64,000 nucleotides of DNA from Planctomycetes bacterium syqfu (lineage in GTDB: Bacteria > Planctomycetota > Phycisphaerae > Phycisphaerales > Phycisphaeraceae). Position 1 is the stretch's first letter, and each line of letters opens with the position of its first letter. The stretch lies in contig CP087563.1 in the NCBI GenBank assembly GCA_020974905.1, forward strand, positions 7,254,001-7,318,000. The letters are read 5' to 3'. Of this stretch, positions 1 through 64,000 are shown piece by piece. The notes beneath the pieces were generated by a model. The model was not told the origin of the DNA. It searched no databases and saw nothing but the letters and a program-made list of their open reading frames with translations. The translations under genes and the position numbers were made by a program.

Positions 1-1
1 C

Positions 2-622
2 AGCCATCAAATGCTCAAGCAACTTTTGGATCAGAAGATACCGATTGTCTATGTGGGGAAACAGAACACGCTCTTGCCGACCGACAATCTGAGTGTTGAC
101 AATAAACTTGGTATCGAAAAAGCGGTGCGTTATCTCAAACGAATCGGCCGAAAGCACATTGCCTTTCTCTCTGGTGATACTTCAAACTGGGCGTATCAGC
201 AGCGCGTTGAAAGTTTCAAGCGTGCCATCAAATCGCTCAAACTCAAAACATCCCCTAAGTCCATTCTTGCGCATGGGCAATCGACTGTCGAGACCGGCAG
301 CGCTTTGTTCCCCAAACTCATGGAACAAGCTCCCCGGACGGATGCAATCATTTGTTCCAATGACACGATGGCCATCGGGGCGATGTATGCTGCTCAGCAG
401 TTAGGGATGAAGGTGCCAGAGGATTTGGCGGTGATTGGGTTTGATGACATTCAAATGGCCAGTTTGGTGCGACCACAACTCACGACAATACGTCAGCCAA
501 TATTGGATATTGCTCAACAAACCTGCCAGTTCCTGTTAAGCCGGTTGTCGGGTGATATGGCATCCATGGCCCTGCAAAGTTTGCTTCTGGAGCCGGAACT
601 GGTGGTTCGCGAAAGTGCGTAA
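2..622 (+). CDS. LacI-type transcriptional regulator, C-terminal part (cut by window start)
   Basis: The reading frame is open from base 2, so this is the 3' part of a longer gene; the N-terminal helix-turn-helix lies outside the window. The visible 206 residues are the ligand-binding core of a LacI/GalR-type repressor (periplasmic-binding-protein fold). Typical signatures are the strand PIVYVGK, the segment AVRYLKRIGRKHIAFLSG, DAIICSNDTMAIGAM and DLAVIGFDDIQMASLVRPQLTTIRQP. Such proteins normally repress carbohydrate genes until a sugar binds between the two lobes. The target is unknown because upstream genes are not visible; downstream is only a tRNA. The family call is firm, the ligand cannot be told. 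Confidence 0.93.
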   Translation, partial: SHQMLKQLLDQKIPIVYVGKQNTLLPTDNLSVDNKLGIEKAVRYLKRIGRKHIAFLSGDTSNWAYQQRVESFKRAIKSLKLKTSPKSILAHGQSTVETGSALFPKLMEQAPRTDAIICSNDTMAIGAMYAAQQLGMKVPEDLAVIGFDDIQMASLVRPQLTTIRQPILDIAQQTCQFLLSRLSGDMASMALQSLLLEPELVVRESA

Positions 623-653
623 ATCTTTTGCCAGATTTTATTTGCCAATCGAC

Positions 654-681
654 TTGCCAAGCTCTGAACAATCCGTATAAT
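654..681 (+). promoter_or_regulatory. promoter of tRNA-Arg
   Basis: A sigma-70-like promoter is visible: TTGCCA at 654-659 and a perfect TATAAT at 676-681 with a 16-base spacer. It would start transcription near 688, about 28 bases before the mature tRNA 5' end. Confidence 0.75.
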
Positions 682-715
682 GATTCGTCTAATTGGTGAT
701 TGCCACCAAACAAGG

Positions 716-789
716 GCACCCATAGCTCAATTGGATAGAGCGGCGGTCTACGGAACCGCAGGTTTCAGGTTCGAATCCTGATGGGTGTA
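716..789 (+). tRNA. tRNA-Arg (anticodon ACG)
   Basis: A full cloverleaf can be folded by eye. The acceptor stem is 716-722 with 782-788 (one G-U pair), the D stem 725-728/738-741, the anticodon stem 743-747/755-759 with loop CTACGGA, the variable loop is 5 nt, and the T arm carries TTCGAAT. The anticodon at 750-752 is ACG, expected to be read as ICG for CGU/CGC/CGA arginine codons. The discriminator base is A789 and no CCA is encoded. A strong promoter precedes it and a hairpin terminator follows. Confidence 0.95.
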
Positions 790-795
790 TTAATT

Positions 796-838
796 AAAAA
801 AACTCCGACACAGAGTCCAGGCTGATCGGGGTTTTTTT
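796..838. terminator. bidirectional intrinsic terminator between tRNA-Arg and araC-type gene
   Basis: An A-run plus ACTCCGA at 796-808 pairs with TCGGGGT plus a T-run at 826-838 (one G-T pair). The A/T runs on either side let it end both the tRNA transcript (+) and the AraC-type gene (-) that stops at 866. Confidence 0.75.
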
Positions 839-865
839 ATGCGCCGATTTAGTGTCATGGGCCTG

Positions 866-1642
866 TTATCGGTTGTCCTGTCGGTATTGGCCGGGGGCTT
901 TGCCGGTGACTTGCTTGAATCGCCGGGAGAATTGCTGGACATCTGCAAAACCACAAATCGCTGGCAAGGCTTTAAGGGGTAGCTGAGAGTTAAGCAGCAG
1001 GTCACAGGCATGTTCTATGCGTAGTTCAGTCAACGCCTGGTAAATCGTCATGTCATAGTGTTCGCGATAAACATGCCGCAGGTAATCGAGGCTGATATCC
1101 AGGGCGTCAGAGACTTGTTGAAGTTGCTGAATTTCCCGCCAATGGGTCCGCAGATAGCCATGTGCAGCATCCGCCATTTCCTGTCGGCGCGAGGTGGGTT
1201 GGTTGCGTGGTTCAAACCGTTGTCCCAATCTCAGTATCTCCAGGAGAGCAGCGGTTAATCGGTGATCTGCAATTTGCTGTTCCTGTGCATTTTGAGGCTT
1301 GGGTAATGTGGACAGCGCAACCAGTTCCGCAGCCGGATAATGGTCTGGAAGTATGGGGTAGGAACAGGCGTAGTTGATTCGTCGTGTGAGTTGACGTTGA
1401 GCGGTAAAGAGAATGCAGCAGTCAATGCCTTCGGTCTCCTGAGTTTGTCGGTGAAATTCTCCTACAGGGGTGATTTGAATTTCTGAATCACAGAAAGACA
1501 CGTTACCAAACTGCTCCGTCTGAACAAGACCACAACCAGATTGGTGGTAAACCAGTTCCATGGCATGGTGGTTGTGACGCCCCCCGACACCACATGGAAC
1601 CTGTGCTTGCCAACCAAAAGTAAATTGAGCCAAATTTGCCAT
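866..1642 (-). CDS. AraC family transcriptional regulator
   Basis: 258 residues. The N-terminal half begins like an AraC sensor domain (a cupin-like stretch with GRHNHHAMELVYHQSG, giving several histidines at about residues 21-26). The C-terminal ~100 residues are the double helix-turn-helix: DALDISLDYLRHVYREHYDMT for the first HTH, and AICGFADVQQFSRRFKQVTGKAPGQYRQ, the family signature, for the second. Its start is divergent from an MDR dehydrogenase at 1831 and a Gfo/Idh/MocA gene, so it probably controls those sugar-oxidation genes. Two direct repeats in the shared 188-base gap are candidate sites. The inducer is not known. Confidence 0.92.
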   Translation of the reverse strand: MANLAQFTFGWQAQVPCGVGGRHNHHAMELVYHQSGCGLVQTEQFGNVSFCDSEIQITPVGEFHRQTQETEGIDCCILFTAQRQLTRRINYACSYPILPDHYPAAELVALSTLPKPQNAQEQQIADHRLTAALLEILRLGQRFEPRNQPTSRRQEMADAAHGYLRTHWREIQQLQQVSDALDISLDYLRHVYREHYDMTIYQALTELRIEHACDLLLNSQLPLKALPAICGFADVQQFSRRFKQVTGKAPGQYRQDNR

Positions 1643-1718
1643 TGAAAGAAGATCGGTCTGATAAGTTTAATCTCGTTAATATGCTTTTATTTTAGTCATA
1701 TGTGGACTGATTGGGTAA

Positions 1719-1757
1719 TAAAAAAATGAGAACAAGCCGGAATGGATAAAAAATGAG
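1719..1757. promoter_or_regulatory. candidate AraC-type direct-repeat site
   Basis: In the divergent gap between the AraC-type gene and the dehydrogenase the string AAAAAATGAG occurs twice (1721-1730 and about 1748-1757), roughly 27 bases apart in the same orientation. Direct repeats are the usual site layout for AraC dimers. This is pattern evidence only. Confidence 0.35.
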
Positions 1758-1830
1758 CCGTTCTGGCCATGGATTGTTATTGCATGTCACTGCTATCCTT
1801 CTTGCATCACAAACGATCATGAAAGGATGA

Positions 1831-2871
1831 ATGATGACGCGTGCGCTTCGTTACGCTGCTCCACGGCAAGCCAGTATTGTTTCAACTGACCAACCCAAGG
1901 CTCAAGGCAAAACCAGTATCGCCAGGACGCTGTTGACTTCGATCAGTGCGGGGACAGAGATGGGGTTTTACCGTGGGACCGCACCGCAGTTAAACAGTGT
2001 CAGTGACGCGAATACCTTGTTCTTTGAAAAGGAAAATGCAATCACCTATCCCATGCAATCCGATGAGCCTGGTGTCTGGTGGATGGGATACTCCGCAGTC
2101 GGTGAGATTGTTGAACTTGGCCCGGAGGAGACCGAACTGAAAGTCGGGGACAAGGTCTGGTGTCAGACGGGGCATAAGACGTTCATGGCATCGGACAATT
2201 TTTTGAAACTGCCCGATGACGTGGATGTTGAAAACGCGACTTTTCTGGCTTTGCTGAATATCACCTTCAACGGCATGCTTGATGCTGGAGTGAAGCTGCT
2301 TGATGAGGTGGTGATCCTTGGGATGGGGACGTTGGGGCAGATGCTGCTTCAGATGTGTAAGCACAGCGGGGCTAATGTCATCGCGGTGGACTACCTGGAT
2401 TCACGCCTGGCGTTGGCTGCCAAGTTTGGAGCGGATATTACGTTTAACCCTCAAAAACAAGGTGATTTGGGGCAGTTCGCGCAACAGCACACCAACGGTC
2501 ACGGGGCCGACGTCGTCATCGAAGTGTCTGGCAATGTCAAAGCACTCAATGATGCCATCCGATGTGCATCGATTGATGGAACCGTTACGGTGCTGTCATT
2601 CTATCAGGGGGGGGCGGACTCCCTGATGCTCGGTCGTGAGTTTCACCTTAAGCGTATTCGTCTGCGTTCATCACAGATTAATCATATCGATCCTGCGATC
2701 GCGAATTTGTATGACAACGCACGTCGTGAGGCCCAGGCACTCAAACTTTTAAGTAAGCTTGATCTCAAGCCATTGATCACGCATCGTGTTGCTTTTGATG
2801 ACTTGCCGGATGCCCTGGCCATGATTGATCAAAACCCCTCACAATGTCAGTCGGTGGTGGTGACCTACTGA
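1831..2871 (+). CDS. zinc-type medium-chain dehydrogenase/reductase (alcohol dehydrogenase-like)
   Basis: 346 residues. The N-terminal GroES-like domain includes SAGTEMGFYRG and the VG(E)IVELG...VGDKVWC segment. A Rossmann NAD(P) domain follows, with VVILGMGTLGQMLLQ at about residues 160-174 and ADVVIEVSGN. The structural zinc lobe of classical alcohol dehydrogenases (four clustered Cys) is absent, as in the sorbitol/threonine-dehydrogenase-like and BchC-like subgroups. The start is supported by AAAGGATGA just upstream. It is followed 55 bases later by a Gfo/Idh/MocA oxidoreductase on the same strand, suggesting paired oxidation of a sugar or sugar acid. The substrate is unknown. Confidence 0.9.
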   Translation: MMTRALRYAAPRQASIVSTDQPKAQGKTSIARTLLTSISAGTEMGFYRGTAPQLNSVSDANTLFFEKENAITYPMQSDEPGVWWMGYSAVGEIVELGPEETELKVGDKVWCQTGHKTFMASDNFLKLPDDVDVENATFLALLNITFNGMLDAGVKLLDEVVILGMGTLGQMLLQMCKHSGANVIAVDYLDSRLALAAKFGADITFNPQKQGDLGQFAQQHTNGHGADVVIEVSGNVKALNDAIRCASIDGTVTVLSFYQGGADSLMLGREFHLKRIRLRSSQINHIDPAIANLYDNARREAQALKLLSKLDLKPLITHRVAFDDLPDALAMIDQNPSQCQSVVVTY

Positions 2872-2926
2872 ATCAAGCAAAATCGGTTATGTTGTTGGTG
2901 GTTTATTTCAAATAATCTCAAACCCA

Positions 2927-3955
2927 ATGGATAGACAAATGAGTTCATTACGCATCGGATTTCTCGGGACCGGCTATATTGCTTCGACCCATGCCAAGTC
3001 GTTGGCTAAGTTGGATAACATCACAATCACAGCCTTGTGCAATCATCACATCGAAAAAGCCCAGGCTTTCAGTGAAAAGTTCTGTGATGGCAAAGCAACG
3101 TGCTATGACGATTTTGACAAGATGCTTGATCAGGAAGAACTGGATGTACTTTATGTCTGCCTTCCTCCCGGTGCCCATGACGGGCAGGTGGAAAAGGCTG
3201 CAGCCAAGGGCATTCACCTGTGTCTGGAAAAGCCGATTGCACTTACTGTGGAGCGGGCTCAGAGCATGTTTGATGCGGTGAAACAGGCTGGGGTGAAATG
3301 TCAGATCGGTCATCACATGCGGCATACCGCTCCTGCGATCAAACTCAAACAGATGCTTGAGGATGGCAGTGCCGGTAAACCGTTGATGTTCCAGGGACGC
3401 TTTTTTATCAACTGTCTGTTCCCCAAGTGGTGGCGTGATCCCAACGGCGGTGGTGGGCAACTCATCGAACAATCCATCCACATTTACGACATGGCACGCT
3501 ATTTCATGGGGGAGGGGCAAACCGTCTTCGCACAGGCAGATAATCTCAACCATCAGCATTATGACGATTACAAGGTCGATGACGTCAGCGCTGCTGTGAT
3601 CCGTTTTGCCAACGGCTCGGTGGCCAGTATCTGTGCATCCAATGTCGCTGAGCCCAAGGGGGGTGAGATTGATTTCACCATGATGTGTGAAAAAGTCTAT
3701 GTCGCATTTGAAACGATTGACAAGGCGACTTTCGTTTATCACGACGGTAAACCCAGCGAAGAGATCGAGGGGGATGTCCGTAAAGAAATCATCTCGTCTG
3801 AACATAACTGCTACGACGAACTCAACCGTAACTTCATCGCTGCGATCACCGACGGGGAAGCGTTGCGGTCAGGCATTGAAGACGGCCTTGAGAGTCTGCG
3901 GATGGTCCTGGCTTGTGCCCAGTCAAGTCAGACGAATCAACCGCAACAACTCTGA
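2927..3955 (+). CDS. Gfo/Idh/MocA family oxidoreductase
   Basis: 342 residues (or 338 from the internal ATG at 2939, which places the dinucleotide-binding strand closer to the N-terminus as is usual). The Rossmann motif GFLGTGYIAS, the conserved LEKPIAL (EKP, at about residue 100) and GGGGQLIEQSIHIYDMARYFMG in the C-terminal substrate domain identify the family. These NAD(P)-dependent enzymes oxidise or reduce sugars, inositols and related polyols. It follows the MDR dehydrogenase closely and may share its transcript. One of three family members in this window. Confidence 0.93.
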   Translation: MDRQMSSLRIGFLGTGYIASTHAKSLAKLDNITITALCNHHIEKAQAFSEKFCDGKATCYDDFDKMLDQEELDVLYVCLPPGAHDGQVEKAAAKGIHLCLEKPIALTVERAQSMFDAVKQAGVKCQIGHHMRHTAPAIKLKQMLEDGSAGKPLMFQGRFFINCLFPKWWRDPNGGGGQLIEQSIHIYDMARYFMGEGQTVFAQADNLNHQHYDDYKVDDVSAAVIRFANGSVASICASNVAEPKGGEIDFTMMCEKVYVAFETIDKATFVYHDGKPSEEIEGDVRKEIISSEHNCYDELNRNFIAAITDGEALRSGIEDGLESLRMVLACAQSSQTNQPQQL

Positions 3956-4080
3956 GATGTGAGAGCATATTGCAGGATCGTCAAAACAGACGGTTAAAAC
4001 CTATTCTCAAAACCTTTGCCACTCGCTATGCTGTGAGTGGCATTTTTATTATCCCATTCCCGTCGATAAAGGAGACTGTT

Positions 4081-4404
4081 TTGAGCCAGGAAAAAGAGCA
4101 AAAGGCGGCACAAACACTGGGCAAAGGCTTACTGATTATCATCTGGATCACGTCCATTTTCATGGTCATGATCATGAACGATATCAAAGCCAATCTTGAG
4201 CAGATCAACAACAAACTCCAAAGCGTGGTCCGCAGCAACTATGCCAACAATCCTGCACGGATGCAGATCATTGATGCCAAGGATGGGAAGACCATCGTTT
4301 ACACCATCCAGCAGATTCCTGATCCGGAAGATGAAGAAATGATGGCTGACGCGATGGGTAAGTCGGACGACGAAGCATCGCCCCAAGCGGCTGATTCAGA
4401 GTAA
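4081..4404 (+). CDS. small single-pass membrane protein of unknown function
   Basis: 107 residues from a TTG start that has a strong Shine-Dalgarno (AAGGAGA) 6-8 bases upstream; longer in-frame starts would run into the preceding oxidoreductase gene and are not supported. One hydrophobic helix (about residues 12-32, LGKGLLIIIWITSIFMVMIM) is followed by a hydrophilic tail with a coiled-coil-like stretch (IKANLEQINNKLQSVV) and an acidic C-terminus. It looks like a membrane-anchored protein with the tail on one side. I do not recognise a family. Confidence 0.7.
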   Translation: MSQEKEQKAAQTLGKGLLIIIWITSIFMVMIMNDIKANLEQINNKLQSVVRSNYANNPARMQIIDAKDGKTIVYTIQQIPDPEDEEMMADAMGKSDDEASPQAADSE

Positions 4405-4423
4405 TCCCCGACCATGTGACTAC

Positions 4424-4590
4424 AGCAGTTCAACGAATTAATCTCCAACTTCTGTCACTCCCGCGCCACCGAAAGACGGGAGTCCAGTGAAATTTGTCAT
4501 TTTCAACTGCATGCCACTGGATTCCCGCCTTTCGGGGACGTGGGAATGACGAAATCCAAGATGGCATGGAGATTAATGACTGGAACTGCT
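4424..4590. repeat. palindromic dispersed repeat, copy 1
   Basis: The core at 4454-4489 (starting GTCACTCCCGCG) is the near-perfect inverted complement of 4515-4550 (ending GGGAATGAC). The inverted symmetry continues outward: 4424-4447 matches the complement of 4567-4590. There is no ORF inside, so it resembles a MITE or REP-like element. A second copy lies at 40607-40696. Confidence 0.8.
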
Positions 4591-4595
4591 CTAGC

Positions 4596-4639
4596 AAAAA
4601 AACGCGGGACATGGTGCTTGCCATCTCCCGCGTTTTTTT
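4596..4639. terminator. bidirectional intrinsic terminator after cysS
   Basis: A run of A plus CGCGGGA (4596-4609) pairs with TCCCGCG plus a run of T (4626-4639), with a loop of about 16 bases. It sits 21 bases past the cysS stop on the minus strand and is symmetrical enough to act on both strands. Confidence 0.8.
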
Positions 4640-4659
4640 ATTTCAGTTTGAAAGACTGG

Positions 4660-6162
4660 TCAAGCCAGTTTTTTGACGGCTTTTGTCCCTTCCTTGGTGG
4701 TTTGGACATCATAGCCAGCTTCGGTCATCTGCTTACGGAGTTCATCGGCTGCGCCATAGTCTTTGTTGGCACGGGCATCGTCGAGCGCTCTGCACATCGC
4801 TTCGATGTCCAGTTCGCTGGCACCGGACTGATCTTCCAGATCCAGCAAACCCAGCACGCGATCGACTTGCTGACAGGCTGCCCAGGTGAGAGCAGCATCG
4901 TCTTTACAGTCATTGATCCATGCAAAGAGTTCACCCAATGCGCCACTGATATTCAGGTCATCTGCCAGGGCTTCGGTGAAGGCTGCGAGCATGGGGTGCG
5001 TCAGGTCAATCTCAGCAGGTTGGTCGTCACACTGTGCTTTGGCTTTAAGGGCAAAGTCGGTGAAACGTTTGACGGCTGATGCCGCATCGGACAAGCTCGA
5101 AGCGGTAAAATTGAGATTGCTTCGGTAGTGACTTCGCATCAGTTCAAACCGCAGGACAGCAGGATGCACACTGCGGCCGGTGACACGACCTTCAAACACA
5201 TCACGGGCGGTGTAAAAGCTGCCCTTGCTCTTGGACATTTTCTGCCCATCAACCAGCAGGAATCGGGCGTGCATCCAGAACTTGGCAAAGCTGTTTTTGC
5301 CTGACGCACCACGGGATTGAGCGATCTCACATTCATGATGGGGGAAGGTGAGGTCTTCACCACCGGTGTGGATATCAATGACATCGCTACCCAGTAGTGA
5401 CTGGGCCATGCATGAGCATTCGATATGCCAACCCGGATACCCTTTACCCCACGGCGAGTCCCATTTCATGATGTGTTTTTCGTCAGGCTTCCAGAGCAGG
5501 AAGTCACCGGGGTGACGCTTGCCTGCCAGCGTTTGGTCGTCAACGCGACCACCTGCACCACCGCGGAGTTTGTCGAGTGTGTTGCCACTGAGTTTACCGT
5601 AGTCGGGGAAGCTTTCGACGCTGAAGTAGACGACGCCTTCATCGGTTTGGTAGGCATGTCCATTTTCAAGCAACTTGCCAATCATGTCCTGCATGATGTC
5701 GATGCAGTTGGTGGCATGGGGCATGGCGTCGGGATATTCATGGGCAACTTTCATCCCCAGCGCTTTGGCATCGGACAGGAAGGCCTGTGTGTAATAGTTG
5801 GCAATCTGGTAGGGATCGTCAGGATTGGTGACCGCGCCCTCGGGAACCTTGCCGGACTTCTTATCTTCTTTGACGCGACGGGCCGCCAGTTCCATTTTGT
5901 CTTCACCGCCACCGTCCGCCAGATCGTCTTCGGTCATGTGTCCGACGTCGGTGATGTTCATGACATGTTTGACGTTGTAGCCTGCCAATTCCAGGAATCG
6001 GCGGAGCACGTCAGCGAAGATGAAGGTCCGGAAATTGCCGATGTGGGCAAAGTCATACACTGTCGGGCCACAGGAGTACATCCGCACCAGCGGTGCATCG
6101 ACGGGTTGGAAACTTTCGGACTGGTTGGTCAGCGTATTGTGAAATCGAATATTCAAGGCCAT
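4660..6162 (-). CDS. cysS: cysteine--tRNA ligase
   Basis: 500 residues, a class I aminoacyl-tRNA synthetase charging tRNA-Cys in the cytoplasm. The signature [16 protein letters not shown] at about 31-46 contains the HIGH-like motif HIGN and the first zinc ligand Cys31. [10 protein letters not shown] near 249 and FPHHECE near 275-279 supply the other zinc ligands. KMSKS is at about 308-312. The C-terminal region ends with the DALR and anticodon-binding parts ([19 protein letters not shown]). Its length is slightly above the E. coli enzyme because of a charged insert at about 82-112. It is divergent from hemB, with the two starts about 50 bases apart, and ends at a bidirectional terminator. 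Confidence 0.98.
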
Positions 6163-6215
6163 GTTCGTTGCATCCTGCTACACAAGGTTGGTATCAATTC
6201 GGTATGATGTTGCGT

Positions 6216-7247
6216 ATGTTACACGAGAATAACGAGTTTAACTTGGACCTGCCTCAAAGACCACGCCGTCGGCGCCGAACACCTGCGATGCGCGAGTTGG
6301 TTCGTGAGACACGATTGACTGCTCAGCAACTGATTTACCCGCTGTTTGTGCATGATGGTGTCGATGAACCCATTGATGCGATGCCCGGGTGTAATCGCTG
6401 GTCACTTGACGGACTTTGTGACGAAGTTGGCCGTGCTGCAGCTTTGGGGATTGGCGCGGTCGTGCTTTTTCCAAAGGTCGATGACAAGTATAAATCCTCC
6501 ACTGCGGACGAAGCCTATAATCCCGTGGGACTGATCCCACAGGCCGTTACCCGCATCAAGCTCGAATATCCCGACGTATTGGTCATCACCGACGTGGCAT
6601 TGGATCCGTATTCCAGTGATGGCCATGATGGTATTGTCGATGACAACGGGGAAATTCTCAACGACGAAACCGTGCAGGTCCTTTGTAAGCAGGCTCTGAT
6701 GCACGCTCAAGCTGGTGCAGACATTGTCGCGCCCAGTGACATGATGGACGGTCGCGTCGCTGCCATTCGCCAGACACTCGATGCCAACGGCTATGAGAGT
6801 GTCAGCATCATGTCGTACTCCGCCAAGTATGCATCCGCGTTTTACGGTCCTTTCCGTGGTGCCCTGGACTCCGCCCCCAAGTCCAACGGCCAAGGCGGTA
6901 AAAAAATTCCCAGCGATAAACTCACCTATCAAATGGACCCCGCCAATGCCCGCGAAGCCATCACCGAGACGTTACTCGATGAAGCCGAAGGTGCGGACAT
7001 TGTCATGGTCAAACCTGCAGGACCATACCTGGACATCATCCAGCGGATCACGCAGGTGACGACGTTACCCATCGCAGCGTATCAGGTCAGTGGTGAGTAT
7101 CTGATGATCAAGGCTGCAAGCGAAAGTGGTTGGGTGGACGAGAAGAAAATCGTCATTGAAAGTCTGACCGCCATCGCCCGCGCCGGTGCGGATATGATTT
7201 TGACCTACTACGCCCCCCAAGCCGCCCAGTGGTTGGCCGAAAAATAA
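6216..7247 (+). CDS. hemB: delta-aminolevulinic acid dehydratase (porphobilinogen synthase)
   Basis: 343 residues from ATG 6216. In-frame ATGs at 6204 and 6207 exist, but a -10-like TATGAT at 6203-6208 overlaps them and would start a leaderless mRNA at 6216. The enzyme condenses two 5-aminolevulinate molecules to porphobilinogen in tetrapyrrole synthesis. The two active-site lysines are in SYSAKYASAFYGPFR and MVKPAGPYLDII. The metal site reads DVALDPYSSDGHDG, with Asp where zinc-dependent enzymes have Cys, so this is the cysteine-free (magnesium-type) form. Divergent from cysS. Confidence 0.97.
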   Translation: MLHENNEFNLDLPQRPRRRRRTPAMRELVRETRLTAQQLIYPLFVHDGVDEPIDAMPGCNRWSLDGLCDEVGRAAALGIGAVVLFPKVDDKYKSSTADEAYNPVGLIPQAVTRIKLEYPDVLVITDVALDPYSSDGHDGIVDDNGEILNDETVQVLCKQALMHAQAGADIVAPSDMMDGRVAAIRQTLDANGYESVSIMSYSAKYASAFYGPFRGALDSAPKSNGQGGKKIPSDKLTYQMDPANAREAITETLLDEAEGADIVMVKPAGPYLDIIQRITQVTTLPIAAYQVSGEYLMIKAASESGWVDEKKIVIESLTAIARAGADMILTYYAPQAAQWLAEK

Positions 7248-7298
7248 ACCCAAACAACTGGCATTGAGTTACAGATTATAATCAATGTCTGTCTTGAA

Positions 7299-7320
7299 CT
7301 CTGTGTCTCTGTGATAAAAG
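7299..7320. repeat. fragment of a dispersed CTCTGTGTCTCTGTG repeat
   Basis: The string CTCTGTGTCTCTGTG followed by ATAAAAG matches copies at 21160-21178 (complement) and 54082-54106. It lies just upstream of a small gene and argues against the GTG at 7311 being that gene's start. Confidence 0.55.
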
Positions 7321-7355
7321 CCACTTGGATACGTATCAAACAGAAAGCGCACCTC

Positions 7356-7706
7356 ATGCAACGCACCGAAGACGGGATGATTGTCATCTCCTGTGATTTT
7401 ACCGGCGAGGATTGGGACGAAGTCCAGCCGATGATCGAAGGCCACCAAGGCTCGATCATCAGTCTCAAGGCCTTGGATCTTGCCATCGACCATGCGTCAG
7501 AGCAGACTGAAAAATTCACATGCACGATGTGTCTCCGACATTTTGCTGCTGGTGAACGTGCCTGGAAACCCGATCCGCTGCCCGCCAATGCCAATCCTAA
7601 AGCCGTGATCTGTTGGGACTGTATCCGTCAGGCAGACCGATCTTTTGCCCGCGATGAGGACACGGATTGGGACCGCAAGATCGCACCGGATGACCGTTGG
7701 TCATAG
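7356..7706 (+). CDS. small protein with a treble-clef-like cysteine pair, unknown function
   Basis: 116 residues from ATG 7356; a GTG at 7311 is also in frame but lies in a repeat fragment. The N-terminus (TEDGMIVISCDFTGEDWDEVQPMIEGH) is followed by CTMC and, 28 residues later, CWDC, a C2-C2 arrangement likely to bind zinc. It may be a conserved planctomycete protein, but no function is known to me. It follows hemB by about 110 bases. Confidence 0.75.
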   Translation: MQRTEDGMIVISCDFTGEDWDEVQPMIEGHQGSIISLKALDLAIDHASEQTEKFTCTMCLRHFAAGERAWKPDPLPANANPKAVICWDCIRQADRSFARDEDTDWDRKIAPDDRWS

Positions 7707-7844
7707 ATCAGATGAACACAGATTGCATCGCTGACTAGCAATAACAACAGTCTCTGACGGTTGTAGTGTTTGTATCAAATCGCATCGCCAATGCTTATCC
7801 AAAGTACATCAATTGCAACGGACTGATAACCGATAAAATCGGTG

Positions 7845-8762
7845 ATGCGAATGGCAATCTCGTTTAAACAGATGCTTTTGGGTCTTGTCCAGCACATGCC
7901 TTCCCCGTTGCTCCGGGCAGCCTATCGCATGCCGTTTGTTGCTCGCATGGGTTCGCGCCTACTCAAGTCCGCTGCTGCCACAGGTGAATCGCAGATCGTC
8001 ACCATTCGTCAGGGACCGCTTACTGGGATGAAGCTGCAGGTCGATGCCAACACACCGCATTATTATTGGCTCAAAGGTCACGATGAACCGGCTATGCTCG
8101 ATGTGATGAAAGAGCATGTTCAGCCTGGCAGTTGTGTCATCGACGTTGGTTCGCATATCGGCATTGAAACCCTGATGCTCTGCCAATGGGTTGGCGAGCA
8201 AGGCAAGGTCATCAGTGTCGAGCCGGACCCGGTAAACTTTCAGGCACTCCAGACCAATATCCAGATCAACCATATCACCAATGCACAACTGCAACCCATT
8301 GCTTTGTCCGAGCAAACGGGCAAGTTGCATTTCATTCAAGGCCAAGGTGTTCTTTGCCGACTGGTTGATGATCCCAATGATCCGACCATCGACCCCCAAC
8401 AGTTAATCACCGTCGATGTTCGGACGTTGGATGAACTCTATGCTGACGGCAAAACGGAGATCGACTTTTTGAAAATTGATGTGGAAGACTACGAAGTCCA
8501 GGTCCTCAATGGGGCGACCCGGTTTCTTGCTCAACAGCATCCGGCTTTGATTGTCGAACTGCACAGTTACCAATCCGCAGTTGGCTGTGCAAAGGTGCTC
8601 GAAGAGGCTGGATACGACATCAAACTTGTCGATACACCACAGTCTGATTTGATGGACTATCTCTCAACACAACCACAGGCTCATTTTGATCAGGGCTTTG
8701 AGCGATGCCACTTGCTGGCAACTTACTCAGAAATGACATCTCACGAACAGGGGGAGACATGA
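7845..8762 (+). CDS. FkbM family methyltransferase
   Basis: 305 residues. A SAM-dependent methyltransferase core is visible: CVIDVGSHIGIETLMLCQWVG (motif I), VISVEPDPVNFQALQTNI, and the FkbM signature FLKIDVEDYEVQVLNGATRFL with LIVELHS. FkbM enzymes O-methylate sugars or natural products. The start is ATG 7845, preceded by TAAAAT at 7834-7839 (a GTG at 7842 and an ATG at 7851 are alternatives). The stop overlaps the next gene, a glycosyltransferase, in an ATGA, so the pair is translationally coupled and probably decorates a surface glycan. The substrate is unknown. Confidence 0.9.
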   Translation: MRMAISFKQMLLGLVQHMPSPLLRAAYRMPFVARMGSRLLKSAAATGESQIVTIRQGPLTGMKLQVDANTPHYYWLKGHDEPAMLDVMKEHVQPGSCVIDVGSHIGIETLMLCQWVGEQGKVISVEPDPVNFQALQTNIQINHITNAQLQPIALSEQTGKLHFIQGQGVLCRLVDDPNDPTIDPQQLITVDVRTLDELYADGKTEIDFLKIDVEDYEVQVLNGATRFLAQQHPALIVELHSYQSAVGCAKVLEEAGYDIKLVDTPQSDLMDYLSTQPQAHFDQGFERCHLLATYSEMTSHEQGET

Positions 8763-9730
8763 GTGATCAAACACATTTACCCCTGATTTCCGTGGTGATT
8801 CCGACCTACAAACGCCGAGACTATCTTGCTACGGCGATTGATTCGGTACGTGCCCAGAGCTTTGAAAATTGGGAACTGATTGTCAGCGATGACGAAAAAA
8901 CCGAAGGGCAAACATGGGCCTACCTGCAGGAATTATCGCTGGTCGATTCTCGTATCCGACCCACGCGCAACATCGATGGGCAGGGGCAATCCGCCAACAC
9001 CAATCATGGCATGGCTCAGGCCAAAGGCCAATGGATCAAGCTCCTGCATGACGATGACTGGTTGGCAGTCAACTGTCTGTCACAGATGGTTGATGCAGTC
9101 CGTCATGCAGATGAGAAAGTCACTCTCATCACCACTGGCAGTTGTGATGATCACGAATCGGATTTAGCGCAGCAGTGTCCGCCAACCGCACCTGCAGGTA
9201 AGATCACCCGGTATCACGGCAAGCAGGCTCTCTACGGCATGTACATGCAGCATGATGTCGGTGGCTGTGTTCCCAGTGCGATGATGTTTCGTCAGTCTGC
9301 CTTTGAGCAGGGGATCGGATTTGAAAAACAGGATGTCCTGCCGACCGCGGTGGATAGCTGGTTTAAAGCGAGATTACTCAACCACGGTGACATGATTCAT
9401 ATAGACCAACCTTTGATGATCAAGTGTGAGGAAGATGCCATGAGCGTGACGAACACACTGGATCGGCGTGATCTGGATCGCGAGTATGAAGTCATTCGTG
9501 AGTTGATGCTGCCCATGATTGACCCGACATACAACCCGCCATCCCTTCGTGCAGTACAGGGGCAGGTTCGATTGATCCGTGCGATGCATCGTCTGGCTAC
9601 CCGTAAACCTCTCGAAGCTATCAGCATGGCGGTACGTGTCTGGAATCCATTGGCATGGTTGCTGGCGACCCAATGGGCGATCCGTAAGGTACGCCCCAAT
9701 TGCTGTCAGGTCGTCAAACCGATTGTCTGA
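8759..9730 (+). CDS. glycosyltransferase family 2
   Basis: 323 residues. The start at 8759 is chosen because GGGGGAGAC precedes it and it overlaps the upstream stop by 4 bases. The GT-A fold signatures are PLISVVIPTYKRRDYLATAIDSVRAQSFENWELIVSDD at the N-terminus and KLLHDDDWL (the metal-binding DxD region) near residue 97. The C-terminal part (residues 230-323) is less conserved and partly helical. It probably transfers a sugar to a cell-surface polysaccharide or glycoprotein, working with the coupled FkbM methyltransferase. Confidence 0.93.
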   Translation: MSDQTHLPLISVVIPTYKRRDYLATAIDSVRAQSFENWELIVSDDEKTEGQTWAYLQELSLVDSRIRPTRNIDGQGQSANTNHGMAQAKGQWIKLLHDDDWLAVNCLSQMVDAVRHADEKVTLITTGSCDDHESDLAQQCPPTAPAGKITRYHGKQALYGMYMQHDVGGCVPSAMMFRQSAFEQGIGFEKQDVLPTAVDSWFKARLLNHGDMIHIDQPLMIKCEEDAMSVTNTLDRRDLDREYEVIRELMLPMIDPTYNPPSLRAVQGQVRLIRAMHRLATRKPLEAISMAVRVWNPLAWLLATQWAIRKVRPNCCQVVKPIV

Positions 9731-9783
9731 TGTTGACTGCAATGCAATCTGCAATGAATCCCCGCTTTTGTTACACTCTATTC

Positions 9784-10137
9784 ATGGCTGGATTATTCGA
9801 CGGAACATCATTGGAACGCCCCGTAACCTGTGAAGTCTGCAACAAGGCTTTGACGGAATGCACCTGTCCACGCGACGCGGATGGCAATGTCTGCTTGCCC
9901 AAGAACCAACAGGTTCGAGTCCATCGCGAGAAGCGTAAAGGCAAGTGGAACACGGTCATCACCGGCCTGGACCCCAAGGCCAATGATCTCAAAGCCATAC
10001 TCAAGCAGCTTAAAAATACCTGTTCCGCAGGCGGCGCGATCAAGGATGATCACCTTGAAATTCAGGGTGATCACCGTGATCGGCTCGTGAGAATGTTTGC
10101 TGATCAGGGCTACAAGGTCAAAGCTGCAGGCGGTTGA
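9784..10137 (+). CDS. SUI1/eIF1-like translation factor (YciH family)
   Basis: 117 residues. After an N-terminal cysteine-containing stretch (CEVCNKALTECTC, possibly zinc binding) comes the SUI1 domain: VRVHREKRKGKWNTVITGLD, LKAILKQLKNTCSAGGAIKDD and IQGDHRDRLVRMFADQGYKVK. Bacterial relatives resemble eukaryotic eIF1 and may influence start-site selection, although their role is poorly defined. ATG 9784 places the start just before the Cys cluster; longer forms extend into the preceding gene. This is of some interest because several neighbours look leaderless. Confidence 0.92.
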   Translation: MAGLFDGTSLERPVTCEVCNKALTECTCPRDADGNVCLPKNQQVRVHREKRKGKWNTVITGLDPKANDLKAILKQLKNTCSAGGAIKDDHLEIQGDHRDRLVRMFADQGYKVKAAGG

Positions 10138-10156
10138 TCATCACTTTTTGATTTAA

Positions 10157-10187
10157 TTGATTCAAATTATCCATCATGGTTTATAAT
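10157..10187 (+). promoter_or_regulatory. promoter of second araC-type gene, predicted leaderless
   Basis: A perfect TATAAT at 10182-10187 lies 6 bases before ATG 10194, with TTGATT at 10157-10162 as a possible -35 (19-base spacer). A transcript from it would start at or next to the ATG. Confidence 0.6.
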
Positions 10188-10193
10188 GATCGG

Positions 10194-11054
10194 ATGTCAC
10201 CTGTTGATCCGACATCCAAAGCCAAACCGACGCTGGTGGATTACATCACGCAGCAGGTACAGGTTCGCACCATTGGTGGCTCCATGCAGAAACATGAGCA
10301 GGGCTACACCATGGAAAAGCGCGTGGTACCGGATTACAATCTGCTGTTTGTTACGCGCGGGCGTGTGATCTGGGAGATCGAAGGTCAATGTCATGAGCTT
10401 ACCCCTCAATCACTATTACTCGTCCCACCCGGCCCAAAGCATCACGCTTATTCGCTGACAAAGCGCCTGACGTTACTTTCCATTCACATGGTCGCGACGC
10501 TACCCGGTGGCATTAATGTCTTTGAGTTACTTGAACCGCAGCCCATGATGACGGTTCCCAAGAACACAAGGTTGGATGGATATCTGCGCGGCTTACTGGC
10601 TGATTATCAAGGCAAAAGTCTCTTCACACGTATTGACCTAATGGATGGTTGGACACAGTTAATCGTCCATGAATATCTGTATGGTCTGGCTGCCGATGCG
10701 GACATTGCAAAACGTTGGGTTGATCCAATGATCATGACCCTGGTGGATAAACTCCATGAGTCCTACGCACAACCGATCACGTTGGATGAAATTGCAGCGT
10801 GGGCAGGCTATACACCTCAACACACCAATCGACTCTTTAAACAGACACTGGGTGTCACACCCTTACAGTACCTGATGCAAGTCCGGATGAACAAGGCTGC
10901 CAACTTACTTGCTGAGAATGTTCTTACCATTCACGGTGTGGGAGAACAGGTTGGCTTTGCCGATCCCTACTATTTTTCCCGTATGTTCCGACAGTACCAT
11001 GGCCGCAGTCCGCAGCAGTATCGACAGATGGTATGTTCAGATTATCCATCATGA
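10194..11054 (+). CDS. AraC family transcriptional regulator
   Basis: 286 residues from ATG 10194; an earlier ATG at 10176 lies upstream of the -10 box and is less likely. The N-terminal cupin-like sensor region contains LTPQSLLLVPPGPKHHAYS. The C-terminal AraC domain has LDEIAAWAGYTPQHTNRLFKQTLGVTPLQYLMQVRMNKAANLL and GVGEQVGFADPYYFSRMFRQYHGRSPQQYR. It is followed on the same strand by a phytanoyl-dioxygenase-like and a URO-D-like gene, which it probably regulates. The inducer is not known. Confidence 0.94.
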   Translation: MSPVDPTSKAKPTLVDYITQQVQVRTIGGSMQKHEQGYTMEKRVVPDYNLLFVTRGRVIWEIEGQCHELTPQSLLLVPPGPKHHAYSLTKRLTLLSIHMVATLPGGINVFELLEPQPMMTVPKNTRLDGYLRGLLADYQGKSLFTRIDLMDGWTQLIVHEYLYGLAADADIAKRWVDPMIMTLVDKLHESYAQPITLDEIAAWAGYTPQHTNRLFKQTLGVTPLQYLMQVRMNKAANLLAENVLTIHGVGEQVGFADPYYFSRMFRQYHGRSPQQYRQMVCSDYPS

Positions 11055-11098
11055 TTTTCAACATCTCCATTGGGTTTGTTTGCTATTTGAGATAACGT

Positions 11099-11125
11099 AA
11101 AGGCACCTCATGAAAAGGAGCCTTT
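11099..11125 (+). promoter_or_regulatory. hairpin covering the ribosome binding site of the dioxygenase gene
   Basis: AAAGGCACCT at 11099-11108 pairs with AGGAGCCTTT at 11116-11125 (one mismatch). The 3' arm holds most of the Shine-Dalgarno (AAAGGAG, 11114-11120) that serves ATG 11129. It could be a translational switch, or the remains of a terminator for the upstream regulator; there is no T-run. Confidence 0.4.
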
Positions 11126-11128
11126 ACC

Positions 11129-11947
11129 ATGTCTACAGAACTTTCCCGCTTAACCGATGAACAATGGCAACAGTACCAACAGGACGGGTACCTCAAACTC
11201 GGCAAACTGCTATCTGACGAACAACTCAAAGCCATGCAGGATCGTATTGATGCCATTATGCTCGGCAAGGCCGATCTGAATTATGATCGTCTGTTTATGC
11301 AACTCGATTCAGAGACTGGCAAATACGAGGATGCCGGTGCCGGGGGGCGAGGTCATAAGGGTGCGACGCTAGGGTACCGCAAAATTCAGGACCTGGAGTT
11401 TGATCCCATGTTCCTGGCATTCATGCAGCGTCCCATTTTTGAACACATCTGTGAACATGAATATGGCAAGCATGCTCCCATCTCCTGTTTTCGTGCCATG
11501 TTCATGAATAAGCCTGCAAACAAGGGGACATTTCTGCCTTGGCATCAGGATCGGTGGACGTCTTTGGATCGTGATCCGCTGGTGACCTTGTGGTTAGCCT
11601 TGGACCCTGCGACCGTTGAAAACGGCTGTGTCCAGATCATTCCCGGGACGCATCAGACGTTACTCAATCCATCACATCCCTCTGGTTTTCTGACCAGGGA
11701 ACAGGCTGCTGAACACTGTTCTGAGTCCAAGCGCGTTTTCCTGGAATTGGAAGCAGGCGAAGCAGCATTACTGCACAACTGGACATTGCATGGTTCGGAT
11801 GTGAACCGTTCATCACAAAGTCGTCGCGCTTTTAGTGTCTGTTATATGCATGGTCGCACAAAGGATCAGAATGGGCAGACGTACTCGCGCATCTTTGGTG
11901 ACAATGCTTTGTCACCCCAAACATTAACTAGCACCGCAACTGGATAA
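11129..11947 (+). CDS. phytanoyl-CoA dioxygenase family protein
   Basis: 272 residues with a good Shine-Dalgarno (AAAAGGAG). This is the PhyH branch of the Fe(II)/2-oxoglutarate oxygenases. The iron ligands are visible as HxD in WHQDRW (about residue 139) and the distal His in LHNWTLHGSDVNRS, with the 2-oxoglutarate Arg in SRRAFSV. VENGCVQIIPGTH is the typical family stretch. It sits 6 bases before a URO-D-like gene and after an AraC regulator, forming a small catabolic-looking unit. Planctomycetes have many such genes; the substrate cannot be read from the sequence. Confidence 0.93.
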   Translation: MSTELSRLTDEQWQQYQQDGYLKLGKLLSDEQLKAMQDRIDAIMLGKADLNYDRLFMQLDSETGKYEDAGAGGRGHKGATLGYRKIQDLEFDPMFLAFMQRPIFEHICEHEYGKHAPISCFRAMFMNKPANKGTFLPWHQDRWTSLDRDPLVTLWLALDPATVENGCVQIIPGTHQTLLNPSHPSGFLTREQAAEHCSESKRVFLELEAGEAALLHNWTLHGSDVNRSSQSRRAFSVCYMHGRTKDQNGQTYSRIFGDNALSPQTLTSTATG

Positions 11948-11953
11948 ATACCA

Positions 11954-13147
11954 ATGACTCAAACCCTTTCGTCCCAAACCGATTCACGCGTTCAATGGCT
12001 TCTGGAACAGATGCAGCTTCATAACGGGATGGCACCCGTTGATCTTGATGCCTTCTGGGAAGCCGACGCCAAAGCCAAGACTGACCCGTTTGCCGATGAC
12101 TGCCCACAGGTTGCCTGTGGCGTGATGATGAGCACGGAAGCGGTTTGGGACGAACTGGGGATTGCTGAGGATTGGAAGCAACAGGAAGAGGACATTGCCT
12201 ATCGCATCCAACTCAACCAGCAATACAACGACATCTCTGAACGGATCGTTGGCAAGCGACTACTCAACGAAACATTGCCTGATCCGACCAAGCAGTATCC
12301 GAAGGTCAAGAAACTGTCGGATATCTTTGAAGCGAATGAAGAGTGGCATATGTGGTCTTACTGGCTTAAGCAGTCTGCTGATTCGCCGGACGAACTTGAA
12401 GCATTGCTTGATCGCGTAGAGAGAAGGCTGGAGAATCTCCGAGAGTTTATCCTGCCGGAGAATTGGGATACGGAGAAGGATCGGTTGATGGCGATGGGGA
12501 TCAAGCCCAATCTCTATCGTGGTCAGCGTGGGCCGGTGACGTTTGCCACCAGTATCTTTGGAACGGAGAACCTGCTGTTTTTGATCATGGATCAACCGGA
12601 GTTGGCTCAGCGATTTCGTGATCTGATTTTGCGAGCGATGTTGGGATTGGCTGATGTGATGGATCAGGAAGCAGGTTGGACACCGGATTGTGATTGGGGC
12701 CGCGGGTTTGGTTTTGCGGATGACAATTGTGCTTTGTTGACGCCAGATATGTACGAACTGTTTGGTTACCCAATTCTCAAAGCGGTTTTTGATCGCTATG
12801 CACCTTTACCCGGTGACAATCGTTTTCAACATAGCGATTCGGACATGGGGCATTTGCTGCCGATCCTGGGGCGACTGAATTTTTCGGGGGTGAACTTTGG
12901 GCCTAACATTCGGGTACGCGATATCCGGGAACATCTACCCAAGGCGGTGATCTACGGGACGTTGGCACCGTTTACTTTCAGCCGTGATAATCACGAAACC
13001 ATCGTTCGTGAAACACTTCGGGATTTTGACGAAGCCCGCGCGGGGAAGGGGCTCGTTTTCGCCACTGCCGGATCGATTAACAATGGTTCGCGTTTAACCG
13101 GGATGCGTCTGATCATGTCCGCTATCCAACATTTCGGCCAGTATTGA
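11954..13147 (+). CDS. uroporphyrinogen decarboxylase-like (URO-D family) protein
   Basis: 397 residues. The C-terminal half resembles URO-D/MtaA-type barrels: PILKAVFDRYAPLPGDNRFQHSDSDMGHLLPILGRLNFSGVNFGPNIRVRDIREHLPKAVIYGTLAP, followed by ETLRDFDEARAGKGLVFATAGSINNGSRLTG. The acidic N-terminus differs from true HemE, and the gene has no haem neighbours. Related proteins in planctomycetes and Lentisphaerae are often methyltransferases acting with corrinoid proteins or have unknown roles; no corrinoid protein is encoded here. Transcription with the dioxygenase gene is likely (gap of 6 bases). Confidence 0.78.
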   Translation: MTQTLSSQTDSRVQWLLEQMQLHNGMAPVDLDAFWEADAKAKTDPFADDCPQVACGVMMSTEAVWDELGIAEDWKQQEEDIAYRIQLNQQYNDISERIVGKRLLNETLPDPTKQYPKVKKLSDIFEANEEWHMWSYWLKQSADSPDELEALLDRVERRLENLREFILPENWDTEKDRLMAMGIKPNLYRGQRGPVTFATSIFGTENLLFLIMDQPELAQRFRDLILRAMLGLADVMDQEAGWTPDCDWGRGFGFADDNCALLTPDMYELFGYPILKAVFDRYAPLPGDNRFQHSDSDMGHLLPILGRLNFSGVNFGPNIRVRDIREHLPKAVIYGTLAPFTFSRDNHETIVRETLRDFDEARAGKGLVFATAGSINNGSRLTGMRLIMSAIQHFGQY

Positions 13148-13280
13148 TTCGGTATCTTTTTTCTATTTCGTATGCAACTTGTGGAGACATATTCTGTTTG
13201 CAGGACGGTATTTGTATGCGCTTGAATCCTGTTAAACCGCAAGCGGTTATGATCAGTTTAACTTGTGGAGGCAAAAAATA

Positions 13281-13324
13281 GTTGCAAGTGCAACCATGCA
13301 ATGTAAAATGGTTGCATATGCAAC
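13281..13324 (+). promoter_or_regulatory. marR promoter with two palindromic operators
   Basis: Two 14-bp palindromes lie 30 bp apart centre to centre: GTTGCAAGTGCAAC (13281-13294, one mismatch pair) and GTTGCATATGCAAC (13311-13324, perfect). A promoter is threaded between them: TTGCAA at 13282-13287 inside the first, TAAAAT at 13304-13309, spacer 16. The second palindrome covers the expected start site and the ATG at 13318. This layout is what an autorepressing MarR protein would use. Confidence 0.75.
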
Positions 13325-13788
13325 TAACCAAAAAACAATCGGATACCCCCACACCCGGTCGCTGGATCTCTGCGATTCATCGGATGAAGTCGGTTTACCT
13401 GGACCGGGAGTTGGCCCCGCTTGGGCTTAATGGGGCAACCTATCTTTACCTGGTGGTGATCGATACGCATGGCAGCCAAATGCAGGAGGTTTTCAGCCAG
13501 GAACTTGCCATCAACAAGAGCTGTGTGACGCGCAGCATCAGTCGGCTTGAAGAACTCGGTTATGTTCAGCGTGAGCCTGATCCCAACGATCGTCGGGCGA
13601 TGCTGGTGAGTCTGACTGCCAAAGGGAAGAAAGTGGTCCCGAAAGTGCGCGATGCTTTGCAGGCATTTACCCGGATACTCAATCAGGGATTAAGTGATCG
13701 CCAGGTCAAGCAGGCTGAGAAGCTGTTGATGACCATGCGCCAAAACATGTCCGAGCATCTTGAGAGCAGTAAAGTGAGTGCGTCATGA
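13318..13788 (+). CDS. MarR family transcriptional regulator
   Basis: 156 residues from ATG 13318, which lies inside the second palindrome; a start at 13282 would put both operators inside the coding region. The winged helix-turn-helix is visible: GATYLYLVVIDTHGSQMQEVFSQELAINKSCVTRSISRLEELGYVQREPDPNDRRAMLVSLTAKGKK, with the wing motif DPNDRRA. Its stop overlaps the start of a MATE efflux gene by 4 bases (ATGA), a classic repressor-pump operon. It probably represses itself and the pump until a small molecule binds. Confidence 0.95.
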   Translation: MQLTKKQSDTPTPGRWISAIHRMKSVYLDRELAPLGLNGATYLYLVVIDTHGSQMQEVFSQELAINKSCVTRSISRLEELGYVQREPDPNDRRAMLVSLTAKGKKVVPKVRDALQAFTRILNQGLSDRQVKQAEKLLMTMRQNMSEHLESSKVSAS

Positions 13789-15206
13789 GTTCGCTGGCCG
13801 CCAAGAAAGCAGCATTAACCGAAGGACCGATCGGCAAGACACTCATCAAGATGCTCCTGGGCATGTTGGTGGGGCATGTTGCCATGACGATCTTTAACCT
13901 GACCGACACCTTCTTCGTCGCCCAGCTTGGCACTGAGCCGTTGGCTGCGATGGGTTTCACCTTTCCGATCATTTTCACCATCATGTCACTGATTTTCGGC
14001 CTTGGCATTGGTACGTCGTCGGTGATCTCACAAGCGATTGGCAAGGAAGATTTTCACAAAGCCCAGCAACTCACGACGCATGCTTTGATGCTGGGTTTTG
14101 TGGTGTCGATCGTTGCGAGTCTGCTGGGTTTGTATTTCTGTCGTGACATTTTCTACCTGATGGGCGCGCGTGGTGAGACATTGAAGCTGACGGTGATCTA
14201 CATGAACATCTGGTTCATGGGCATGCCGCTGGTTGCGATCCCGATGATGGGTAACAATGCCTTGCGTGCGACGGGGGACACGACGACTGCCGGCTTGATC
14301 ATGGGGGGCGGATCACTGGTGAACCTGGTGCTCGATCCGATCATGATTTTCGGGTTGTTTGGCTTTCCCAAGTGGGGCATTGCCGGTGCCGCAATTGCTA
14401 CCTTGTTCGGGCGTGCGTTTGCCTTGTTCAGTTCGGTGGGTGTGTTGTATTACCGGAAAAAGTTGCTGTGTTTTGAAATGCCGAAATTGCATCTGGTGCT
14501 TTCATCCTGGCGTCAGTTGGTTTACATCGGCGTGCCAGCTGCATTGACAGGCGCGTTGGGACCGTTGTCTGCAGCGGTGATCACGAAGCTGGTTTCGGGG
14601 TACGGCGATGAAGCGGTTGCTGCTGCTGGTGCGGGCGCGAAGATCGACTCGATCACCATCATGGTGCTTGCTTCGTTGGGCAGTGTACTCATGCCGTTTG
14701 TCGGCCAGAACTTTGGCGCGGGACGTTTGGATCGCGTGCGTATGGCTCATCGCTGGGTATACGGTTTTGCGATTGGTTGGGGCTTATTGATGTATGGCGT
14801 GGTGGTGGTTTTTGCATCACCAATCGCACGAGCATTCAGTGATGATCCGCAAGTGATCAAGATCATTCGGGTTTACCTGTTGATCACGCCGGTTTGCCTT
14901 GGGATGGCTGGTTTATGGCGTATCGTCAGCGGCGCGTTTAATGGACTTCATCAACCGATGCATTCGGCTGCATTGAACATTGTCGCATTGTTGGTATTGA
15001 CGTTGCCCTGTGTGGTGATTGGCAGTGCCATGGGGGGACTTACCGGACTTTTCGCAGGCATGGCGGTTGGGAATATCCTCGCGGGTGTGACTGCGATAGT
15101 CTGGGCCGGATTGCTTCATGGAAAGTTTGAACGCAAGCATATGCCCAAACAGGAAGCCCAACCCCAAACCGTTGGCAGTAATGTCGCGCCAGTGATCGAA
15201 CCGTGA
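13785..15206 (+). CDS. MATE family efflux transporter
   Basis: 473 residues, about 12 membrane helices in two similar halves. Recognisable parts are LTEGPIGKTLIKMLLGMLVGHVAMTIFNLTDTFFVAQLGTEPLAAMGFTFPI at the N-terminus, GNNALRATGDTTTA, and FVGQNFGAGRLDR in the second half. These inner-membrane proteins export cationic drugs or metabolites using a Na+ or H+ gradient. It is translationally coupled to the MarR regulator upstream, so it is probably inducible. Confidence 0.95.
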   Translation: MSSLAAKKAALTEGPIGKTLIKMLLGMLVGHVAMTIFNLTDTFFVAQLGTEPLAAMGFTFPIIFTIMSLIFGLGIGTSSVISQAIGKEDFHKAQQLTTHALMLGFVVSIVASLLGLYFCRDIFYLMGARGETLKLTVIYMNIWFMGMPLVAIPMMGNNALRATGDTTTAGLIMGGGSLVNLVLDPIMIFGLFGFPKWGIAGAAIATLFGRAFALFSSVGVLYYRKKLLCFEMPKLHLVLSSWRQLVYIGVPAALTGALGPLSAAVITKLVSGYGDEAVAAAGAGAKIDSITIMVLASLGSVLMPFVGQNFGAGRLDRVRMAHRWVYGFAIGWGLLMYGVVVVFASPIARAFSDDPQVIKIIRVYLLITPVCLGMAGLWRIVSGAFNGLHQPMHSAALNIVALLVLTLPCVVIGSAMGGLTGLFAGMAVGNILAGVTAIVWAGLLHGKFERKHMPKQEAQPQTVGSNVAPVIEP

Positions 15207-15237
15207 TATTGAATTTAGACATTATGTCGATTGATAT

Positions 15238-15576
15238 TCAATACGGGTAAACCAAGTGAAACTGCGGTGAACCCGTTGCCGGCCAGAGCACCATAAAATG
15301 GTGAATCATGTCTGAGGCAAACAACGCGATACCCATGATGAGTATCCAGGCGAAGACAATGGGTTTGGATTTGAAGAACCAGACAGCAATGATCATGGCA
15401 ATGCCAATGTAGCCATGGTGAATCCGCAGGCCCATGGTCAGAACACCGACGGTTGAAGCAGTGTGTCGTGATGATTCGAGTGAAAAGCCAAACCGCAGAA
15501 TCACAGTGAGTAGTTCAAAGAGAAAAGTCAGGATGATGGCATCAATTGCGATCTGTCGCGTGGTGAATGGTTTCAT
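15238..15576 (-). CDS. small integral membrane protein, unknown function
   Basis: 112 residues with three predicted membrane helices (about 11-29, 49-70 and 72-94). A Shine-Dalgarno GGGGGAAA precedes the ATG. Several histidines (LRIHHGYIG, SDMIHHFMVLWP) could bind metal or haem, but no family is recognised. It follows the metallophosphoesterase gene on the same strand with a gap of about 30 bases. Confidence 0.72.
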   Translation of the reverse strand: MKPFTTRQIAIDAIILTFLFELLTVILRFGFSLESSRHTASTVGVLTMGLRIHHGYIGIAMIIAVWFFKSKPIVFAWILIMGIALFASDMIHHFMVLWPATGSPQFHLVYPY

Positions 15577-15609
15577 TGCATTTCCCCCGAATCAAAATCA
15601 CAAAGCATT

Positions 15610-16506
15610 TTACGCAGTACACGAACAATCGTGTTTGGCTTTACGCACAGGGATGGTACATTCGCGTTGCGAAGGGCCGCCCAATGCCCATGAGAACTCA
15701 GCATTGAACTGGGCCTGTGTGTCGATCCACGGGCGGAGACTGTGCGTGGCGACTTCGATGTTTTTGTCATCAATGGTGACTACGCGGAGATCAAAGGGCG
15801 TTTCAGTGAATGCGTTGGTGGTCATGGTGATGAGGTTGCCAAATCTTGCCAATGTGTTGACGTGATTGTGGCCGGTCATGATCAGGTGCAGCATCGGGAA
15901 ACGACGAGCCAGGTCAATGAAATAGCGTTGGTATTTGCAGTCGGGTTCGCCCACTTCACCACAGAGACCGGTCTGGCTTGAGGGGATGGCATTGACCTGC
16001 ACATGCGTTGCCAGGATCACCGGCTTGGTGCTTGATGCCAGGTACTGTTCAAGGTCGTGCTTTTGCTGATCACTGATGACGGGAATATGAGCCGTTTCCC
16101 AGTAATAAGGTTGAGGGGCGCCCGCATAGCTGACCGCCAACACGTAGACATTCACATCATCAAACTCAAGCTTGTAGTTGGGCTTGTTGTTGGGGAGCAA
16201 GCCCATGTGATGTTCTTCCCAAAGTTCAAAGGACTCGGGGCTGTCCAGGTCATGATTACCCAGGCAGAGATAAGCCGGGCAGGGCATGGCAGAGAGTTTC
16301 TCAGCAAACTTGGTGATGAGTTTTTCGTTGCCATGTTCGACGAGATCGCCGCCGTGGAGGATAAAGTCGACCGGGTTTTCAGTGAGCCATTCGCGCAGGC
16401 CTGAGAGCACTTTTTCGACAGGTTCGGGGTGTCGGGGCTGCATGGAGTAGCCCTCGCCGAGTGTGTATCCGAAATGCGTGTCTGTCAGGTAGCAGAATGT
16501 CGTCAT
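15610..16506 (-). CDS. metallophosphoesterase (calcineurin-like)
   Basis: 298 residues with the complete metal-binding set: DTHFG at residues 9-13, GGDLVEHG, GNHDLDSPE, VILATHVQ and GHNH. Such enzymes hydrolyse phosphomono- or diesters (for example cyclic nucleotides) using two metal ions. The C-terminus has a short cysteine/basic tail. It begins 3 bases after dapF stops, so the two share a transcript, but a functional link is not obvious. Confidence 0.93.
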   Translation of the reverse strand: MTTFCYLTDTHFGYTLGEGYSMQPRHPEPVEKVLSGLREWLTENPVDFILHGGDLVEHGNEKLITKFAEKLSAMPCPAYLCLGNHDLDSPESFELWEEHHMGLLPNNKPNYKLEFDDVNVYVLAVSYAGAPQPYYWETAHIPVISDQQKHDLEQYLASSTKPVILATHVQVNAIPSSQTGLCGEVGEPDCKYQRYFIDLARRFPMLHLIMTGHNHVNTLARFGNLITMTTNAFTETPFDLRVVTIDDKNIEVATHSLRPWIDTQAQFNAEFSWALGGPSQRECTIPVRKAKHDCSCTA

Positions 16507-16509
16507 GGT

Positions 16510-17406
16510 TCAACCTGGCCAATTGCCTGTAAAGACTTCCGTTGCCGGCCCGGTCATGTAGACTGGCTCATCGTTGCCGTCCCATTGGAGGGTTAAGTCT
16601 CCGCCGGGTAGATGTGCCAGAATTTCCGGACCGCTCTTTTGCGTGAGGACCCCGCTGACGCACACAGCCGAAGCGCCGGTGCCGCAGGCGAGGGTGATCC
16701 CGCTGCCACGTTCCCAGGTTCGCATGGTGACTTCGTTATCACTGTGAACCTGAACAAAGTGGACATTGATTCGAGCAGGGAAAAGCGGGTGACGTTCGAG
16801 CAATGGGCCGACCGCCTCAAGCGGCACCTTGGCGACATCGCGACTGTAAAGTGTCACGTGCGGATTTCCCATCGAGACACAGGTCATACGCAACGCGGTG
16901 CCCGAGTGTTCAAGCCACGCATCACCGGCAGGGGTGTTGGCCCAATCCAGATGGTCGGCCATGTCGTAGTCGACCACGGGGGCGTCCTGCTCAATGGCGA
17001 CGGGCACCTTGGCGGGTGGGAGAATGGGCTTACCCATGTTCACGCGGACCTGTTCGATTTTATTGTTTTGATCCACGGTGTACTGAAGCGTCAGAACGCC
17101 GTTACCGGTCTGAATCTTCATGGGATTGTTGGTGCATACGCCATGATCATGTGCCAGCTTGCACACACAACGGATACCGTTGCCACACATTTCAGACTCC
17201 GAGCCATCTGCGTTGAACATACGCATGCGCACGTCTGCATCGACGCCGTCTTCAGCCGGGAGCAGGAGGATCAATCCATCCCCGCCCACACCGGTATGAC
17301 GATCAGCGATCACCGGAGCCAATGAAACAGGATCAGTCACCGACTCTTCAAAGCCGTTGACATAGACATAGTCATTGCCAATACCATGCATCTTGATGAA
17401 CTGCAT
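16510..17406 (-). CDS. dapF: diaminopimelate epimerase
   Basis: 298 residues. It converts LL- to meso-diaminopimelate for lysine and peptidoglycan synthesis. Both catalytic cysteines are in their motifs: EMCGNGIRCVCK and LACGTGASAVCVSG. The N-terminal FIKMHGIGNDYVYVNG and HTGVGGDGLILL are standard. A perfect-looking -10 (TATACT, complement of 17413-17418) ends 6 bases before the ATG with no Shine-Dalgarno, so the mRNA is probably leaderless. The downstream metallophosphoesterase is likely cotranscribed. Confidence 0.98.
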   Translation of the reverse strand: MQFIKMHGIGNDYVYVNGFEESVTDPVSLAPVIADRHTGVGGDGLILLLPAEDGVDADVRMRMFNADGSESEMCGNGIRCVCKLAHDHGVCTNNPMKIQTGNGVLTLQYTVDQNNKIEQVRVNMGKPILPPAKVPVAIEQDAPVVDYDMADHLDWANTPAGDAWLEHSGTALRMTCVSMGNPHVTLYSRDVAKVPLEAVGPLLERHPLFPARINVHFVQVHSDNEVTMRTWERGSGITLACGTGASAVCVSGVLTQKSGPEILAHLPGGDLTLQWDGNDEPVYMTGPATEVFTGNWPG

Positions 17407-17483
17407 GTCTTTAGTATAACAAGATACGTTCGGTTTCGCTTAATCTGGCAGGTGATTTGGCGTTTAAGAAATTGAACATCTGA

Positions 17484-18962
17484 TCAGATAATGTAGACCT
17501 TCACTGGTGTCGCGGGGGTGAGATAGTTTTCGATTCGATCGATCCCGCCCATGAGTAACCAACTGCTTAAGAGCACGCCCAGGACAATCAAAATGCACAG
17601 CCCGCGCATCAGTCGGTCGATGGGCAATTGGTTGGGGCAGCGGGTGACCAGTGTTTTGAGATAGTCCTGCCGCCAGCGGATCGAACCATGTCGCCAGCTT
17701 TTTTTCTCCGGCCGGACATGATTCAGGGCTGCGACTTCTTCCAAGGCCTGGATCATCGCATAGGCATCCTCGGGTTCGATGCGCTCGTGGCCGTGGGTCT
17801 TGGCCATGTGTGCCACCGCAAAGCTGTCAGCCTGTCGTTCCATCCGACGACTCAGCCAACCAAAACTCAACAGCCATGCGATCACCGCCATAAGCAAGCT
17901 GATAACCAGGCTCGCACTGTCGATGGTGCTTTGCAGGTCTTCCGAGGCATCGACCCAGTCCACCAGTTTTGAACCTGCATACCAGATCATCACACCAAAA
18001 AGCAGTTCGTAAATCACCAGCATGGCTCCGGCGCCAGCAATCATCCAGAACATGTGTTTCTTTTTCACATGGGCAATCTCATGCGCCATCACCGCTTCGA
18101 CACAGCCCGGTGTCATGCGAGCCAACAGAACATCGGTGAGCAGGATATATCGCAGCGGACCGACGAAACCGATCACCGCACCGTTGGCCATCCCGCCAAA
18201 GGTTTTCCAATGCAATATCTCACGGACACCCACGCGGTATTGCTTGCACAGTTGCAGCAGGCGAGATCGCATCGGTGATGCGGGCAGTGCCTGTGTGTCC
18301 CAGAGCACGCGGATCATCACAGGGGTGAACAGGAAGACGATGGCTGTTCCCAACAGTGATAACGGCGTCTGCAAGTCGTAGCCATTGGGGAGCGTCAGAT
18401 ATGCATCCGGTGTCATGTTCAGCGTTTCAGTCCATGCCAAAAGAATCAGCAGAGGGACGCCGGGAATCAGCAGGCTGTGACGAATCTGGGCTAACAGGTA
18501 TTGACGACGTGTCCAGATCGGGGCGACCGGTTCGTCATTGTCGATAGCATTAAATGCCATGGCTTCGCGGAGCTTGCGATCCACCGGATAGTACACACGC
18601 CAGAAAAGTAGTTGTGTGACAATTGTCGGCGTCAGCAGCAGGGCTTCATCCAACAGAATCCAGTCACCGACGGTCACCCGTAACCACGTCAGGCAGCCGG
18701 CAGCCAAGTCCATGCCGTAGCAGGCAAGCAGCAGCAGTCGCAACGCAGCTCCGACACGGTCCAGGCGTTTGAGTTTCTTTTTACTGGGGCGTTTGAGTGC
18801 CTGCTGACAGAGTCGGTGATACAGCAACACCAGCAAAGCCTTGGGGAGAATCATCACGGCCAGGGCGTAGGCCGCGTTGTTGCCGACCGGCCCCATGTCC
18901 ATGCCGACGAACGCATCGTGCAGTAGCAGGCCCATGGCAAGGATGATCGTGATCATGTGCAT
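17484..18962 (-). CDS. M48 family zinc metallopeptidase, membrane-bound
   Basis: 492 residues from ATG 18962. The frame is open further upstream, but that part translates a heptamer tandem repeat and is not expected to be coding. The protein has N-terminal hydrophobic segments, then the zinc motif AVMAHEIAHVKKKH (HEIAH at about 294-298) flanked by membrane helices, and the third ligand in RRMERQADSFAVAH (about 369). The layout resembles HtpX/Ste24-type peptidases involved in membrane-protein quality control. TACACT lies 6 bases before the ATG, a possible leaderless promoter. Confidence 0.88.
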   Translation of the reverse strand: MHMITIILAMGLLLHDAFVGMDMGPVGNNAAYALAVMILPKALLVLLYHRLCQQALKRPSKKKLKRLDRVGAALRLLLLACYGMDLAAGCLTWLRVTVGDWILLDEALLLTPTIVTQLLFWRVYYPVDRKLREAMAFNAIDNDEPVAPIWTRRQYLLAQIRHSLLIPGVPLLILLAWTETLNMTPDAYLTLPNGYDLQTPLSLLGTAIVFLFTPVMIRVLWDTQALPASPMRSRLLQLCKQYRVGVREILHWKTFGGMANGAVIGFVGPLRYILLTDVLLARMTPGCVEAVMAHEIAHVKKKHMFWMIAGAGAMLVIYELLFGVMIWYAGSKLVDWVDASEDLQSTIDSASLVISLLMAVIAWLLSFGWLSRRMERQADSFAVAHMAKTHGHERIEPEDAYAMIQALEEVAALNHVRPEKKSWRHGSIRWRQDYLKTLVTRCPNQLPIDRLMRGLCILIVLGVLLSSWLLMGGIDRIENYLTPATPVKVYII

Positions 18963-19292
18963 GGCGTTAGTGTAGCTGCTGCATGCATGTTCTGCTTGGG
19001 GAGTAGGGAGTAGGGAGTAGGGAGTAGGGAGTAGGGAGTAGGGAGTAGGGAGTAGGTGCATACCACGCTTGGCTTGTCTGGTGGTATGAAGATCAAAGTT
19101 GCCAAACACAAGCCGCCAGATGAGAACGCAGACCAAATTTGCGGGTTCAAATCCCAGCGACATAAGCATCATGCATGAATCTAACTTTGCTAATCCCAAA
19201 TCCCCAATGCCTAATCCCAGTTTCCGCGAACAATTCGTTAAGATTTGAACAACGTTCTTGCCCATCGGCTTAAACCTTTTTACCTTGTTGTC
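18963..19292. other. divergent intergenic region with tandem repeat
   Basis: 330 bases between the M48 peptidase and the ABC permease. It holds eight copies of a heptamer (19001-19056) and a short sequence (19106-19131) shared with 33765-33788. A tRNA-T-arm-like string at about 19138-19150 has no matching cloverleaf. No gene is seen. Confidence 0.6.
19001..19056. repeat. heptanucleotide tandem repeat, 8 copies of GAGTAGG
   Basis: Eight uninterrupted copies of GAGTAGG, read as CCTACTC on the minus strand. Three units give seven codons, so an artefactual open frame runs through it and encodes a repeated PTPYSLL peptide. The repeat lies between divergent genes and may vary in copy number. Confidence 0.95.
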
Positions 19293-21077
19293 ATGTTGAC
19301 TTTAGCTCGTAAACAAAACATCCCGCGGTACCTGCTGTATTTTTTCATTCTGGCGGTACTCTGCGTGTTCCTGCTCTGGCCGATTTTTCTGACCGTGCAG
19401 GGCGGATTCAAAACGCCTGAGGGCGACTTCACCTTCAAGTATGTCCAAAGTGTGTTTGAAGATCCGTTGTGGATGGCGGGGCTTGGTAACAGTCTGATGA
19501 TTGCCACCGCGACCACCATCCTGTGTTTGATTCTCACCATGCCCATGGCCGTGCTTGCTGCTAAGTATGACTTCATGGGTAAGGGTGTGATGACCAGCTT
19601 GTTGCTTGTGCCCCTGATTCTCCCGCCGTTTGTCGGAGCGATTGGTTTGCGCGCCTTGCTCGGGCGGTTTGGCGCGGTCAATGCACTGCTCTACCAACTC
19701 GGATTTCTCGAACCCGGTCAACCCGGCTTTGACTTTCTGGGGGGCGGTGAAAGCGGTCGCTTCTGGGGCGTGGTCATCATGGAAGCCCTGCACCTGTATC
19801 CCATCATCTATCTGAACATCACCGCAGCTCTGGCCAACCTCGATCCTGCATTGGATGAAGCAGCACTCGGTCTGGGGGCAGGCAAGATTCGTCGCTTCTT
19901 TACAGTGACGTTACCACTGATCATCCCAGGCGTGTTTGCCGGTTCGACCATCGTTTTTATCTGGTCGTTCACTGAGTTGGGGACGCCTTTGATGTTCGAC
20001 TATTACAAGGTGACCCCGGTGCAGATTTTCTGGGGCATTCAGGAAGTTCAAACCAATCCAAGACCCTACGCGCTGGTGGTGGTCATGCTCACATTAGCGG
20101 TCGGTTTGTACCTCATCGGCAAGTTCGCTCTCGGTGGTAAAAGCTATGCCATGCAGGGACGTGCCGCCATTGCCTCATCCACGAAAAAACTCCGTGGCTT
20201 TGCGGGGCTGGGGGCGTTGGCACCCTTCGTCATTCTCACTGGCTTAGCCGTCATGCCGCACTTTGGCGTGATCTTCAGCAGTTTCAGTGTCGATGGTGCC
20301 TGGTATCAATCCATCCTGCCCAAAGCCTTCACTACGGATCACTATGCCAATGCGTTGGCGCATCCATTGGCGATGGGCTCCATTCAGAACTCACTGGTCT
20401 ACGCATTGGGGGCAGTCACCTTAACTGTACTCATCGGCCTGAGCATTTCGTATCTCTCGGTGCGCTGCAAAGTCAAAGGCGGTTGGCTGCTTGACTCCCT
20501 TGCCATGCTGCCCCTTGCGGTCCCCGGTTTGGTGATGGCGTTTGGGTATGTTGCCATGAGCTTGAACTGGCCGTTTGCTGACCTTAACCGTTTCTTCGAA
20601 GCCAAGGGTTGGCATTACCTGGCTTCGCTTTGCCAGATCACAGGCAAGTCGCCCAACCCGCTGATGTTCCTGATCATTGCCTACGGCATCCGTCGCCTGC
20701 CTTACGTGGTACGTTCAGCCTCTGCGGGTCTTGAACAAACCTCCGGTGAACTGGAAGAAGCAGCACTGAACCTTGGTGCTTCCACCGCCACGGCACTGAA
20801 GCAGGTGGTCATCCCCTTGATCATGGCCAACATCATTGCCGGTGGCATACTCGCTTTCGCCTTTGCCATGCTCGAGGTTTCCGACTCCCTGATTCTTGCA
20901 CAGAAGGAAGCCTACTTCCCGATCACCAAAGCCATTTTCGAGTTCTTTAACCGACTTGGTGACGGCCCGTACATCGCAAGCGCAATGGGGGTATGGGGCA
21001 TGGCATTGCTGACCATCACCCTCGTCGGTGCCAGCATCCTCATGGGCAAGAAACTCGGCGCCATTTTCCGCGTGTGA
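19293..21077 (+). CDS. fused ABC transporter permease (iron/ferric or similar type)
   Basis: 594 residues from ATG 19293; a TTG at 19245 is also in frame. Two permease halves are fused in one chain, each with the cytoplasmic EAA loop: LDEAALGLGAGKIRRFFTVTLPLIIPG and LEEAALNLGASTATALKQVVIPLIM. About 12 membrane helices are expected. This tandem layout is typical of ferric-iron (FbpB/AfuB-like) permeases, though other substrates are possible. No ATPase or substrate-binding protein is next to it, which is unusual for an ABC importer; they must be encoded elsewhere. Confidence 0.92.
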   Translation: MLTLARKQNIPRYLLYFFILAVLCVFLLWPIFLTVQGGFKTPEGDFTFKYVQSVFEDPLWMAGLGNSLMIATATTILCLILTMPMAVLAAKYDFMGKGVMTSLLLVPLILPPFVGAIGLRALLGRFGAVNALLYQLGFLEPGQPGFDFLGGGESGRFWGVVIMEALHLYPIIYLNITAALANLDPALDEAALGLGAGKIRRFFTVTLPLIIPGVFAGSTIVFIWSFTELGTPLMFDYYKVTPVQIFWGIQEVQTNPRPYALVVVMLTLAVGLYLIGKFALGGKSYAMQGRAAIASSTKKLRGFAGLGALAPFVILTGLAVMPHFGVIFSSFSVDGAWYQSILPKAFTTDHYANALAHPLAMGSIQNSLVYALGAVTLTVLIGLSISYLSVRCKVKGGWLLDSLAMLPLAVPGLVMAFGYVAMSLNWPFADLNRFFEAKGWHYLASLCQITGKSPNPLMFLIIAYGIRRLPYVVRSASAGLEQTSGELEEAALNLGASTATALKQVVIPLIMANIIAGGILAFAFAMLEVSDSLILAQKEAYFPITKAIFEFFNRLGDGPYIASAMGVWGMALLTITLVGASILMGKKLGAIFRV

Positions 21078-21395
21078 GTTTGATAAAACCAATACTTGAT
21101 CTGGAACAAGGTTTAACAAGGGCGTTGTGTCTACGATGTCTGTATGGTTTTCAACACAGTGTCACAGAGACACAAAGTTTAAAAATCACATTATTTCAGG
21201 CCAAGACGCCAAGTCGGAAAGTCGCAAAGATGGACTTGATATTGAAGATTGATTCTGATTTCAATCTGAAGCTTCTTTTTTCTTCGCGACTTCGCGTCTT
21301 AAGCGAAGCGAGCGTGATTAACTCTGCCTTTTTAAACGCTGTGCTGCTGTGTTTAAGCCATTGACGACGACAACCAATTTGCAACGGAGTACCCC
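21078..21395. repeat. intergenic region made of degenerate dispersed repeats
   Basis: 318 bases without a gene. It contains TGTCACAGAGACACAAAG (21160-21178), matching the repeat family at 7299 and 54082. It also has an inverted repeat whose arms are AAGACGCCAAGTC (21203-21215) and GACTTCGCGTCTT (21288-21300). These resemble the short palindromic repeats scattered in many environmental genomes. Confidence 0.6.
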
Positions 21396-21719
21396 ATGTC
21401 CACCGCCATCACCATCCCCGACCTTGCCACCGCCATTGAGATTCCCGAAAAGGGTACACTCAGTCTGACACTGCATCAGGATGATCACACCAAACTCGTT
21501 TTGTTCGGCTTTGCTCAAGGCCAGGAACTTTCCGAGCACACCGCTGCTGTCCCTGCCATCATTCAGCAAATCTCCGGTGAAGCGCAATGGAAACTCGGTG
21601 ACCAAATCATCAACGCCATCCCCGGCACGTTGTCCCACATGCCCGCCAATCTCCCGCATAGTATCGCAGCAACCAAGCCATGCGTGATGTTGTTGACGCT
21701 GCTTAAGTTCGCCCGTTAA
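21396..21719 (+). CDS. cupin domain protein
   Basis: 107 residues forming one small beta-barrel: LVLFGFAQGQELSEHTAAVPAIIQQISGEAQWKLGD and NAIPGTLSHMPANLPHSIAATKPCVMLLTLLK. The metal-binding His positions are partly conserved (SEHTA, LPHSI). ACGGAG precedes the ATG as Shine-Dalgarno. Such stand-alone cupins are often sensors or small dioxygenase-like proteins; the function is unknown. Confidence 0.9.
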   Translation: MSTAITIPDLATAIEIPEKGTLSLTLHQDDHTKLVLFGFAQGQELSEHTAAVPAIIQQISGEAQWKLGDQIINAIPGTLSHMPANLPHSIAATKPCVMLLTLLKFAR

Positions 21720-21768
21720 CTCAGGGGTGAATTTGGCGGTTCGTTAATCCATACGCTACGCTACGCAC

Positions 21769-22212
21769 ATGAACAATCCCGTCCTCATCATCGTCATGCG
21801 CTACATCCACGTGTTGAGTTTCATCACACTTGTTGGTGGTCTGCTTTACAACATGATCGGTCAACGCGTTGCCCGCAAAATTCTTGACTCGGAAAAAGCA
21901 GAGACATTCATTGATGGTTTCCGATCCCGCATTCTGACTTTCCAGTGGTTTGCCATGCTCGGACTCGTGGTCAGTGGCATATTCACCTGGGTGATCACCA
22001 ACGAAAAATACAAGGCTATCGGCGCACTGGGCAATGCCTTGATCGGCACGAAAGTCATGCTTGCCATGGGTATCTTCTGTGTCATCTGGATGCGTTACAG
22101 CAAGCTCATCAAGTCCGACAAAACCGCGATGATGATTAATATCCACCTTGCAGCGATCGTCATTCTGCTCGGATCGATCCTGCGTTACTACCGTTTGTCT
22201 CTGGGGTCGTAA
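21769..22212 (+). CDS. four-helix integral membrane protein (CopD-like)
   Basis: 147 residues with four predicted helices. The first (VMRYIHVLSFITLVGGLLYNM) carries a His in the position seen in CopD/DUF2269-type membrane proteins, and the last ends near residue 140. The order of helices and the conserved HVLSF support a distant relation to the copper-resistance D family, but metal ligands are few. There is no Shine-Dalgarno; a weak -10 (TACGCT) ends 6 bases before the ATG. Confidence 0.72.
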   Translation: MNNPVLIIVMRYIHVLSFITLVGGLLYNMIGQRVARKILDSEKAETFIDGFRSRILTFQWFAMLGLVVSGIFTWVITNEKYKAIGALGNALIGTKVMLAMGIFCVIWMRYSKLIKSDKTAMMINIHLAAIVILLGSILRYYRLSLGS

Positions 22213-22225
22213 TTCAGGCTGATGT

Positions 22226-22822
22226 ATGGCCAGGAACCGACAGTCCAATTCTGTAGACCAATCCCCGCGCGTCCCCTTGAAGCAAGTACTGGCAAGGCGA
22301 CGTTTTCGCTTCGGCGTGATCGCTGTTATTGCAATCTTTTCAGCGATGGGACTGAGTCTGGCTGACCATGCTGGCCTGTTCGTCTATCCCGGCGACATGC
22401 TTAATCAGTATGAAGATCGCTGGTTCAAAGTCACGCGCGTCGTCGATGGTGATACGCTCGATATCCAACTGGATGATGGCAAGACGGTTCGCTTACGACT
22501 CTGGGGCGTTGATACACCCGAAATCGCCAACCAATCCAAAGGCACCGCGGATCAACCCCTGGACCGTGAAGCAATGATATGGACCACCGAGCATTGCCAG
22601 GACAAACAGGTTCAGCTCAAACTCCAACCCCAACGCATCTGGGGGACTTACGGCCGCCTGCTCTGCTATGTCTATCTGGACAATGGGCAAATGCTCAACG
22701 AACAACTGCTACTCAACGGCCTTGCTCGTACAGATCAACGATTCGTCCATGAACATCTGGCTCGCTTCGACATTCTCCAGGAACAGGCTCAATTCAACCG
22801 CGTCGGACTCTGGGCAAAGTGA
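22226..22822 (+). CDS. thermonuclease-family (SNase-like) protein, membrane-anchored or secreted
   Basis: 198 residues. One hydrophobic segment at about 31-47 (FGVIAVIAIFSAMGLSLA) could be a signal anchor. The staphylococcal-nuclease domain follows: VTRVVDGDTLDIQLDDGKTVRLRLWGVDTPEI with the metal-binding Asp residues, then WGTYGRLLCYVYLDNGQMLNEQLLLNGLAR. A Ca-dependent nuclease of DNA/RNA acting outside the cytoplasm is likely. It starts 13 bases after the membrane protein gene. Confidence 0.93.
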   Translation: MARNRQSNSVDQSPRVPLKQVLARRRFRFGVIAVIAIFSAMGLSLADHAGLFVYPGDMLNQYEDRWFKVTRVVDGDTLDIQLDDGKTVRLRLWGVDTPEIANQSKGTADQPLDREAMIWTTEHCQDKQVQLKLQPQRIWGTYGRLLCYVYLDNGQMLNEQLLLNGLARTDQRFVHEHLARFDILQEQAQFNRVGLWAK

Positions 22823-22858
22823 ACCGGATGATGACGCATACGCTGTAATTCAGGCGAG

Positions 22859-22894
22859 CCGCGTCGTGTCGACGCGGGCTTCGACGAAGTCGAA
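22859..22894. repeat. two adjacent short hairpins
   Basis: CCGCGTCG/CGACGCGG (22859-22877) is followed directly by TTCGAC/GTCGAA (22880-22894). They lie 37 bases after the nuclease stop and lack a T-run, so they may be a REP-like repeat or an mRNA-stabilising structure rather than a terminator. Confidence 0.5.
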
Positions 22895-23031
22895 AGTTAA
22901 ACTTGCGATATCTCGTCAGATACAAAATTTCACTGGACATCAACCCCTGATCGGTTTACGGTAAATGTGGAATAAATCAGTGACCTTCTGCGTTTAGCAT
23001 GTAACTGGGATCAAGGTATTGGGAACGTAGC

Positions 23032-23301
23032 GTGATCTATCCGCATAAAGGTTTTGGCAAAGGCATTCCCCGGATTCGTATCCGGTTCGGTCCTGATGCG
23101 CCCCAGCCGCAGACCGGTAAGCAAATGATCGAACACACCAACCGCTATCTCTCGCGGATGCTTGGGGATAAACGCTTAGCCAAGAGACTCCCCCGGATTC
23201 CCCGCCGGAGAGTGGATCAGGGCGGATTTGATTTTGTGCGTAACAATCCCGGTGCACGTGCTTTAGCAGAACATTTCTGGAATCGGCTGTTGGGCCGGTA
23301 A
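23032..23301 (+). CDS. small basic protein, unknown function
   Basis: 89 residues from GTG 23032, rich in Arg and Pro (GKGIPRIRIRFGPDAPQP, KRLAKRLPRIPRRRVDQGG). A longer minus-strand frame overlaps but has a shadow-like composition. The basic character suggests nucleic-acid or membrane contact, but no family is recognised and the gene may be restricted to related planctomycetes. Confidence 0.55.
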   Translation: MIYPHKGFGKGIPRIRIRFGPDAPQPQTGKQMIEHTNRYLSRMLGDKRLAKRLPRIPRRRVDQGGFDFVRNNPGARALAEHFWNRLLGR

Positions 23302-23365
23302 CTTTTTGCCGATAGATAGGGTGTAGACACGAAAACTTGTCGCAAAACAGGTGAGGAATATCCCT

Positions 23366-24028
23366 ATGCAGACCAAGGCAACGATCAGTCCCAGTTACAT
23401 GGCCCGACTCGCGGTGGTGTCCATCATCGCTTTGATTGGCGGTTTGTGGTTCTGTTACGATGGCTTTGCCGGTTATCCCCATCAGCAGAAAGTCGCTCTG
23501 GCCTACATCCAATTTCAGGAAGAAGGTCGCGTTGATCAGTGGCCTGCCTACGCACGTGAACGCGGCTGGACCGAGCAGCCTGAAGCACCCAAGTCTGATT
23601 CGGACATTTGGCTGCAACGGATTCTTGGCTTGTCTGCTTTACCGGTTGGCTTGCTTTTTGGTTTATCGACCTTGCGTTCCATCAAACGCTACGTTGCCTG
23701 TGATGAAGAAACCTTGACCGCTTCGGGACATCCCGCGGTGCCATTCGACGCGATCACCAAACTCGATAAATCACGTTGGCAGAAAAAGGGTATCGTCATG
23801 GTGCACTACCGTGTCGAAGGCAAAGCCGGCATCATCGTCCTGGATGACTGGAAAATGCAGACCGAAAACACCGAGCAGATTCTCCGCACCATTGAAGCCA
23901 AAACCGGCATGGGAGAAGGTGCAACGACTGACGAAGTGGACAACGATGCAACGCAAGAAGTACAAGCTGATGCGACCACGAATGATGAGTCTGAAAAAGA
24001 ATCCAAAGATGCCGTGGTAACATCGTAA
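23366..24028 (+). CDS. membrane protein with two helices and acidic tail
   Basis: 220 residues from ATG 23366, which has GAGGAA about 8 bases upstream. Two hydrophobic helices (about 13-31 and 84-102) flank a hydrophilic loop. The C-terminal cytoplasmic-like domain (FDAITKLDKSRWQKKGIVMVHYRVEGKAGIIVLDDWK) resembles a PH-like fold as found in bacterial membrane proteins, followed by an acidic disordered tail. The function is unknown. Confidence 0.78.
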   Translation: MQTKATISPSYMARLAVVSIIALIGGLWFCYDGFAGYPHQQKVALAYIQFQEEGRVDQWPAYARERGWTEQPEAPKSDSDIWLQRILGLSALPVGLLFGLSTLRSIKRYVACDEETLTASGHPAVPFDAITKLDKSRWQKKGIVMVHYRVEGKAGIIVLDDWKMQTENTEQILRTIEAKTGMGEGATTDEVDNDATQEVQADATTNDESEKESKDAVVTS

Positions 24029-24088
24029 TCAATGCATCAACAATGTGACTTTGAGATTCGTCACATCCCATTGGAAAACACTTCGCTT

Positions 24089-25099
24089 TTACTTCTCCGG
24101 CCCAACACCTGAAACATCACGTGAGGCGGCTTTACTCTGCACCGCTGAGACGCTGCTTTTACCGTTGCCGCTCGAAGCAGAACTCCCATTCTTTGAGACC
24201 TTGGCTTTACCCGCTTGATAACCACTGCTGGCATTGAGATGTGATGGGCTGCGGTTACCCAGCAAACTGGCATTGGGGCTTCCGATCTGGCGATGCACAA
24301 ACTCTGGGGCACGGATCACCAGCATCCCGTTGTAGAACTTGATGGAACTGTGATACCCACCGTTTGCCATCCAGATGTCCGGCTCGATGCTGCTGCGGAT
24401 CAGGTCGATGAGTTCTTCGGCCCGGTCTTTTTCAGTTGGCTTGTCATTATCGTCATTGTCATTGCTGTCACTGTCTTCAAATAATGAAGTCGAAGAACTA
24501 CCCCCGGAACGGCCACCTGAGTTGCCACTGGATGAGCCACCGACCGTACCGCTGCTGCTCAACGCCGCGCTGAGTCCAAGCTTGGGGGCATTGCGTCGGA
24601 AGTTCGGTGCCTGGAACAGCAGGTCCCGCACATCATACATGCGGACTTCGGTTTTCTTGAGCATCTGGTCGCGTGTGAGAATCTGAACATACCACTTGGT
24701 TTCGTGGTGATACATCTTGTAGTCCGGCGAACCCAACTCAAGGATGACATCAAGCACAATATTGGCAGGGGCGTTCCGCAGCTTCAGCGTGATCGGCAAG
24801 TTACTGTCCACACCCGCAGCTTCAATCGAATCCCAGTTGACCAGCAAGGCCACCCCCGTCACCTGTTTCCACCAGTCGACTGCATGTCGGAACGATGTGT
24901 GATCCAAATCCACCACGGGGATGATCTGGCGAATCTTGACCGCCGGATGATCAGGCGTCATCTCCTGCGCCTTGGCTTGCGCCCGTTTTTTCTTGACCGC
25001 TGCAACACGTTCAGACCAGCTTTGCGCCAACGCGGTATCCACGCCAACAAAGGACAGAACGATGAGTCCAAGCAGAGATATTTTCAAGATGCATTTCAT
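24089..25099 (-). CDS. secreted protein with one secretin N-domain-like module
   Basis: 336 residues with a signal peptide (ISLLGLIVLSFVGVDTALAQ). The module runs from about 56 to 160: DHTSFRHAVDWWKQVTGVALLVNWDSIEAAGV, LPITLKLRNAPANIVLDVILEL and MYDVRDLLFQAP. After a Ser/Gly/Asn/Asp-rich linker it resumes with LIDLIRSSIEPDIWMANGGYHSSIKFYNGMLVIRAPEFVH. It resembles the STN/N0 domain of secretins and the following short repeat, but has no secretin barrel. The same module occurs twice in the next gene. A role in an envelope complex is possible but unproven. Confidence 0.72.
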   Translation of the reverse strand: MKCILKISLLGLIVLSFVGVDTALAQSWSERVAAVKKKRAQAKAQEMTPDHPAVKIRQIIPVVDLDHTSFRHAVDWWKQVTGVALLVNWDSIEAAGVDSNLPITLKLRNAPANIVLDVILELGSPDYKMYHHETKWYVQILTRDQMLKKTEVRMYDVRDLLFQAPNFRRNAPKLGLSAALSSSGTVGGSSSGNSGGRSGGSSSTSLFEDSDSNDNDDNDKPTEKDRAEELIDLIRSSIEPDIWMANGGYHSSIKFYNGMLVIRAPEFVHRQIGSPNASLLGNRSPSHLNASSGYQAGKAKVSKNGSSASSGNGKSSVSAVQSKAASRDVSGVGPEK

Positions 25100-25217
25100 G
25101 GTCGTCTCCGGCCCGGTGGGGTCTTGCCGATGGATCGACTGGGTGGGTATGCATTCATTGTCGCAGTAATGTGTGATTGGATCAATGAAAATTCAGATCG
25201 AAGCCTATGGCCTGAGT

Positions 25218-26597
25218 TTATGACTCGGATGGAGTGGGGGCTTTATTGACCTTGGCTTTCTTGGTTGTTGATTGTGGTCTTTGACGCAATGCTTCGAGTA
25301 GCTTGGTCACTTTTTGGTGGACGCTTGCATGGGCACGCAACAGTAACAAGCCGTTGAGTTCTCTGATGCTCGATTGTTTACCACCATACTCAACCCACTG
25401 CGGTTGCCAGAATGAGTTACGAATGAGGGTGAGTAATGACTTGACTGTCTCAGGATCGACGGTTATTTCCGCTTGCTCTTTGCCGCAACCGGTATGAGCC
25501 CAGATCAGATCGCGAACATCATAGGAAGCCAGGTAGGTGTAGCTGGCGCGAATGTAACGCTTGGTTGCAACCTCAAAAGCAAAGGGGGTTACTTCAAAGC
25601 TCAGTGGGTCCAGAGGGTTGTTCTCCGAGGCCTTTTGCAGAATCAGATTCAGGATTTCACCAGCTTGGGCCTTGTCAATGGTCAGAGAAATCGGGGTGTT
25701 CGGTTCGACGCCGACACGCTGGAGTTCCGGCCAGATGATATTGAATCTGCCATCAATTTTCTGAGAAAATTCTTCGATAGCGGTTTTAAGCTGGTTTTTT
25801 TTAAAGCTAACCGAGATGATTTTCTCAAGTTTGCTGGCAATGGGATAGGGAGCTTGGGGTGGTTGGCTTCTGGTCATCAAGCCGGGATTTTTCAGTTCAT
25901 TGAGCAGTTTGTGGACTTGCTTTTGAATGCTGCTGTGAGCTGTGACGATCAGCTTTGTCCCGTAGGATTGGACTGATGCTGCTTCGCCACCAAATTCAAC
26001 CCAGTATTGTTGTTTGCCAGCTTGCGTACGGATCAGTTCCAGTATTTCCTGTAGACGCTGATCCCGAGCATTTTTTATCGCTTCCTTGTCGGCCGGTTCT
26101 GTCTGTCGTGCTCGATCGAGTAAGTCTGAAATCTCGTACACCATGATCGTCTGGCCTCTTCGGAGAATTTCACGCTGCGTTGAGACGAACACACATACGC
26201 CATCAATGTCGTAAGCCAATGGGTCTTGTTGATTGTTGGTAGAAGCCTTTTTCAGCACCATATCCAGTGCATAGGATGCCATGATTGAGGAAGTTTTAAA
26301 GGAGATCGGTAGGTTTTTCTCAAAGCCATTGTCGGCTATCGAGACCCAATTGATATTCATATTCACATCGCAGGTTTTTGCGATGTAATGCAATGCATCG
26401 ACCAACGGCGTTTTGTTGAAATTAACCACAATTGGCTTGGCAAGTTTCGCCATCGTGTCATGCGAAGCATCGGACTTGACGGTCGATGCAGGAGCGATGA
26501 CAAATGGTTCTTCCACGATTGGCTCAGCATTAATCGGTTTAGAGAGAGTAAGCATCACGGAGCAGATGCAAATGAATGCTGACAAGAGCTTAATCAT
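25218..26597 (-). CDS. secreted protein with two copies of the secretin N-domain-like module
   Basis: 459 residues with a signal peptide (LLSAFICICSVMLTLSKPINA). Copy one (about 50-245) and copy two (about 255-450) share a pattern. It begins with PI..F....A and a Trp followed by Gly-Val/Phe, then A...L.L+L+KAS.N..DPL, then Y.VRDL, and ends with W.E.GG..SS(I/V)...(N)G..LL..AH.S(V/I)(H/Q)..V..LL. Copy two includes VTKLLEALRQRP. The neighbouring gene (24089-25099) carries a third copy. The arrangement suggests gene duplication and fusion. No known family is recognised. Confidence 0.7.
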   Translation of the reverse strand: MIKLLSAFICICSVMLTLSKPINAEPIVEEPFVIAPASTVKSDASHDTMAKLAKPIVVNFNKTPLVDALHYIAKTCDVNMNINWVSIADNGFEKNLPISFKTSSIMASYALDMVLKKASTNNQQDPLAYDIDGVCVFVSTQREILRRGQTIMVYEISDLLDRARQTEPADKEAIKNARDQRLQEILELIRTQAGKQQYWVEFGGEAASVQSYGTKLIVTAHSSIQKQVHKLLNELKNPGLMTRSQPPQAPYPIASKLEKIISVSFKKNQLKTAIEEFSQKIDGRFNIIWPELQRVGVEPNTPISLTIDKAQAGEILNLILQKASENNPLDPLSFEVTPFAFEVATKRYIRASYTYLASYDVRDLIWAHTGCGKEQAEITVDPETVKSLLTLIRNSFWQPQWVEYGGKQSSIRELNGLLLLRAHASVHQKVTKLLEALRQRPQSTTKKAKVNKAPTPSES

Positions 26598-26803
26598 ATT
26601 GGCCTCCCGAAAAGTTGTATAAGAACCGGAATGGAGTCATCTGGCAGGATGGATTGTAATTCTTAGATCACAACGTATCTGGAAAATCAATTGATGACAC
26701 TTATGACATCTTACCTTCCAACAATCGAATTTAGTAGCAAAAAATACATTTGCACAATTGCTCAAGCGTACTTGGTCAATGCCAAAACGCGATTGGATTT
26801 CGC

Positions 26804-28273
26804 TTAAGTCATCTCTTTAGAGTCCGGCTTGCGACTCTCGGCATAGGCTTTGAGTTCGGGGACGATCCATTCTCGGCCGAGAATTTTGATGCTTGATGCA
26901 AGGGGGATGGCGAGCAACATGCCAAGCAAGCCCATCAGTGCACCGCCCATGATCACCGCCAGCATGACGGTCAGCGGATCGAGGTTGGTGGCTTTGCCTT
27001 GGACCAGGGGTTCAACCAGCCAGCCGTCAGCGAGTTGGGCGACGCAATAGACGACGGTGGGCCAGACGAGCATCATCCAACTGAAGTCGGTTTGACCACC
27101 CGTCGCGCTGATGAGGGTCAAGCCCAAGGCTGCGACAAAGCCCAGTGATGCAGCGTATGGGATGAGATTCAAAAAGCCGCAGATGATGCCAAGCAGTAAC
27201 CAGGAGGGCACGCCTGCAAACATCCAGCCGATACTCAGCACGATGCTCATGACCAGAGACTGAATCAGACGACCGCGGATAAAGGCATTGGTGCTCTTAT
27301 CGATTTCGGTGAGGATATGCAGGGTGCGTTCACGGACATCCATCGGGATCAACGGCTTGAACCACTCAAGAATCGGGCCGAGTTTCCAACTGAAAAAGAA
27401 GAAGCAGAAACTGACGATCACCAGCAGGAGAACCAGATACGAAGCAAGGTTGAATGCGGAACCGACTGCGCCGACACCGACATTGAAAATGCGCATGATA
27501 ATTCGGCCGAGCATCGGGTAGTTGAGATTCAGGTTTTTGAGTGACTTTTGAGATGCGTCACCAGCAACTTCGCCTGATGTGTTATCCGATGCCATGGCAG
27601 CGGTGTTCCCTGCTGGATTCTTGCTGGCGTTGGCTGTTTCGGTTTGAGACTGTTGGCTGTTGTCATCGGGTTTAGCCAACTCCTCAACGACAGCTTCGAC
27701 GATTTGAGCTTGTTGTTGAATTTCCTTGTCGGAAACTTTCTCGTTGTCTTTGGTTTGAGCGTTTTCTGAATCCGAGTTCGCTTTTTCGGATTCTTTGTCG
27801 GACTTGGAATCGGACTCTTGCGCATCGTCAGATGACTTGTCATCATCCGCTTGCAGGGATTCACTGACCGAGGGGAACTGTTCGAGAATCAGGCGGTAAA
27901 ACGGGTCGATCTCGTCGGAGTGATTATGGATGGCTGTCTTGACCGTCTGGGTGATCTGCTGCCCCTGTCGGTAGGCTTGCGGGACGACATAGATAAGTGT
28001 GCTTAGCAACCCCACGTAGGCAAAGAGCAGGATGAGCAGGGTGACGAGCCAACGCGGCCATTTGAGTTTGATGTTGACCCAGGTGACGAATGGATTAAAA
28101 ACGTAGGCAAAGCCAAAACCAATGAGAATGGGGGCGGTGATGGATCGGATGCTGTAGGCCATCCAGAGGATCGCAAAGATCACGAGGACAAAAATCAGAT
28201 CCCGAACCCAACAGTAATCCCAGAGATGCGTATTTTTGATGGTGTTCTTGGACGTTTGGTTTTGCTCTGGCAT
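26804..28273 (-). CDS. AI-2E family transporter (PerM-like) with acidic insertion
   Basis: 489 residues. The membrane core is typical of AI-2E/PerM proteins: FVLVIFAILWMAYSIRSITAPILIGFGFAYVFNPFV at the N-terminus and SIGWMFAGVPSWLLLGIICGFLNLIPYAASLGF plus LVEPLVQGKATNLDPLTVMLAVIMGGALMGLLGMLLAIPLA at the C-terminus. Between helices it carries an unusual hydrophilic insert (about residues 141-243), rich in Ser, Asp, Glu, Lys, Gln and Asn. On the minus strand a perfect TATAAT lies some 40 bases before the ATG and CCGGAG provides a Shine-Dalgarno. The transported substrate is uncertain. Confidence 0.9.
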   Translation of the reverse strand: MPEQNQTSKNTIKNTHLWDYCWVRDLIFVLVIFAILWMAYSIRSITAPILIGFGFAYVFNPFVTWVNIKLKWPRWLVTLLILLFAYVGLLSTLIYVVPQAYRQGQQITQTVKTAIHNHSDEIDPFYRLILEQFPSVSESLQADDDKSSDDAQESDSKSDKESEKANSDSENAQTKDNEKVSDKEIQQQAQIVEAVVEELAKPDDNSQQSQTETANASKNPAGNTAAMASDNTSGEVAGDASQKSLKNLNLNYPMLGRIIMRIFNVGVGAVGSAFNLASYLVLLLVIVSFCFFFFSWKLGPILEWFKPLIPMDVRERTLHILTEIDKSTNAFIRGRLIQSLVMSIVLSIGWMFAGVPSWLLLGIICGFLNLIPYAASLGFVAALGLTLISATGGQTDFSWMMLVWPTVVYCVAQLADGWLVEPLVQGKATNLDPLTVMLAVIMGGALMGLLGMLLAIPLASSIKILGREWIVPELKAYAESRKPDSKEMT

Positions 28274-28340
28274 GCAACAGGTCTCCGGACATTCTTGCTG
28301 ATTGCCAGTGATTATAGGATATATTCAGATGTCTGTGGTG

Positions 28341-28739
28341 TTACTGGCTTAATTGCAGTTCGTTGGAAAAGGCTTCGGAGAAGTCGTAGACGTCGACGAA
28401 GTCTTCAAGTGTGTCTTCATCGGTTTTGCGCATGACGCCAGCGTCGACCATGGCAAAGACGAGTTTGCCAAAGTCCTCGGTCGCATAAATCTTGTACCGA
28501 CGCAGGACAGCTCTTGCCATCAGACCGTATTGGTTGATGGCAAATTCGCGGAGTCCTTCGCAGAGTTGCTGGCCGGTGACGTGACGATTGGTCGATTCGT
28601 CTTCGGGGTCCAGGTCCTTGGGGACATCGCCGTGGATATGACGGACGGTGTAATCCAGTCCACGTTGGATGAAAATGAAGGCATCCACGGGGTACTGGGT
28701 CTGCTGGGCAATCTCAAAGATGGAAGGTTCTGCACTCAT
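28341..28739 (-). CDS. Minf_1886 family protein
   Basis: 132 residues with the pattern of the uncharacterised Minf_1886 family common in Planctomycetes and Verrucomicrobia: FEIAQQTQYPVDAFIFIQRGLDYTVRHIHG, RHVTGQQLCEGLREFAINQYGLMARAVLRRYKIYATEDFGKLVFAMVDAGVMRKTDEDTLEDF. It is cytoplasmic with no membrane helix. The biochemical role is unknown. It is followed by the AI-2E transporter gene on the same strand about 70 bases further on. Confidence 0.88.
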   Translation of the reverse strand: MSAEPSIFEIAQQTQYPVDAFIFIQRGLDYTVRHIHGDVPKDLDPEDESTNRHVTGQQLCEGLREFAINQYGLMARAVLRRYKIYATEDFGKLVFAMVDAGVMRKTDEDTLEDFVDVYDFSEAFSNELQLSQ

Positions 28740-28856
28740 GACTTATCCAGTCTGACAGGTGGGGCGGGGCTCGTCAATTGCTTGATCCACATGGTTATTA
28801 TACCTACCCCGTCAATGGGATGCGAAGTTGCAATTTACAGGCATGATTGAATCAGA

Positions 28857-28885
28857 TTCACAGACCGTGAATTAGCCGGTATGAT
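28857..28885 (+). promoter_or_regulatory. promoter of the queuosine precursor transporter gene
   Basis: TTCACA (28857-28862) and TATGAT (28880-28885) are separated by 17 bases, a near-consensus sigma-70 promoter. Because the -10 overlaps an ATG at 28881, that ATG cannot be translated from this promoter and the start is placed at 28938. Confidence 0.65.
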
Positions 28886-28937
28886 CCTAGGAACCGTTTC
28901 AAGCACTACATCTGATTATTCTGGACCTGATACCCTC

Positions 28938-29690
28938 ATGCATGATCAATTCCCGGCAGAGCCACACATTATCGAACGTCGCGAACGTGTTTTCCTGATT
29001 CTTGCAGGCCTGTTCCTGGGGACCTTGGCCATGCTCAATATTCTGGGGGTCAGCCGATTCATCAAGCTTTATGAGATGGTCTTTGCTGAGGGGACGCCGG
29101 ATCAGTGGAGCCTGGTGTTTGCGGTGGCTGTGGGTGTCCTGCCGTACCCGGTGACGTTCCTGTGTACGGACCTCATCAGTGAGTTCTATGGCAGACGTCG
29201 CGCCAACTGGGTGGTGTTTGTGGGACTGATCCTGAATTTCTGGGTGGTCGGTATCTTGCTGGTTGGTGGATGGATGCCCGGTTGGGAACAGTTCAACGAA
29301 CAGGGCGAAATGATCCGAGATGCTGCAGGGCGACTGCCAGTATTTTTTGAGATTCGCAAACTCACCCTTGCTGCGGTGGGGGCGTCCATGGTCGCTTATC
29401 TGGCTGCCCAGTACGTGGACGTGTACCTGTATCACTTCTGGATGAAACTCACCAAGGGCAAGCACCTTTGGATTCGCAACAACTGCTCGACCCTGGTCAG
29501 TCAGTTGGTGGATACCACCGCGGTGATCCTGATCACCTATTTCACATTCAACGTATTTGATCCGGACAGCGGGGCCGGTCTGCCGATCAATCCTGATCAA
29601 TCGGTGGTGTTCCAACTGGTGGTGAGTTTCATTCTGGCCGGCTATGTCTTCAAAGCGGTGTCTGCGTTATTGGACACGATCCCGATGTAA
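28938..29690 (+). CDS. queuosine precursor transporter (YhhQ/VUT family)
   Basis: 250 residues from ATG 28938. Six or more helices are expected, and the conserved set VFAVAVGVLPYPVTFLCTDLISEFYGRRRANWVVFVG, KLTLAAVGASMVAYLAAQYVDVYLYHFWMKLTKGKHLWIRNNCSTLVSQLVDTTAVILITYFTF identifies the family. It is a cytoplasmic-membrane protein taking up pre-queuine bases for tRNA modification. The transcript should have a leader of about 45 bases. Confidence 0.94.
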   Translation: MHDQFPAEPHIIERRERVFLILAGLFLGTLAMLNILGVSRFIKLYEMVFAEGTPDQWSLVFAVAVGVLPYPVTFLCTDLISEFYGRRRANWVVFVGLILNFWVVGILLVGGWMPGWEQFNEQGEMIRDAAGRLPVFFEIRKLTLAAVGASMVAYLAAQYVDVYLYHFWMKLTKGKHLWIRNNCSTLVSQLVDTTAVILITYFTFNVFDPDSGAGLPINPDQSVVFQLVVSFILAGYVFKAVSALLDTIPM

Positions 29691-29924
29691 GCGGTGTCTG
29701 ACTTTTTGCGTGGATATCTGCAGATGGACCCTGCCCGGGTTTACGCCAAATCTGAGTCTGAGAAGCTTTGATGATGGTTGTGATTTAAAGGGTCAGCTCG
29801 TTTATGACGGCGAATGTATCGGACGTGGAGTGATTTTTTCCACTTTTTGATTCAGTCCATATATGACTTTGGTCGATATCAGAATTTGGGTATAGCGGGG
29901 TCTGGGTCATAGTGAAAGGCCCAC

Positions 29925-30878
29925 ATGTCACAAACTCTGAATCAACAGGGGATTCTCCTTGAGTCCGGGACCAATGAGATGGAACTGCTGGAGTTCTACC
30001 TTCAGGGACAGCGCTTTGGTGTCAACGTTGCCAAGATTCGGCAACTGATGCCGTACCATCATGGGCAGGTGACCCAGATGGTTGGTGCACACAAATATGT
30101 CCTGGGGACACTGCTTTGGCAGGGACACTCCATTCCGCTGATCGATTTGAATCTGGCATTGGGTAACGCTCCGACGGTCGATGATGAGTCTGCAACGCGC
30201 ATTGTCCTGGTCACCGAATTCAACGGTGCTGTCAACGGATTTCTCGTTGATGGCGTCAACCGCATTCACCGTGTGAGTTGGGATCAGATGCAGCCGGCTG
30301 GCAGTTTCATTGGCCAGTTCCAGGCACCGATCAACTCCACGGTCACCATTGAGGAACATGATATTCTGCTGGTCGACCTTGAACATGTCACCGGTGAGAT
30401 CACGCCAACCGTCAAACCGGCTGAAATCCAGGAAGACCATCGCAATATCAATATCCTTCGCAAGAAGCCTGAAGAAATGCACCTGCTTCTGGCAGAAGAC
30501 TCCGTCACCGTGCAGGCGGTTGTGCTTGATACACTCGGCTCGGCCGGCTTTACGCAGGTTTCCTCCTGCGATAATGGTGGCAGTGCCTATGCCCGGATTC
30601 AAGCCATCAAGCAGATGGCAACCGAGCAGAACCGCCCGGTCTCTGATTTTCTGGATTTGATTATTACGGATATTGAAATGCCTCAGATGGATGGTTTGAC
30701 ATTGTGCAAACGCATCAAGTCTGAATTGGGCATCGATGTGCCGGTGATCATTTTCTCGTCACTGGTCAATGAAGCCATGGCTGCCAAGTGCAAATCGGTC
30801 AAAGCCGACGCCAATGTCTCCAAGGCCGACACGATCGGTTTGATCCAGACCGTCGACAGTCTGCTCAAAGCCGCATAA
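29925..30878 (+). CDS. cheV: CheV-like chemotaxis coupling protein (CheW + receiver domains)
   Basis: 317 residues. The CheW domain occupies about 18-165 (LLEFYLQGQRFGVNVAKIRQLM, VLGTLLWQGHSIPLIDLN). The receiver domain is at about 184-315, with acidic pair ED at 191-192, phosphoacceptor D249 in LIITDIEMPQMDG, and the conserved Lys near 300. CheV couples receptors to CheA and adapts by phosphorylation. No other chemotaxis gene is in the window, so it is an orphan here. An intrinsic terminator follows 27 bases after the stop. Confidence 0.92.
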   Translation: MSQTLNQQGILLESGTNEMELLEFYLQGQRFGVNVAKIRQLMPYHHGQVTQMVGAHKYVLGTLLWQGHSIPLIDLNLALGNAPTVDDESATRIVLVTEFNGAVNGFLVDGVNRIHRVSWDQMQPAGSFIGQFQAPINSTVTIEEHDILLVDLEHVTGEITPTVKPAEIQEDHRNINILRKKPEEMHLLLAEDSVTVQAVVLDTLGSAGFTQVSSCDNGGSAYARIQAIKQMATEQNRPVSDFLDLIITDIEMPQMDGLTLCKRIKSELGIDVPVIIFSSLVNEAMAAKCKSVKADANVSKADTIGLIQTVDSLLKAA

Positions 30879-30905
30879 CAAATTGCCGTCGAATATTCTC
30901 CTACC

Positions 30906-30941
30906 AAAAACGGGAAGCCCTTGAGCTTCCCGTTTTTTTTT
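30906..30941 (+). terminator. intrinsic terminator after cheV-like gene
   Basis: CGGGAAGC (30911-30918) pairs with GCTTCCCG (30925-30932), with a 6-base loop and nine T after it; A's precede it, so it may also work on the minus strand. Confidence 0.85.
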
Positions 30942-31000
30942 ATGGGTTGGTTGGATGTGTTCTTTGCCTTGATGTTGCAAAGTGAATGCTTTGAAAATTC

Positions 31001-32122
31001 TTACTTCTTTTTTGCATCCGACTCGGCAATGAGCTTGGCCAGGAGTGCTTCGTAGGCATCGTGATCCATCGGCAAGGTCACGGTTTTACCCTCGATCCCC
31101 GCCATGATCATGGCATTGGCGATCTCCACGGAAGCAATACCCTCCGTTGCCGGGGCGATGAGTTCTTCCTTGCCCAGGATGGTGTTGACGAAGTTCTGAT
31201 GGATGGAAGCGTGCTTGGCTTCACCGCCTGCCGTGACCACGCTCTTGATGGTATCGAGTTTGGGCCAGGCTTCCTTGTTTTCGTAGGTGAAGGTGCGGAT
31301 GGACTTGCCGAAATCGTCCCAGACGAATTGATCACCGGGGTCGGCTGAGGTGGTGATGCGTCCCTTGTCGCCGACGATTTCGGTTGCATCCGTGCCGGGG
31401 ACTTCGGAGGTTGATGCGATGAACACACCCACGCCACCGTTGGGGTAGGTCATCGTTGCGATGACTTCGTCTTCGACTTCGATATCGTGATGCTTACCCA
31501 GTGACAGGTTGGCTGAGACGGTAGAGGGGGAGCCCAGCAGCCAATACATCAGGTCGATGTTGTGCGGGCATTGGTTGAGCAGCACGCCACCGCCTTCGCC
31601 TTTCCACGTCGCACGCCAGCCGCCTGAGGCATAGTACGCTTGTGGGCGGTACCACTTGGTGGCTGTCCACTGGAAGCGACGAATCTCACCGAGAAGGCCG
31701 GCATCGATGATCTGCTTGATCTTGGCCCATTTGGGATTGGTGCGCATCTGGAACATGGCCGAGAACACCAGCTCCGGGTGCTTGGCTGCGACTTCATTCA
31801 TTTTTTGTGCAGCTTTGGTGGTGACAGCGACCGGTTTTTCGACCAGAACATGCATGCCGTTCTCCAGACCAAGGATCGCCAGGTCCGGGTGGAAGTAGTG
31901 GGGGGTTGCAATGAGAATCGCATCGCACTCCCCGCTTTTGACCAGTTCATCCGCCGTCTTGAAGACCTTGACATCCGGATGGTCTTTGAGGACCAGATCG
32001 ATGTTGTCCTGCACCTGATCGGCGATGGCAGTGAATTTGAGATCCTTCACGTCCTTAAACATGTTGATGTGATTGCGACCCATGCCACCGACACCGATGA
32101 CCCCATATCTGACTTCGTTCAT
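31001..32122 (-). CDS. Gfo/Idh/MocA family oxidoreductase
   Basis: 373 residues. The Rossmann motif is GVIGVGGMGRNH at about 8-19 and the conserved VLVEKPVAV (EKP) lies near residue 95. The C-terminal substrate domain has YASGGWRATWKGEGGGVLLNQCPHNIDLMYWLLG, with the His/Asn/Asp set of the family. It probably acts on a sugar or inositol derivative with NAD(P). It stands alone on the minus strand, divergent from the FIST gene. The C-terminal tail is lysine-rich (ESDAKKK). Confidence 0.94.
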   Translation of the reverse strand: MNEVRYGVIGVGGMGRNHINMFKDVKDLKFTAIADQVQDNIDLVLKDHPDVKVFKTADELVKSGECDAILIATPHYFHPDLAILGLENGMHVLVEKPVAVTTKAAQKMNEVAAKHPELVFSAMFQMRTNPKWAKIKQIIDAGLLGEIRRFQWTATKWYRPQAYYASGGWRATWKGEGGGVLLNQCPHNIDLMYWLLGSPSTVSANLSLGKHHDIEVEDEVIATMTYPNGGVGVFIASTSEVPGTDATEIVGDKGRITTSADPGDQFVWDDFGKSIRTFTYENKEAWPKLDTIKSVVTAGGEAKHASIHQNFVNTILGKEELIAPATEGIASVEIANAMIMAGIEGKTVTLPMDHDAYEALLAKLIAESDAKKK

Positions 32123-32378
32123 TGCCGGGATTCCTTCTTGCTTTCAAACCATGCGGGAGGCGTTGATTTTTCGTGACCCCAAGTTAGGTCAGGTTGACAG
32201 TCTAGTGAGGGCCAACCGGAGATTCAACGCATTGGATGGTCTATTTGTCTAGTTCGTTTCGGTACGACTGTTAAAATAATGGACTCATGTCTCATGTGAT
32301 GTGTTGGTTGTTGGCTTACCATGATTTAGGTGGATTTCTGGAGAATGATGAAAAATAGTGGCTTTATGTCGAAGATAC

Positions 32379-32407
32379 TTGAGTTTAAATCAACGATTCG
32401 CTATAGT
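32379..32407 (+). promoter_or_regulatory. promoter of the FIST domain gene
   Basis: TTGAGT at 32379-32384 and TATAGT at 32402-32407 with a 17-base spacer. The predicted start is near 32414, giving a leader of about 130 bases. Confidence 0.6.
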
Positions 32408-32438
32408 GTTGGTACTTAAATTTGCTCTCTCTTCCCAC

Positions 32439-32467
32439 CAGCACCGTTGCAGCTTTGCGCGGTGCTG
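32439..32467 (+). terminator. leader hairpin upstream of the FIST gene
   Basis: CAGCACCG (32439-32446) and CGGTGCTG (32460-32467) form a perfect 8-bp stem, followed by TTATTTTAT. It could be a weak terminator or attenuator in the leader; the T-run is interrupted. Confidence 0.4.
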
Positions 32468-32544
32468 TTATTTTATACACACTGTGGTTCTAAACACTGT
32501 GTTTGACTCACATTAAGCTAACATTTCACCGTGCGGGAACCTCT

Positions 32545-33756
32545 ATGCCCCAATCTGCTGCTTCCATGGCGTTTTACTCTGCTGTCAGTGATTTCGAAGA
32601 TCCGACCCGGGCGATTGACCATATCCTCAGTCGGTTGGAGTCGCGCGTGGACCGCCCGTTTGACTTGGTTGTGATGTTTGTCACCACCGAGATGGTCAAG
32701 CACTTCCAGGCCATGGCCAAGCGTTTGAAGCAGGCACTCAAGCCGCGCGTGATGATCGGTAGCGCCGGTGTCGCTGTCATGGGCGTCCAAAGTGACGTTC
32801 AGGGGAAAGCCGGAGTCAGTGTGTTTGCTGCAACACTCCCCGGCGTTCAGCTTAAGCCAGTGCGCTTCCATCCCGGTGAATGGGGGCAGGTCCTCAACGA
32901 CACCGAGTTTCTCACCCAGCAGATCATCACCGACCCACTCAATGACCCCAAGGCCATGATCCTGCTTGCAGACCCCTTCAGCACGCCGATGATCAGTTTT
33001 CTGCCAACGCTCAAACTGGTTGCGCCTGAGATGAAAGTCATCGGTGGTATGGCAAGCAGCGGTGACTCGCCGGGCAACAATCGTTTCGTCCTCAACGATC
33101 AATACTGGTTTGATGGCGCAGTCGGCATCACACTCACCGGCAATCTCGATGTCAGTTGCACACTCAGCCAGGGCGCGCGCCCCATCGGTCAACCCATGAT
33201 CGTCACCAAGGCCGACAAACACGTCATTCATGAACTGCGTGGCAAGCCTGCCATCAAAGTCCTCAACGAACTCATCGAGACACTGGGGCCACTGGAACGC
33301 AATCTCGTCAAGTCCAACGGCGTCCTTGTCGGACGTGTGATCAACGAATACAAATCGCACTTTGGACGTGGTGATTTTCTTGTGCGTAATGTCGTAGGCT
33401 ACGACGATGACACCGGTGTCATTGCGATTAACGATTCACGTTTGCGTGTCGGCCAGACCGTGCAATTCCACGTACAGGACCGCGATACTGCCGTCGAAGA
33501 TTTTTCCATGTTGTTGGAAGTGGAGCGACTCAAAGAGGGAGCGCGTGGCGCACTGATCTTCCCATCCAACACCCGAAGCGAAAAATTCTTTGGCCTCAAA
33601 CACACCGATGCGCATCAGGTCTATGACGCGCTGGGTGACATTCCGCTGGCAGGTTTTGCAACCGCTGGTGAAATCGGCCCGGTCGGTGATCAAAACTTCA
33701 TGCACAGTCACACCGTGAGTATGGTGACCTTCCGCCCCGTGCAAACGCACGCGTGA
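32545..33756 (+). CDS. FIST domain signal-transduction sensor protein
   Basis: 403 residues from ATG 32545. The FIST_N domain is at about 20-220 (LESRVDRPFDLVVMFVTTEMVKHFQAMAKRLKQALKPRVMIGSAGVAVMG; MKVIGGMASSGDSPGNNRFVLNDQYWFDGAVGITL) and the FIST_C domain follows, ending with FGLKHTDAHQVYDALGDIPLAGFATAGEIGPVGDQNFMHSHTVSMVTF. FIST proteins are thought to sense small ligands such as amino acids and usually signal through partners; no output domain is present here. The gene is near the cheV-like gene but on a separate transcript. Confidence 0.93.
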   Translation: MPQSAASMAFYSAVSDFEDPTRAIDHILSRLESRVDRPFDLVVMFVTTEMVKHFQAMAKRLKQALKPRVMIGSAGVAVMGVQSDVQGKAGVSVFAATLPGVQLKPVRFHPGEWGQVLNDTEFLTQQIITDPLNDPKAMILLADPFSTPMISFLPTLKLVAPEMKVIGGMASSGDSPGNNRFVLNDQYWFDGAVGITLTGNLDVSCTLSQGARPIGQPMIVTKADKHVIHELRGKPAIKVLNELIETLGPLERNLVKSNGVLVGRVINEYKSHFGRGDFLVRNVVGYDDDTGVIAINDSRLRVGQTVQFHVQDRDTAVEDFSMLLEVERLKEGARGALIFPSNTRSEKFFGLKHTDAHQVYDALGDIPLAGFATAGEIGPVGDQNFMHSHTVSMVTFRPVQTHA

Positions 33757-33764
33757 ACCGTAAT

Positions 33765-33788
33765 ACACAAGCCGCCAGATGAACGCAG
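33765..33788. repeat. short dispersed repeat with hairpin, second copy
   Basis: ACACAAGCCGCCAGATGAAC here matches 19106-19131 apart from a two-base insertion. In this copy the sequence continues to ATCTGACGG (about 33792-33800), giving a 9-bp hairpin with CCGCCAGAT (one mismatch). The element lies 9 bases after the FIST stop. Confidence 0.5.
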
Positions 33789-33826
33789 TGAATCTGACGG
33801 GTATACAGTGCTTTAATACGTGAAAC

Positions 33827-34993
33827 TTACATCAACCGCTTACACACAATCGCACGCGAGTGATCACCAAATCGCAGGACGAAGACTGTCAGCAGTTCAT
33901 CACCCTTGCCACGCAGTTGTTTTTGCAGGACATCAGGGTTCACGAGTTTGCCGCGTGTTTTGACTTCGACGATACCTGCGTTGTGTTGGCGTAAGGCAGC
34001 TTTGACCTGCTTGATTTGCCATGGCATTTCGTCGAGAACTTCAAACGAAGTCACCCATGGACTCTCGATCAAATCTTCACTCGTCAGTAAACCTGCTTGC
34101 GGATGAACACATGCAACATCAAGTTGGCGGCATAAACTTGCCATCAATCCCAAGCGTTCAACCGACGCATCAAACGTCATCACATAATTGGATATCTCAT
34201 CTTCCGGTGGGGTGTCCCAGACATCTTCCTCATCCGCTGCAATACTCAGACCCTCAGGCAGCAACGTTGCACGCCGTGCATACTGGGCAAACTCACCAGT
34301 CCACAACACTGCCTGTACCAACTGCCCATGCTCGGAGATGATTTCAATTTCACCTGCGGGTAAGTCATCCAGTTCAACGCCCGGCCCGAGTTTGAAACAT
34401 GCCGTGGGTTGCTGCTCCAGCAGTGACATCATCACATCCATGCCCGGTTGATAGTCTTCCAGGCGATGTGTCCGACCACGTTGGTTTCGTCTCGCTGGAT
34501 CAATGTGAAACACGGTGTGTGCATCAAGCTTGAGCTGGGCAACATCACCGACATGTGTCGGGCAATCCGCGTTATGTGATGTCATCCATGCACGTATTGG
34601 GTCCATGTCCATGCCGGTGACAGCAATGCCTGCCCGCGAAAGACTGAAGGCATCTCCACCGATCCCGCTGCAAAGATCCATCACGGGTTTTCCCAGTTGG
34701 CTAAAGCGTTTGGCTTTGTGTTCGGACACCAACAGACTCGTGGCCTGTTCGACGCCTGCACTGTCAGCCATGAGTCGGTTGGCGATCTCGGAGGGCCATT
34801 TCTTTTCCGCTTTGGATCGTGCTTTGATCAAGTCCAACGCAAGATGAACCAGTTGCGCATCATGGCCCTGACGCAGACGACTGACTGCAGCAACATCGGT
34901 CGGATCAATTGACATCGCGTCATGTAACAGCGAATCGCATTGGCCGTCAGCCAGTTGCATCCAAAGGGGTAATAAGTCAGTCGAATCAGGCAT
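33827..34993 (-). CDS. class I SAM-dependent methyltransferase with THUMP-like domain
   Basis: 388 residues from ATG 34993, which overlaps the upstream MFS gene's stop by 8 bases; a start further upstream would lie well inside that gene. The SAM motif is KPVMDLCSGIGGDAFSLSRAGIAVTGMDMDPI at about 123-155, followed by VFHIDPARRN. The C-terminal part matches the THUMP-like domain of this family (VKAALRQHNAGIVEVKTRGKLVNPDVLQKQLRGKGDELLTVFVLR). RNA or rRNA methylation is likely, with the exact target unknown. Confidence 0.85.
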   Translation of the reverse strand: MPDSTDLLPLWMQLADGQCDSLLHDAMSIDPTDVAAVSRLRQGHDAQLVHLALDLIKARSKAEKKWPSEIANRLMADSAGVEQATSLLVSEHKAKRFSQLGKPVMDLCSGIGGDAFSLSRAGIAVTGMDMDPIRAWMTSHNADCPTHVGDVAQLKLDAHTVFHIDPARRNQRGRTHRLEDYQPGMDVMMSLLEQQPTACFKLGPGVELDDLPAGEIEIISEHGQLVQAVLWTGEFAQYARRATLLPEGLSIAADEEDVWDTPPEDEISNYVMTFDASVERLGLMASLCRQLDVACVHPQAGLLTSEDLIESPWVTSFEVLDEMPWQIKQVKAALRQHNAGIVEVKTRGKLVNPDVLQKQLRGKGDELLTVFVLRFGDHSRAIVCKRLM

Positions 34994-36227
34994 CGCTGGA
35001 TGATACCGGCTTGCGGATGAACATGCAGAGAACAAGCCCACCAATATTAAATACACCGATCACCAGCAGGGAGGTTGCCGCGGTTGTGTGATCCGCAATC
35101 ATGCCTGAAATCCAGAGCGATTGGCTCCCCAGTGACCAGGCAAGGCCCATGAGAATCCCGCTTGCCAGGGAAGCTTTACCGGGGAGCAATTCTTGTCCCA
35201 ATGCAACACCCAGCGGGTTCATCGTGCCCATGAGTCCGCCGGTGATCAACAACAGAATCGCAAAGGTCGGTAGCGGCAGATTGGGGATGAGAATCATCAT
35301 GTAATAAAACACAATGGCCATGACGATCGTCACCGCCAAGAGCTTGCGACGTCCCCAGCGATCCGCCAGGTGTCCTGCAGGAACCATCAGCAAAATCGAG
35401 CCACCCACGGCAAAGGCAAAGCCGCCACCATTGACAAACCACTCGGGATAGCCCTTGGCTTCAAGCAACTCTGGCAGGAGAAAATACATCGCCATGTTCA
35501 CACCCGAAGCAAACACCAACAACCCATACAGCGGAAGCAGATGCTCTCGGAGCATTGACACAGCGTCCTTGAAGTGAACCCCATTGGACTGCTTGGCGGA
35601 CTTCTGTTCCAGGGGCTTGCACCACAGCCAGACCAAAAGCATCAGTGGTAAGGCAGCAACGAGAATCCAGGGCGTATTGCCATCAGAATTTTTGTAGACA
35701 TAGCTGAAAATCGTCTGGCTGGATGCAAAGCCCATCATGCCGATGCCGATGAAAATCGACACCAATAACGAACGCTTGTGTGAAATCGCATCACCGGCCA
35801 AACCGGCAGCAGGGGGATGAAACATCGCCTGCCCCAGTCGCGTGGTGAAGAGCAATGTGAACATGATCAGATAAGCACCGACCATGCCGAAGGCTTCTTT
35901 GTGGATACCCACTGGCCCCAACAACATACCTGCACAAGTCAGCAGCAGACCCAGGAGGATGTAGTGGCGTCGTTTACCCCCGGTGTCCGCCCAGATGCCG
36001 AACATGGGTTGTAACGCCATGGTGGTTGTCGCTGCGACCGTAGAGATCAGTCCCGCGTAACCCAGATCAAGCTCTGCCATTTTCTTGAACACCGGCCACA
36101 TCCCACCCAGGCAGTCGACCATGGCATGGGCTAGGAGCAATGCCAGGAATGTCCGTAATGCCCCGGGTTTGAAGGCCGGTTCATCAATGGAAGTCGCGGG
36201 TACAGATTGGACTTGGGCTATGGTCAT
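34986..36227 (-). CDS. MFS transporter
   Basis: 413 residues from ATG 36227 (a GTG at 36236 is also in frame). Twelve helices are expected; the loop motif WADTGGKRRHYILLG follows helix 2 and HLADRWGRRKLLAVT follows helix 8, both typical MFS A-motifs. Related in pattern to fosmidomycin-resistance-type exporters, but the substrate is unknown. It shares an 8-base overlap with the methyltransferase gene, so the two form an operon. Confidence 0.94.
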   Translation of the reverse strand: MTIAQVQSVPATSIDEPAFKPGALRTFLALLLAHAMVDCLGGMWPVFKKMAELDLGYAGLISTVAATTTMALQPMFGIWADTGGKRRHYILLGLLLTCAGMLLGPVGIHKEAFGMVGAYLIMFTLLFTTRLGQAMFHPPAAGLAGDAISHKRSLLVSIFIGIGMMGFASSQTIFSYVYKNSDGNTPWILVAALPLMLLVWLWCKPLEQKSAKQSNGVHFKDAVSMLREHLLPLYGLLVFASGVNMAMYFLLPELLEAKGYPEWFVNGGGFAFAVGGSILLMVPAGHLADRWGRRKLLAVTIVMAIVFYYMMILIPNLPLPTFAILLLITGGLMGTMNPLGVALGQELLPGKASLASGILMGLAWSLGSQSLWISGMIADHTTAATSLLVIGVFNIGGLVLCMFIRKPVSSSDA

Positions 36228-36327
36228 AAGGCACACACTCTAACAACTCGCTGTTGCCGGACAACGCAGCCTACATTGACGCAGTGTCAGCAATCAGACT
36301 TTCAGGCAATGTGTTTATCACTTGTCA

Positions 36328-36343
36328 GAACAACTTTTTGTTC
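36328..36343. promoter_or_regulatory. inverted repeat, candidate operator
   Basis: GAACAACTTTTTGTTC: two perfect 6-base arms around 4 bases. It ends 18 bases before the -35 of the epimerase promoter and is flanked by two TTGTCA copies (36322-36327 and 36347-36352), so an upstream activator site is plausible. Confidence 0.5.
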
Positions 36344-36361
36344 CAATTGTCAAAAAATTCA

Positions 36362-36389
36362 TTGAATTAACAAAAAGGTTCCCTAGAAT
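36362..36389 (+). promoter_or_regulatory. promoter of the sugar isomerase/oxidoreductase pair
   Basis: TTGAAT (36362-36367) and TAGAAT (36384-36389) with a 16-base spacer. Transcription would start near 36396, giving a leader of about 46 bases to ATG 36442. Confidence 0.6.
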
Positions 36390-36441
36390 AACACCCATAC
36401 GATTTTTGAGACTTTATTCAGGAAAATTCACGGAGTTAGAC

Positions 36442-37290
36442 ATGATCAAGTCCATCAGCTATTGGGCATTGGAACACGGGTTAGCCGGGACGCATCCGAT
36501 CGACAAAGCATTGGAAGAGGCTGCAGACGCAGGGTTTGAGGCGATTGAGTTGGCGGTTGGGACCGAAGGGGCGTTTCACGTTGAAATGTCTGACAGCGAG
36601 TTGTCCACCATTGCCAAGTCCATCGAACAGGTGTCGATCAGTGTCCCCACGGTGGCTGCCGGTTTGAGTTGGGGCTGCAATCCTGTCAGTGATGATGCTG
36701 GCGTTCGCGCCAAGTCCATCGACATTCACGCCAAGGCGCTGCGCTGCACCGCTGCGGTTGGTGCCAAGGCCATGCTCATGGTCCCCGGCTTTGTGGGCGG
36801 TCCATTAAGCGGCGGCGCTCTGGTGCGGTATGACCATGCCATGGATCGCATCAAGGAAGCTGTCGAGACGCTTTTACCCGTGGCTGAAGAAGTCGGTGTG
36901 GACTTGTGTCTGGAAAACGTCTGGAACGGCATGTTCTATTCACCGTTGGAGTTTGCCAGCTTTATTGATTCGTTTACGTCCGATCGTCTGGGTGTCTACT
37001 TCGACGTCGGCAATGTGCTCGGTTATCACCAGCATCCGCCGTACTGGATTGAACTATTGGGCAAGCGCATCAAGCGTGTTCACATCAAGGACTTCACCGA
37101 GAACTTCGGTTTTGTCGGAGGCTACATGTTCTGCCCACTGGGTGCAGGTCAGGTCCCCTGGGAAGAATCCATGAAAGCCCTCAAAGCCATCGGCTATGAT
37201 CAGACCATCGTCGCGGAAATGCTCCCCTGGGATCCGGGCCAACTCCAACGCACCAGCCAGGAGATGGATCGTATTCTCGCGTTGGCTTAA
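36442..37290 (+). CDS. sugar phosphate isomerase/epimerase (xylose isomerase-like TIM barrel)
   Basis: 282 residues from ATG 36442, preceded by CGGAG. The AP endonuclease 2-like barrel shows the metal ligands: CLENVWNGMF (Glu), GVYFDVGNVLGYHQHP (Asp/His), KRVHIKDF (His) and IVAEMLPWDP (Glu). This family epimerises keto-sugars or isomerises sugar derivatives, often next to Gfo/Idh/MocA oxidoreductases, as here (the next gene follows 60 bases later). The two probably act in one sugar pathway and share a promoter. Confidence 0.94.
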   Translation: MIKSISYWALEHGLAGTHPIDKALEEAADAGFEAIELAVGTEGAFHVEMSDSELSTIAKSIEQVSISVPTVAAGLSWGCNPVSDDAGVRAKSIDIHAKALRCTAAVGAKAMLMVPGFVGGPLSGGALVRYDHAMDRIKEAVETLLPVAEEVGVDLCLENVWNGMFYSPLEFASFIDSFTSDRLGVYFDVGNVLGYHQHPPYWIELLGKRIKRVHIKDFTENFGFVGGYMFCPLGAGQVPWEESMKALKAIGYDQTIVAEMLPWDPGQLQRTSQEMDRILALA

Positions 37291-37350
37291 TAACACTGTA
37301 AAACAAGTAGTAAATCAAAGAATCAAACATCAATCAGGAGTTGAATAAAA

Positions 37351-38370
37351 ATGGTTAAGGTTGGCGTATTGGGATTGGGCACCATGGGAAGCACCCATCT
37401 GGATGCCTATGGCAAAATTGACAACGCTCAGATCGTTGCCGTCTGCGACATCGACGAAGATGTCCTCTCCGGCAAGAACAAAAAGGAAGGCAACATTGAA
37501 GGTCAGGCACAAGGCGGCTTTGATCTGAATGCACCGGGACTCAAGAAGTTTACCGACGGCATGGAGATGATTAACGACCCGGATATCGACGTCATCGATA
37601 TCTGCCTGCCGACACCCGAACACCTGCGCTATGCCATCGCATCACTGGAAGCGGGCAAACACACCTTCATGGAAAAACCGTTGGCAAGAACCAATGAAGA
37701 CACGCAGCAAATCGTCGACGCGGCTGCCAAAGCCAAAGGCATGAACATGTGTGCGCTGTGCATGCGGTTCTGGCCTCAATGGGCGTGGCTCAAGGAACAG
37801 GTCGAAAAGCAGACCTTTGGCAAGGTCCTGGGCGCTACCTTCCGACGTGTGGCAACGCATCCGGGCCGCAGTTTCTATCTCAACGGTGATGAGTCGGGCG
37901 GGGCGGCATTGGACCTGCACATCCACGATACCGACTTCGTCAAGTATCTCTTTGGCATGCCCAAAGCCGTCGTCAGCCACGGTTACTCCAAGGAAACCAC
38001 CGCCGTCGATCACCTCACCACGCAGTACATCTACGATGACATCCCCATGGTCAGCGCAGAAGGCGGTTGGGCGATGACCGATGGTTTTGGTTTCAAAATG
38101 CAGTACACCGTCAATTTTGAGAAAGCCACCGCTTCTTTCGACATTGGTTTACCTGAACCGTTGACGCTTGCAGAGGTCGGGAAAGACCCTGTTGCTGTCG
38201 AATGCGAACCGGACATGGGTTATTTCCATGAACTCAAATATTTCATGAATTGTGTCGAAACCGGGAACAAACCGGACACGGCTTCCTTTGCGGACGCCGC
38301 CGAATCGGTTAAGATCGTTTTAGCGGAAGTCCAAAGTGTCCGCACAGGTCAAACTGTGACCTTGGACTAA
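37351..38370 (+). CDS. Gfo/Idh/MocA family oxidoreductase
   Basis: 339 residues with a Shine-Dalgarno CAGGAG. GVLGLGTMGSTH is the dinucleotide motif and TFMEKPLART carries the EKP Lys near residue 107. The substrate domain has GRSFYLNGDESGGAALDLHIHDTDFVKYLFGMPK with conserved Asp and His. An 18-residue insert after strand 3 (SGKNKKEGNIEGQAQGGFDL) is somewhat unusual. The gene follows the epimerase and is closed by a terminator, so the pair forms a short operon. Confidence 0.95.
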   Translation: MVKVGVLGLGTMGSTHLDAYGKIDNAQIVAVCDIDEDVLSGKNKKEGNIEGQAQGGFDLNAPGLKKFTDGMEMINDPDIDVIDICLPTPEHLRYAIASLEAGKHTFMEKPLARTNEDTQQIVDAAAKAKGMNMCALCMRFWPQWAWLKEQVEKQTFGKVLGATFRRVATHPGRSFYLNGDESGGAALDLHIHDTDFVKYLFGMPKAVVSHGYSKETTAVDHLTTQYIYDDIPMVSAEGGWAMTDGFGFKMQYTVNFEKATASFDIGLPEPLTLAEVGKDPVAVECEPDMGYFHELKYFMNCVETGNKPDTASFADAAESVKIVLAEVQSVRTGQTVTLD

Positions 38371-38419
38371 TGCTTGCAGGGAGGCAATGATTTCTTGCTA
38401 TTGACCTGATCCAGGCGAT

Positions 38420-38455
38420 AACCCGGTGTCTGACGATGCCGGGTTTTTTATTTTA
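38420..38455 (+). terminator. intrinsic terminator after the oxidoreductase gene
   Basis: AACCCGG (38420-38426) pairs with CCGGGTT (38439-38445), with a 12-base loop, followed by T-rich TTTTATTTTAT. Confidence 0.8.
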
Positions 38456-38593
38456 TCGATACTCGTCAGAAACATTCGTCATACACGCGATATCAAAGTC
38501 TGAATACGGCTTTGCCTCTTGCTTGTGACATCCAGTTCGGTACACTGTGTGGTGCCTATTTGCACGGCAGACTTTTTAGGATTGCAATCGACC

Positions 38594-39181
38594 ATGTGTC
38601 AGCCAACCAACGGTGATCAAAACAACCAACCCGACGAACCTGGTGGGGCCTCTTCCGAAGCCTCGCAGGACGATGTCCCTGAGGGTAGTTGTTTGGGAGA
38701 GGATCGCCCTCAACCCTTTAATATCACTCTGACATGTCAGACAGCCGACATTGATCCGCCCATCCAGGGCTGGCTTGATGTGCAATTGGCCAAACTCGCT
38801 CAAGTCGCAGGCATCACCTCACTGGAACTCTCCGTGGTTCTGGTGGACGATCAACAGATGTCTGAGATGCATGAACAATACATGGATATCACTGGCACGA
38901 CTGACGTGCTGACCTTTGACCTCAGCGATGATCCAGAGGATCCGAACGTGATCGAAGGGGAATTGATTCTCTGCGTGGATGAAGCGTCCCGACAGGCTGC
39001 CAGCCGCGAACACCACACGCGGCTGGAGTTGCTGTTATACGGGCTTCACGGCTTGTTACATTTGATGGGCTATGACGATCATGACGAAGACGATTATGAC
39101 CGCATGCACGCCAGAGAAGATGAAATATTGACGCAAGCCGGCTTTGATGCCCTGTTTGCCAGAGATGAAAAACAACTGTGA
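38594..39181 (+). CDS. ybeY: endoribonuclease YbeY (rRNA maturation factor)
   Basis: 195 residues from ATG 38594. The zinc motif HGLLHLMGYDDHDEDDYDRMHARE at about 154 matches the family's HGxLHLxGYDH, with one extra Asp before the third His. TTDVLTFDLSD is the other conserved stretch. An acidic, Gln/Asn-rich N-terminal extension of about 50 residues is not found in E. coli YbeY. It acts on 16S rRNA 3' ends. It lies upstream of a CorC-like gene, the common bacterial neighbourhood. Confidence 0.95.
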   Translation: MCQPTNGDQNNQPDEPGGASSEASQDDVPEGSCLGEDRPQPFNITLTCQTADIDPPIQGWLDVQLAKLAQVAGITSLELSVVLVDDQQMSEMHEQYMDITGTTDVLTFDLSDDPEDPNVIEGELILCVDEASRQAASREHHTRLELLLYGLHGLLHLMGYDDHDEDDYDRMHAREDEILTQAGFDALFARDEKQL

Positions 39182-39284
39182 CCCCTCGTGTTCCCGTCGA
39201 TTGACGGACACCTGTTCGGCATGAGCCTCGGATCAGCCGGAGATTGGGTAAATGAAATGGAAACCTGCCGAGGATGAAGAGTAA

Positions 39285-40592
39285 TTGACGGTGAGTGATC
39301 CTGCTATATGGATCGGATTGGTGGCCTGTCTGCTTGGCTGCTATTTCAGTGCCTGTAACATTGCGATCAAGATTTTCAGCCGCGCTCGTCTGACGGAGTT
39401 GCTGTCTGATCGCATGGACAATGCCAAGCTTGAACCCTTCTTCAAACGTTCCTCACGCATCCCGCTGATGACCGGCACGTTTCGCACGGGACTCAATTTC
39501 ATCGTGCTCCTGGCGGTACTCAGCTACCTGGATCGCAATGTCGAATTGACCACGCTCTACCAATACGCGGTGGCATTCCTGATCAGCAGCGTTCTTGTGA
39601 GTATTTTCACGGTTGCCATCGCTTTGAGTTGGGCGCGGTATCAACCTGAAGCCATCGTCGCATGGTCGATCCCGTTGCTGACGGTGTTGCTCGCCATCTT
39701 CACGCCGGTGGTCGCGTTCCTGCATTTGTTTGATCCTGTCGTTCGTCGTGTCTCAGGTGCATCACTTGTCAATGACGCTGAGAGTGATGCCAGTGATGAA
39801 GTGATGTCCGTGGTGGAAGAGCATGAATCCGTTGGCTCGGTGGACTCGGAACAAAAGGAAATGATCGAAGCGGTTTTCGATCTCACCGACACCCTGGCTG
39901 GCGAGATCATGACCCCGCGTACCGACATTGAAGGCATTGAGTATGGCAAATCACTGTCAGAGATTCGTGATCTGATCCTCGAAGCCGGACACAGCCGCAT
40001 TCCCGTCTATGGTGAAAATCTCGATGACATTCTGGGGGTGCTCTACGTCAAGGATTTGATCAAGCTGATTAACGGTGAGGATCTTCGCGAATTTGATCTG
40101 AAAAATTATCTGCGTGACGTACTGATGATTCCCGAAAGCAAGTCCGTCCGGGACCTGCTTGCTGAGTTCAAGGCAACGAAGGTACATATCGCCATCGTAC
40201 TCGATGAGTATGGTGGGACCGCAGGTCTGGTGACCATCGAAGACATCCTCGAAGAACTTGTCGGTGATATTGAAGACGAGTACGAAGAAGACGAAGAAAA
40301 GCCGACGGTTCGCAAGATTGCTGATGATCTTTTTGAGGTCGATGCTCGTGTGTACATTGACGATCTGAACGACGAATTGGAAGTCGAACTGCCTGAAGAT
40401 GAAGACTACGAAACCGTTGGCGGGTTTGTGTTCTCCACCTTGGGACATGTCCCGGAAGTCGGGGAGACATTCTCACACGGCAGTCTCGCGGTCACCGTCC
40501 TGGCAGCAGAGAAGACCAAGGTGCTCAGTGTGCAGATTCAGATTCAAGAGACCGACGATGCCAACACCGTGAATAACGGGCATCACAATTAA
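39285..40592 (+). CDS. CorC/HlyC family protein (DUF21 membrane domain, CBS pair, CorC_HlyC)
   Basis: 435 residues. Starts possible are TTG 39285 and GTG 39291, both after AGGATGAAGAG. The N-terminal DUF21-type region has four helices, then a CBS pair begins at IMTPRTDIEGI (about 205) with VPVYGENLDDILGVLYVKDL, and the C-terminal FAD/CorC_HlyC domain includes ADDLFEVDARVYIDDLNDELEVELPEDEDYETVGGFVFSTLGHVPEVG. Such proteins transport Mg2+/Co2+ or support membrane function. The position after ybeY matches the ybeY-corC order of other bacteria. Confidence 0.93.
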   Translation: MTVSDPAIWIGLVACLLGCYFSACNIAIKIFSRARLTELLSDRMDNAKLEPFFKRSSRIPLMTGTFRTGLNFIVLLAVLSYLDRNVELTTLYQYAVAFLISSVLVSIFTVAIALSWARYQPEAIVAWSIPLLTVLLAIFTPVVAFLHLFDPVVRRVSGASLVNDAESDASDEVMSVVEEHESVGSVDSEQKEMIEAVFDLTDTLAGEIMTPRTDIEGIEYGKSLSEIRDLILEAGHSRIPVYGENLDDILGVLYVKDLIKLINGEDLREFDLKNYLRDVLMIPESKSVRDLLAEFKATKVHIAIVLDEYGGTAGLVTIEDILEELVGDIEDEYEEDEEKPTVRKIADDLFEVDARVYIDDLNDELEVELPEDEDYETVGGFVFSTLGHVPEVGETFSHGSLAVTVLAAEKTKVLSVQIQIQETDDANTVNNGHHN

Positions 40593-40606
40593 TCAAATTT
40601 CTTTGC

Positions 40607-40696
40607 GTCACTCCCGCGTCCCCGGAAGGCGGGAGTCAAGTGATACATGCAAGCGTCAACAGAATGCCACTGGATTCCCGTCTGCGCGGGAATGAC
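40607..40696. repeat. palindromic dispersed repeat, copy 2
   Basis: Same element as 4454-4550: GTCACTCCCGCGTCCCCG at the left and the complement TTCCCG...GGGAATGAC at the right. This copy has lost about 7 bases from the right arm. The 20-base core at 40674-40693 reads ATTCCC-N8-GGGAAT. It follows the CorC-like gene by 15 bases. Confidence 0.8.
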
Positions 40697-40742
40697 GAGA
40701 TGTAAGTGATCTTGAAGATTGATCGTTTATATCGCAATAGCT

Positions 40743-40778
40743 GCATCACCACGTGATGCTGAAACGGCGTTGCCGTTT
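40743..40778. terminator. two adjacent hairpins between convergent genes
   Basis: GCATCAC/GTGATGC (40743-40759) and AAACGGC/GCCGTTT (40762-40778), each with a 3-base loop. They sit between the CorC-like gene (+) and the sulfatase (-) and could end both transcripts, but no clear T-run follows. Confidence 0.4.
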
Positions 40779-40806
40779 ATTCTCGTGATAAGCAAGTTGT
40801 TCTGAC

Positions 40807-42281
40807 TTACCCCATCATGCTATCACCTGGATCGACAGTTTTGGCCTGTTCTCCGGTTTGATCGGGCATCAATTCTGCGCGGGGCATCGGGTCATCCAGT
40901 TGGTCCATCCAACTGTTTAGAAGCGATGCGAGTTTATTCTGCAAGGGCGCGACCTTCGGATGATTGGCATAATTGCGCGTCTCCTGCGGATCTTCAATCA
41001 TGTCATAAAGCTCGGGCTTATCGCCGACATTGTGAATAAATTTATGTGTCGATGTACGGATCATGCGATGGGCAAAACCGCATCCCGATGAGCCGTCATA
41101 CGCTGCATACATGGTCTTTCGCGGTCGGTTATTGGGTTGGCCATGAGCAAGGGAGAGAAGGCTTTTACCCGTGGAGTCGGTGATGGGATCAGAGCCGGAC
41201 TGTTCAAGCAGGGCAGCCGCAAGGTCCAGGTGATCCGTCATTTCAGTGATGCGCCTGGCGGACTTCTGTCCCGGTGTTTTTACCATCAACGGCACGCGAA
41301 CCGATTCCTCGTACAGACACATCTTCTGAAACAGGCGATGCGAGCCAAGCATTTCCCCGTGATCCGAAGTAAAGACCAGCAGGGTGTCTTCGTAGAGACC
41401 TTTGTCCTTGAGCGCACTGACGATCTGTCCGACATGGTGATCGAGCATGCTGGTCATCCCCATGTACATCGCCCAGACGTGTGCCCAGTGTTCGATGGGG
41501 ACATGCGATCCGAGTTGGCCGGCAGTGTTTGCAAGCTGGAGTGCGGGCATGCCCTGATACCATTTGCCAACCGTGTCGGGCATGCCGATGTTGTCGGGGT
41601 GATACATGTGCGCCCATTTGCGCGGCGCCCACAGCGGGGGTGCGGCAGCCAGAACATGCCATACAGACACAGCGGTTTGGAGTCGTCATGTTCCTGGATG
41701 GCATTGACCATTTTCTGCGTAATCACCGAATCATAAAACAGGTCTTCACGCAACGGCCAGACGGCGGTGCGCGCGCTGGTTCCGGATGTGACACGGGATT
41801 GACCCTCAGCATGTTCAAGCACCGGATCACGAAAGACGGTCATGTCCGGGAGCATCAGGCCACGCTTGTGTAACGCACGGTGATGCGATCCGACGGAAGT
41901 GGGGCCGAGGAATTTGACGTCCGGGCAGTTGGCATCAAATCCACCTGCGGTTCGCACGTGTTGAATGCCAGCATGGTACACGTCATAGCCCTGGGCAGCG
42001 ATGCGGTTGGGGATCAGGTCCAGGCCTGCATTGACCGTGCCGTGTTCGCGTTCTTCGGGGAACCATCCGTTGATGATCGCACCATGTTGCCTTGGATACA
42101 GTCCGGTCATCAAGCTGCTGCGTGCAGGGACACACAACGGGCAGACCGTGTAGTGATGTTCAAAGACCGTGCTCTGGTTGGCCAGCGCATCAAGGTGCGG
42201 GGTGTCGCATTGCTGATCACCGTAAGCCTGCAGAAGGTCGAAACGCAGTTGGTCTGCCATAAGGAAAATGATGTTGGACAT
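40807..42281 (-). pseudogene. sulfatase with a frameshift
   Basis: The gene is split between two overlapping frames. The N-terminal frame (42281 to about 41636, open to 41454) has the formylglycine motif CVPARSSLMTG with Cys50, plus LMADQLRFDLLQAYG. The C-terminal frame (open 41670 to 40807) continues with PPLWAPRKWAHM...VFTSDHGEMLGSHRLFQK, where the DH.E.LG motif is conserved. They join at a homopolymer of five G (41636-41640; five C on the coding strand). One extra C would restore a single frame, giving HPPLW. It is therefore a recent pseudogene, a sequencing error, or a frameshift-regulated gene. An intact version would have about 490 residues and resemble the second sulfatase at 59432. 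Confidence 0.85.
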
Positions 42282-42315
42282 GCTAAAAGGCTAACGTTGG
42301 TGTATCTTTGTTTCA

Positions 42316-42639
42316 ATGCCCACGGATGTCGATGCGATGATTAAACAATTTTGTGAACCGAGTGATGACGGTGTATTGTTGCACATCAAGGTGGTCCCGG
42401 GGGCCAGTCGGAGCAAAATTGCCGGTGTTTTAGGGGATCGATTGAAGGTTCTCATTGCTGCACCTCCTGAAGACGGCAAAGCCAACAAAGCGATCTGCCA
42501 ATTATTGGGGAAAATTTTTTCTGTGCCCAAACGCGATGTTGCTGTGGTCAAGGGTACAACGAACCCGATAAAAACCGTACAATTATCTGGCCTTGAAGTT
42601 TGTAAGGCAGTTGATGTTTTACAGATGTTACTCAAGTGA
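42316..42639 (+). CDS. YggU/DUF167 family protein
   Basis: 107 residues. The family signature KVVPGASRSKIAGVLGDRLKVLIAAPPEDGKANKAICQLLGKIF is fully present. These small alpha/beta proteins have unknown function, often near pilus or cell-division genes. It is divergent from the sulfatase gene (34 bases between start codons) and its stop is just before the deacetylase-like gene, suggesting one transcript. Confidence 0.95.
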   Translation: MPTDVDAMIKQFCEPSDDGVLLHIKVVPGASRSKIAGVLGDRLKVLIAAPPEDGKANKAICQLLGKIFSVPKRDVAVVKGTTNPIKTVQLSGLEVCKAVDVLQMLLK

Positions 42640-42650
42640 GATGCGATTTA

Positions 42651-43631
42651 ATGCCCACCGGTTTGGTTCATGATCCCGTATTTCAACGTCACGCAACCGG
42701 GCCCAATCACCCCGAGCGAATCGAACGTTTACAGGCCATCGACACGATGCTCCGCGAGACGGGGCTCATCGAACAGTTGGTGACGATCCCGCATAAGGCG
42801 GTCAATGACGATTGGCTTGAGTGTATCCACGATAAAAATTATCTGCACCGGATTCATGCTGCATGCAGTTTTGGTGTGCCTTACGTGGATGTGCCCGACT
42901 CGCGCGTCTGTCGTGCGTCGGAGTTGGTTGCCAAGCATGCGGTGGGCGGGTGTCTTCAAGCAGCACGCATGGTGATGACAGGGGAGTTGGGCAATGCATT
43001 TTGCACGGTGCGCCCGCCGGGGCATCATGCTGAGCGTGATCGGTCACTTGGCTTTTGTCTGTACAACAATGTGGCCATCACCGCTGAATATCTCATCCGT
43101 GAGTTTGGTTTATCGCGTGTTGCGATCATGGATTTTGATGTCCATCACGGCAACGGCACACAACACATTTTTGAAGACCGCAGTGATGTGCTTTTTGTCA
43201 GTACGCATGAAGACCCCAATCGTCAATTTCCCGGCACCGGTTTTTCCGATGAAGTTGGTTGTGGTGATGGGCAGGGATATACGCTGAACATTCCCATGTC
43301 CGTTGGCAGCGATGATGCTGCATTTGAACGCGTGTTTAACCGGCAGGTCCTGCCCCGCATCCGTGAATTTAAGCCGGAGTTTCTCTTGTTGTCTGCAGGA
43401 TTCGATGCAGCGGTCAATGACCTGCTCGGCCATCTGTGCGTGAGTACCGAGGGCTTTGCCTGGATCAGTCGACAGTTGCTTGATCTGGCGGATGAGGTGT
43501 GTGACGGGCGTGTGGTGTCGATCTTGGAAGGCGGGTACGAATTGCGATCACTCAAGGACGCGGTGCAGGTTCACATCGAAGCCCTGCTGCACGCCAGTTC
43601 CCGTAAGCCGGTCTCCGTGCCGCAGCGTTAA
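42651..43631 (+). CDS. histone deacetylase family protein (acetoin utilisation/acetylpolyamine amidohydrolase-like)
   Basis: 326 residues from ATG 42651. The zinc-hydrolase signature is complete: CTVRPPGHHAERDRSLGFCLYNN (His pair near 125-126), IMDFDVHHGNGTQHIFEDRSDVLFVSTHED (Asp/His metal ligands near 163-165), NIPMSVGSDD, and LLLSAGFDAAVNDLLG. It probably removes acetyl groups from small amines or proteins; a substrate cannot be named. It follows the YggU gene by 11 bases. Confidence 0.94.
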   Translation: MPTGLVHDPVFQRHATGPNHPERIERLQAIDTMLRETGLIEQLVTIPHKAVNDDWLECIHDKNYLHRIHAACSFGVPYVDVPDSRVCRASELVAKHAVGGCLQAARMVMTGELGNAFCTVRPPGHHAERDRSLGFCLYNNVAITAEYLIREFGLSRVAIMDFDVHHGNGTQHIFEDRSDVLFVSTHEDPNRQFPGTGFSDEVGCGDGQGYTLNIPMSVGSDDAAFERVFNRQVLPRIREFKPEFLLLSAGFDAAVNDLLGHLCVSTEGFAWISRQLLDLADEVCDGRVVSILEGGYELRSLKDAVQVHIEALLHASSRKPVSVPQR

Positions 43632-43690
43632 CCCCGTTGGCACGACTGCCCACTTGGGAAAACATGCTTGGCCGTGTTACAATGCCCCTT

Positions 43691-44158
43691 ATGTCACAAC
43701 CCGCCCAGGAAAAGGAAACATGGTACGACGACGGACTGCATTTCACCTGCACGCAGTGTGGTAACTGCTGTACGGGGCCGTCGGGTTACGTCTGGTTTAA
43801 CGATCAGGAAGCCAAGGCCATGGCCGAGTTCGTGGGCATGAAAAAGGTCGAATTTCTTCAACTCTACAGCCGTGTGGAGTATGGCAAGCGGACACTCAAG
43901 GAAATCCGCAACGACAATGGCGAGTATGATTGTGTCTTTCTCAAGGAGAACAAGGAAGGCCAACGCGGCTGCTCGATTTACTCGGTTCGCCCGTACCAGT
44001 GTCGCACGTGGCCGTTTTGGCCGGAAAACCTGACCACCGAGAAGCATTGGCAGCGTTCGGCGGTCCGTTGCCCGGGGATGGCAGCAGGGGGCCTCGAAGG
44101 CCAAGGCAAGTTCTACCCCATCGAAGAAATTCGCATCATCCGAGACAGCCATGACTGA
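43691..44158 (+). CDS. YkgJ family cysteine-cluster protein
   Basis: 155 residues from ATG 43691; TACAAT at 43678-43683 and TTGGGA at 43654-43659 predict a leaderless mRNA, and ATG 43682 is less likely. CTQCGNCCTGPSGYVWFNDQEAKAMAEFVGM and CSIYSVRPYQCRTWPFWPENL carry the Cys cluster thought to bind zinc or an Fe-S cluster. Function is unknown. Its stop overlaps the next gene, another Cys-cluster protein, by 8 bases. Confidence 0.92.
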   Translation: MSQPAQEKETWYDDGLHFTCTQCGNCCTGPSGYVWFNDQEAKAMAEFVGMKKVEFLQLYSRVEYGKRTLKEIRNDNGEYDCVFLKENKEGQRGCSIYSVRPYQCRTWPFWPENLTTEKHWQRSAVRCPGMAAGGLEGQGKFYPIEEIRIIRDSHD

Positions 44159-44627
44159 TCAACACCCATGGCAGGATTGGCAGCGTTTTTCTGCGGATCA
44201 AAACATCCACCAAGGCATCTGCCGGATTTACGATGCGATCGGTCAGGCCATCACCCAAAAGGGGCCGACCTGTTGGGCCAGTGGCAAATGCTGCAACTTC
44301 AACGCATATGGTCACCTGCTTTACGTCACCGGCCTGGAAATCGCCTGGTATGTCCAGCAGCTACCCGCTGATACGGATGTGACCGTTGATCTCAAAGCCC
44401 CATGTCCCTTTCAAATTGACGGACTCTGCTCCACCCACGATATCCGCCCGCTGGGATGTCGCGTCTACTTCTGTCAGCAGGGGACGCAGGATTGGCAGCA
44501 GGACCTTTACGAACAATTCCAACAGCAACTCATCGAGCTGCATAAGCAACATGACATCCCCTATGCCTACATGGAATGGCGTTACGGGTTAAGTGAAGCA
44601 CTTGATAACAGGTTTGTAAACGGTTGA
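44151..44627 (+). CDS. second YkgJ-like cysteine-cluster protein
   Basis: 158 residues. It has the related pattern TCWASGKCCNFNAYGHLLYVTGLE (CxxxxxCC) and APCPFQIDGLCSTHDIRPLGCRVYFC, so the same type of metal site as its upstream neighbour, but the two are not close in sequence. The overlap with the upstream stop (8 bases) implies translational coupling. The pair may act together, for example as two subunits or in one maturation step. The function is unknown. Confidence 0.85.
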   Translation: MTDQHPWQDWQRFSADQNIHQGICRIYDAIGQAITQKGPTCWASGKCCNFNAYGHLLYVTGLEIAWYVQQLPADTDVTVDLKAPCPFQIDGLCSTHDIRPLGCRVYFCQQGTQDWQQDLYEQFQQQLIELHKQHDIPYAYMEWRYGLSEALDNRFVNG

Positions 44628-44760
44628 TCAGATAACGCATCCTACTCAAGACACAGTTGGACACCCTCTGAAACTTGCCTGTGACAAGTTACCGGCTATC
44701 CTTATGAGTACCTGTTTTTCAGCTTGTTATCGTACTTGGACGAACAAACCAAAGGGACAC

Positions 44761-46086
44761 ATGAAACGATCGATTCTCGGGTTGGTATTGTTGCTTCTGT
44801 TTGCAGTGAATGTGAACGCTCAGGATTACTCCAAGGATAAGATCCGTCAGATGCTCGGTGACTTGCCCAACAAGATCGCCAGGCATCGCGTGAGTCTCAA
44901 ACGCTGTGACACGCCGCCGACCATCGATGGCACGCTTGATGATGCTGCCTGGAATCATGCAGCACTGCTGACCAACTTCATTCGCTCTAATGATAATCTG
45001 GATTCAGGCATCCCCGGCCTGTCTGCTGCCGAAGCGCAGTCGTTGATTTATGTGACCTATGACGATATGTATTTTTACGTCGGGGCACGCATGATGGAAC
45101 CCTACATGCGTTACCTGGTCAGTGCTTCGGAAAACCGTGATGACAACGTCTGGACTGATGATGCGCTTGAATGGTTTTTCGATACAGACAACACCGGCCA
45201 GGAAGTCATTCAGATCATCACCAACAATGCAGGCATCATCTGGGACGGCCATGATTACGAACGCCGCACCAAAGTCAGTTGGACCTGCGAAGGTCTGCGC
45301 GTTGCCACCAGCCATGCCTCGGATTGCTGGTATGTCGAGTGGGCCGTGCCGTTTGCTGGCTTGGGGGTCCCCGTCCCACAGAAGGGCGATGTCTGGCGTG
45401 TCCAGTTTGCCCGACAACGCTACACCACACCCACCGGTAAACGCCGCGAAAACAGCACATGGGTCGGCAGTGTCGAAGCCTCATTCAAAATGCCCGATTG
45501 GTTCGGTGAACTGCTCTTTAATGAAGACGTCTCAACTGTCCAGGCCAATATGCCCGAAGCAACCTTCGGAAAACAGATGGCCTCCATCGCCTTTTACAAC
45601 GGTAAAGACACCGATTTGCCTTTGACGTTTTACACCGCCTCCACCGGTTCATCACACCGATCTATGACCACCACTGGCATGGTCCCCGCAGGTCAAACCA
45701 AATCCTTCACCATCCCCGTCATCACAGAAGACGAAGGTGCTAACATCAATGCCCTGCAGGTCTACTCAGGCACGGAATTACTCTCTGTTGTGCGTCGCAG
45801 TTATTTCATTGAGCCTTTGACCGAATTGATGAAGGATAAGCTCGCGTATGCCATGATGCTTTCCAAAGCCAAGTCTCAAAGTCAAGCCTTCAGAGACAAT
45901 ATGCTCAAACGCTCATTGCAGATGCAGGAAAAACTCAACAAACTCGACGCAGTCAAACAACAACTCATCGAAGGTACGCTCTCTGAAGCTGACAAGATGA
46001 TCAAATGGGAGACTTTGGTCGAGGAATTCAAAGCTATCGATATCCCAACCCCACCGGAAAAACCCAAGCTCTCAATCTGGCGTTGA
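44761..46086 (+). CDS. secreted CBM9-like (DOMON-type) carbohydrate-binding protein
   Basis: 441 residues from ATG 44761 with a signal peptide (SILGLVLLLLFAVNVNAQ). The CBM9-like domain spans about 40-250: TPPTIDGTLDDAAWNHAALLTNFIRS, LIYVTYDDMYFYVGARM, DDALEWFFDTDNTGQ, YVEWAVPFAGLGV and VWRVQFARQR. It is followed by a beta-rich segment and a Lys/Gln-rich coiled-coil region at the C-terminus. It probably binds plant or algal polysaccharide outside the cytoplasm. The T2SS operon lies just downstream on the other strand. Confidence 0.85.
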   Translation: MKRSILGLVLLLLFAVNVNAQDYSKDKIRQMLGDLPNKIARHRVSLKRCDTPPTIDGTLDDAAWNHAALLTNFIRSNDNLDSGIPGLSAAEAQSLIYVTYDDMYFYVGARMMEPYMRYLVSASENRDDNVWTDDALEWFFDTDNTGQEVIQIITNNAGIIWDGHDYERRTKVSWTCEGLRVATSHASDCWYVEWAVPFAGLGVPVPQKGDVWRVQFARQRYTTPTGKRRENSTWVGSVEASFKMPDWFGELLFNEDVSTVQANMPEATFGKQMASIAFYNGKDTDLPLTFYTASTGSSHRSMTTTGMVPAGQTKSFTIPVITEDEGANINALQVYSGTELLSVVRRSYFIEPLTELMKDKLAYAMMLSKAKSQSQAFRDNMLKRSLQMQEKLNKLDAVKQQLIEGTLSEADKMIKWETLVEEFKAIDIPTPPEKPKLSIWR

Positions 46087-46519
46087 AAACTGGGTGGTGA
46101 ATTTCCAGAGAGCTTGTAAACCTGGGTTTAGGTTATAAGCATTAAACGCGTTGAAAAGGGATATGAGATTAGGGCAAGGCATAAAAATCAAATAAGCCAA
46201 GAGACTTCCATCTAACATTCCAGATCCCTATTCACTATTGCATTTTTCACTCAAATGTAGCGTCTGGCGCGCTCATGTCTGCATGCATCTTCAATGAAAA
46301 ACCAATTCAATAGCTGCAAGCTGACAGCTCGCGCGTCACCCGCCGACGCGACACTTGAGTGAAAAATGTAATAATCCCTGACCGAAACAGGCAATATTCT
46401 TTGTCTAAAACTCAGGTCTGAACAAGCTATTTCAGATCAGACCACCGAAACTGTACATCAGGAGTACATGGGGCGTGCTATTGGAATTGATGCTGTGTCA
46501 ATTGGCCGATGGTATGGAA
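46087..46519. other. intergenic region between CBM9-like gene and T2SS operon
   Basis: 433 bases between convergent genes. The main content is the inverted-repeat element at 46237-46376. No gene or clear terminator is seen in the rest. Confidence 0.55.
46237..46376. repeat. inverted repeat element of about 140 bp
   Basis: The left arm (46237-46270, beginning TATTGCATTTTTCACTCAA) is the near-perfect complement of the right arm (46342-46376, ending TTGAGTGAAAAATGTAATAAT). Inner parts are also weakly symmetrical (CGCGCTCATGTCTGC against GCTGACAGCTCGCGCG). No ORF lies inside, so it resembles a MITE or a large stem-loop. Confidence 0.8.
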
Positions 46520-47134
46520 CTACTGCTGTGGATTCGTAACACTGTTTTTCGAAATAATCAGTGCAATTTCCGTTTTGGCCCAGAGTTGCCAATCAGGCCG
46601 GGTATCCTTGAGGCTGATCTCTTGGAGTAGTGCAATGAGCTTGTCATCGCGATCGCCGCGACGATGCAAAGCACGGGCGAGATTGGCGGTATAGATGATG
46701 TTGTCAGGGGACAGCTCGTGTGCCTTGGTGTAATGCTCAATGGCAAGGGCATGTTTATCAGCACGTTCATAAACCATGGCCAGATTGTTATGTGGTTGTG
46801 GACTGTTGAGCGTGTCCACTTCGATGGCTTTACGCAACTGATTCAAGGCGTCACTGTATTGCTCAAGTGTGAAGTAAACCTTACCAAGATTATTCAGACA
46901 CCGTACACATTGCGGGTCAGCAGCAATGGCTTGTTTGAGTAACGCTACAGCTTCCTGGGATTGATCCTCTTGAAGTTTCTCAAAGGCAAGAGTGTTGCGT
47001 TGGAGCGCCAATTGCGGATTGCTTTTCTTTTCTGGCAGTGTCACCTTCACATGTTGCGTGTTTGAGCAGGCACAAAGACTCAATAGCATGATTGAGAGAA
47101 CGAATGACAGTAATGGTAAACGTCTGATATTCAT
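46520..47134 (-). CDS. TPR repeat lipoprotein (PilW/PilF-like), last gene of the T2SS operon
   Basis: 204 residues. A lipobox-like LCAC near residue 24 follows a hydrophobic signal segment, so the protein is probably a lipoprotein. Three or more TPRs follow: AIAADPQCVRCLNNLGKVYFTLEQYSDALNQLRKAIEVD, NSPQPHNNLAMVYERADKHALAIEHYTKAHELSPDNIIYTANLARALHRRG. PilW-type TPR lipoproteins help pilotin-like assembly of secretins. It overlaps the GspM-like gene by 4 bases, so it belongs to the operon. Confidence 0.85.
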   Translation of the reverse strand: MNIRRLPLLSFVLSIMLLSLCACSNTQHVKVTLPEKKSNPQLALQRNTLAFEKLQEDQSQEAVALLKQAIAADPQCVRCLNNLGKVYFTLEQYSDALNQLRKAIEVDTLNSPQPHNNLAMVYERADKHALAIEHYTKAHELSPDNIIYTANLARALHRRGDRDDKLIALLQEISLKDTRPDWQLWAKTEIALIISKNSVTNPQQ

Positions 47135-47688
47135 TGGCCGTTATTTCTTTTTTTTACCTCAGGAACATAGGCAATGCTTGCGATGCCGACTTCCATTTTC
47201 CATGTTTCACCGGTGTTGGTAGCAGATGTTTCTTGTTGATACGAACGCGGACTGGTGATCCTCATTGATTGAATATTCAGATTGGGTTGTGACATTGCAA
47301 GGTGATGCAGAAAGGTAATCGCGTTTTGCATGGTGACATCCTGCAGAGACAGTTGTGTAGCCTTTTGGACATAAGGTGATTGGCCTAGCCGTCTGGGGGA
47401 TGAAGGGCGGATACGCTGGACATGTTGCATGGGCATATTGGCCGAACTTGCAGCTTTTTGGATCTGTTGAACCAGACTGTTCATGTCATCTGCAGGTTCA
47501 ATATCCTGAGCATGTTGACGGATATCATCAATGGCTTGGGCAATTTGCTGACATTTGCTCTGATTCCGAGCGGATATCTCTGCTAGTCGTTTTTGTGATT
47601 GAAGATGCCCATAAGACCACATACTCGAACCCGTAAACATGGCTGTCATCAAAAGAAGCCAGATGATCAGTCTCTGATTGAGATTCAT
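47131..47688 (-). CDS. GspM/PilO-like type II secretion protein
   Basis: 185 residues from ATG 47688, which overlaps the GspL-like stop in an ATGA. A single membrane helix near the N-terminus (LIIWLLLMTAMFTGSSMW) is followed by a coiled-coil (LQSQKRLAEISARNQSKCQQIAQAIDDI) and a ferredoxin-like tail (ITFLHHLAMSQPNLNIQSMRITSPR). This is the GspM architecture of the inner-membrane assembly platform, here recognised by position and layout rather than strong motifs. Confidence 0.75.
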   Translation of the reverse strand: MNLNQRLIIWLLLMTAMFTGSSMWSYGHLQSQKRLAEISARNQSKCQQIAQAIDDIRQHAQDIEPADDMNSLVQQIQKAASSANMPMQHVQRIRPSSPRRLGQSPYVQKATQLSLQDVTMQNAITFLHHLAMSQPNLNIQSMRITSPRSYQQETSATNTGETWKMEVGIASIAYVPEVKKRNNGQ

Positions 47689-49043
47689 GGCTGTCCCCTT
47701 TGCGAATCTTCGGGTTGCCAATTCACGGTGACCGTGTAGCGAATGATGCCATCGTTGGTCTGTGTCATTTGTGGTGTGTCGACCACGAGATTGATATGCG
47801 TACCCAGTGCATTGGCGATGGTTTGGACATCAGCGTGTTGCTTTGCCTGTCCGCGTAAAACAATCCGATTGTTCTCAAGGCGAATTTCTTGAATATTCAG
47901 GGAATGATTATTGGGTAAACTCACTAAAACAGCGTGCAATAAGGTCAAAGCTGAGGTTTCATCACTAACTTCTGAAATCGATGGCAAGGCACCGGCATGA
48001 TTGAGTATATTCCGCAATTCACTTTCCATGCGACTGGCAATGTTAATTTGCGGCATGCGTGAATCAGGGAACACCTCTCGGAAAATCTGTTTTTGAGCCT
48101 GCGTATTGGATTGGGCGATTTGTTGATAGTCCGAGGCACGCCAATAAAACAGCCCCGTGAGCGTCAGCCCAAGAATCATAATGCCAACCAACAGGAAACT
48201 TAGTGCCTTTTGTAGAGAACGTTCCTGCGTGGTGTTGATTAACGGTGGTTGTAGGAAATTAAACCAAGGCGTGATTTTACGTGTGGCAATACGATGTGCA
48301 CCAACGTATGCCTGTTGGGTCAACTGTACATGCTCAACATGTGTTTGCTGAATCTCAGGTAAAGCTTTGAGCTTGAATGCATCAGACTCAGGCAAATCAA
48401 GCAGTTGTAGATGTTGATCCTGCTTGCCCCAGAGGTATTGCGTTTGTGCCTTTAAAACCAAGGCATGGCCATCTGCTGGTAACCATTGCCATTGTGTTGG
48501 TTTTCGCTCTGTCGTTGCAAACCAGTGATAAGCTTTACCGTTTGCCCAAATGGTCTGATTGGAATGGGGGGGGCTGTTTTGACTCATCTGCTGTTGCATG
48601 GCTAATAGTGCTTTGGGGCAGATGGCCTGGAGATTTAAACTTAGAGAATCGATGGCCTGCATCACTGGTTTAAGTTTAACCAGTGGGGCGCATATACCCA
48701 GCGTGGCATCTTTGCTGGGAAGATAGTCTGTGACAATTTCTTCCAATGCCAACGGCCAGTTGGCTTCAAATGCGTAGAGGATATTCTGGCGAGATAGCTT
48801 TAAGCGATTGCCTTGCAGCGTGTTTGCAAGACACCAGTGATCCGGGAGCGCAATGACGGTTGGTTGTCTATCATAGCCCCAGTTTTCTAACGTTGTTTGG
48901 AGATTTTGAATCTCCTGGGAACGCGATTTCTCACGGGTCTTTGGCCAGGAACTGGTCACTTGATCTGCCACGGAGTCATGGCGCAAAGCCAGCAATTGCC
49001 ATTGATCGTCATCAGGAATGAGCATCAGTGCGTCAAACTTCAT
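47685..49043 (-). CDS. GspL-like type II secretion protein
   Basis: 452 residues. The large cytoplasmic part (residues 1-285) is compatible with the actin-like GspL fold. A single helix (LSFLLVGIMILGLTLTGLFYW, about 290-310) precedes a periplasmic segment with INIASRMESELRNIL, a motif typical of GspL, and a ferredoxin-like end. It overlaps gspC upstream and the GspM-like gene downstream in ATGA junctions. GspL recruits the GspE ATPase to the membrane. Confidence 0.82.
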   Translation of the reverse strand: MKFDALMLIPDDDQWQLLALRHDSVADQVTSSWPKTREKSRSQEIQNLQTTLENWGYDRQPTVIALPDHWCLANTLQGNRLKLSRQNILYAFEANWPLALEEIVTDYLPSKDATLGICAPLVKLKPVMQAIDSLSLNLQAICPKALLAMQQQMSQNSPPHSNQTIWANGKAYHWFATTERKPTQWQWLPADGHALVLKAQTQYLWGKQDQHLQLLDLPESDAFKLKALPEIQQTHVEHVQLTQQAYVGAHRIATRKITPWFNFLQPPLINTTQERSLQKALSFLLVGIMILGLTLTGLFYWRASDYQQIAQSNTQAQKQIFREVFPDSRMPQINIASRMESELRNILNHAGALPSISEVSDETSALTLLHAVLVSLPNNHSLNIQEIRLENNRIVLRGQAKQHADVQTIANALGTHINLVVDTPQMTQTNDGIIRYTVTVNWQPEDSQRGQP

Positions 49044-49615
49044 CGCAGTGGTCTCCGTCGCTGATAAACGCTGGGACGTGTGTGTGTTGTTGGACGATGT
49101 TGATTATTAGATGTCGGTTCGATGATTTGCAGCGTCAGGGTTTGGCCATTGCGTTCGAGGATGACTTGTTCAGGTTGAATGTCAACGACCTTGGCATCTT
49201 CAATCATCTGATCAAGACTGACGAACTGGATATCACCTGTTTGTGTGGTAAACAGGGCCATGGAATGATTGGGTTCGATGATGGTTCCCGTGAGTTTTGC
49301 GGTGAATGGATTGGCAGGTGGTGGCGGAGGAGCTGTGACTGTTGTCGGTTTTGGGGGGGGGGGTACGACTTTTTCAACCGGTCGTAAACGTAGATCCCAT
49401 GCCGATGCGAAGGATGCCAAGGTAGGCAGGTTGGTTTGAATCGTTTGAGATTTGAAATCGGTTGCTGGTTTCGTTGCAGTGATATTTGGGATAGTGACCG
49501 GTTCTTCGGTTATTTGAACTGGAAGCAAGATATGTACACAAATAACACCCAAAGCGGTCAGCAGACACCCCATCGTCATGAAACCAATTCCAGTATGTCG
49601 TGTTTGTTGACTCAT
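49040..49615 (-). CDS. GspC-like type II secretion protein
   Basis: 191 residues from ATG 49615 (a GTG at 49624 is also in frame). One N-terminal helix (GFMTMGCLLTALGVICVHILL), a Pro-rich linker (VVPPPPKPTTVTAPPPPP) and a homology region (AKLTGTIIEPNHSMALFTTQTGDIQFVSLDQMI) match GspC, which links the inner-membrane platform to the secretin. In most bacteria gspC is the first gene of the operon; here it sits between gspK and gspL. Confidence 0.82.
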   Translation of the reverse strand: MSQQTRHTGIGFMTMGCLLTALGVICVHILLPVQITEEPVTIPNITATKPATDFKSQTIQTNLPTLASFASAWDLRLRPVEKVVPPPPKPTTVTAPPPPPANPFTAKLTGTIIEPNHSMALFTTQTGDIQFVSLDQMIEDAKVVDIQPEQVILERNGQTLTLQIIEPTSNNQHRPTTHTRPSVYQRRRPLR

Positions 49616-49617
49616 CT

Positions 49618-50568
49618 TCACCACGCAAATACCAACGTCTGAATTTTAGCATGTTGCGGTGTGTCTGTCTGACTTTCTGACTTTTTGTTTGCTGTTAAAG
49701 TGAGACCCACTGCAAGACGGTGATGCAGACGGCGGGTGTCTTGCCAACGTGACCAGAGGGTATGGCAGTTGGACGTCTCCGTGAATAATGCTTTGACCTG
49801 ATCCAGCTTCTTCTTGTCAATTCCGGCAGAAACCAGGGCTTTTTCCAAAGATATCTCTGGATTCGTCTTTCGAGCATTGATCAGCTTGTCGATTTCACCA
49901 CGGGTCATGCTCTTCAGACAGATACTTATGATCACTTCAATCGGTGCCTGTCTGAAATTAAGTTTCCCGTCTCCCCAGCAGGTGACCACATCCAATACCG
50001 CTGGTTCCTCTGAGTCAAACGGCATGAGCTGTTCGAGGTTGACGTTTTCAAACATCTGTCCCAGTGTCTGGATGGGGTGTTCCTGGGTATCAGATTCCCA
50101 TGTGAAGGGTTTGAGATTGATCGTCGGTATGTTTCGAATCTGCCGTTTTTCCAAGAGTGAGCGAACGGTCTGGGTAACGTCTGTCGGTTGTGATTGAGAC
50201 TTGAACAATTGATTGACATTGGCTTTGGCCTGTTCGTCTGATAATGTCAACTGGTAGGTGGTATCACCGAGTTGGATATTAAAATCGATCTTGTTGACAG
50301 GTAAATCCTGATCGTCTGGCGGGTCATTCTCCAGTAACGTCGTCATGACGTTGGATGCGTTTGGCAGTAGACTCTTTTCCAAACTGTATGTTGCCCATCG
50401 GTGTTGCAGCTGCTTTTGAGCTTGATATACGTCGGTAGCCTCGAAGATGCTGCGCTTGGCCATGATGGTCAGAACACTCCCTGCCATGGCTATGAGCAAC
50501 AAAGCCATCACCAGCACATAACCTTGTGCTCTATTGGAGCGTTTAATGTTGAGTGAACTTTTTCTCAT
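49618..50568 (-). CDS. GspK-like minor pseudopilin
   Basis: 316 residues. The N-terminus (RAQGYVLVMALLLIAMAGSVLTIM) is a prepilin-type helix with Gly before Tyr, lacking the usual Glu5, which is characteristic of GspK. A large globular domain follows, including IDKLINARKTNPEISLEKALVSAGIDKKKLDQVKALF as seen in GspK proteins. It overlaps gspJ by 4 bases. GspK caps the pseudopilus tip together with GspI and GspJ. Confidence 0.88.
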   Translation of the reverse strand: MRKSSLNIKRSNRAQGYVLVMALLLIAMAGSVLTIMAKRSIFEATDVYQAQKQLQHRWATYSLEKSLLPNASNVMTTLLENDPPDDQDLPVNKIDFNIQLGDTTYQLTLSDEQAKANVNQLFKSQSQPTDVTQTVRSLLEKRQIRNIPTINLKPFTWESDTQEHPIQTLGQMFENVNLEQLMPFDSEEPAVLDVVTCWGDGKLNFRQAPIEVIISICLKSMTRGEIDKLINARKTNPEISLEKALVSAGIDKKKLDQVKALFTETSNCHTLWSRWQDTRRLHHRLAVGLTLTANKKSESQTDTPQHAKIQTLVFAW

Positions 50569-51254
50569 CGCAACACCATGGTAAAAGTCAACACACTATG
50601 TTCCTGGACGTCATTATCATTTTGCTGAGCCTGGAGCTGTTCACTGGGACGCGTGATAATCCATTGCAAAACAGCAGGAACAGGCGTCCATTGGTCGGAT
50701 ATTGTCTGTGGTTCTGATTTTTCTGCAGACTCTATCTTGTCAGAGATATTTGTTGGTTGGTTTGTTATTTTCCGAGCATCGGTATCAAATGTCGTGACAT
50801 CTGTTGCAAATTGATCATTCTCAAGTGAGACGGCAAGTAACTGCATGCTGGTGATCCCTTTGCATACCAGATTGGCAGAACTGTCTTGAAGTGTGAGACT
50901 TGTTGGGTCTTGTTGATGGCGAATGAGCCATGTCTCTTGATCGATATCAGCCAATCGGTATATGACTTGTGCAGGTTGCTGTGTCTGACTGAATGTTTTT
51001 TCATCCAGCTTGAAATATCCCTGGAGCTGAATCTGTTGATCTTTGATACGACATGCTGTAGCAAGCATCAGATCTCGACGTAGTAATTGGACGATCGAAT
51101 CCAACTCGGTTGGTGATGATTGCTTTTGTTGGCGTTGAACCTGACGGGCTTGCTGTGTGGTGGCAAAGAGAATGCCGATCATCAGGATGGAAGCCAAGGC
51201 GCTTGCGATGAGCAGTTCCATGATGGTAAAACCGTGGGAAGGTTGCCTGTTCAT
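50565..51254 (-). CDS. GspJ-like minor pseudopilin
   Basis: 229 residues. The prepilin peptidase site is G/FTIMELLIASALAS with Glu5 present, followed by a globular domain containing LLRRDLMLATACR and VIYRLADIDQETWLIRHQ. The size and order in the operon fit GspJ. Overlaps gspI upstream and gspK downstream in 4-base junctions. Confidence 0.88.
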   Translation of the reverse strand: MNRQPSHGFTIMELLIASALASILMIGILFATTQQARQVQRQQKQSSPTELDSIVQLLRRDLMLATACRIKDQQIQLQGYFKLDEKTFSQTQQPAQVIYRLADIDQETWLIRHQQDPTSLTLQDSSANLVCKGITSMQLLAVSLENDQFATDVTTFDTDARKITNQPTNISDKIESAEKSEPQTISDQWTPVPAVLQWIITRPSEQLQAQQNDNDVQEHSVLTFTMVLR

Positions 51255-51724
51255 GGGGCCTCCTCTCGGGCAGTTTCAACTTGATCTGACATCGCAGCAG
51301 GAAGCTGGGAAGTGCTGGACATGTCAGGCTGTTCATCTTGAGCTGTTTTTTTCAAAGGGACAGCCAATTCCAATTGCAGGATGGGTTCATCTGTCAGATA
51401 CATGTCCGCATCCGTGATCGTTAGTTGGACTTTAATGATCCCCAACTCCTGGAGTTCTGATGCGTCCTGTGATTGTGTCTCCCATTGCAGATTCTCGTGT
51501 TCAGGGATCGTGCCCGAGCCATCAGTAGGAAGGTTGCCCCAATCCATTGCCCAGGATGCAAGCAGGGCATCCGTTGCAGAAATCGCCAATGCCTTTTTAC
51601 GTATAAGAGCAGATTGGCGTGTGAGTCGAGCTTGTGCAATGAAGATGGATGCCAGGAACAGTCCAAGCAGGGCCATCCCAATAACCACTTCAATCAAGCT
51701 CAGACCACGGGCGCGAGATTTCAT
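51251..51724 (-). CDS. GspI-like minor pseudopilin
   Basis: 157 residues from ATG 51724, which lies inside the end of gspH (35-base overlap). The processing site is RG/LSLIEVVIGMALLGLFLA with Glu5. The short length and order identify it as GspI. It forms the tip complex with J and K. Confidence 0.85.
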   Translation of the reverse strand: MKSRARGLSLIEVVIGMALLGLFLASIFIAQARLTRQSALIRKKALAISATDALLASWAMDWGNLPTDGSGTIPEHENLQWETQSQDASELQELGIIKVQLTITDADMYLTDEPILQLELAVPLKKTAQDEQPDMSSTSQLPAAMSDQVETAREEAP

Positions 51725-52325
51725 CGAGCACGCTGGCAAGGGTGTCCTCCGATTCCAATTCGTAACATTGGCCTGTCAAACCTGCAAATAGAAGCCAAGT
51801 CGTTCGCGCGGGAGTTTGAATCTGCAGTGCATAGCTGGGCGTCGCACCTTGGGGGGAACAGTTGATGACCGCATTGAGTTCATCAAAATCTTCCTGCCCA
51901 GGTGCTATTTGGATTTGTTCAATACGACAGGTTGGATTCAGTTGAATCACCTGTCCAATGATGTTCAGTTCCTCGCTACTGTCTGTGCGTTTGATCACAC
52001 CTTCCAATGGATCGATATGCAACTGGATCACATTGCCTGAACGTTGCGCTTCAAGCCGCAGGAGACGGTCAATGGTCTTGATCTGTTCGATGCCGTTGCG
52101 GGTATTGATCCGGTCCATCATGTCAACCACCGGACCGCGTACAGCTGCAGCGAAGATGGCAAGCAGCAGAATGACAGCAATGAGCTCAAATAATGTAAAG
52201 CCTTTTGCGTTACGTTTGGATGATTGAATCGCAGAAGCACAACAGCACAGAGCAATGCACTTGAAAAGATGTTGCATTCTCAGGCTTTTTCGGATGCCGT
52301 GTCTCTTTGATTCTGTGGTTAACAT
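51690..52325 (-). CDS. GspH-like minor pseudopilin
   Basis: 211 residues from ATG 52325 (TTG 52328 and ATG 52277 are alternatives; a start nearer the helix is missing, so the leader is unusually long, about 41 residues). The processing site is KG/FTLFELIAVILLLAIFAAAVRGPVVDMMD with Glu5. The C-terminal globular domain is compatible with GspH. It begins 6 bases after the gspG stop. Confidence 0.83.
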   Translation of the reverse strand: MLTTESKRHGIRKSLRMQHLFKCIALCCCASAIQSSKRNAKGFTLFELIAVILLLAIFAAAVRGPVVDMMDRINTRNGIEQIKTIDRLLRLEAQRSGNVIQLHIDPLEGVIKRTDSSEELNIIGQVIQLNPTCRIEQIQIAPGQEDFDELNAVINCSPQGATPSYALQIQTPARTTWLLFAGLTGQCYELESEDTLASVLDEISRPWSELD

Positions 52326-52331
52326 CAAAAC

Positions 52332-52733
52332 TTACTCAGCTTCGGTCTGTCCCAATTCCCAGCTGAAAATATCCCCATCAATGCCGTCACCACCCTCGGT
52401 GCCATCGCGTCCCAGGCAGATGATTTCAAAGTCCGACTCCCGGCCTGGGCAGTTGTATTGGTATGGTCGTCCCCACGGGTCATTCTTGGTGGTGATGTTC
52501 AGGACATCAAGTCCTTCGTCATTAGTGGGATAATTGCCTTTGTCTGCATAGTAGGATTCGACCGCCGTGACGATGGTGGCCATGTCGCCTTTGGCACGAT
52601 TGACCTTGGATTTGTCAATGTAATCTTTGAACTTGATGGCCACGGCACCGGCGAGAATGCCAATGATGATGACCACCGCCATGATTTCGACGAAGGAAAA
52701 GGCACGGTAACGATGATAAGTGGTACGACGCAT
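52332..52733 (-). CDS. gspG: GspG major pseudopilin
   Basis: 133 residues from ATG 52733. The helix FSFVEIMAVVIIIGILAGAVA has Glu5, and the globular part carries the GspG pattern VESYYADKGNYPTNDEGLDVL, DPWGRPYQY and DIFSWELG. The residue before the mature N-terminal Phe is Ala, where Gly is normally required. It is the main subunit of the pseudopilus. Confidence 0.93.
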   Translation of the reverse strand: MRRTTYHRYRAFSFVEIMAVVIIIGILAGAVAIKFKDYIDKSKVNRAKGDMATIVTAVESYYADKGNYPTNDEGLDVLNITTKNDPWGRPYQYNCPGRESDFEIICLGRDGTEGGDGIDGDIFSWELGQTEAE

Positions 52734-52778
52734 GTTTGTCTCTCTGTTGTCATGTCCCAAGTGGAACATCTCCGAAGG

Positions 52779-53993
52779 TTACAAAATATTACTGGCTTCA
52801 AGAATGGGAAACACGGTTGCTGCAGCGATGGCAAAGACAAAGGCAGCAAGCATGATAATCAAAACAGGTTCAAGAATAGCCGTCAAACGATTGGCAGCGG
52901 TTTGAACCTGTTTGTCATAGTCATTCGCTAGACGATCGAGCATCTCTTCCAAGCGACCGGACTGTTGGCCGACCGCGAAAATCTGCACCACCAATGGGGG
53001 AAACGCTCCGACCTTCTCCATGGATTGAGCGATGTCTTCGCCTGCAAAAATCGCTTCTTCGCATTGATGCAGGGAATCTCGCAAAATCACATTGGACGTT
53101 GACTGTTGAGCAATCTGGATGGCACGAATGAACACCACACCACTACGCAATAAGGTCGACATGACCACCGCAATACGGACAAGTGATTGCTTACGGATCA
53201 ATTCACCCAGGACCGGTAGTTTCAGTTGCATTCGATGCCATGCCCAACGCCCCTTGGCCGTTTGAAGCACGGTCCGAATCGACGCGATCACTACGAAGGT
53301 GATCAGTAGCAATAACCACCATTTGTCCAGTATCAGATCGCTGGCCGCTTTGACCACCTGTGTGATCCATGGCAACTTGTGTCCAGCTTCAATCAATGCG
53401 TTGAGCAGATTGGGAACGACATAAGTCATCTGGAAAATGCCAACGACAAGACCGATGAAAATCACAATGCACGGGTAGATCAGAGCTGTGGTGATCCGCC
53501 CTTTAAGTGTCTGCCATCGTTCTTTGAAATCCCCAAGACGCTCCAGGGCGATCTCCAACGTGCCTGCGTTTTCACCGACCTCCACGATACTCACATCCAT
53601 GGCATCGAACAGATGGGGTTGGGCTTTCATCGCTTCAGCAAGACTACTACCACTGGCAATGCGTTCGCGGATTTGCAGCAGGTCCGAACCGAAGCTGCCA
53701 TCATGTTGTTTGATGATTACGTCCATGGATTCGAGCAGGGGGGTGCCGACTGCCAGTAGTGTGGCTAATTCACGGATGAAGGCGACAACCTTATGTTGCT
53801 GTTTACGTGCGGTCAGACGGGCAAGTGTGGCAGAGAGTCCGCTATTGACAGACGCTTTACGTGTGGTGACTTTCTGGATCGCCAGACCTTGTTCACGCAG
53901 CATATCCCGTGCCAATCGAGGTGTCTCAGCGACGATGGTCCCTGTGACACGTTTGCCCTGTGGGTTTGTTGCCTTATATGCGTAAACTGCCAC
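52779..53993 (-). CDS. gspF: GspF inner-membrane platform protein
   Basis: 404 residues with the tandem T2SSF domains: FIRELATLLAVGTPLLESMDVI and VVMSTLLRSGVVFIRAIQIAQQSTSNVILRDSL, each followed by IASGSSLAEAMKAQPHLFDAMDVSIVEVGENAGTLEIALERL or AGEDIAQSMEKVGAFPPLVVQIFAVGQQSGRLEEMLDRL. The N-terminal YAYKATNPQGKRVTGTI is typical. Three membrane helices are expected. It is 45 bases upstream of gspG. Confidence 0.96.
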   Translation of the reverse strand: MAVYAYKATNPQGKRVTGTIVAETPRLARDMLREQGLAIQKVTTRKASVNSGLSATLARLTARKQQHKVVAFIRELATLLAVGTPLLESMDVIIKQHDGSFGSDLLQIRERIASGSSLAEAMKAQPHLFDAMDVSIVEVGENAGTLEIALERLGDFKERWQTLKGRITTALIYPCIVIFIGLVVGIFQMTYVVPNLLNALIEAGHKLPWITQVVKAASDLILDKWWLLLLITFVVIASIRTVLQTAKGRWAWHRMQLKLPVLGELIRKQSLVRIAVVMSTLLRSGVVFIRAIQIAQQSTSNVILRDSLHQCEEAIFAGEDIAQSMEKVGAFPPLVVQIFAVGQQSGRLEEMLDRLANDYDKQVQTAANRLTAILEPVLIIMLAAFVFAIAAATVFPILEASNIL

Positions 53994-54019
53994 GAAATGT
54001 TAAGCCTTTTTACTTGAAT

Positions 54020-54106
54020 CACAAAGGCACAAAGACGCAGTGCCCGAATAAGACAAGAGAAAAAAGATGACTTGCATTAATCTCTGTGTCTCTGTGCTTT
54101 TGTGGT
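54020..54106. repeat. inverted dispersed repeat inside the T2SS operon
   Basis: TCACAAAGGCACAAAGACGCAG (54020-54041) pairs imperfectly with CTCTGTGTCTCTGTGC...TTTGTGG (54082-54106). It occupies the gspE-gspF gap and shares its core with 7299-7320 and 21160-21178. Confidence 0.65.
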
Positions 54107-54115
54107 TAAATATTC

Positions 54116-55867
54116 TCATACCGTTTCGTCCACGAAGTTTTCCGCACCTTCTAACCGGACGGTGACGCGGTCGACTTCTTCGAGGGTGGTTATACCGTTG
54201 ATGATTTTTTGCACGCCGTCATCTCGGAGTGTTTGCATGCCATGTCGGATTGCGGTTTGTTTGATCCTGGCAGCGGTGGCACGTTGTGTGATGTCTTGCC
54301 GGATGGCTTCGTTGACCTGTAGAAGTTCAAAAAGTCCGACACGACCACGGTATCCGGTTTGGCGACAATGTTCACAGCCTGAAATTTGGCAAAGCTGCAA
54401 ATCTTCAGGCACATCACCACGCGTTAACTGCAAGGACTGAATCTGGGCAGGCGTCGCTGCGATATTTGCTACACACTTACTGCAAACTTTACGAACCAGA
54501 CGCTGTGCCATGACACCTGCAACTGAGCTGCCAACTAGGTAGGGCTCAATACCCAGATCCAATAATCGCGTGACCGCACTGGAGGCATCGTTGGTATGCA
54601 GCGTCGAGAAAACCAGGTGACCGGTGAGAGCAGATTGGATGGCCATGACCGCTGTTTCATGATCGCGGATTTCGCCCACCATGATGATGTCCGGATCCTG
54701 ACGCAGCACGTTACGTAGTCCGCTTGCAAAGGTCAGGCCTTTCTTCTCGTTGATCTGAGTTTGACTGACGCCGGGGAGTTGATATTCGATGGGATCTTCA
54801 AGTGTGATGATATTGCGTCGGTTGTCGTTGATCTCATCGAGCGTGCCGTAGAGTGTGGTGGTTTTACCACTGCCCGTTGGACCGGTGACGAGGATGATGC
54901 CGTGCTCGATATTGACCAGTTGTCGGAAACGCGCGATGGTCTGCTCGTTCATGCCGATTTCGCCCAGCGTGTAGAGTTGGGCGCTTTTATCCAGTAGGCG
55001 AATGACGACACGTTCACCATGATTACTTGGCAGTGAGGCGATACGCAGATCAATCTCACGATCACCGACTTGCACACTGGCACGCCCGTCCTGGGGTAAA
55101 CGTTTCTCTGCGATGTTCATTTTGCCCATGACTTTGACACGGCTGATGACCGCTTCCTGGACATTCTTGGGTAAGTGGAAACAGTCATGCAAAACGCCGT
55201 CGATGCGCATGCGAGCGACAAAGCTGGTTTCGTAAGGTTGTAAATGGACATCGGATGCCTGTTGCTTGAAGGCTTCAAACAGAACGAGATTAACCAGTTG
55301 AATCACCGGCTCACGTGAACTCACATCAAGCAGGTCTTCACGGCCTGCCAGTTTCTGGACTTCACTGAGCACGTGATCCTGATCGAGATTGCTGATGAAC
55401 TGCTGAGCTTTGCCGGATTGTGATTCGTAGGCACGGTTGATGGCTGACTCAACGATGTGTATCGGTGCCAAGGCGATTTGTGCATGATGTCCAAGCATAC
55501 GGTTGACCGTATCCACATGCTCCAGGTGTTTGATATCTGCCATGGCAATGATCAGCGACGGTTTGTCCCCCTCAGTCGAAGCCAGACGTGACTCCACCCC
55601 GACCATGCCGAACTGTCGCGCAAAACCAATTGGGATTTTATCAGTGAAGGTCGGCGATGTAGGGTGATCCAGCAAATCATCAAGAAACGGCAGACCCAAT
55701 AATTCCGCTGCTGCATGTTGAACTTCTGATGGATCAAGTCCCGCATCCATGGCTGTTTGCATGCACGACAAACCTGTTGCTTCAGCAGGAAAGCTCGGTA
55801 GGACAATTTGCTGAACAGATGCCAATTCCTGAAGAAGTGTTTTGAGATTGTCTGAGATACTGGGCAA
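54116..55867 (-). CDS. gspE: GspE-type secretion ATPase
   Basis: 583 residues from a TTG start at 55867, with AGAGGA upstream. Walker A is GPTGSGKTTTLYG (about 329-341), the Asp box IITLEDPIEYQ near 354, Walker B RQDPDIIMVGEIRD (389-402) and the His box TGHLVFSTLHTNDA. The zinc knuckle CSKC (462-465) and CEHC (498-501) is present. The N-terminal N1E/N2E domain (GVESRLASTEG) binds GspL. It energises pseudopilus assembly. Confidence 0.97.
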   Translation of the reverse strand: MPSISDNLKTLLQELASVQQIVLPSFPAEATGLSCMQTAMDAGLDPSEVQHAAAELLGLPFLDDLLDHPTSPTFTDKIPIGFARQFGMVGVESRLASTEGDKPSLIIAMADIKHLEHVDTVNRMLGHHAQIALAPIHIVESAINRAYESQSGKAQQFISNLDQDHVLSEVQKLAGREDLLDVSSREPVIQLVNLVLFEAFKQQASDVHLQPYETSFVARMRIDGVLHDCFHLPKNVQEAVISRVKVMGKMNIAEKRLPQDGRASVQVGDREIDLRIASLPSNHGERVVIRLLDKSAQLYTLGEIGMNEQTIARFRQLVNIEHGIILVTGPTGSGKTTTLYGTLDEINDNRRNIITLEDPIEYQLPGVSQTQINEKKGLTFASGLRNVLRQDPDIIMVGEIRDHETAVMAIQSALTGHLVFSTLHTNDASSAVTRLLDLGIEPYLVGSSVAGVMAQRLVRKVCSKCVANIAATPAQIQSLQLTRGDVPEDLQLCQISGCEHCRQTGYRGRVGLFELLQVNEAIRQDITQRATAARIKQTAIRHGMQTLRDDGVQKIINGITTLEEVDRVTVRLEGAENFVDETV

Positions 55868-55961
55868 AACGTGCGGGTCCTCTCAGGTGCAAAGCCCTCG
55901 GTTAGAAGAGGCGGGTCCATCGACTGCTATTGATTGATGGCTGGTATTGAGCAACCGAGAA

Positions 55962-58064
55962 TCAGTTCATCCAAACTGGCTCACTTTTGGGATAGTCTCC
56001 TTGATGATCAGATTTTTCGACATCGTGATCTGAAAGATATTGTAAGTCACGAAAGCTGTCATCGCGAAGAATACTGGCCTTGATGAAGACAAAAAGTGTC
56101 TTTTCCGAGTCTTCATTGATTCGACTGGTGAAAAGTTCTTTGAGTAGCGGAATATCGCCCAGAATCGGGATGGTCGTCAGCGTGTGACTTGAACTGTTGC
56201 GCTTAAGGCCGCCCAGGACAATGGTCTTGCCATCGGGGATGGTGACTTTGCTTTCGATGGTGTTGGTTTGGCTGGGGGGAGGAAGGTTGTCGACGCGATC
56301 ACCGGTGAAGCTGCTGAGCTCGATGTTGTATTCCAATTGCAGGTAATCACCATTGCTGATGTGCGGTGTGAGTTTGATGGTGGTGCCCGCACTGACATCA
56401 CCGCCGTAGCTGGTGGTGGCAACGGTGTCCGATGCATTGACACTGGAGAAAGGTTCGTTGGCAGTTGAGACAAGCGAGCCGGATTCGTTGTCATTGACAA
56501 GAATCTTGGGAGCCGATGCAACCTTTGCTTTGCCGGTTCGTTTGAGTGCTTTGAGGACCACGTTGGCGATGTCGGCATCCAATAACGCGAAATTAAAACC
56601 TGTTGATGTGGCAGGGGTGACATCACCCGTAGATGCGTCAATGGTACTTAAGCCAAAGGAGCTAAAGCTGATGATCTTGCCGGTGTCGGTGTCGCCGCTG
56701 GCTGCGATTTCCACACCAAGCGTAAAATCGTCACTGGTGTCGAGTGTTATGACTGTGGCCTCGAGAAGAACCTGGGGCCGTCGGCGATCCAGTTGCTTGA
56801 TCAAGGCTGCATAGATTTGCTGAATCGGAGGCTTGGCAACAACCACGATGCTGTTGGTGTGAATGTCTGCTGCCACGCGTGCGAGTTTGGGTTTGACTGT
56901 AGGAACCTGTTGGGCTACAGCATGCGTAGTTGGGATATGAACTGGGGTTGGCGGCAGTGTTGGTTTGACTGCCGTTGTCGAGCTGGGGGAGTTTGGGGGT
57001 TGTGGCGTTTCCTGGGGGACCTGTCCTTCATCGCTCATCGCTGGTACGTCTGGTGTGACATCCGAAGGTAATGAAGAATCTGTTGGTGAGCCGGAAAAAA
57101 GGCTTGGTAGTGTCGTGGTTTCCAGGCCATCTTCCCCCTGAATGTTTTTCAGGGTTGCCAACACATCTTCAGCTGAACGGTGAAACAGTTTATAGAACTT
57201 GACTGGATTCTGACTCTCGGGAATCGGTATATCCAACGATTGGATGAGAGACTTGATTTCGTCAAGTTGTTCTGGCGTGCCGATAGCCATGATCTGATTG
57301 GTACGATCATCCGAGACGCATTCGACAGTTTGTGTTGCACTGCTACCTCGTCGCCCGCGTGACCTGTCTTTGAGCTGCATGATCTGTTTGACCTTCTGTG
57401 CCAACTCCTTGGATTGTGCGTGGGTTAACGTATAGACTTCGATTTGTCTTTGTGGCGTGGGTTGATCGAGCAACGCAATCATCTGCACAATTCGACGGAC
57501 ATTCACTGCCATGTCGCTGATGATCAGAATGTCCTGATCGGGAAGTGAAAAGATGTTGCCACCCGGTTTGGAAAGGTAGGGTTTGAGTGCAGCTTCCACG
57601 AGTTTGGCATCAGCATGCTTGAGCATTACCAATTGAGTTGCTGCAACAGTAATCCCCTGTGCCTGTGCCTGTCCCTGATCGTCAGTTATCTGTGTGACTG
57701 TTGTCATCTCTGCCGCAGGTGCGATTCGCATAAAGCCGTCTTCAGCTGCGTCGACCAGCGTAAAGCCTTTGATTTGTAATGCACTTTCCAATAAGCCCAG
57801 CAGAGAAGATGCGGGGATCTCCTGGGGGGCTTTGATGGTCAGACGTTTGTTGGCCAGTTGCTCATCGTAAATGAAGTTAATTCCCAGACGTTGGCTGACG
57901 TACTCAACCAAGACCGCGAGTTCGACATCCTTGGGGAAGTTGAGTTGAACCATGGAGTTTGCATTGGCATCAACATCATTATTTTGGGGTTGGGCTTGAA
58001 TTGCAACAGAACACGCCAATATGACGAGAAGGAGGATAATGCGAGTCATAAATTGCTTGCCCAT
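55962..58064 (-). CDS. gspD: GspD secretin
   Basis: 700 residues from ATG 58064, with a signal peptide (IILLLVILACSVAIQAQ). The N0 domain (LAVLVEYVSQRLGINFIYDEQLANKRLTIKAPQEIP) and N1-N3 domains (ILIISDMAVNVRRIVQMIALLDQPTPQ; TNQIMAIGTPEQLDEIKSLIQSLD) lead to a Pro-rich linker (about 340-390). The secretin domain follows: VLLEATVITLDTSDDF, KILVNDNESGSLVS and GKTIVLGGLKRNSSS. It forms the outer-membrane pore of type II secretion. First gene of the operon. Confidence 0.96.
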   Translation of the reverse strand: MGKQFMTRIILLLVILACSVAIQAQPQNNDVDANANSMVQLNFPKDVELAVLVEYVSQRLGINFIYDEQLANKRLTIKAPQEIPASSLLGLLESALQIKGFTLVDAAEDGFMRIAPAAEMTTVTQITDDQGQAQAQGITVAATQLVMLKHADAKLVEAALKPYLSKPGGNIFSLPDQDILIISDMAVNVRRIVQMIALLDQPTPQRQIEVYTLTHAQSKELAQKVKQIMQLKDRSRGRRGSSATQTVECVSDDRTNQIMAIGTPEQLDEIKSLIQSLDIPIPESQNPVKFYKLFHRSAEDVLATLKNIQGEDGLETTTLPSLFSGSPTDSSLPSDVTPDVPAMSDEGQVPQETPQPPNSPSSTTAVKPTLPPTPVHIPTTHAVAQQVPTVKPKLARVAADIHTNSIVVVAKPPIQQIYAALIKQLDRRRPQVLLEATVITLDTSDDFTLGVEIAASGDTDTGKIISFSSFGLSTIDASTGDVTPATSTGFNFALLDADIANVVLKALKRTGKAKVASAPKILVNDNESGSLVSTANEPFSSVNASDTVATTSYGGDVSAGTTIKLTPHISNGDYLQLEYNIELSSFTGDRVDNLPPPSQTNTIESKVTIPDGKTIVLGGLKRNSSSHTLTTIPILGDIPLLKELFTSRINEDSEKTLFVFIKASILRDDSFRDLQYLSDHDVEKSDHQGDYPKSEPVWMN

Positions 58065-58478
58065 ATCAATGTATTCCCACTGACGGTATCTGATATCAGA
58101 TGAGAATAACCGATGTGAGCGCTTATTTCTAATCAAATGGCGAGATGCAATGATAGGCTCTTTGGCTTCATAACTGATCGCTGTCTACTCTATTATCTCT
58201 GATGCATTTTCGATCTCAGTTTGGAATTGCAATCATTGGTAAGGTCGCAGGGATCAATTGCAGAAATCGCTTGGAAATGGTGCGTTTGGCGGGATTTGGG
58301 TGCTTTAATGCTTTTAAATTAATTGTTTATGGTATTTGTCGCTCTGGTTGTTAAAAGTGATGGGCTTAAGATGGATTCAGCCTGGATGTTGGGTTTTCTC
58401 ATTGAGGATGGTTGCAGTCATTTCAAAATCAATGTCACAATCACGTTTGCCCGCTATCGCAGTCGAACTGTAACCGGT
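58065..58478. other. gap upstream of the T2SS operon
   Basis: 414 bases between the secretin start and the end of the propeller-like gene. A perfect 12-base palindrome, TCTGATATCAGA, at 58089-58100 lies 25 bases from the gspD ATG and could be an operator. Otherwise nothing is seen. Confidence 0.5.
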
Positions 58479-59279
58479 TTACTTGTTGATGGTAATATTT
58501 GGGAATTCCAGGTAACAGGTAAGCTCCTTATTTTGGGAGAACTTGTTTCTGGCTCTGATGAATACCAGTTTCCCGCCGGTCAGGGATTTGGGCATGACAT
58601 CAAATCCTTGATAGGCTGGATACGGATTGGTACCAAGTATATTGAGGTCTTGATCAAAGACCGCGATATTGGGAGCTTTTCCTGCGCCATAGAAAGAAGC
58701 GTAGATCACCCGGCCGTCGGTCGTGATATTCTGAAAACCGAATTTGGTTTCGTGGCCGTAATCGAAGTCTGCCCGTGGGGCTATTTCCGTGAGTGTTTGG
58801 GCATCAAACCGGCCGAGGATATTGACTCGGTGCGGGTTTTTTGATGGCTGTACTTTGGCACCCATTCCGACATAAAGCACGCCATCGAGATAAGCAATGC
58901 CATCGAGTGTCCGGTCAACAGTCGTTTGCTTGATAAGATTTAAATCCTCATCAAAGACCTGAATGCAGCCTTCCTTTTTCGCTGGAAAAACCGCGATTGC
59001 TGTGTAGAGCTTTCCATCATAATAAGTGATATCACCGGTATGGTTTTGAACCTGGCGTGTTTTCAAGACATTGCCATTCCAGTCAACCTTCACGATTCGC
59101 GTCTTCTGTGTGAGATATAGGGCATCGTGTGTTGCTGCAATACCTTGAATGTGACCGCCTTTCGGATCAAAAGCATCAGGGCCGATGGAAAATTCATCCA
59201 CGCCAAACACCGACAATGTCAGCATGCCGACCACGAATGGTACGATTATCTTGTCTATATTGTTTTTTATGAATGACAT
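58479..59279 (-). CDS. secreted beta-propeller-like protein, unknown function
   Basis: 266 residues from ATG 59279 (GGAGAATAAG upstream). A signal-like hydrophobic stretch is present (IIVPFVVGMLTLSVFGVDEF). Repeats such as IQGIAATHDALYLTQKTRIVKVDWNGNVL, GDITYYDGKLYTAIAV, LDGIAYLDGVLYVGMG and FQNITTDGRVIYASFYG look like beta-propeller blades. It lies downstream of a sulfatase and a glycoside hydrolase on the same strand. No specific function is recognised. Confidence 0.75.
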   Translation of the reverse strand: MSFIKNNIDKIIVPFVVGMLTLSVFGVDEFSIGPDAFDPKGGHIQGIAATHDALYLTQKTRIVKVDWNGNVLKTRQVQNHTGDITYYDGKLYTAIAVFPAKKEGCIQVFDEDLNLIKQTTVDRTLDGIAYLDGVLYVGMGAKVQPSKNPHRVNILGRFDAQTLTEIAPRADFDYGHETKFGFQNITTDGRVIYASFYGAGKAPNIAVFDQDLNILGTNPYPAYQGFDVMPKSLTGGKLVFIRARNKFSQNKELTCYLEFPNITINK

Positions 59280-59431
59280 ACTTATTCTCCAAAGATTTAA
59301 TTGATAGGAAGCTGCTGTACATGTTCGTACATCATGAAAGTCAGGTCTTGCATTTTTTGCACACATACCACGACTCTATCTTGCAGTGATAGTGATTATT
59401 CATCGAAATATATTGTGGAATTTGAAAGTAT

Positions 59432-60907
59432 TTACAGATGCATTGCGTAGTTTGGTGATTGCCAGATTTCGTGGGTGTCGAGTTTGCGCAATTGATGTTG
59501 ATGATCCAGCAGATCGTGGCTGCCTCGCTCAAACAGTATGTCTGTGAGTTGCTGCCGCATCGCGTTGAGTATCGGCTGATGTTCTGCTGATGCTGTCAGA
59601 TTGCGACACTCACCCGGATCGTTCTGGAGATCAAAGAGCAGTTGGTTGCCGTTGTATGGGAACCAGATGTATTTGTAACGATCATCCACCAGGTAGAGGT
59701 TGGCTTGTTGTGGTGCGTAGCATTTGCAGTGTTCGCCCTGTAAATGTTTTCGCCATGAAGCTTGCTGTCCTGTTGCCAACGGCATCATGTTCAACCCATC
59801 GCATGTTGATGGTACATTGATACCTGCTGCGCTGAGGACGGTTGGCATGACATCGCGTAACTCAACAAGTTGGTCACAGGTTTGATGTTGTGGTATATCC
59901 TGCCATGTGCTGGGCGGGACCACGATCATGGGGACGCGTGCTGAACCTTCAAACGCATAGGTTTTTCGCCAAAGGTGATGATCGCCCATCATGTCGCCAT
60001 GATCGGACAGAAACACGATGAGCGTATTGGCGTACGCCTGTTCGTGGTTGTGTTTGAGTTCGTACAGCAAGCGTCCGATCTGGTGATCGATGAAGGTGAT
60101 GTTGCCATAGTAACAGGCTCGGGCGCGTTGGATTTCTACATCACCTCGTTTGGCCTGCCATGCATTGACATCACTGTTGACCGGTTGGCCTGATGGATCG
60201 TCGCACCAGTCTCCGATGTGTGGATCGGGCATGTGTCGATCCTTGTACATGTCATAGTACACCTGTGGTGGATCAAACGGCGAATGAGGGCGTGCAAAAC
60301 TGACTTTGAGGAAGAACGGTTTGTTTGGATCGCGACGGCTTAGCCAATCAATGGCTTGTTGAGCAGTCCAATGTGTGGGGTGCAGATGTTCAGGCAGGTG
60401 AGTTGGCCGTGCCATCCATGAGTTCCAGTCCACACTGTGATCGCGATAGTCATAAGGACCGGTTTGATTGGCTTGGAACCAACGTCGGTAATCACTGTCA
60501 GGTTGTCTGCCTGATTCATCGAGAATGCAGTTGTGGTATCCGTTGAGAGTGCGATAGGGATGAAAGTGATTCTTGCCGATCGCCTGTGTGTGGTATCCGG
60601 CCTTTGCCAGTTCGCCGGGCATGGTGTGTTTGAAGTGACTGGGGATGGGACCTTGTCCATAGCCCATCCCCAGGATACCGGTTTGCCACTGACTCATACC
60701 GGTTAACAGCGACGCCCGTGCGGGGATGCATGATGGGCAGGCCGTGTATGCCCGTGTAAAACGTGTCCCACGACTGGCCAACTCATCGAGATAAGGCGTC
60801 TCGAGTACGGGATGACCATCGGCCCCCAGGCAGTCTCCACGTTGCTGATCGGTCATGATCAACAGGATGTTCGGACGGCCGTCATTATGTGATGATTCAG
60901 TTTTCAT
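59432..60907 (-). CDS. sulfatase (formylglycine type)
   Basis: 491 residues. The active-site signature is CIPARASLLTG, with Cys60 to be converted to formylglycine, and the metal-binding segments LLIMTDQQRGD (about 15-25) and VFLSDHGDMMGDHHLWRK are complete. The C-terminus has QNDPGECRNL. No signal peptide is obvious, so it may be cytoplasmic. TACAAT ends 6 bases before the ATG (leaderless pattern). It likely removes sulfate esters from a sulfated polysaccharide, working with the glycoside hydrolase upstream. Confidence 0.95.
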   Translation of the reverse strand: MKTESSHNDGRPNILLIMTDQQRGDCLGADGHPVLETPYLDELASRGTRFTRAYTACPSCIPARASLLTGMSQWQTGILGMGYGQGPIPSHFKHTMPGELAKAGYHTQAIGKNHFHPYRTLNGYHNCILDESGRQPDSDYRRWFQANQTGPYDYRDHSVDWNSWMARPTHLPEHLHPTHWTAQQAIDWLSRRDPNKPFFLKVSFARPHSPFDPPQVYYDMYKDRHMPDPHIGDWCDDPSGQPVNSDVNAWQAKRGDVEIQRARACYYGNITFIDHQIGRLLYELKHNHEQAYANTLIVFLSDHGDMMGDHHLWRKTYAFEGSARVPMIVVPPSTWQDIPQHQTCDQLVELRDVMPTVLSAAGINVPSTCDGLNMMPLATGQQASWRKHLQGEHCKCYAPQQANLYLVDDRYKYIWFPYNGNQLLFDLQNDPGECRNLTASAEHQPILNAMRQQLTDILFERGSHDLLDHQHQLRKLDTHEIWQSPNYAMHL

Positions 60908-60938
60908 AATGTAATTGTAAACCCATGCTGATAGTGAA

Positions 60939-63098
60939 TCATCTCAAGACGAAAAACACGGGATCACCATTCTTTGGCAGTTCAACTTTATGTTTGGCAG
61001 ACAAGTCGATTGTTGACTGATCACCAAGCAGATTGACCTTGACCGCTTGTGTGTCTTGTTGATTAGGCAGGTTCACCGTATGTTGTTTGGCGACTTCAGT
61101 TGCCCATGCCGCGTAGATCGTGCTGTTGCCTTTTTTGAATTCATAAAGACGCACTGTGTTAGGATGGTCGTGATGCCTGGTGATACTTTGACTGCCTGCC
61201 AACAGGCTGGATGTGGTTGCGATAGCACCGACTGCCGGGCGAAGCCGATGTGACCAGGGATCCACTGCTGAGGGATATCGCACGATTGAATAGTCAAAAC
61301 GTGGGTTGAATGTGAAGATGAATGCTGCTTTGGTTTTCAATTCTTCACGGTAAGCTTGAAACATGACGAACTGCCGGGCAATCCATCGTGCCTGCTCGAT
61401 TTCTGAAACTTCTGCAGCATCCCAACCAAACTCCGTCCAGAAGGTCGGCTGATCGCTGGCACCAAACTGATCCATGGTTTTTCGGAACTCAAGAAGACGC
61501 GGGATCAGATCAGGTTCGGGTGGGAACTTGTGTGCCCAGTGAACATCGGGGGTCGTGCGACAGTAGGCATGGCCACTCATCGCCTGCTGATAGTCAAGCA
61601 GGCTGTCGTTGTTAAGCCACATACTCACCCATTCGGGATAAAGCCCAGCAAAGTTACCGCCAATGAGTTTGGCATTGGGATTACCTTCCCGCAAACCTTC
61701 GTACTGCACGCGCTGGATCGTCTTGGCCAACTCGGCACGCTTGGTTCTGGGACCTTTGAAACCAAACTGATGGCCATTGTTGGGTTCGTTCCAGGATTCA
61801 TACCACGTGACGCGGTCACCAAGGTGTTTGGCTGCTTCCCGGTTAAAGGCCTGCCAATGTTTGTAGTTTACAGGCAGTGGTGGGTAGGTGGGATTCTTCT
61901 TGCCGTTGGACCACTTGGGGGCGGTGAAGATGACGACCACCGGTTCCATACCATCTGCAATGGCCTGATCAATCCATGCGTCATTGAATTTGATCGGCTT
62001 ATCCGGTCCTGCCTGACTCCATGCCCAAAGCAGCGAACTGCTCGACCATTTGATCCCCATTTTCTTTGCAAGCTCGGGTTCGCGGTCCGTTTGCTTGGCA
62101 CCGAAAATACTTGTTTGGGGCGTGATGGCAGAATCCTGGTGACTGAGAACAACAAAGTCACGACGATCCAGAATCCATTGTGGTGTATCCTGATCAAAGG
62201 CTTCAAGTCGATAGTAACCAGGACCATATTGATTGATATCAAGCTTGGCAACCTGGTTGGTTAATTTGCACTGCACGGTTTTAACGGGTTGGTAAATTTG
62301 CCCATCAAATCGAAGCAGGTTGTATCCCGCTTTCTCAATCGATTGACGGCCCACACTGCGAAGTAAGACCGTTGCTTGATCACCATGATTCCAGTACATC
62401 TCCGATTCTGACAGGTCGATCTGAAGCATGGTGTCGCTGGTGAGTTCTGCCTGGATTTGAAGTGATCGGACCATGATCTGCGCGTTTTCCGGCGTATGCA
62501 TCGGACGCGTCACCTGAACGTAGAACGTGTCGATGCCCATGGGGATGTCGAGCGTGATCGTTTGTTGCGTGGTGGTGTCGGTCTTGATGTGTTTGAAAGT
62601 CAACGGGCTTGATGTATTACGAGTATAAGTCTTGAAGTACTCACCGCCACCTTCAAGCGTCAGTTGGTTGTGAAGTGAAACGCTTGGTGTTGTTTCGTTT
62701 TCTTCCCATTTTTCAGGGACCTGCACGAGAATTTGAACCTTGCCGCCATTGAAAGTTGTGCTTTGAGGGCAGCGGAATTTCCAAAGCGCTTGAGCCGAAT
62801 GATTACGTGCAGTACCACCGAGACGAAGGCCTTGTTGATCCTGTTTGGCCCATGTGTGCCATCCATCCATTCGGGCGCCGATCATGCCAAACATCCGTTG
62901 AAGCTGTGCAGGATCAGTCAGATCCGATTCCCATGTCGATTGATCGTAGATTACATGCGTGCTCAAAGCCGTGTTGTGCATGGCATTGGGGTACTGTCCC
63001 ATCGTGGCATTGAGATAATCGGATTCCGGCTGTGCTTGCAGGCTTGAAACAGCCAGTATCAGACTGGTTACTAGAAGTATAAAACTGAACTTGAACAT
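60939..63098 (-). CDS. secreted GH-A clan glycoside hydrolase (GH39/GH5-like)
   Basis: 719 residues from ATG 63098, with GGAG 7 bases upstream and a signal peptide (FILLVTSLILAVSSLQAQ). N-terminal beta-rich domains (residues 25-320) may be carbohydrate-binding. The (beta/alpha)8 domain has the acid/base WNEPN (Glu438) and the nucleophile WTEFGW (Glu556). The last ~70 residues form a small beta-domain. The exact family and substrate cannot be stated. It precedes a sulfatase by 31 bases, which supports use on a sulfated polysaccharide. Confidence 0.88.
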   Translation of the reverse strand: MFKFSFILLVTSLILAVSSLQAQPESDYLNATMGQYPNAMHNTALSTHVIYDQSTWESDLTDPAQLQRMFGMIGARMDGWHTWAKQDQQGLRLGGTARNHSAQALWKFRCPQSTTFNGGKVQILVQVPEKWEENETTPSVSLHNQLTLEGGGEYFKTYTRNTSSPLTFKHIKTDTTTQQTITLDIPMGIDTFYVQVTRPMHTPENAQIMVRSLQIQAELTSDTMLQIDLSESEMYWNHGDQATVLLRSVGRQSIEKAGYNLLRFDGQIYQPVKTVQCKLTNQVAKLDINQYGPGYYRLEAFDQDTPQWILDRRDFVVLSHQDSAITPQTSIFGAKQTDREPELAKKMGIKWSSSSLLWAWSQAGPDKPIKFNDAWIDQAIADGMEPVVVIFTAPKWSNGKKNPTYPPLPVNYKHWQAFNREAAKHLGDRVTWYESWNEPNNGHQFGFKGPRTKRAELAKTIQRVQYEGLREGNPNAKLIGGNFAGLYPEWVSMWLNNDSLLDYQQAMSGHAYCRTTPDVHWAHKFPPEPDLIPRLLEFRKTMDQFGASDQPTFWTEFGWDAAEVSEIEQARWIARQFVMFQAYREELKTKAAFIFTFNPRFDYSIVRYPSAVDPWSHRLRPAVGAIATTSSLLAGSQSITRHHDHPNTVRLYEFKKGNSTIYAAWATEVAKQHTVNLPNQQDTQAVKVNLLGDQSTIDLSAKHKVELPKNGDPVFFVLR

Positions 63099-63197
63099 AT
63101 TAACTCCATGAATCGTGAATAAAATTTTTGCGATGGATAGTCTGCAAGCCACCGGTTACTTGCTATCTCAAAATTAGGATTGTCTCAACAGTTGTCG

Positions 63198-63995
63198 TTA
63201 CTGATTACCGTTCCACCATTGCTCGTTGTATGTGGCACTGGTGCGTTCCATGATCAATTCATCGGTTGCCGTTTCCGCATGCCCATCCACTTGAAGGGTG
63301 TTAGCTGAGCCCATGTGTCGGGCCTTGATGCCGGGTAATGTGCCGGATCGTCTTAACGCGTAACCCGCGGCACTGAGGCGACCGTTGTCAGCGAGAATAA
63401 ACGTTTGTGATGGGTTATTGACGTCATCCACCCGTACTGCTGGTGTGACACTTCCGCCAAAGAATCCGGCGATGTACTGGTTTAACCCGTAATGTGTGCC
63501 GGTCCATGAGCCAGAGGTTGCACCGGGTAAACCAGGCCGAGGCAGGTTCTCGGATCGGCAAGTCCAGATGGAATCGATCGGTTTGCCATCATTGACACTA
63601 AAGGCATAGCTGGCATCCTGATTGACATATTTTTGATACGCCAAAGCGACATGCCAGTAATCACTGCTTCCCGGGAGTTGGGAAATATTAGCGTTGGCGT
63701 TAAGCGTTGGGTAGTAGTTGTAATGGTCAATCGAATAGTTGTACAGCGCGGTTCCCAGTTGTTTTTGATTTGAAAGGCAGGCCACCCGATCACCTGATTT
63801 TTTCGCTGCTGCCAATGCAGGTAACAGGATGGAGATCAACAGGCTGATGATGGAAATCACAACAAGCAGTTCGATCAGGGTGAAAGCCTTGTATTCGGTA
63901 CTTTTGACTTGCAAGGGGCGACAGACAGGTTTGTGATCAGATGAGATGTCTTGATCAAGCCAGCAAGCGTGCTTTGTCAAAGGTTGAGCCGACAT
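63198..63995 (-). CDS. prepilin-like protein with N-terminal cleavage/methylation helix (planctomycete type)
   Basis: 265 residues. A helix AFTLIELLVVISIISLLISILLPALAAAKK starts near residue 37; the residue before Phe is Ala. The rest has the pattern of planctomycete prepilin-like proteins (RVACLSNQKQLGTALYNYSIDHYNYYP; KARHMGSANTLQVDGHAE, an H-x9-DG-like ending). The leader is unusually long from ATG 63995; a TTG at 63914 would shorten it. Such proteins are numerous in planctomycetes and are probably exported by a type II or type IV pilus system. Complete within the window. Confidence 0.82.
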   Translation of the reverse strand: MSAQPLTKHACWLDQDISSDHKPVCRPLQVKSTEYKAFTLIELLVVISIISLLISILLPALAAAKKSGDRVACLSNQKQLGTALYNYSIDHYNYYPTLNANANISQLPGSSDYWHVALAYQKYVNQDASYAFSVNDGKPIDSIWTCRSENLPRPGLPGATSGSWTGTHYGLNQYIAGFFGGSVTPAVRVDDVNNPSQTFILADNGRLSAAGYALRRSGTLPGIKARHMGSANTLQVDGHAETATDELIMERTSATYNEQWWNGNQ

Positions 63996-64000
63996 GAATG

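Follow-up and report, generated by a model that had tools for sequence, protein, structure and literature searches.

What are two neighbouring genes of Planctomycetes bacterium syqfu, whose products seem to consist of secretin N-domains without the secretin pore, and what could such proteins do in the periplasm? The genes lie in the window, a stretch of 64,000 nucleotides (contig CP087563.1, positions 7,254,001 to 7,318,000). A sequence-only reading had described two secreted proteins with three copies of an unnamed secretin N-domain-like module and no barrel, and had proposed that they form a periplasmic ring or adaptor, that they might partner a secretin encoded about 30 kb away, and that they were candidates for an undescribed system.

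Two adjacent genes for proteins with predicted export

Both open reading frames are found where they were first read, at 24089-25099 and 25218-26597, as minus-strand neighbours separated by 118 bp in the ORF list of the window. Their parts, together with two further genes of the window, are as follows.

24089..25099, minus strand: P0001 (336 aa), predicted secreted protein with a single N0-N1 module and no barrel (ORF, module profile, AlphaFold2)
25025..25099, minus strand: P0001 putative signal peptide, residues 1-25, cleavage after ALA (sequence, hydropathy scan)
24632..24925, minus strand: P0001 predicted N0 (STN-like) domain, about residues 59-156 (AlphaFold2 model, fold matches)
24458..24631, minus strand: P0001 Gly/Ser/Asp-rich linker with SLFEDSD, common to P0004 (alignment, low pLDDT)
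24263..24457, minus strand: P0001 predicted N1 (about residues 215-279), its last helix shortened, containing the motif APEFVHRQIG (model, family alignment)
24089..24262, minus strand: P0001 low-complexity tail and stop codon (pLDDT <50)
25218..26597, minus strand: P0002 (459 aa), predicted secreted protein with a pair of N0-N1 modules and no barrel (ORF, AlphaFold2)
25881..26450, minus strand: P0002 module 1, residues 50-239 (profile, tree, fold match)
25272..25835, minus strand: P0002 module 2, residues 255-442 (profile, tree)
26804..28273, minus strand: AI-2E family transporter, upstream of P0002 on the same strand (Pfam PF01594, synteny)
55962..58136, minus strand: P0003, GspD-like secretin (NCBIfam/Pfam)

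In a simple hydropathy scan both proteins open with a hydrophobic stretch and a site like those cut by signal peptidase I, in agreement with predicted secretion, and neither a lipobox nor a later TM-like stretch is found in them; we infer that both are exported to the periplasm as soluble proteins. The same features were followed in 45 proteins, namely P0001, P0002 and the 43 loci, out of 71, that enter structure alignment A4 together with the window. The N-terminal hydrophobic segment occurs in 43 of them, a lipobox-like string in four and a later TM-like stretch in three, so that family members need not all be plain soluble proteins.

Identity of the module

Alignment and profile agree on three module copies in the two proteins, one in P0001, where the linker interrupts it, and two in P0002. 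The module profile, which was made from the modules that it reports, finds exactly four in the 7.38-Mb genome: those of P0001, P0002 (two) and P0004, a secretin encoded elsewhere on the contig. In a search of the own genome, P0002 as query retrieves P0004 at E 2.3e-19 and P0001 at E 5.6e-5, values at which the likeness among the modules goes beyond chance.

Sequence libraries leave the module without a name, as first claimed. Neither P0001 nor P0002 has a Pfam match above cut-off, no NCBIfam family fits, and Pfam, NCBIfam and PDB sequence searches together yield no usable family for the modules; P0001 in particular matches no well-described family in Pfam or NCBIfam. Pfam Secretin (PF00263) and Pfam STN (PF07660) give no match in either protein at E up to 1, a secretin-barrel profile built for this analysis is likewise negative, and a Pfam search finds no HAAS domain in them; among 44 P0001-type proteins, STN matches one, at E 0.034. 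The named companion families (DotD, VirB7-N0, BfpG/TcpQ) are absent from the Pfam and NCBIfam matches of both proteins, TcpQ being a model that Pfam holds. Matches to Period_C and EcoEI, below cut-off, were taken as low-complexity or chance.

Structure prediction points to the secretin N-domains. The AlphaFold2 models reach a pLDDT of 76.4 for P0001, with N0 (elements E34 to E131 of the mature chain) mostly at 93-98, and of 76.5 for P0002, with a pTM of 0.48. Foldseek returns secretin N-domains (XcpQ, PilQ, GspD, EscC) as best matches of both models, with no row at E 0.001 or better for P0001. In VIA-align, where most Z values lie near 8, a level at which by the tool's own warning a match may reflect a common arrangement only, P0001 matches the Dot/Icm complex chain 7mud_Ad, which we take to be DotD (Z 9.0, 3.2 A over 85 residues), the FecR-type domain 4m0n (Z 8.7, 2.0 A over 74), PilQ (Z 8.2, 2.2 A over 74 residues), PupR 6ovk_B (Z 8.1, 2.8 A over 79) and DotD (3ady; Z 8.0, 3.1 A over 86 residues), and its N0 fold also matches STN domains. 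The first N0 of P0002 (model residues 25-119) matches chain 9u5s_R of the BfpBG complex, presumably BfpG (Z 8.0, 2.5 A over 85). According to the models, the first half of the module is a secretin N0 and the second half an N1. In P0001 the predicted N1 stops early, its last helix apparently cut down to an APxYVHRQIGG-like motif that the family alignment shows to be kept across the P0001 family, and a low-confidence tail follows. By profiles and models alike, both proteins combine an N0 fold with the absence of a secretin barrel; that they are N0-N1 proteins lacking the barrel is nearly certain.

Kinship with a TPR-secretin

The secretin encoded about 30 kb away, P0003, is GspD-like and goes unmatched by the module profile; it was rejected as source or partner of the modules, and the partnership first proposed finds no support. 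Judged from sequence, the nearest secretin relative of P0001 and P0002 is instead P0004, which joins TPRs, the module and a Secretin domain (Pfam TPR matches and PF00263 at 884-1076). P0004 is 40% identical to P0002 over the N0 and 37% identical to P0001 over the matched part, and its module and linker align with P0001, the Gly/Ser/Asp linker being common to both. The consulted part of PMC4960237 describes such an architecture for Akkermansia Amuc_1098/PilQ. P0004 misses the curated NCBIfam cut-off of the Amuc_1098 family (NF042912) with 94.2 bits against 750, and P0001 gives a weak match to the same family (E 0.0053, far below cut-off), which fits its kinship with the TPR-secretins. Compared with these secretins, P0001 and P0002 share the N0-N1 module and lack both the TPRs and the barrel; P0001 retains the linker and has a shortened N1 with a motif of its own, whereas P0002 has no linker and a doubled module. 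P0004 lies at about 1.62 Mb and the window at 7.25-7.32 Mb, and this wide separation of the P0001 and P0004 genes counts against a companionship of their products.

Occurrence and gene neighbourhoods

The survey of related genomes had different outcomes for the two genes. A P0001-type protein occurs in 30 of 41 genomes (the own genome and 40 relatives), the relative Planctomycetales bacterium ZRK34, whose genome is complete, carries a homologue (L140), and P0001 belongs to an old, well-kept, unnamed, order-wide planctomycete family that ends in the motif described above. P0002 is confirmed in its own genus only, in three of four genomes; double-module P0002-like proteins of other genera (L123, L130) were excluded from the orthologue count. 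The barrel is absent in 70 of 71 loci, a proportion that is partly by design because the loci were gathered with P0001-typical patterns; short barrel-less ORFs are also present in L241 and L242. Genes were called as the longest ORFs, so some starts lie too early (L076, L111 and L115, for instance), and contig ends cut ORFs in L138, L183, L191 and L195 and the first ORFs of L156 and L190.

TPR-secretins are present in 38 of the 41 genomes, and at least eight genomes, five of them rechecked, have one without P0001. Conversely, G039 (97% complete) carries P0001 and three other secretins, none of them module-bearing. An obligate pair of TPR-secretin and P0001 is therefore unsupported by co-occurrence across the 41 genomes. 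PF00263 matches in 16 relatives, counted without sorting by class, give 2-4 secretins in the seven without P0001 and 2-6 in the nine with it.

Of the 14 family-f1 loci, 9 have an AI-2E gene, Pfam-checked in the window, L074 and L078 and linked by blastp elsewhere, as the nearest gene upstream on that strand. In three of these P0002 lies precisely between AI-2E and P0001, and in six, one of them from P0002's genus, AI-2E directly adjoins P0001; the three loci set against the six indicate that a double module resembling that of a secretin was added beside P0001. Having an AI-2E transporter, and no secretin, as the conserved neighbour in family f1 speaks against companionship with a secretin. It favours a periplasmic role independent of secretins, for example assisting the AI-2E-type membrane protein or serving as an envelope scaffold that reuses the N0-N1 fold, and so do the separate occurrence of TPR-secretin and P0001 in either direction and the conserved end motif that P0001 has for itself. 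Such a role is possible, if doubtful: outside family f1 no AI-2E link is seen, the gene upstream of P0001 there encoding an unnamed 600-900-aa protein at 7 loci and differing among the others, and P0002 groups with the secretins. The neighbours of P0001 in f2-f6 (the unnamed 600-900-aa protein, an NADH oxidoreductase 20-kDa subunit, a VWA protein, EF-Ts and ribosomal protein S2) indicate no function.

Modules that follow a TM-like stretch suggest another possibility. STN and FecR-type domains signal to inner-membrane receivers, and five relatives encode proteins in which HAAS (PF22564; over cut-off in three, just below in two) is followed by a TM-like stretch, recognised by eye, and then by the same module; in both cases checked, L120 and L127, the neighbouring gene encodes a PadR regulator. 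HAAS and PadR form a published signalling pair, as far as the consulted text of PMC11237479 goes. Free N0-N1 modules might accordingly signal a secretin's state, or a periplasmic ligand, to a receiver in the inner membrane, a role with which the match of P0001 to FecR-type domains (4m0n, PupR) would agree. We regard it as rather unlikely for P0001 and P0002, since they have no TM-like segment beyond the signal peptide, likeness of fold does not show function, and the module profile finds no module in their genome beyond P0001, P0002 and P0004 and therefore none of the HAAS type.

Selection and phylogeny

Compared with the same-genus orthologues in L131, dN/dS is 0.043 for P0001 and 0.226 for P0002, and both genes are under purifying selection. 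These values count against a view of the two genes as remnants, that is, secretin genes that decay after losing their barrel, as does the retention of P0001 in 30 genomes, of which the 24 that entered the tree fall into a single clade. The missing barrel and the low-complexity tail of P0001 would suit decay, which we nevertheless consider very improbable.

The tree comprises 82 rows and leaves out the P0001-type genomes of L071, L088, L111, L112, L115 and L118; also left out are L091, loci L131-L201 and L251 (barrel score under the threshold used), and module ORFs that lack a label or are matched too briefly, such as L124, L128 and some of L232 and L233. The P0002 modules group with the TPR-secretins of their own genus (support 100/95), and P0002 resembles a recently made copy of a secretin's N0-N1 region. 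That the order's barrel-less proteins all go back to one origin is rejected at p-AU 0.0084, with 38 of 82 rows constrained and two very long rows (L123) in the set. Joining P0001 and P0002 in one clade, a grouping picked after the tree was seen, lowers the log-likelihood by 29.3 (p-AU 0.066) and is disfavoured, not rejected.

The grouping of P0002 with secretins of its own genus, and its faster evolution relative to P0001, would also be expected of a competitor or decoy, whose free modules enter the N-domain rings of a secretin and limit their size or activity. The order-wide spread, strong constraint and distinct end motif of P0001 better fit a dedicated function, and we hold a decoy to be improbable.

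A possible companion of the secretin ring

Between the two membranes, both proteins probably serve as auxiliary components or as sensors. By analogy with BfpG/TcpQ and DotD, we tentatively favour the view, short of an even chance though it is, that they are soluble companions of a secretin's periplasmic ring; the ring or adaptor of the sequence-only reading stays the best guess. The edges of N0 and N1 would dock on the ring, most likely that of P0004, and would stabilise, cap or modulate it, and P0002, as a tandem copy directly upstream of P0001, may add a second layer or bridge neighbouring subunits. Co-occurrence lends this companion model no support because the presence of P0001 does not track that of a TPR-secretin.

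In the consulted portion of PMC4971541, BfpG is required to form or stabilise the secretin multimer, though not for secretin localisation, depends on the secretin to arrive at the outer membrane and is proposed to be a non-lipoprotein; TcpQ is required to localise its secretin. BfpG, TcpQ and LngC, the secretin companions of type IVb pili, are likewise secreted stand-alone proteins, and BfpG, if it is a non-lipoprotein as proposed, resembles in this P0001 and P0002, in which no lipobox was found. Unlike these companions, P0001 and P0002 have an N1 besides N0, and they match no such family in Pfam or NCBIfam. DotD of Dot/Icm and Xanthomonas VirB7 (XAC2622) carry N0 outside the secretin, within an outer-membrane complex (PMC2951367 and PMC3093366, in the parts consulted). 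These two are lipoproteins from proteobacterial secretion machines and have N0 without N1, whereas P0001 and P0002 appear to be of the signal-peptidase-I type and carry N0-N1 once and twice. The signalling domains of FecA, FpvA and PupR (STN/FecR-type) share the N0 fold; P0001 and P0002 differ from them in having N1 and in lacking a TonB-dependent barrel, anti-sigma or TM part.

Stand-alone N0 proteins are thus already known, and a barrel-less N0-N1 variant was not found described in the libraries and literature searched: Pfam, NCBIfam and, among the papers looked at, the literature on planctomycete secretins and STN domains gave no description of such planctomycete proteins. The sequence-only reading was right that the module has no name in the libraries searched, and "undescribed system" was too strong since stand-alone N0 is known (DotD, VirB7 and, by fold match, BfpG) and the presence of P0001 is not tied to a TPR-secretin.

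We speculate, while thinking it unlikely, that the N0-N1 part of TPR-secretins is a freely traded planctomycete (Planctomycetota) module, released several times, both as soluble partners of rings (P0001, P0002 and tandem arrays) and as the periplasmic ends of HAAS-PadR sensors, and that soluble and membrane-bound modules form a regulatory network that builds and senses secretin rings. If true, an order-wide conserved N0-N1 family of the Phycisphaerae, both released and fused to HAAS, would make the secretin foot a general periplasmic interaction module, and it would offer a genetic handle on planctomycete TPR-secretins; ZRK34, if it can be grown and manipulated, would allow a test.

Architecture and Kinship

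Two adjacent minus-strand genes, separated by 118 bp, encode barrel-less proteins that carry the secretin N0 and N1 domains (hereafter the module):

24089-25099, minus strand: gene of P0001, 336 aa
25218-26597, minus strand: gene of P0002, 459 aa

Sequence and hydropathy scan give both proteins a hydrophobic N-terminal segment and a signal-peptidase-I-like site, and the scan of both found neither a lipobox nor a later TM-like stretch. Profile and alignment place one module in P0001, with a Gly/Ser/Asp insert, and two in P0002, which bears out the three copies in two secreted proteins described in the sequence-only reading. Comparison with the same-genus orthologues at L131 gave a dN/dS of 0.043 over 335 codons of P0001 and of 0.226 over 459 codons of P0002. 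Across the genome (7.38 Mb) the module profile detected four copies; P0001 and P0002 account for three, and the fourth is in P0004, a secretin with TPR repeats (TPR-secretin):

L007:5520-8831: gene of P0004, 1103 aa; TPR repeats, module at about 542-777, Secretin domain at 884-1076

NCBIfam matches of P0004 include MshL, Amuc_1098, GspD and PilQ, every one below cut-off, and its residues 545-689 align weakly with PilQ (phmmer, E 0.0033 and 0.004). In the alignment, P0001 and P0004 share a Gly/Ser/Asp linker that contains an LF.DSD element. The secretin encoded 30 kb away (P0003) had been proposed as a possible partner; it is GspD-like by NCBIfam, the module profile did not find the module in it, and the module relative is instead P0004. 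Ten PF00263 matches occur in the genome, nine of them over cut-off, and the sole match to PilN, the pilus component searched for, lies about 2 kb from a secretin at 4.03 Mb, away from P0004. Three short secretin-domain matches (two over cut-off; frames of 229-346 aa) also cluster at G000:C1:5141661-5154364.

Predicted Fold

AlphaFold2 models, built with 44 sequences for P0001 and 14 for P0002, reached pLDDT values of 76.4 and 76.5, respectively. Both the one-module and the two-module protein were predicted to consist of N0 followed by an N1-like domain (P0001 N0 mostly 93-98), and the top Foldseek rows of both were N-domains of XcpQ, PilQ and GspD, with a best E of 1.1e-3 for P0001 (no row at E <=0.001) and 2.5e-5 for P0002 (eight such rows). 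In VIA-align, P0001 matched the diffocin baseplate protein 8v3w_H first (Z 10.5, 1.8 A over 84), and also the Dot/Icm chain 7mud_Ad, which we take to be DotD (Z 9.0, 3.2 A over 85), FecR-type 4m0n (Z 8.7, 2.0 A over 74), PilQ 4av2 (Z 8.2, 2.2 A over 74) and DotD 3ady (Z 8.0, 3.1 A over 86); P0002 matched the 88-residue chain 9u5s_R of the BfpBG complex, presumably BfpG (Z 8.0, 2.5 A over 85). Most of the Z values are close to those at which a match may reflect no more than a common arrangement. The predicted identity of the module leans equally on its sequence relationship to P0004 and on the modeled fold. N0 is known to be related in fold to phage baseplate hubs, according to passages of PMC3093366.

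Distribution

A P0001-type protein, whose absence from relatives the sequence-only reading had considered, was confirmed on locus DNA in 30 of 41 genomes (its own and 40 relatives); it is missing in eight (G006, G007, G013, G014, G015, G018, G023, G024), and three (G016, G020, G021) were counted neither way. Two P0001-type peptide patterns, searched against genomes of 84,980 species, returned 71 loci, all titled planctomycete or uncultured bacterium; in 70 of them, partly by design, there is a module ORF that the barrel profile does not match. In Pfam, with cut-offs displayed for the first member only, the best E among 44 members was 0.0007 (Period_C, in P0001 itself, below cut-off), and other families reached at best 0.0047 in one member each, including STN (0.034) and Secretin_N_2 (0.048).

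TPR-secretins occur in 38 of the 41 genomes searched and were not found in G002 (78% complete), G004 (66%) and G039 (97%). On profile recheck, the secretin module was the sole type in five P0001-less genomes and the P0001 type the sole one in G039, which has three other secretins. Each thus occurs without the other, and the presence of one does not follow that of the other.

Among the matches listed, at least 111 of the 118 genomes surveyed in the phylum have the module, and many of the frames that carry it span 850-1200 codons. Thirteen genomes from outside the class were picked for their short module matches (L232-L245), and each of them has short barrel-less proteins. Such genes stand in tandem rows of five (L232:7144-11591) and three (L233:6748-9434) in related single-contig genomes of another class. 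Within the order, three follow one another at L145:1929-5741 and L148:4703-8656, where the modules of genes two and three have diverged, are matched over only about 120 residues and keep the PDFVHR end; L156 and L190 have two, with a contig end truncating the first. Proteins of 440-497 aa at L095:2525-3847, L129:6906-8294 and L197:5653-7146 join one module to a reduced secretin-like C-terminal part (138, 164 and 51 bits, far under the order's full TPR-secretins). In two genomes (L239:7147-13109, L240:7861-13534) a protein of 1600-1700 aa is encoded directly downstream of a short module protein; the large protein of L239, the one scanned, has PQQ-propeller, TPR and PDZ matches. Two TPR-secretin genes flank an ExbB/ExbD cluster in planctomycetes of other classes (L247:2106-16070, L248:2281-16405), which includes ExbB (MotA_ExbB), ExbD (one in L247, two in L248), a TPR protein and a sulfatase; judging by gene content, ExbB/ExbD may energize this secretin cluster, a type for which our literature search found no report in planctomycetes.

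Origins

The tree covers 82 modules, and its 24 P0001-type rows all fall into a single clade (97/98). The two modules of P0002, each with its own orthologue, are sisters (100/97) and group with TPR-secretins of their own genus (100/95). The HAAS-type module of L125 groups with secretins of its family (99/85), and that of L126 with a secretin of the same genome (99/88). Constraining P0001 and P0002 to one group was 29.3 log units worse and not rejected (p-AU 0.066); a single group of all barrel-less rows of the order was rejected (p-AU 0.0084). The plain reading is that the module was released several times, early for P0001 and later, from a P0004-like secretin of this genus, for P0002. The gene order fits this: an AI-2E transporter gene is followed by P0001 on the same strand at six loci of the taxonomic family f1 (L074, L078, L081, L084, L118, L119), L118 belonging to the window's genus, and P0002 sits exactly between the two in the window, L071 and L072.

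Possible Functions

Passages of PMC2951367 suggest that DotD, a stand-alone N0 protein, forms a periplasmic ring, and passages of PMC3093366 that Xanthomonas VirB7 oligomerizes via its N0 domain; both are described there as parts of outer-membrane machines. A secretin multimer needs BfpG, and secretin localization needs TcpQ (part of PMC4971541). This analogy, together with the placement of secretin-like P0002 next to P0001, favors secretin companions as the leading, if still tentative, reading: P0001 and P0002 would be exported to the periplasm, dock and affect a secretin. Architecture, kinship, constraint and placement are the computed steps of this proposal.

Five relatives (L120, L121, L122, L125, L127) encode HAAS, a TM-like stretch seen by eye and then the module, with HAAS over cut-off in L120, L122 and L125 and a PadR neighbor confirmed for two:

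L120:4109-5607: HAAS, TM-like stretch, N0-N1 module; PadR adjoining
L127:6556-8050: HAAS, TM-like stretch, N0-N1 module; PadR adjoining

Such a protein resembles a sensor of the inner membrane whose periplasmic part is a secretin foot. It is mainly these fusions and the missing co-occurrence of P0001 with TPR-secretins that keep two other roles in play: one independent of any secretin, which we consider unlikely, and one as a sensor, slightly less likely still.

The P0001 family is real, well conserved and without a name. The undescribed system for which the sequence-only reading saw a candidate here is too strong a term; a new system was not demonstrated, and P0001 and P0002 are a variant of a kind already known, the stand-alone secretin N-domains.
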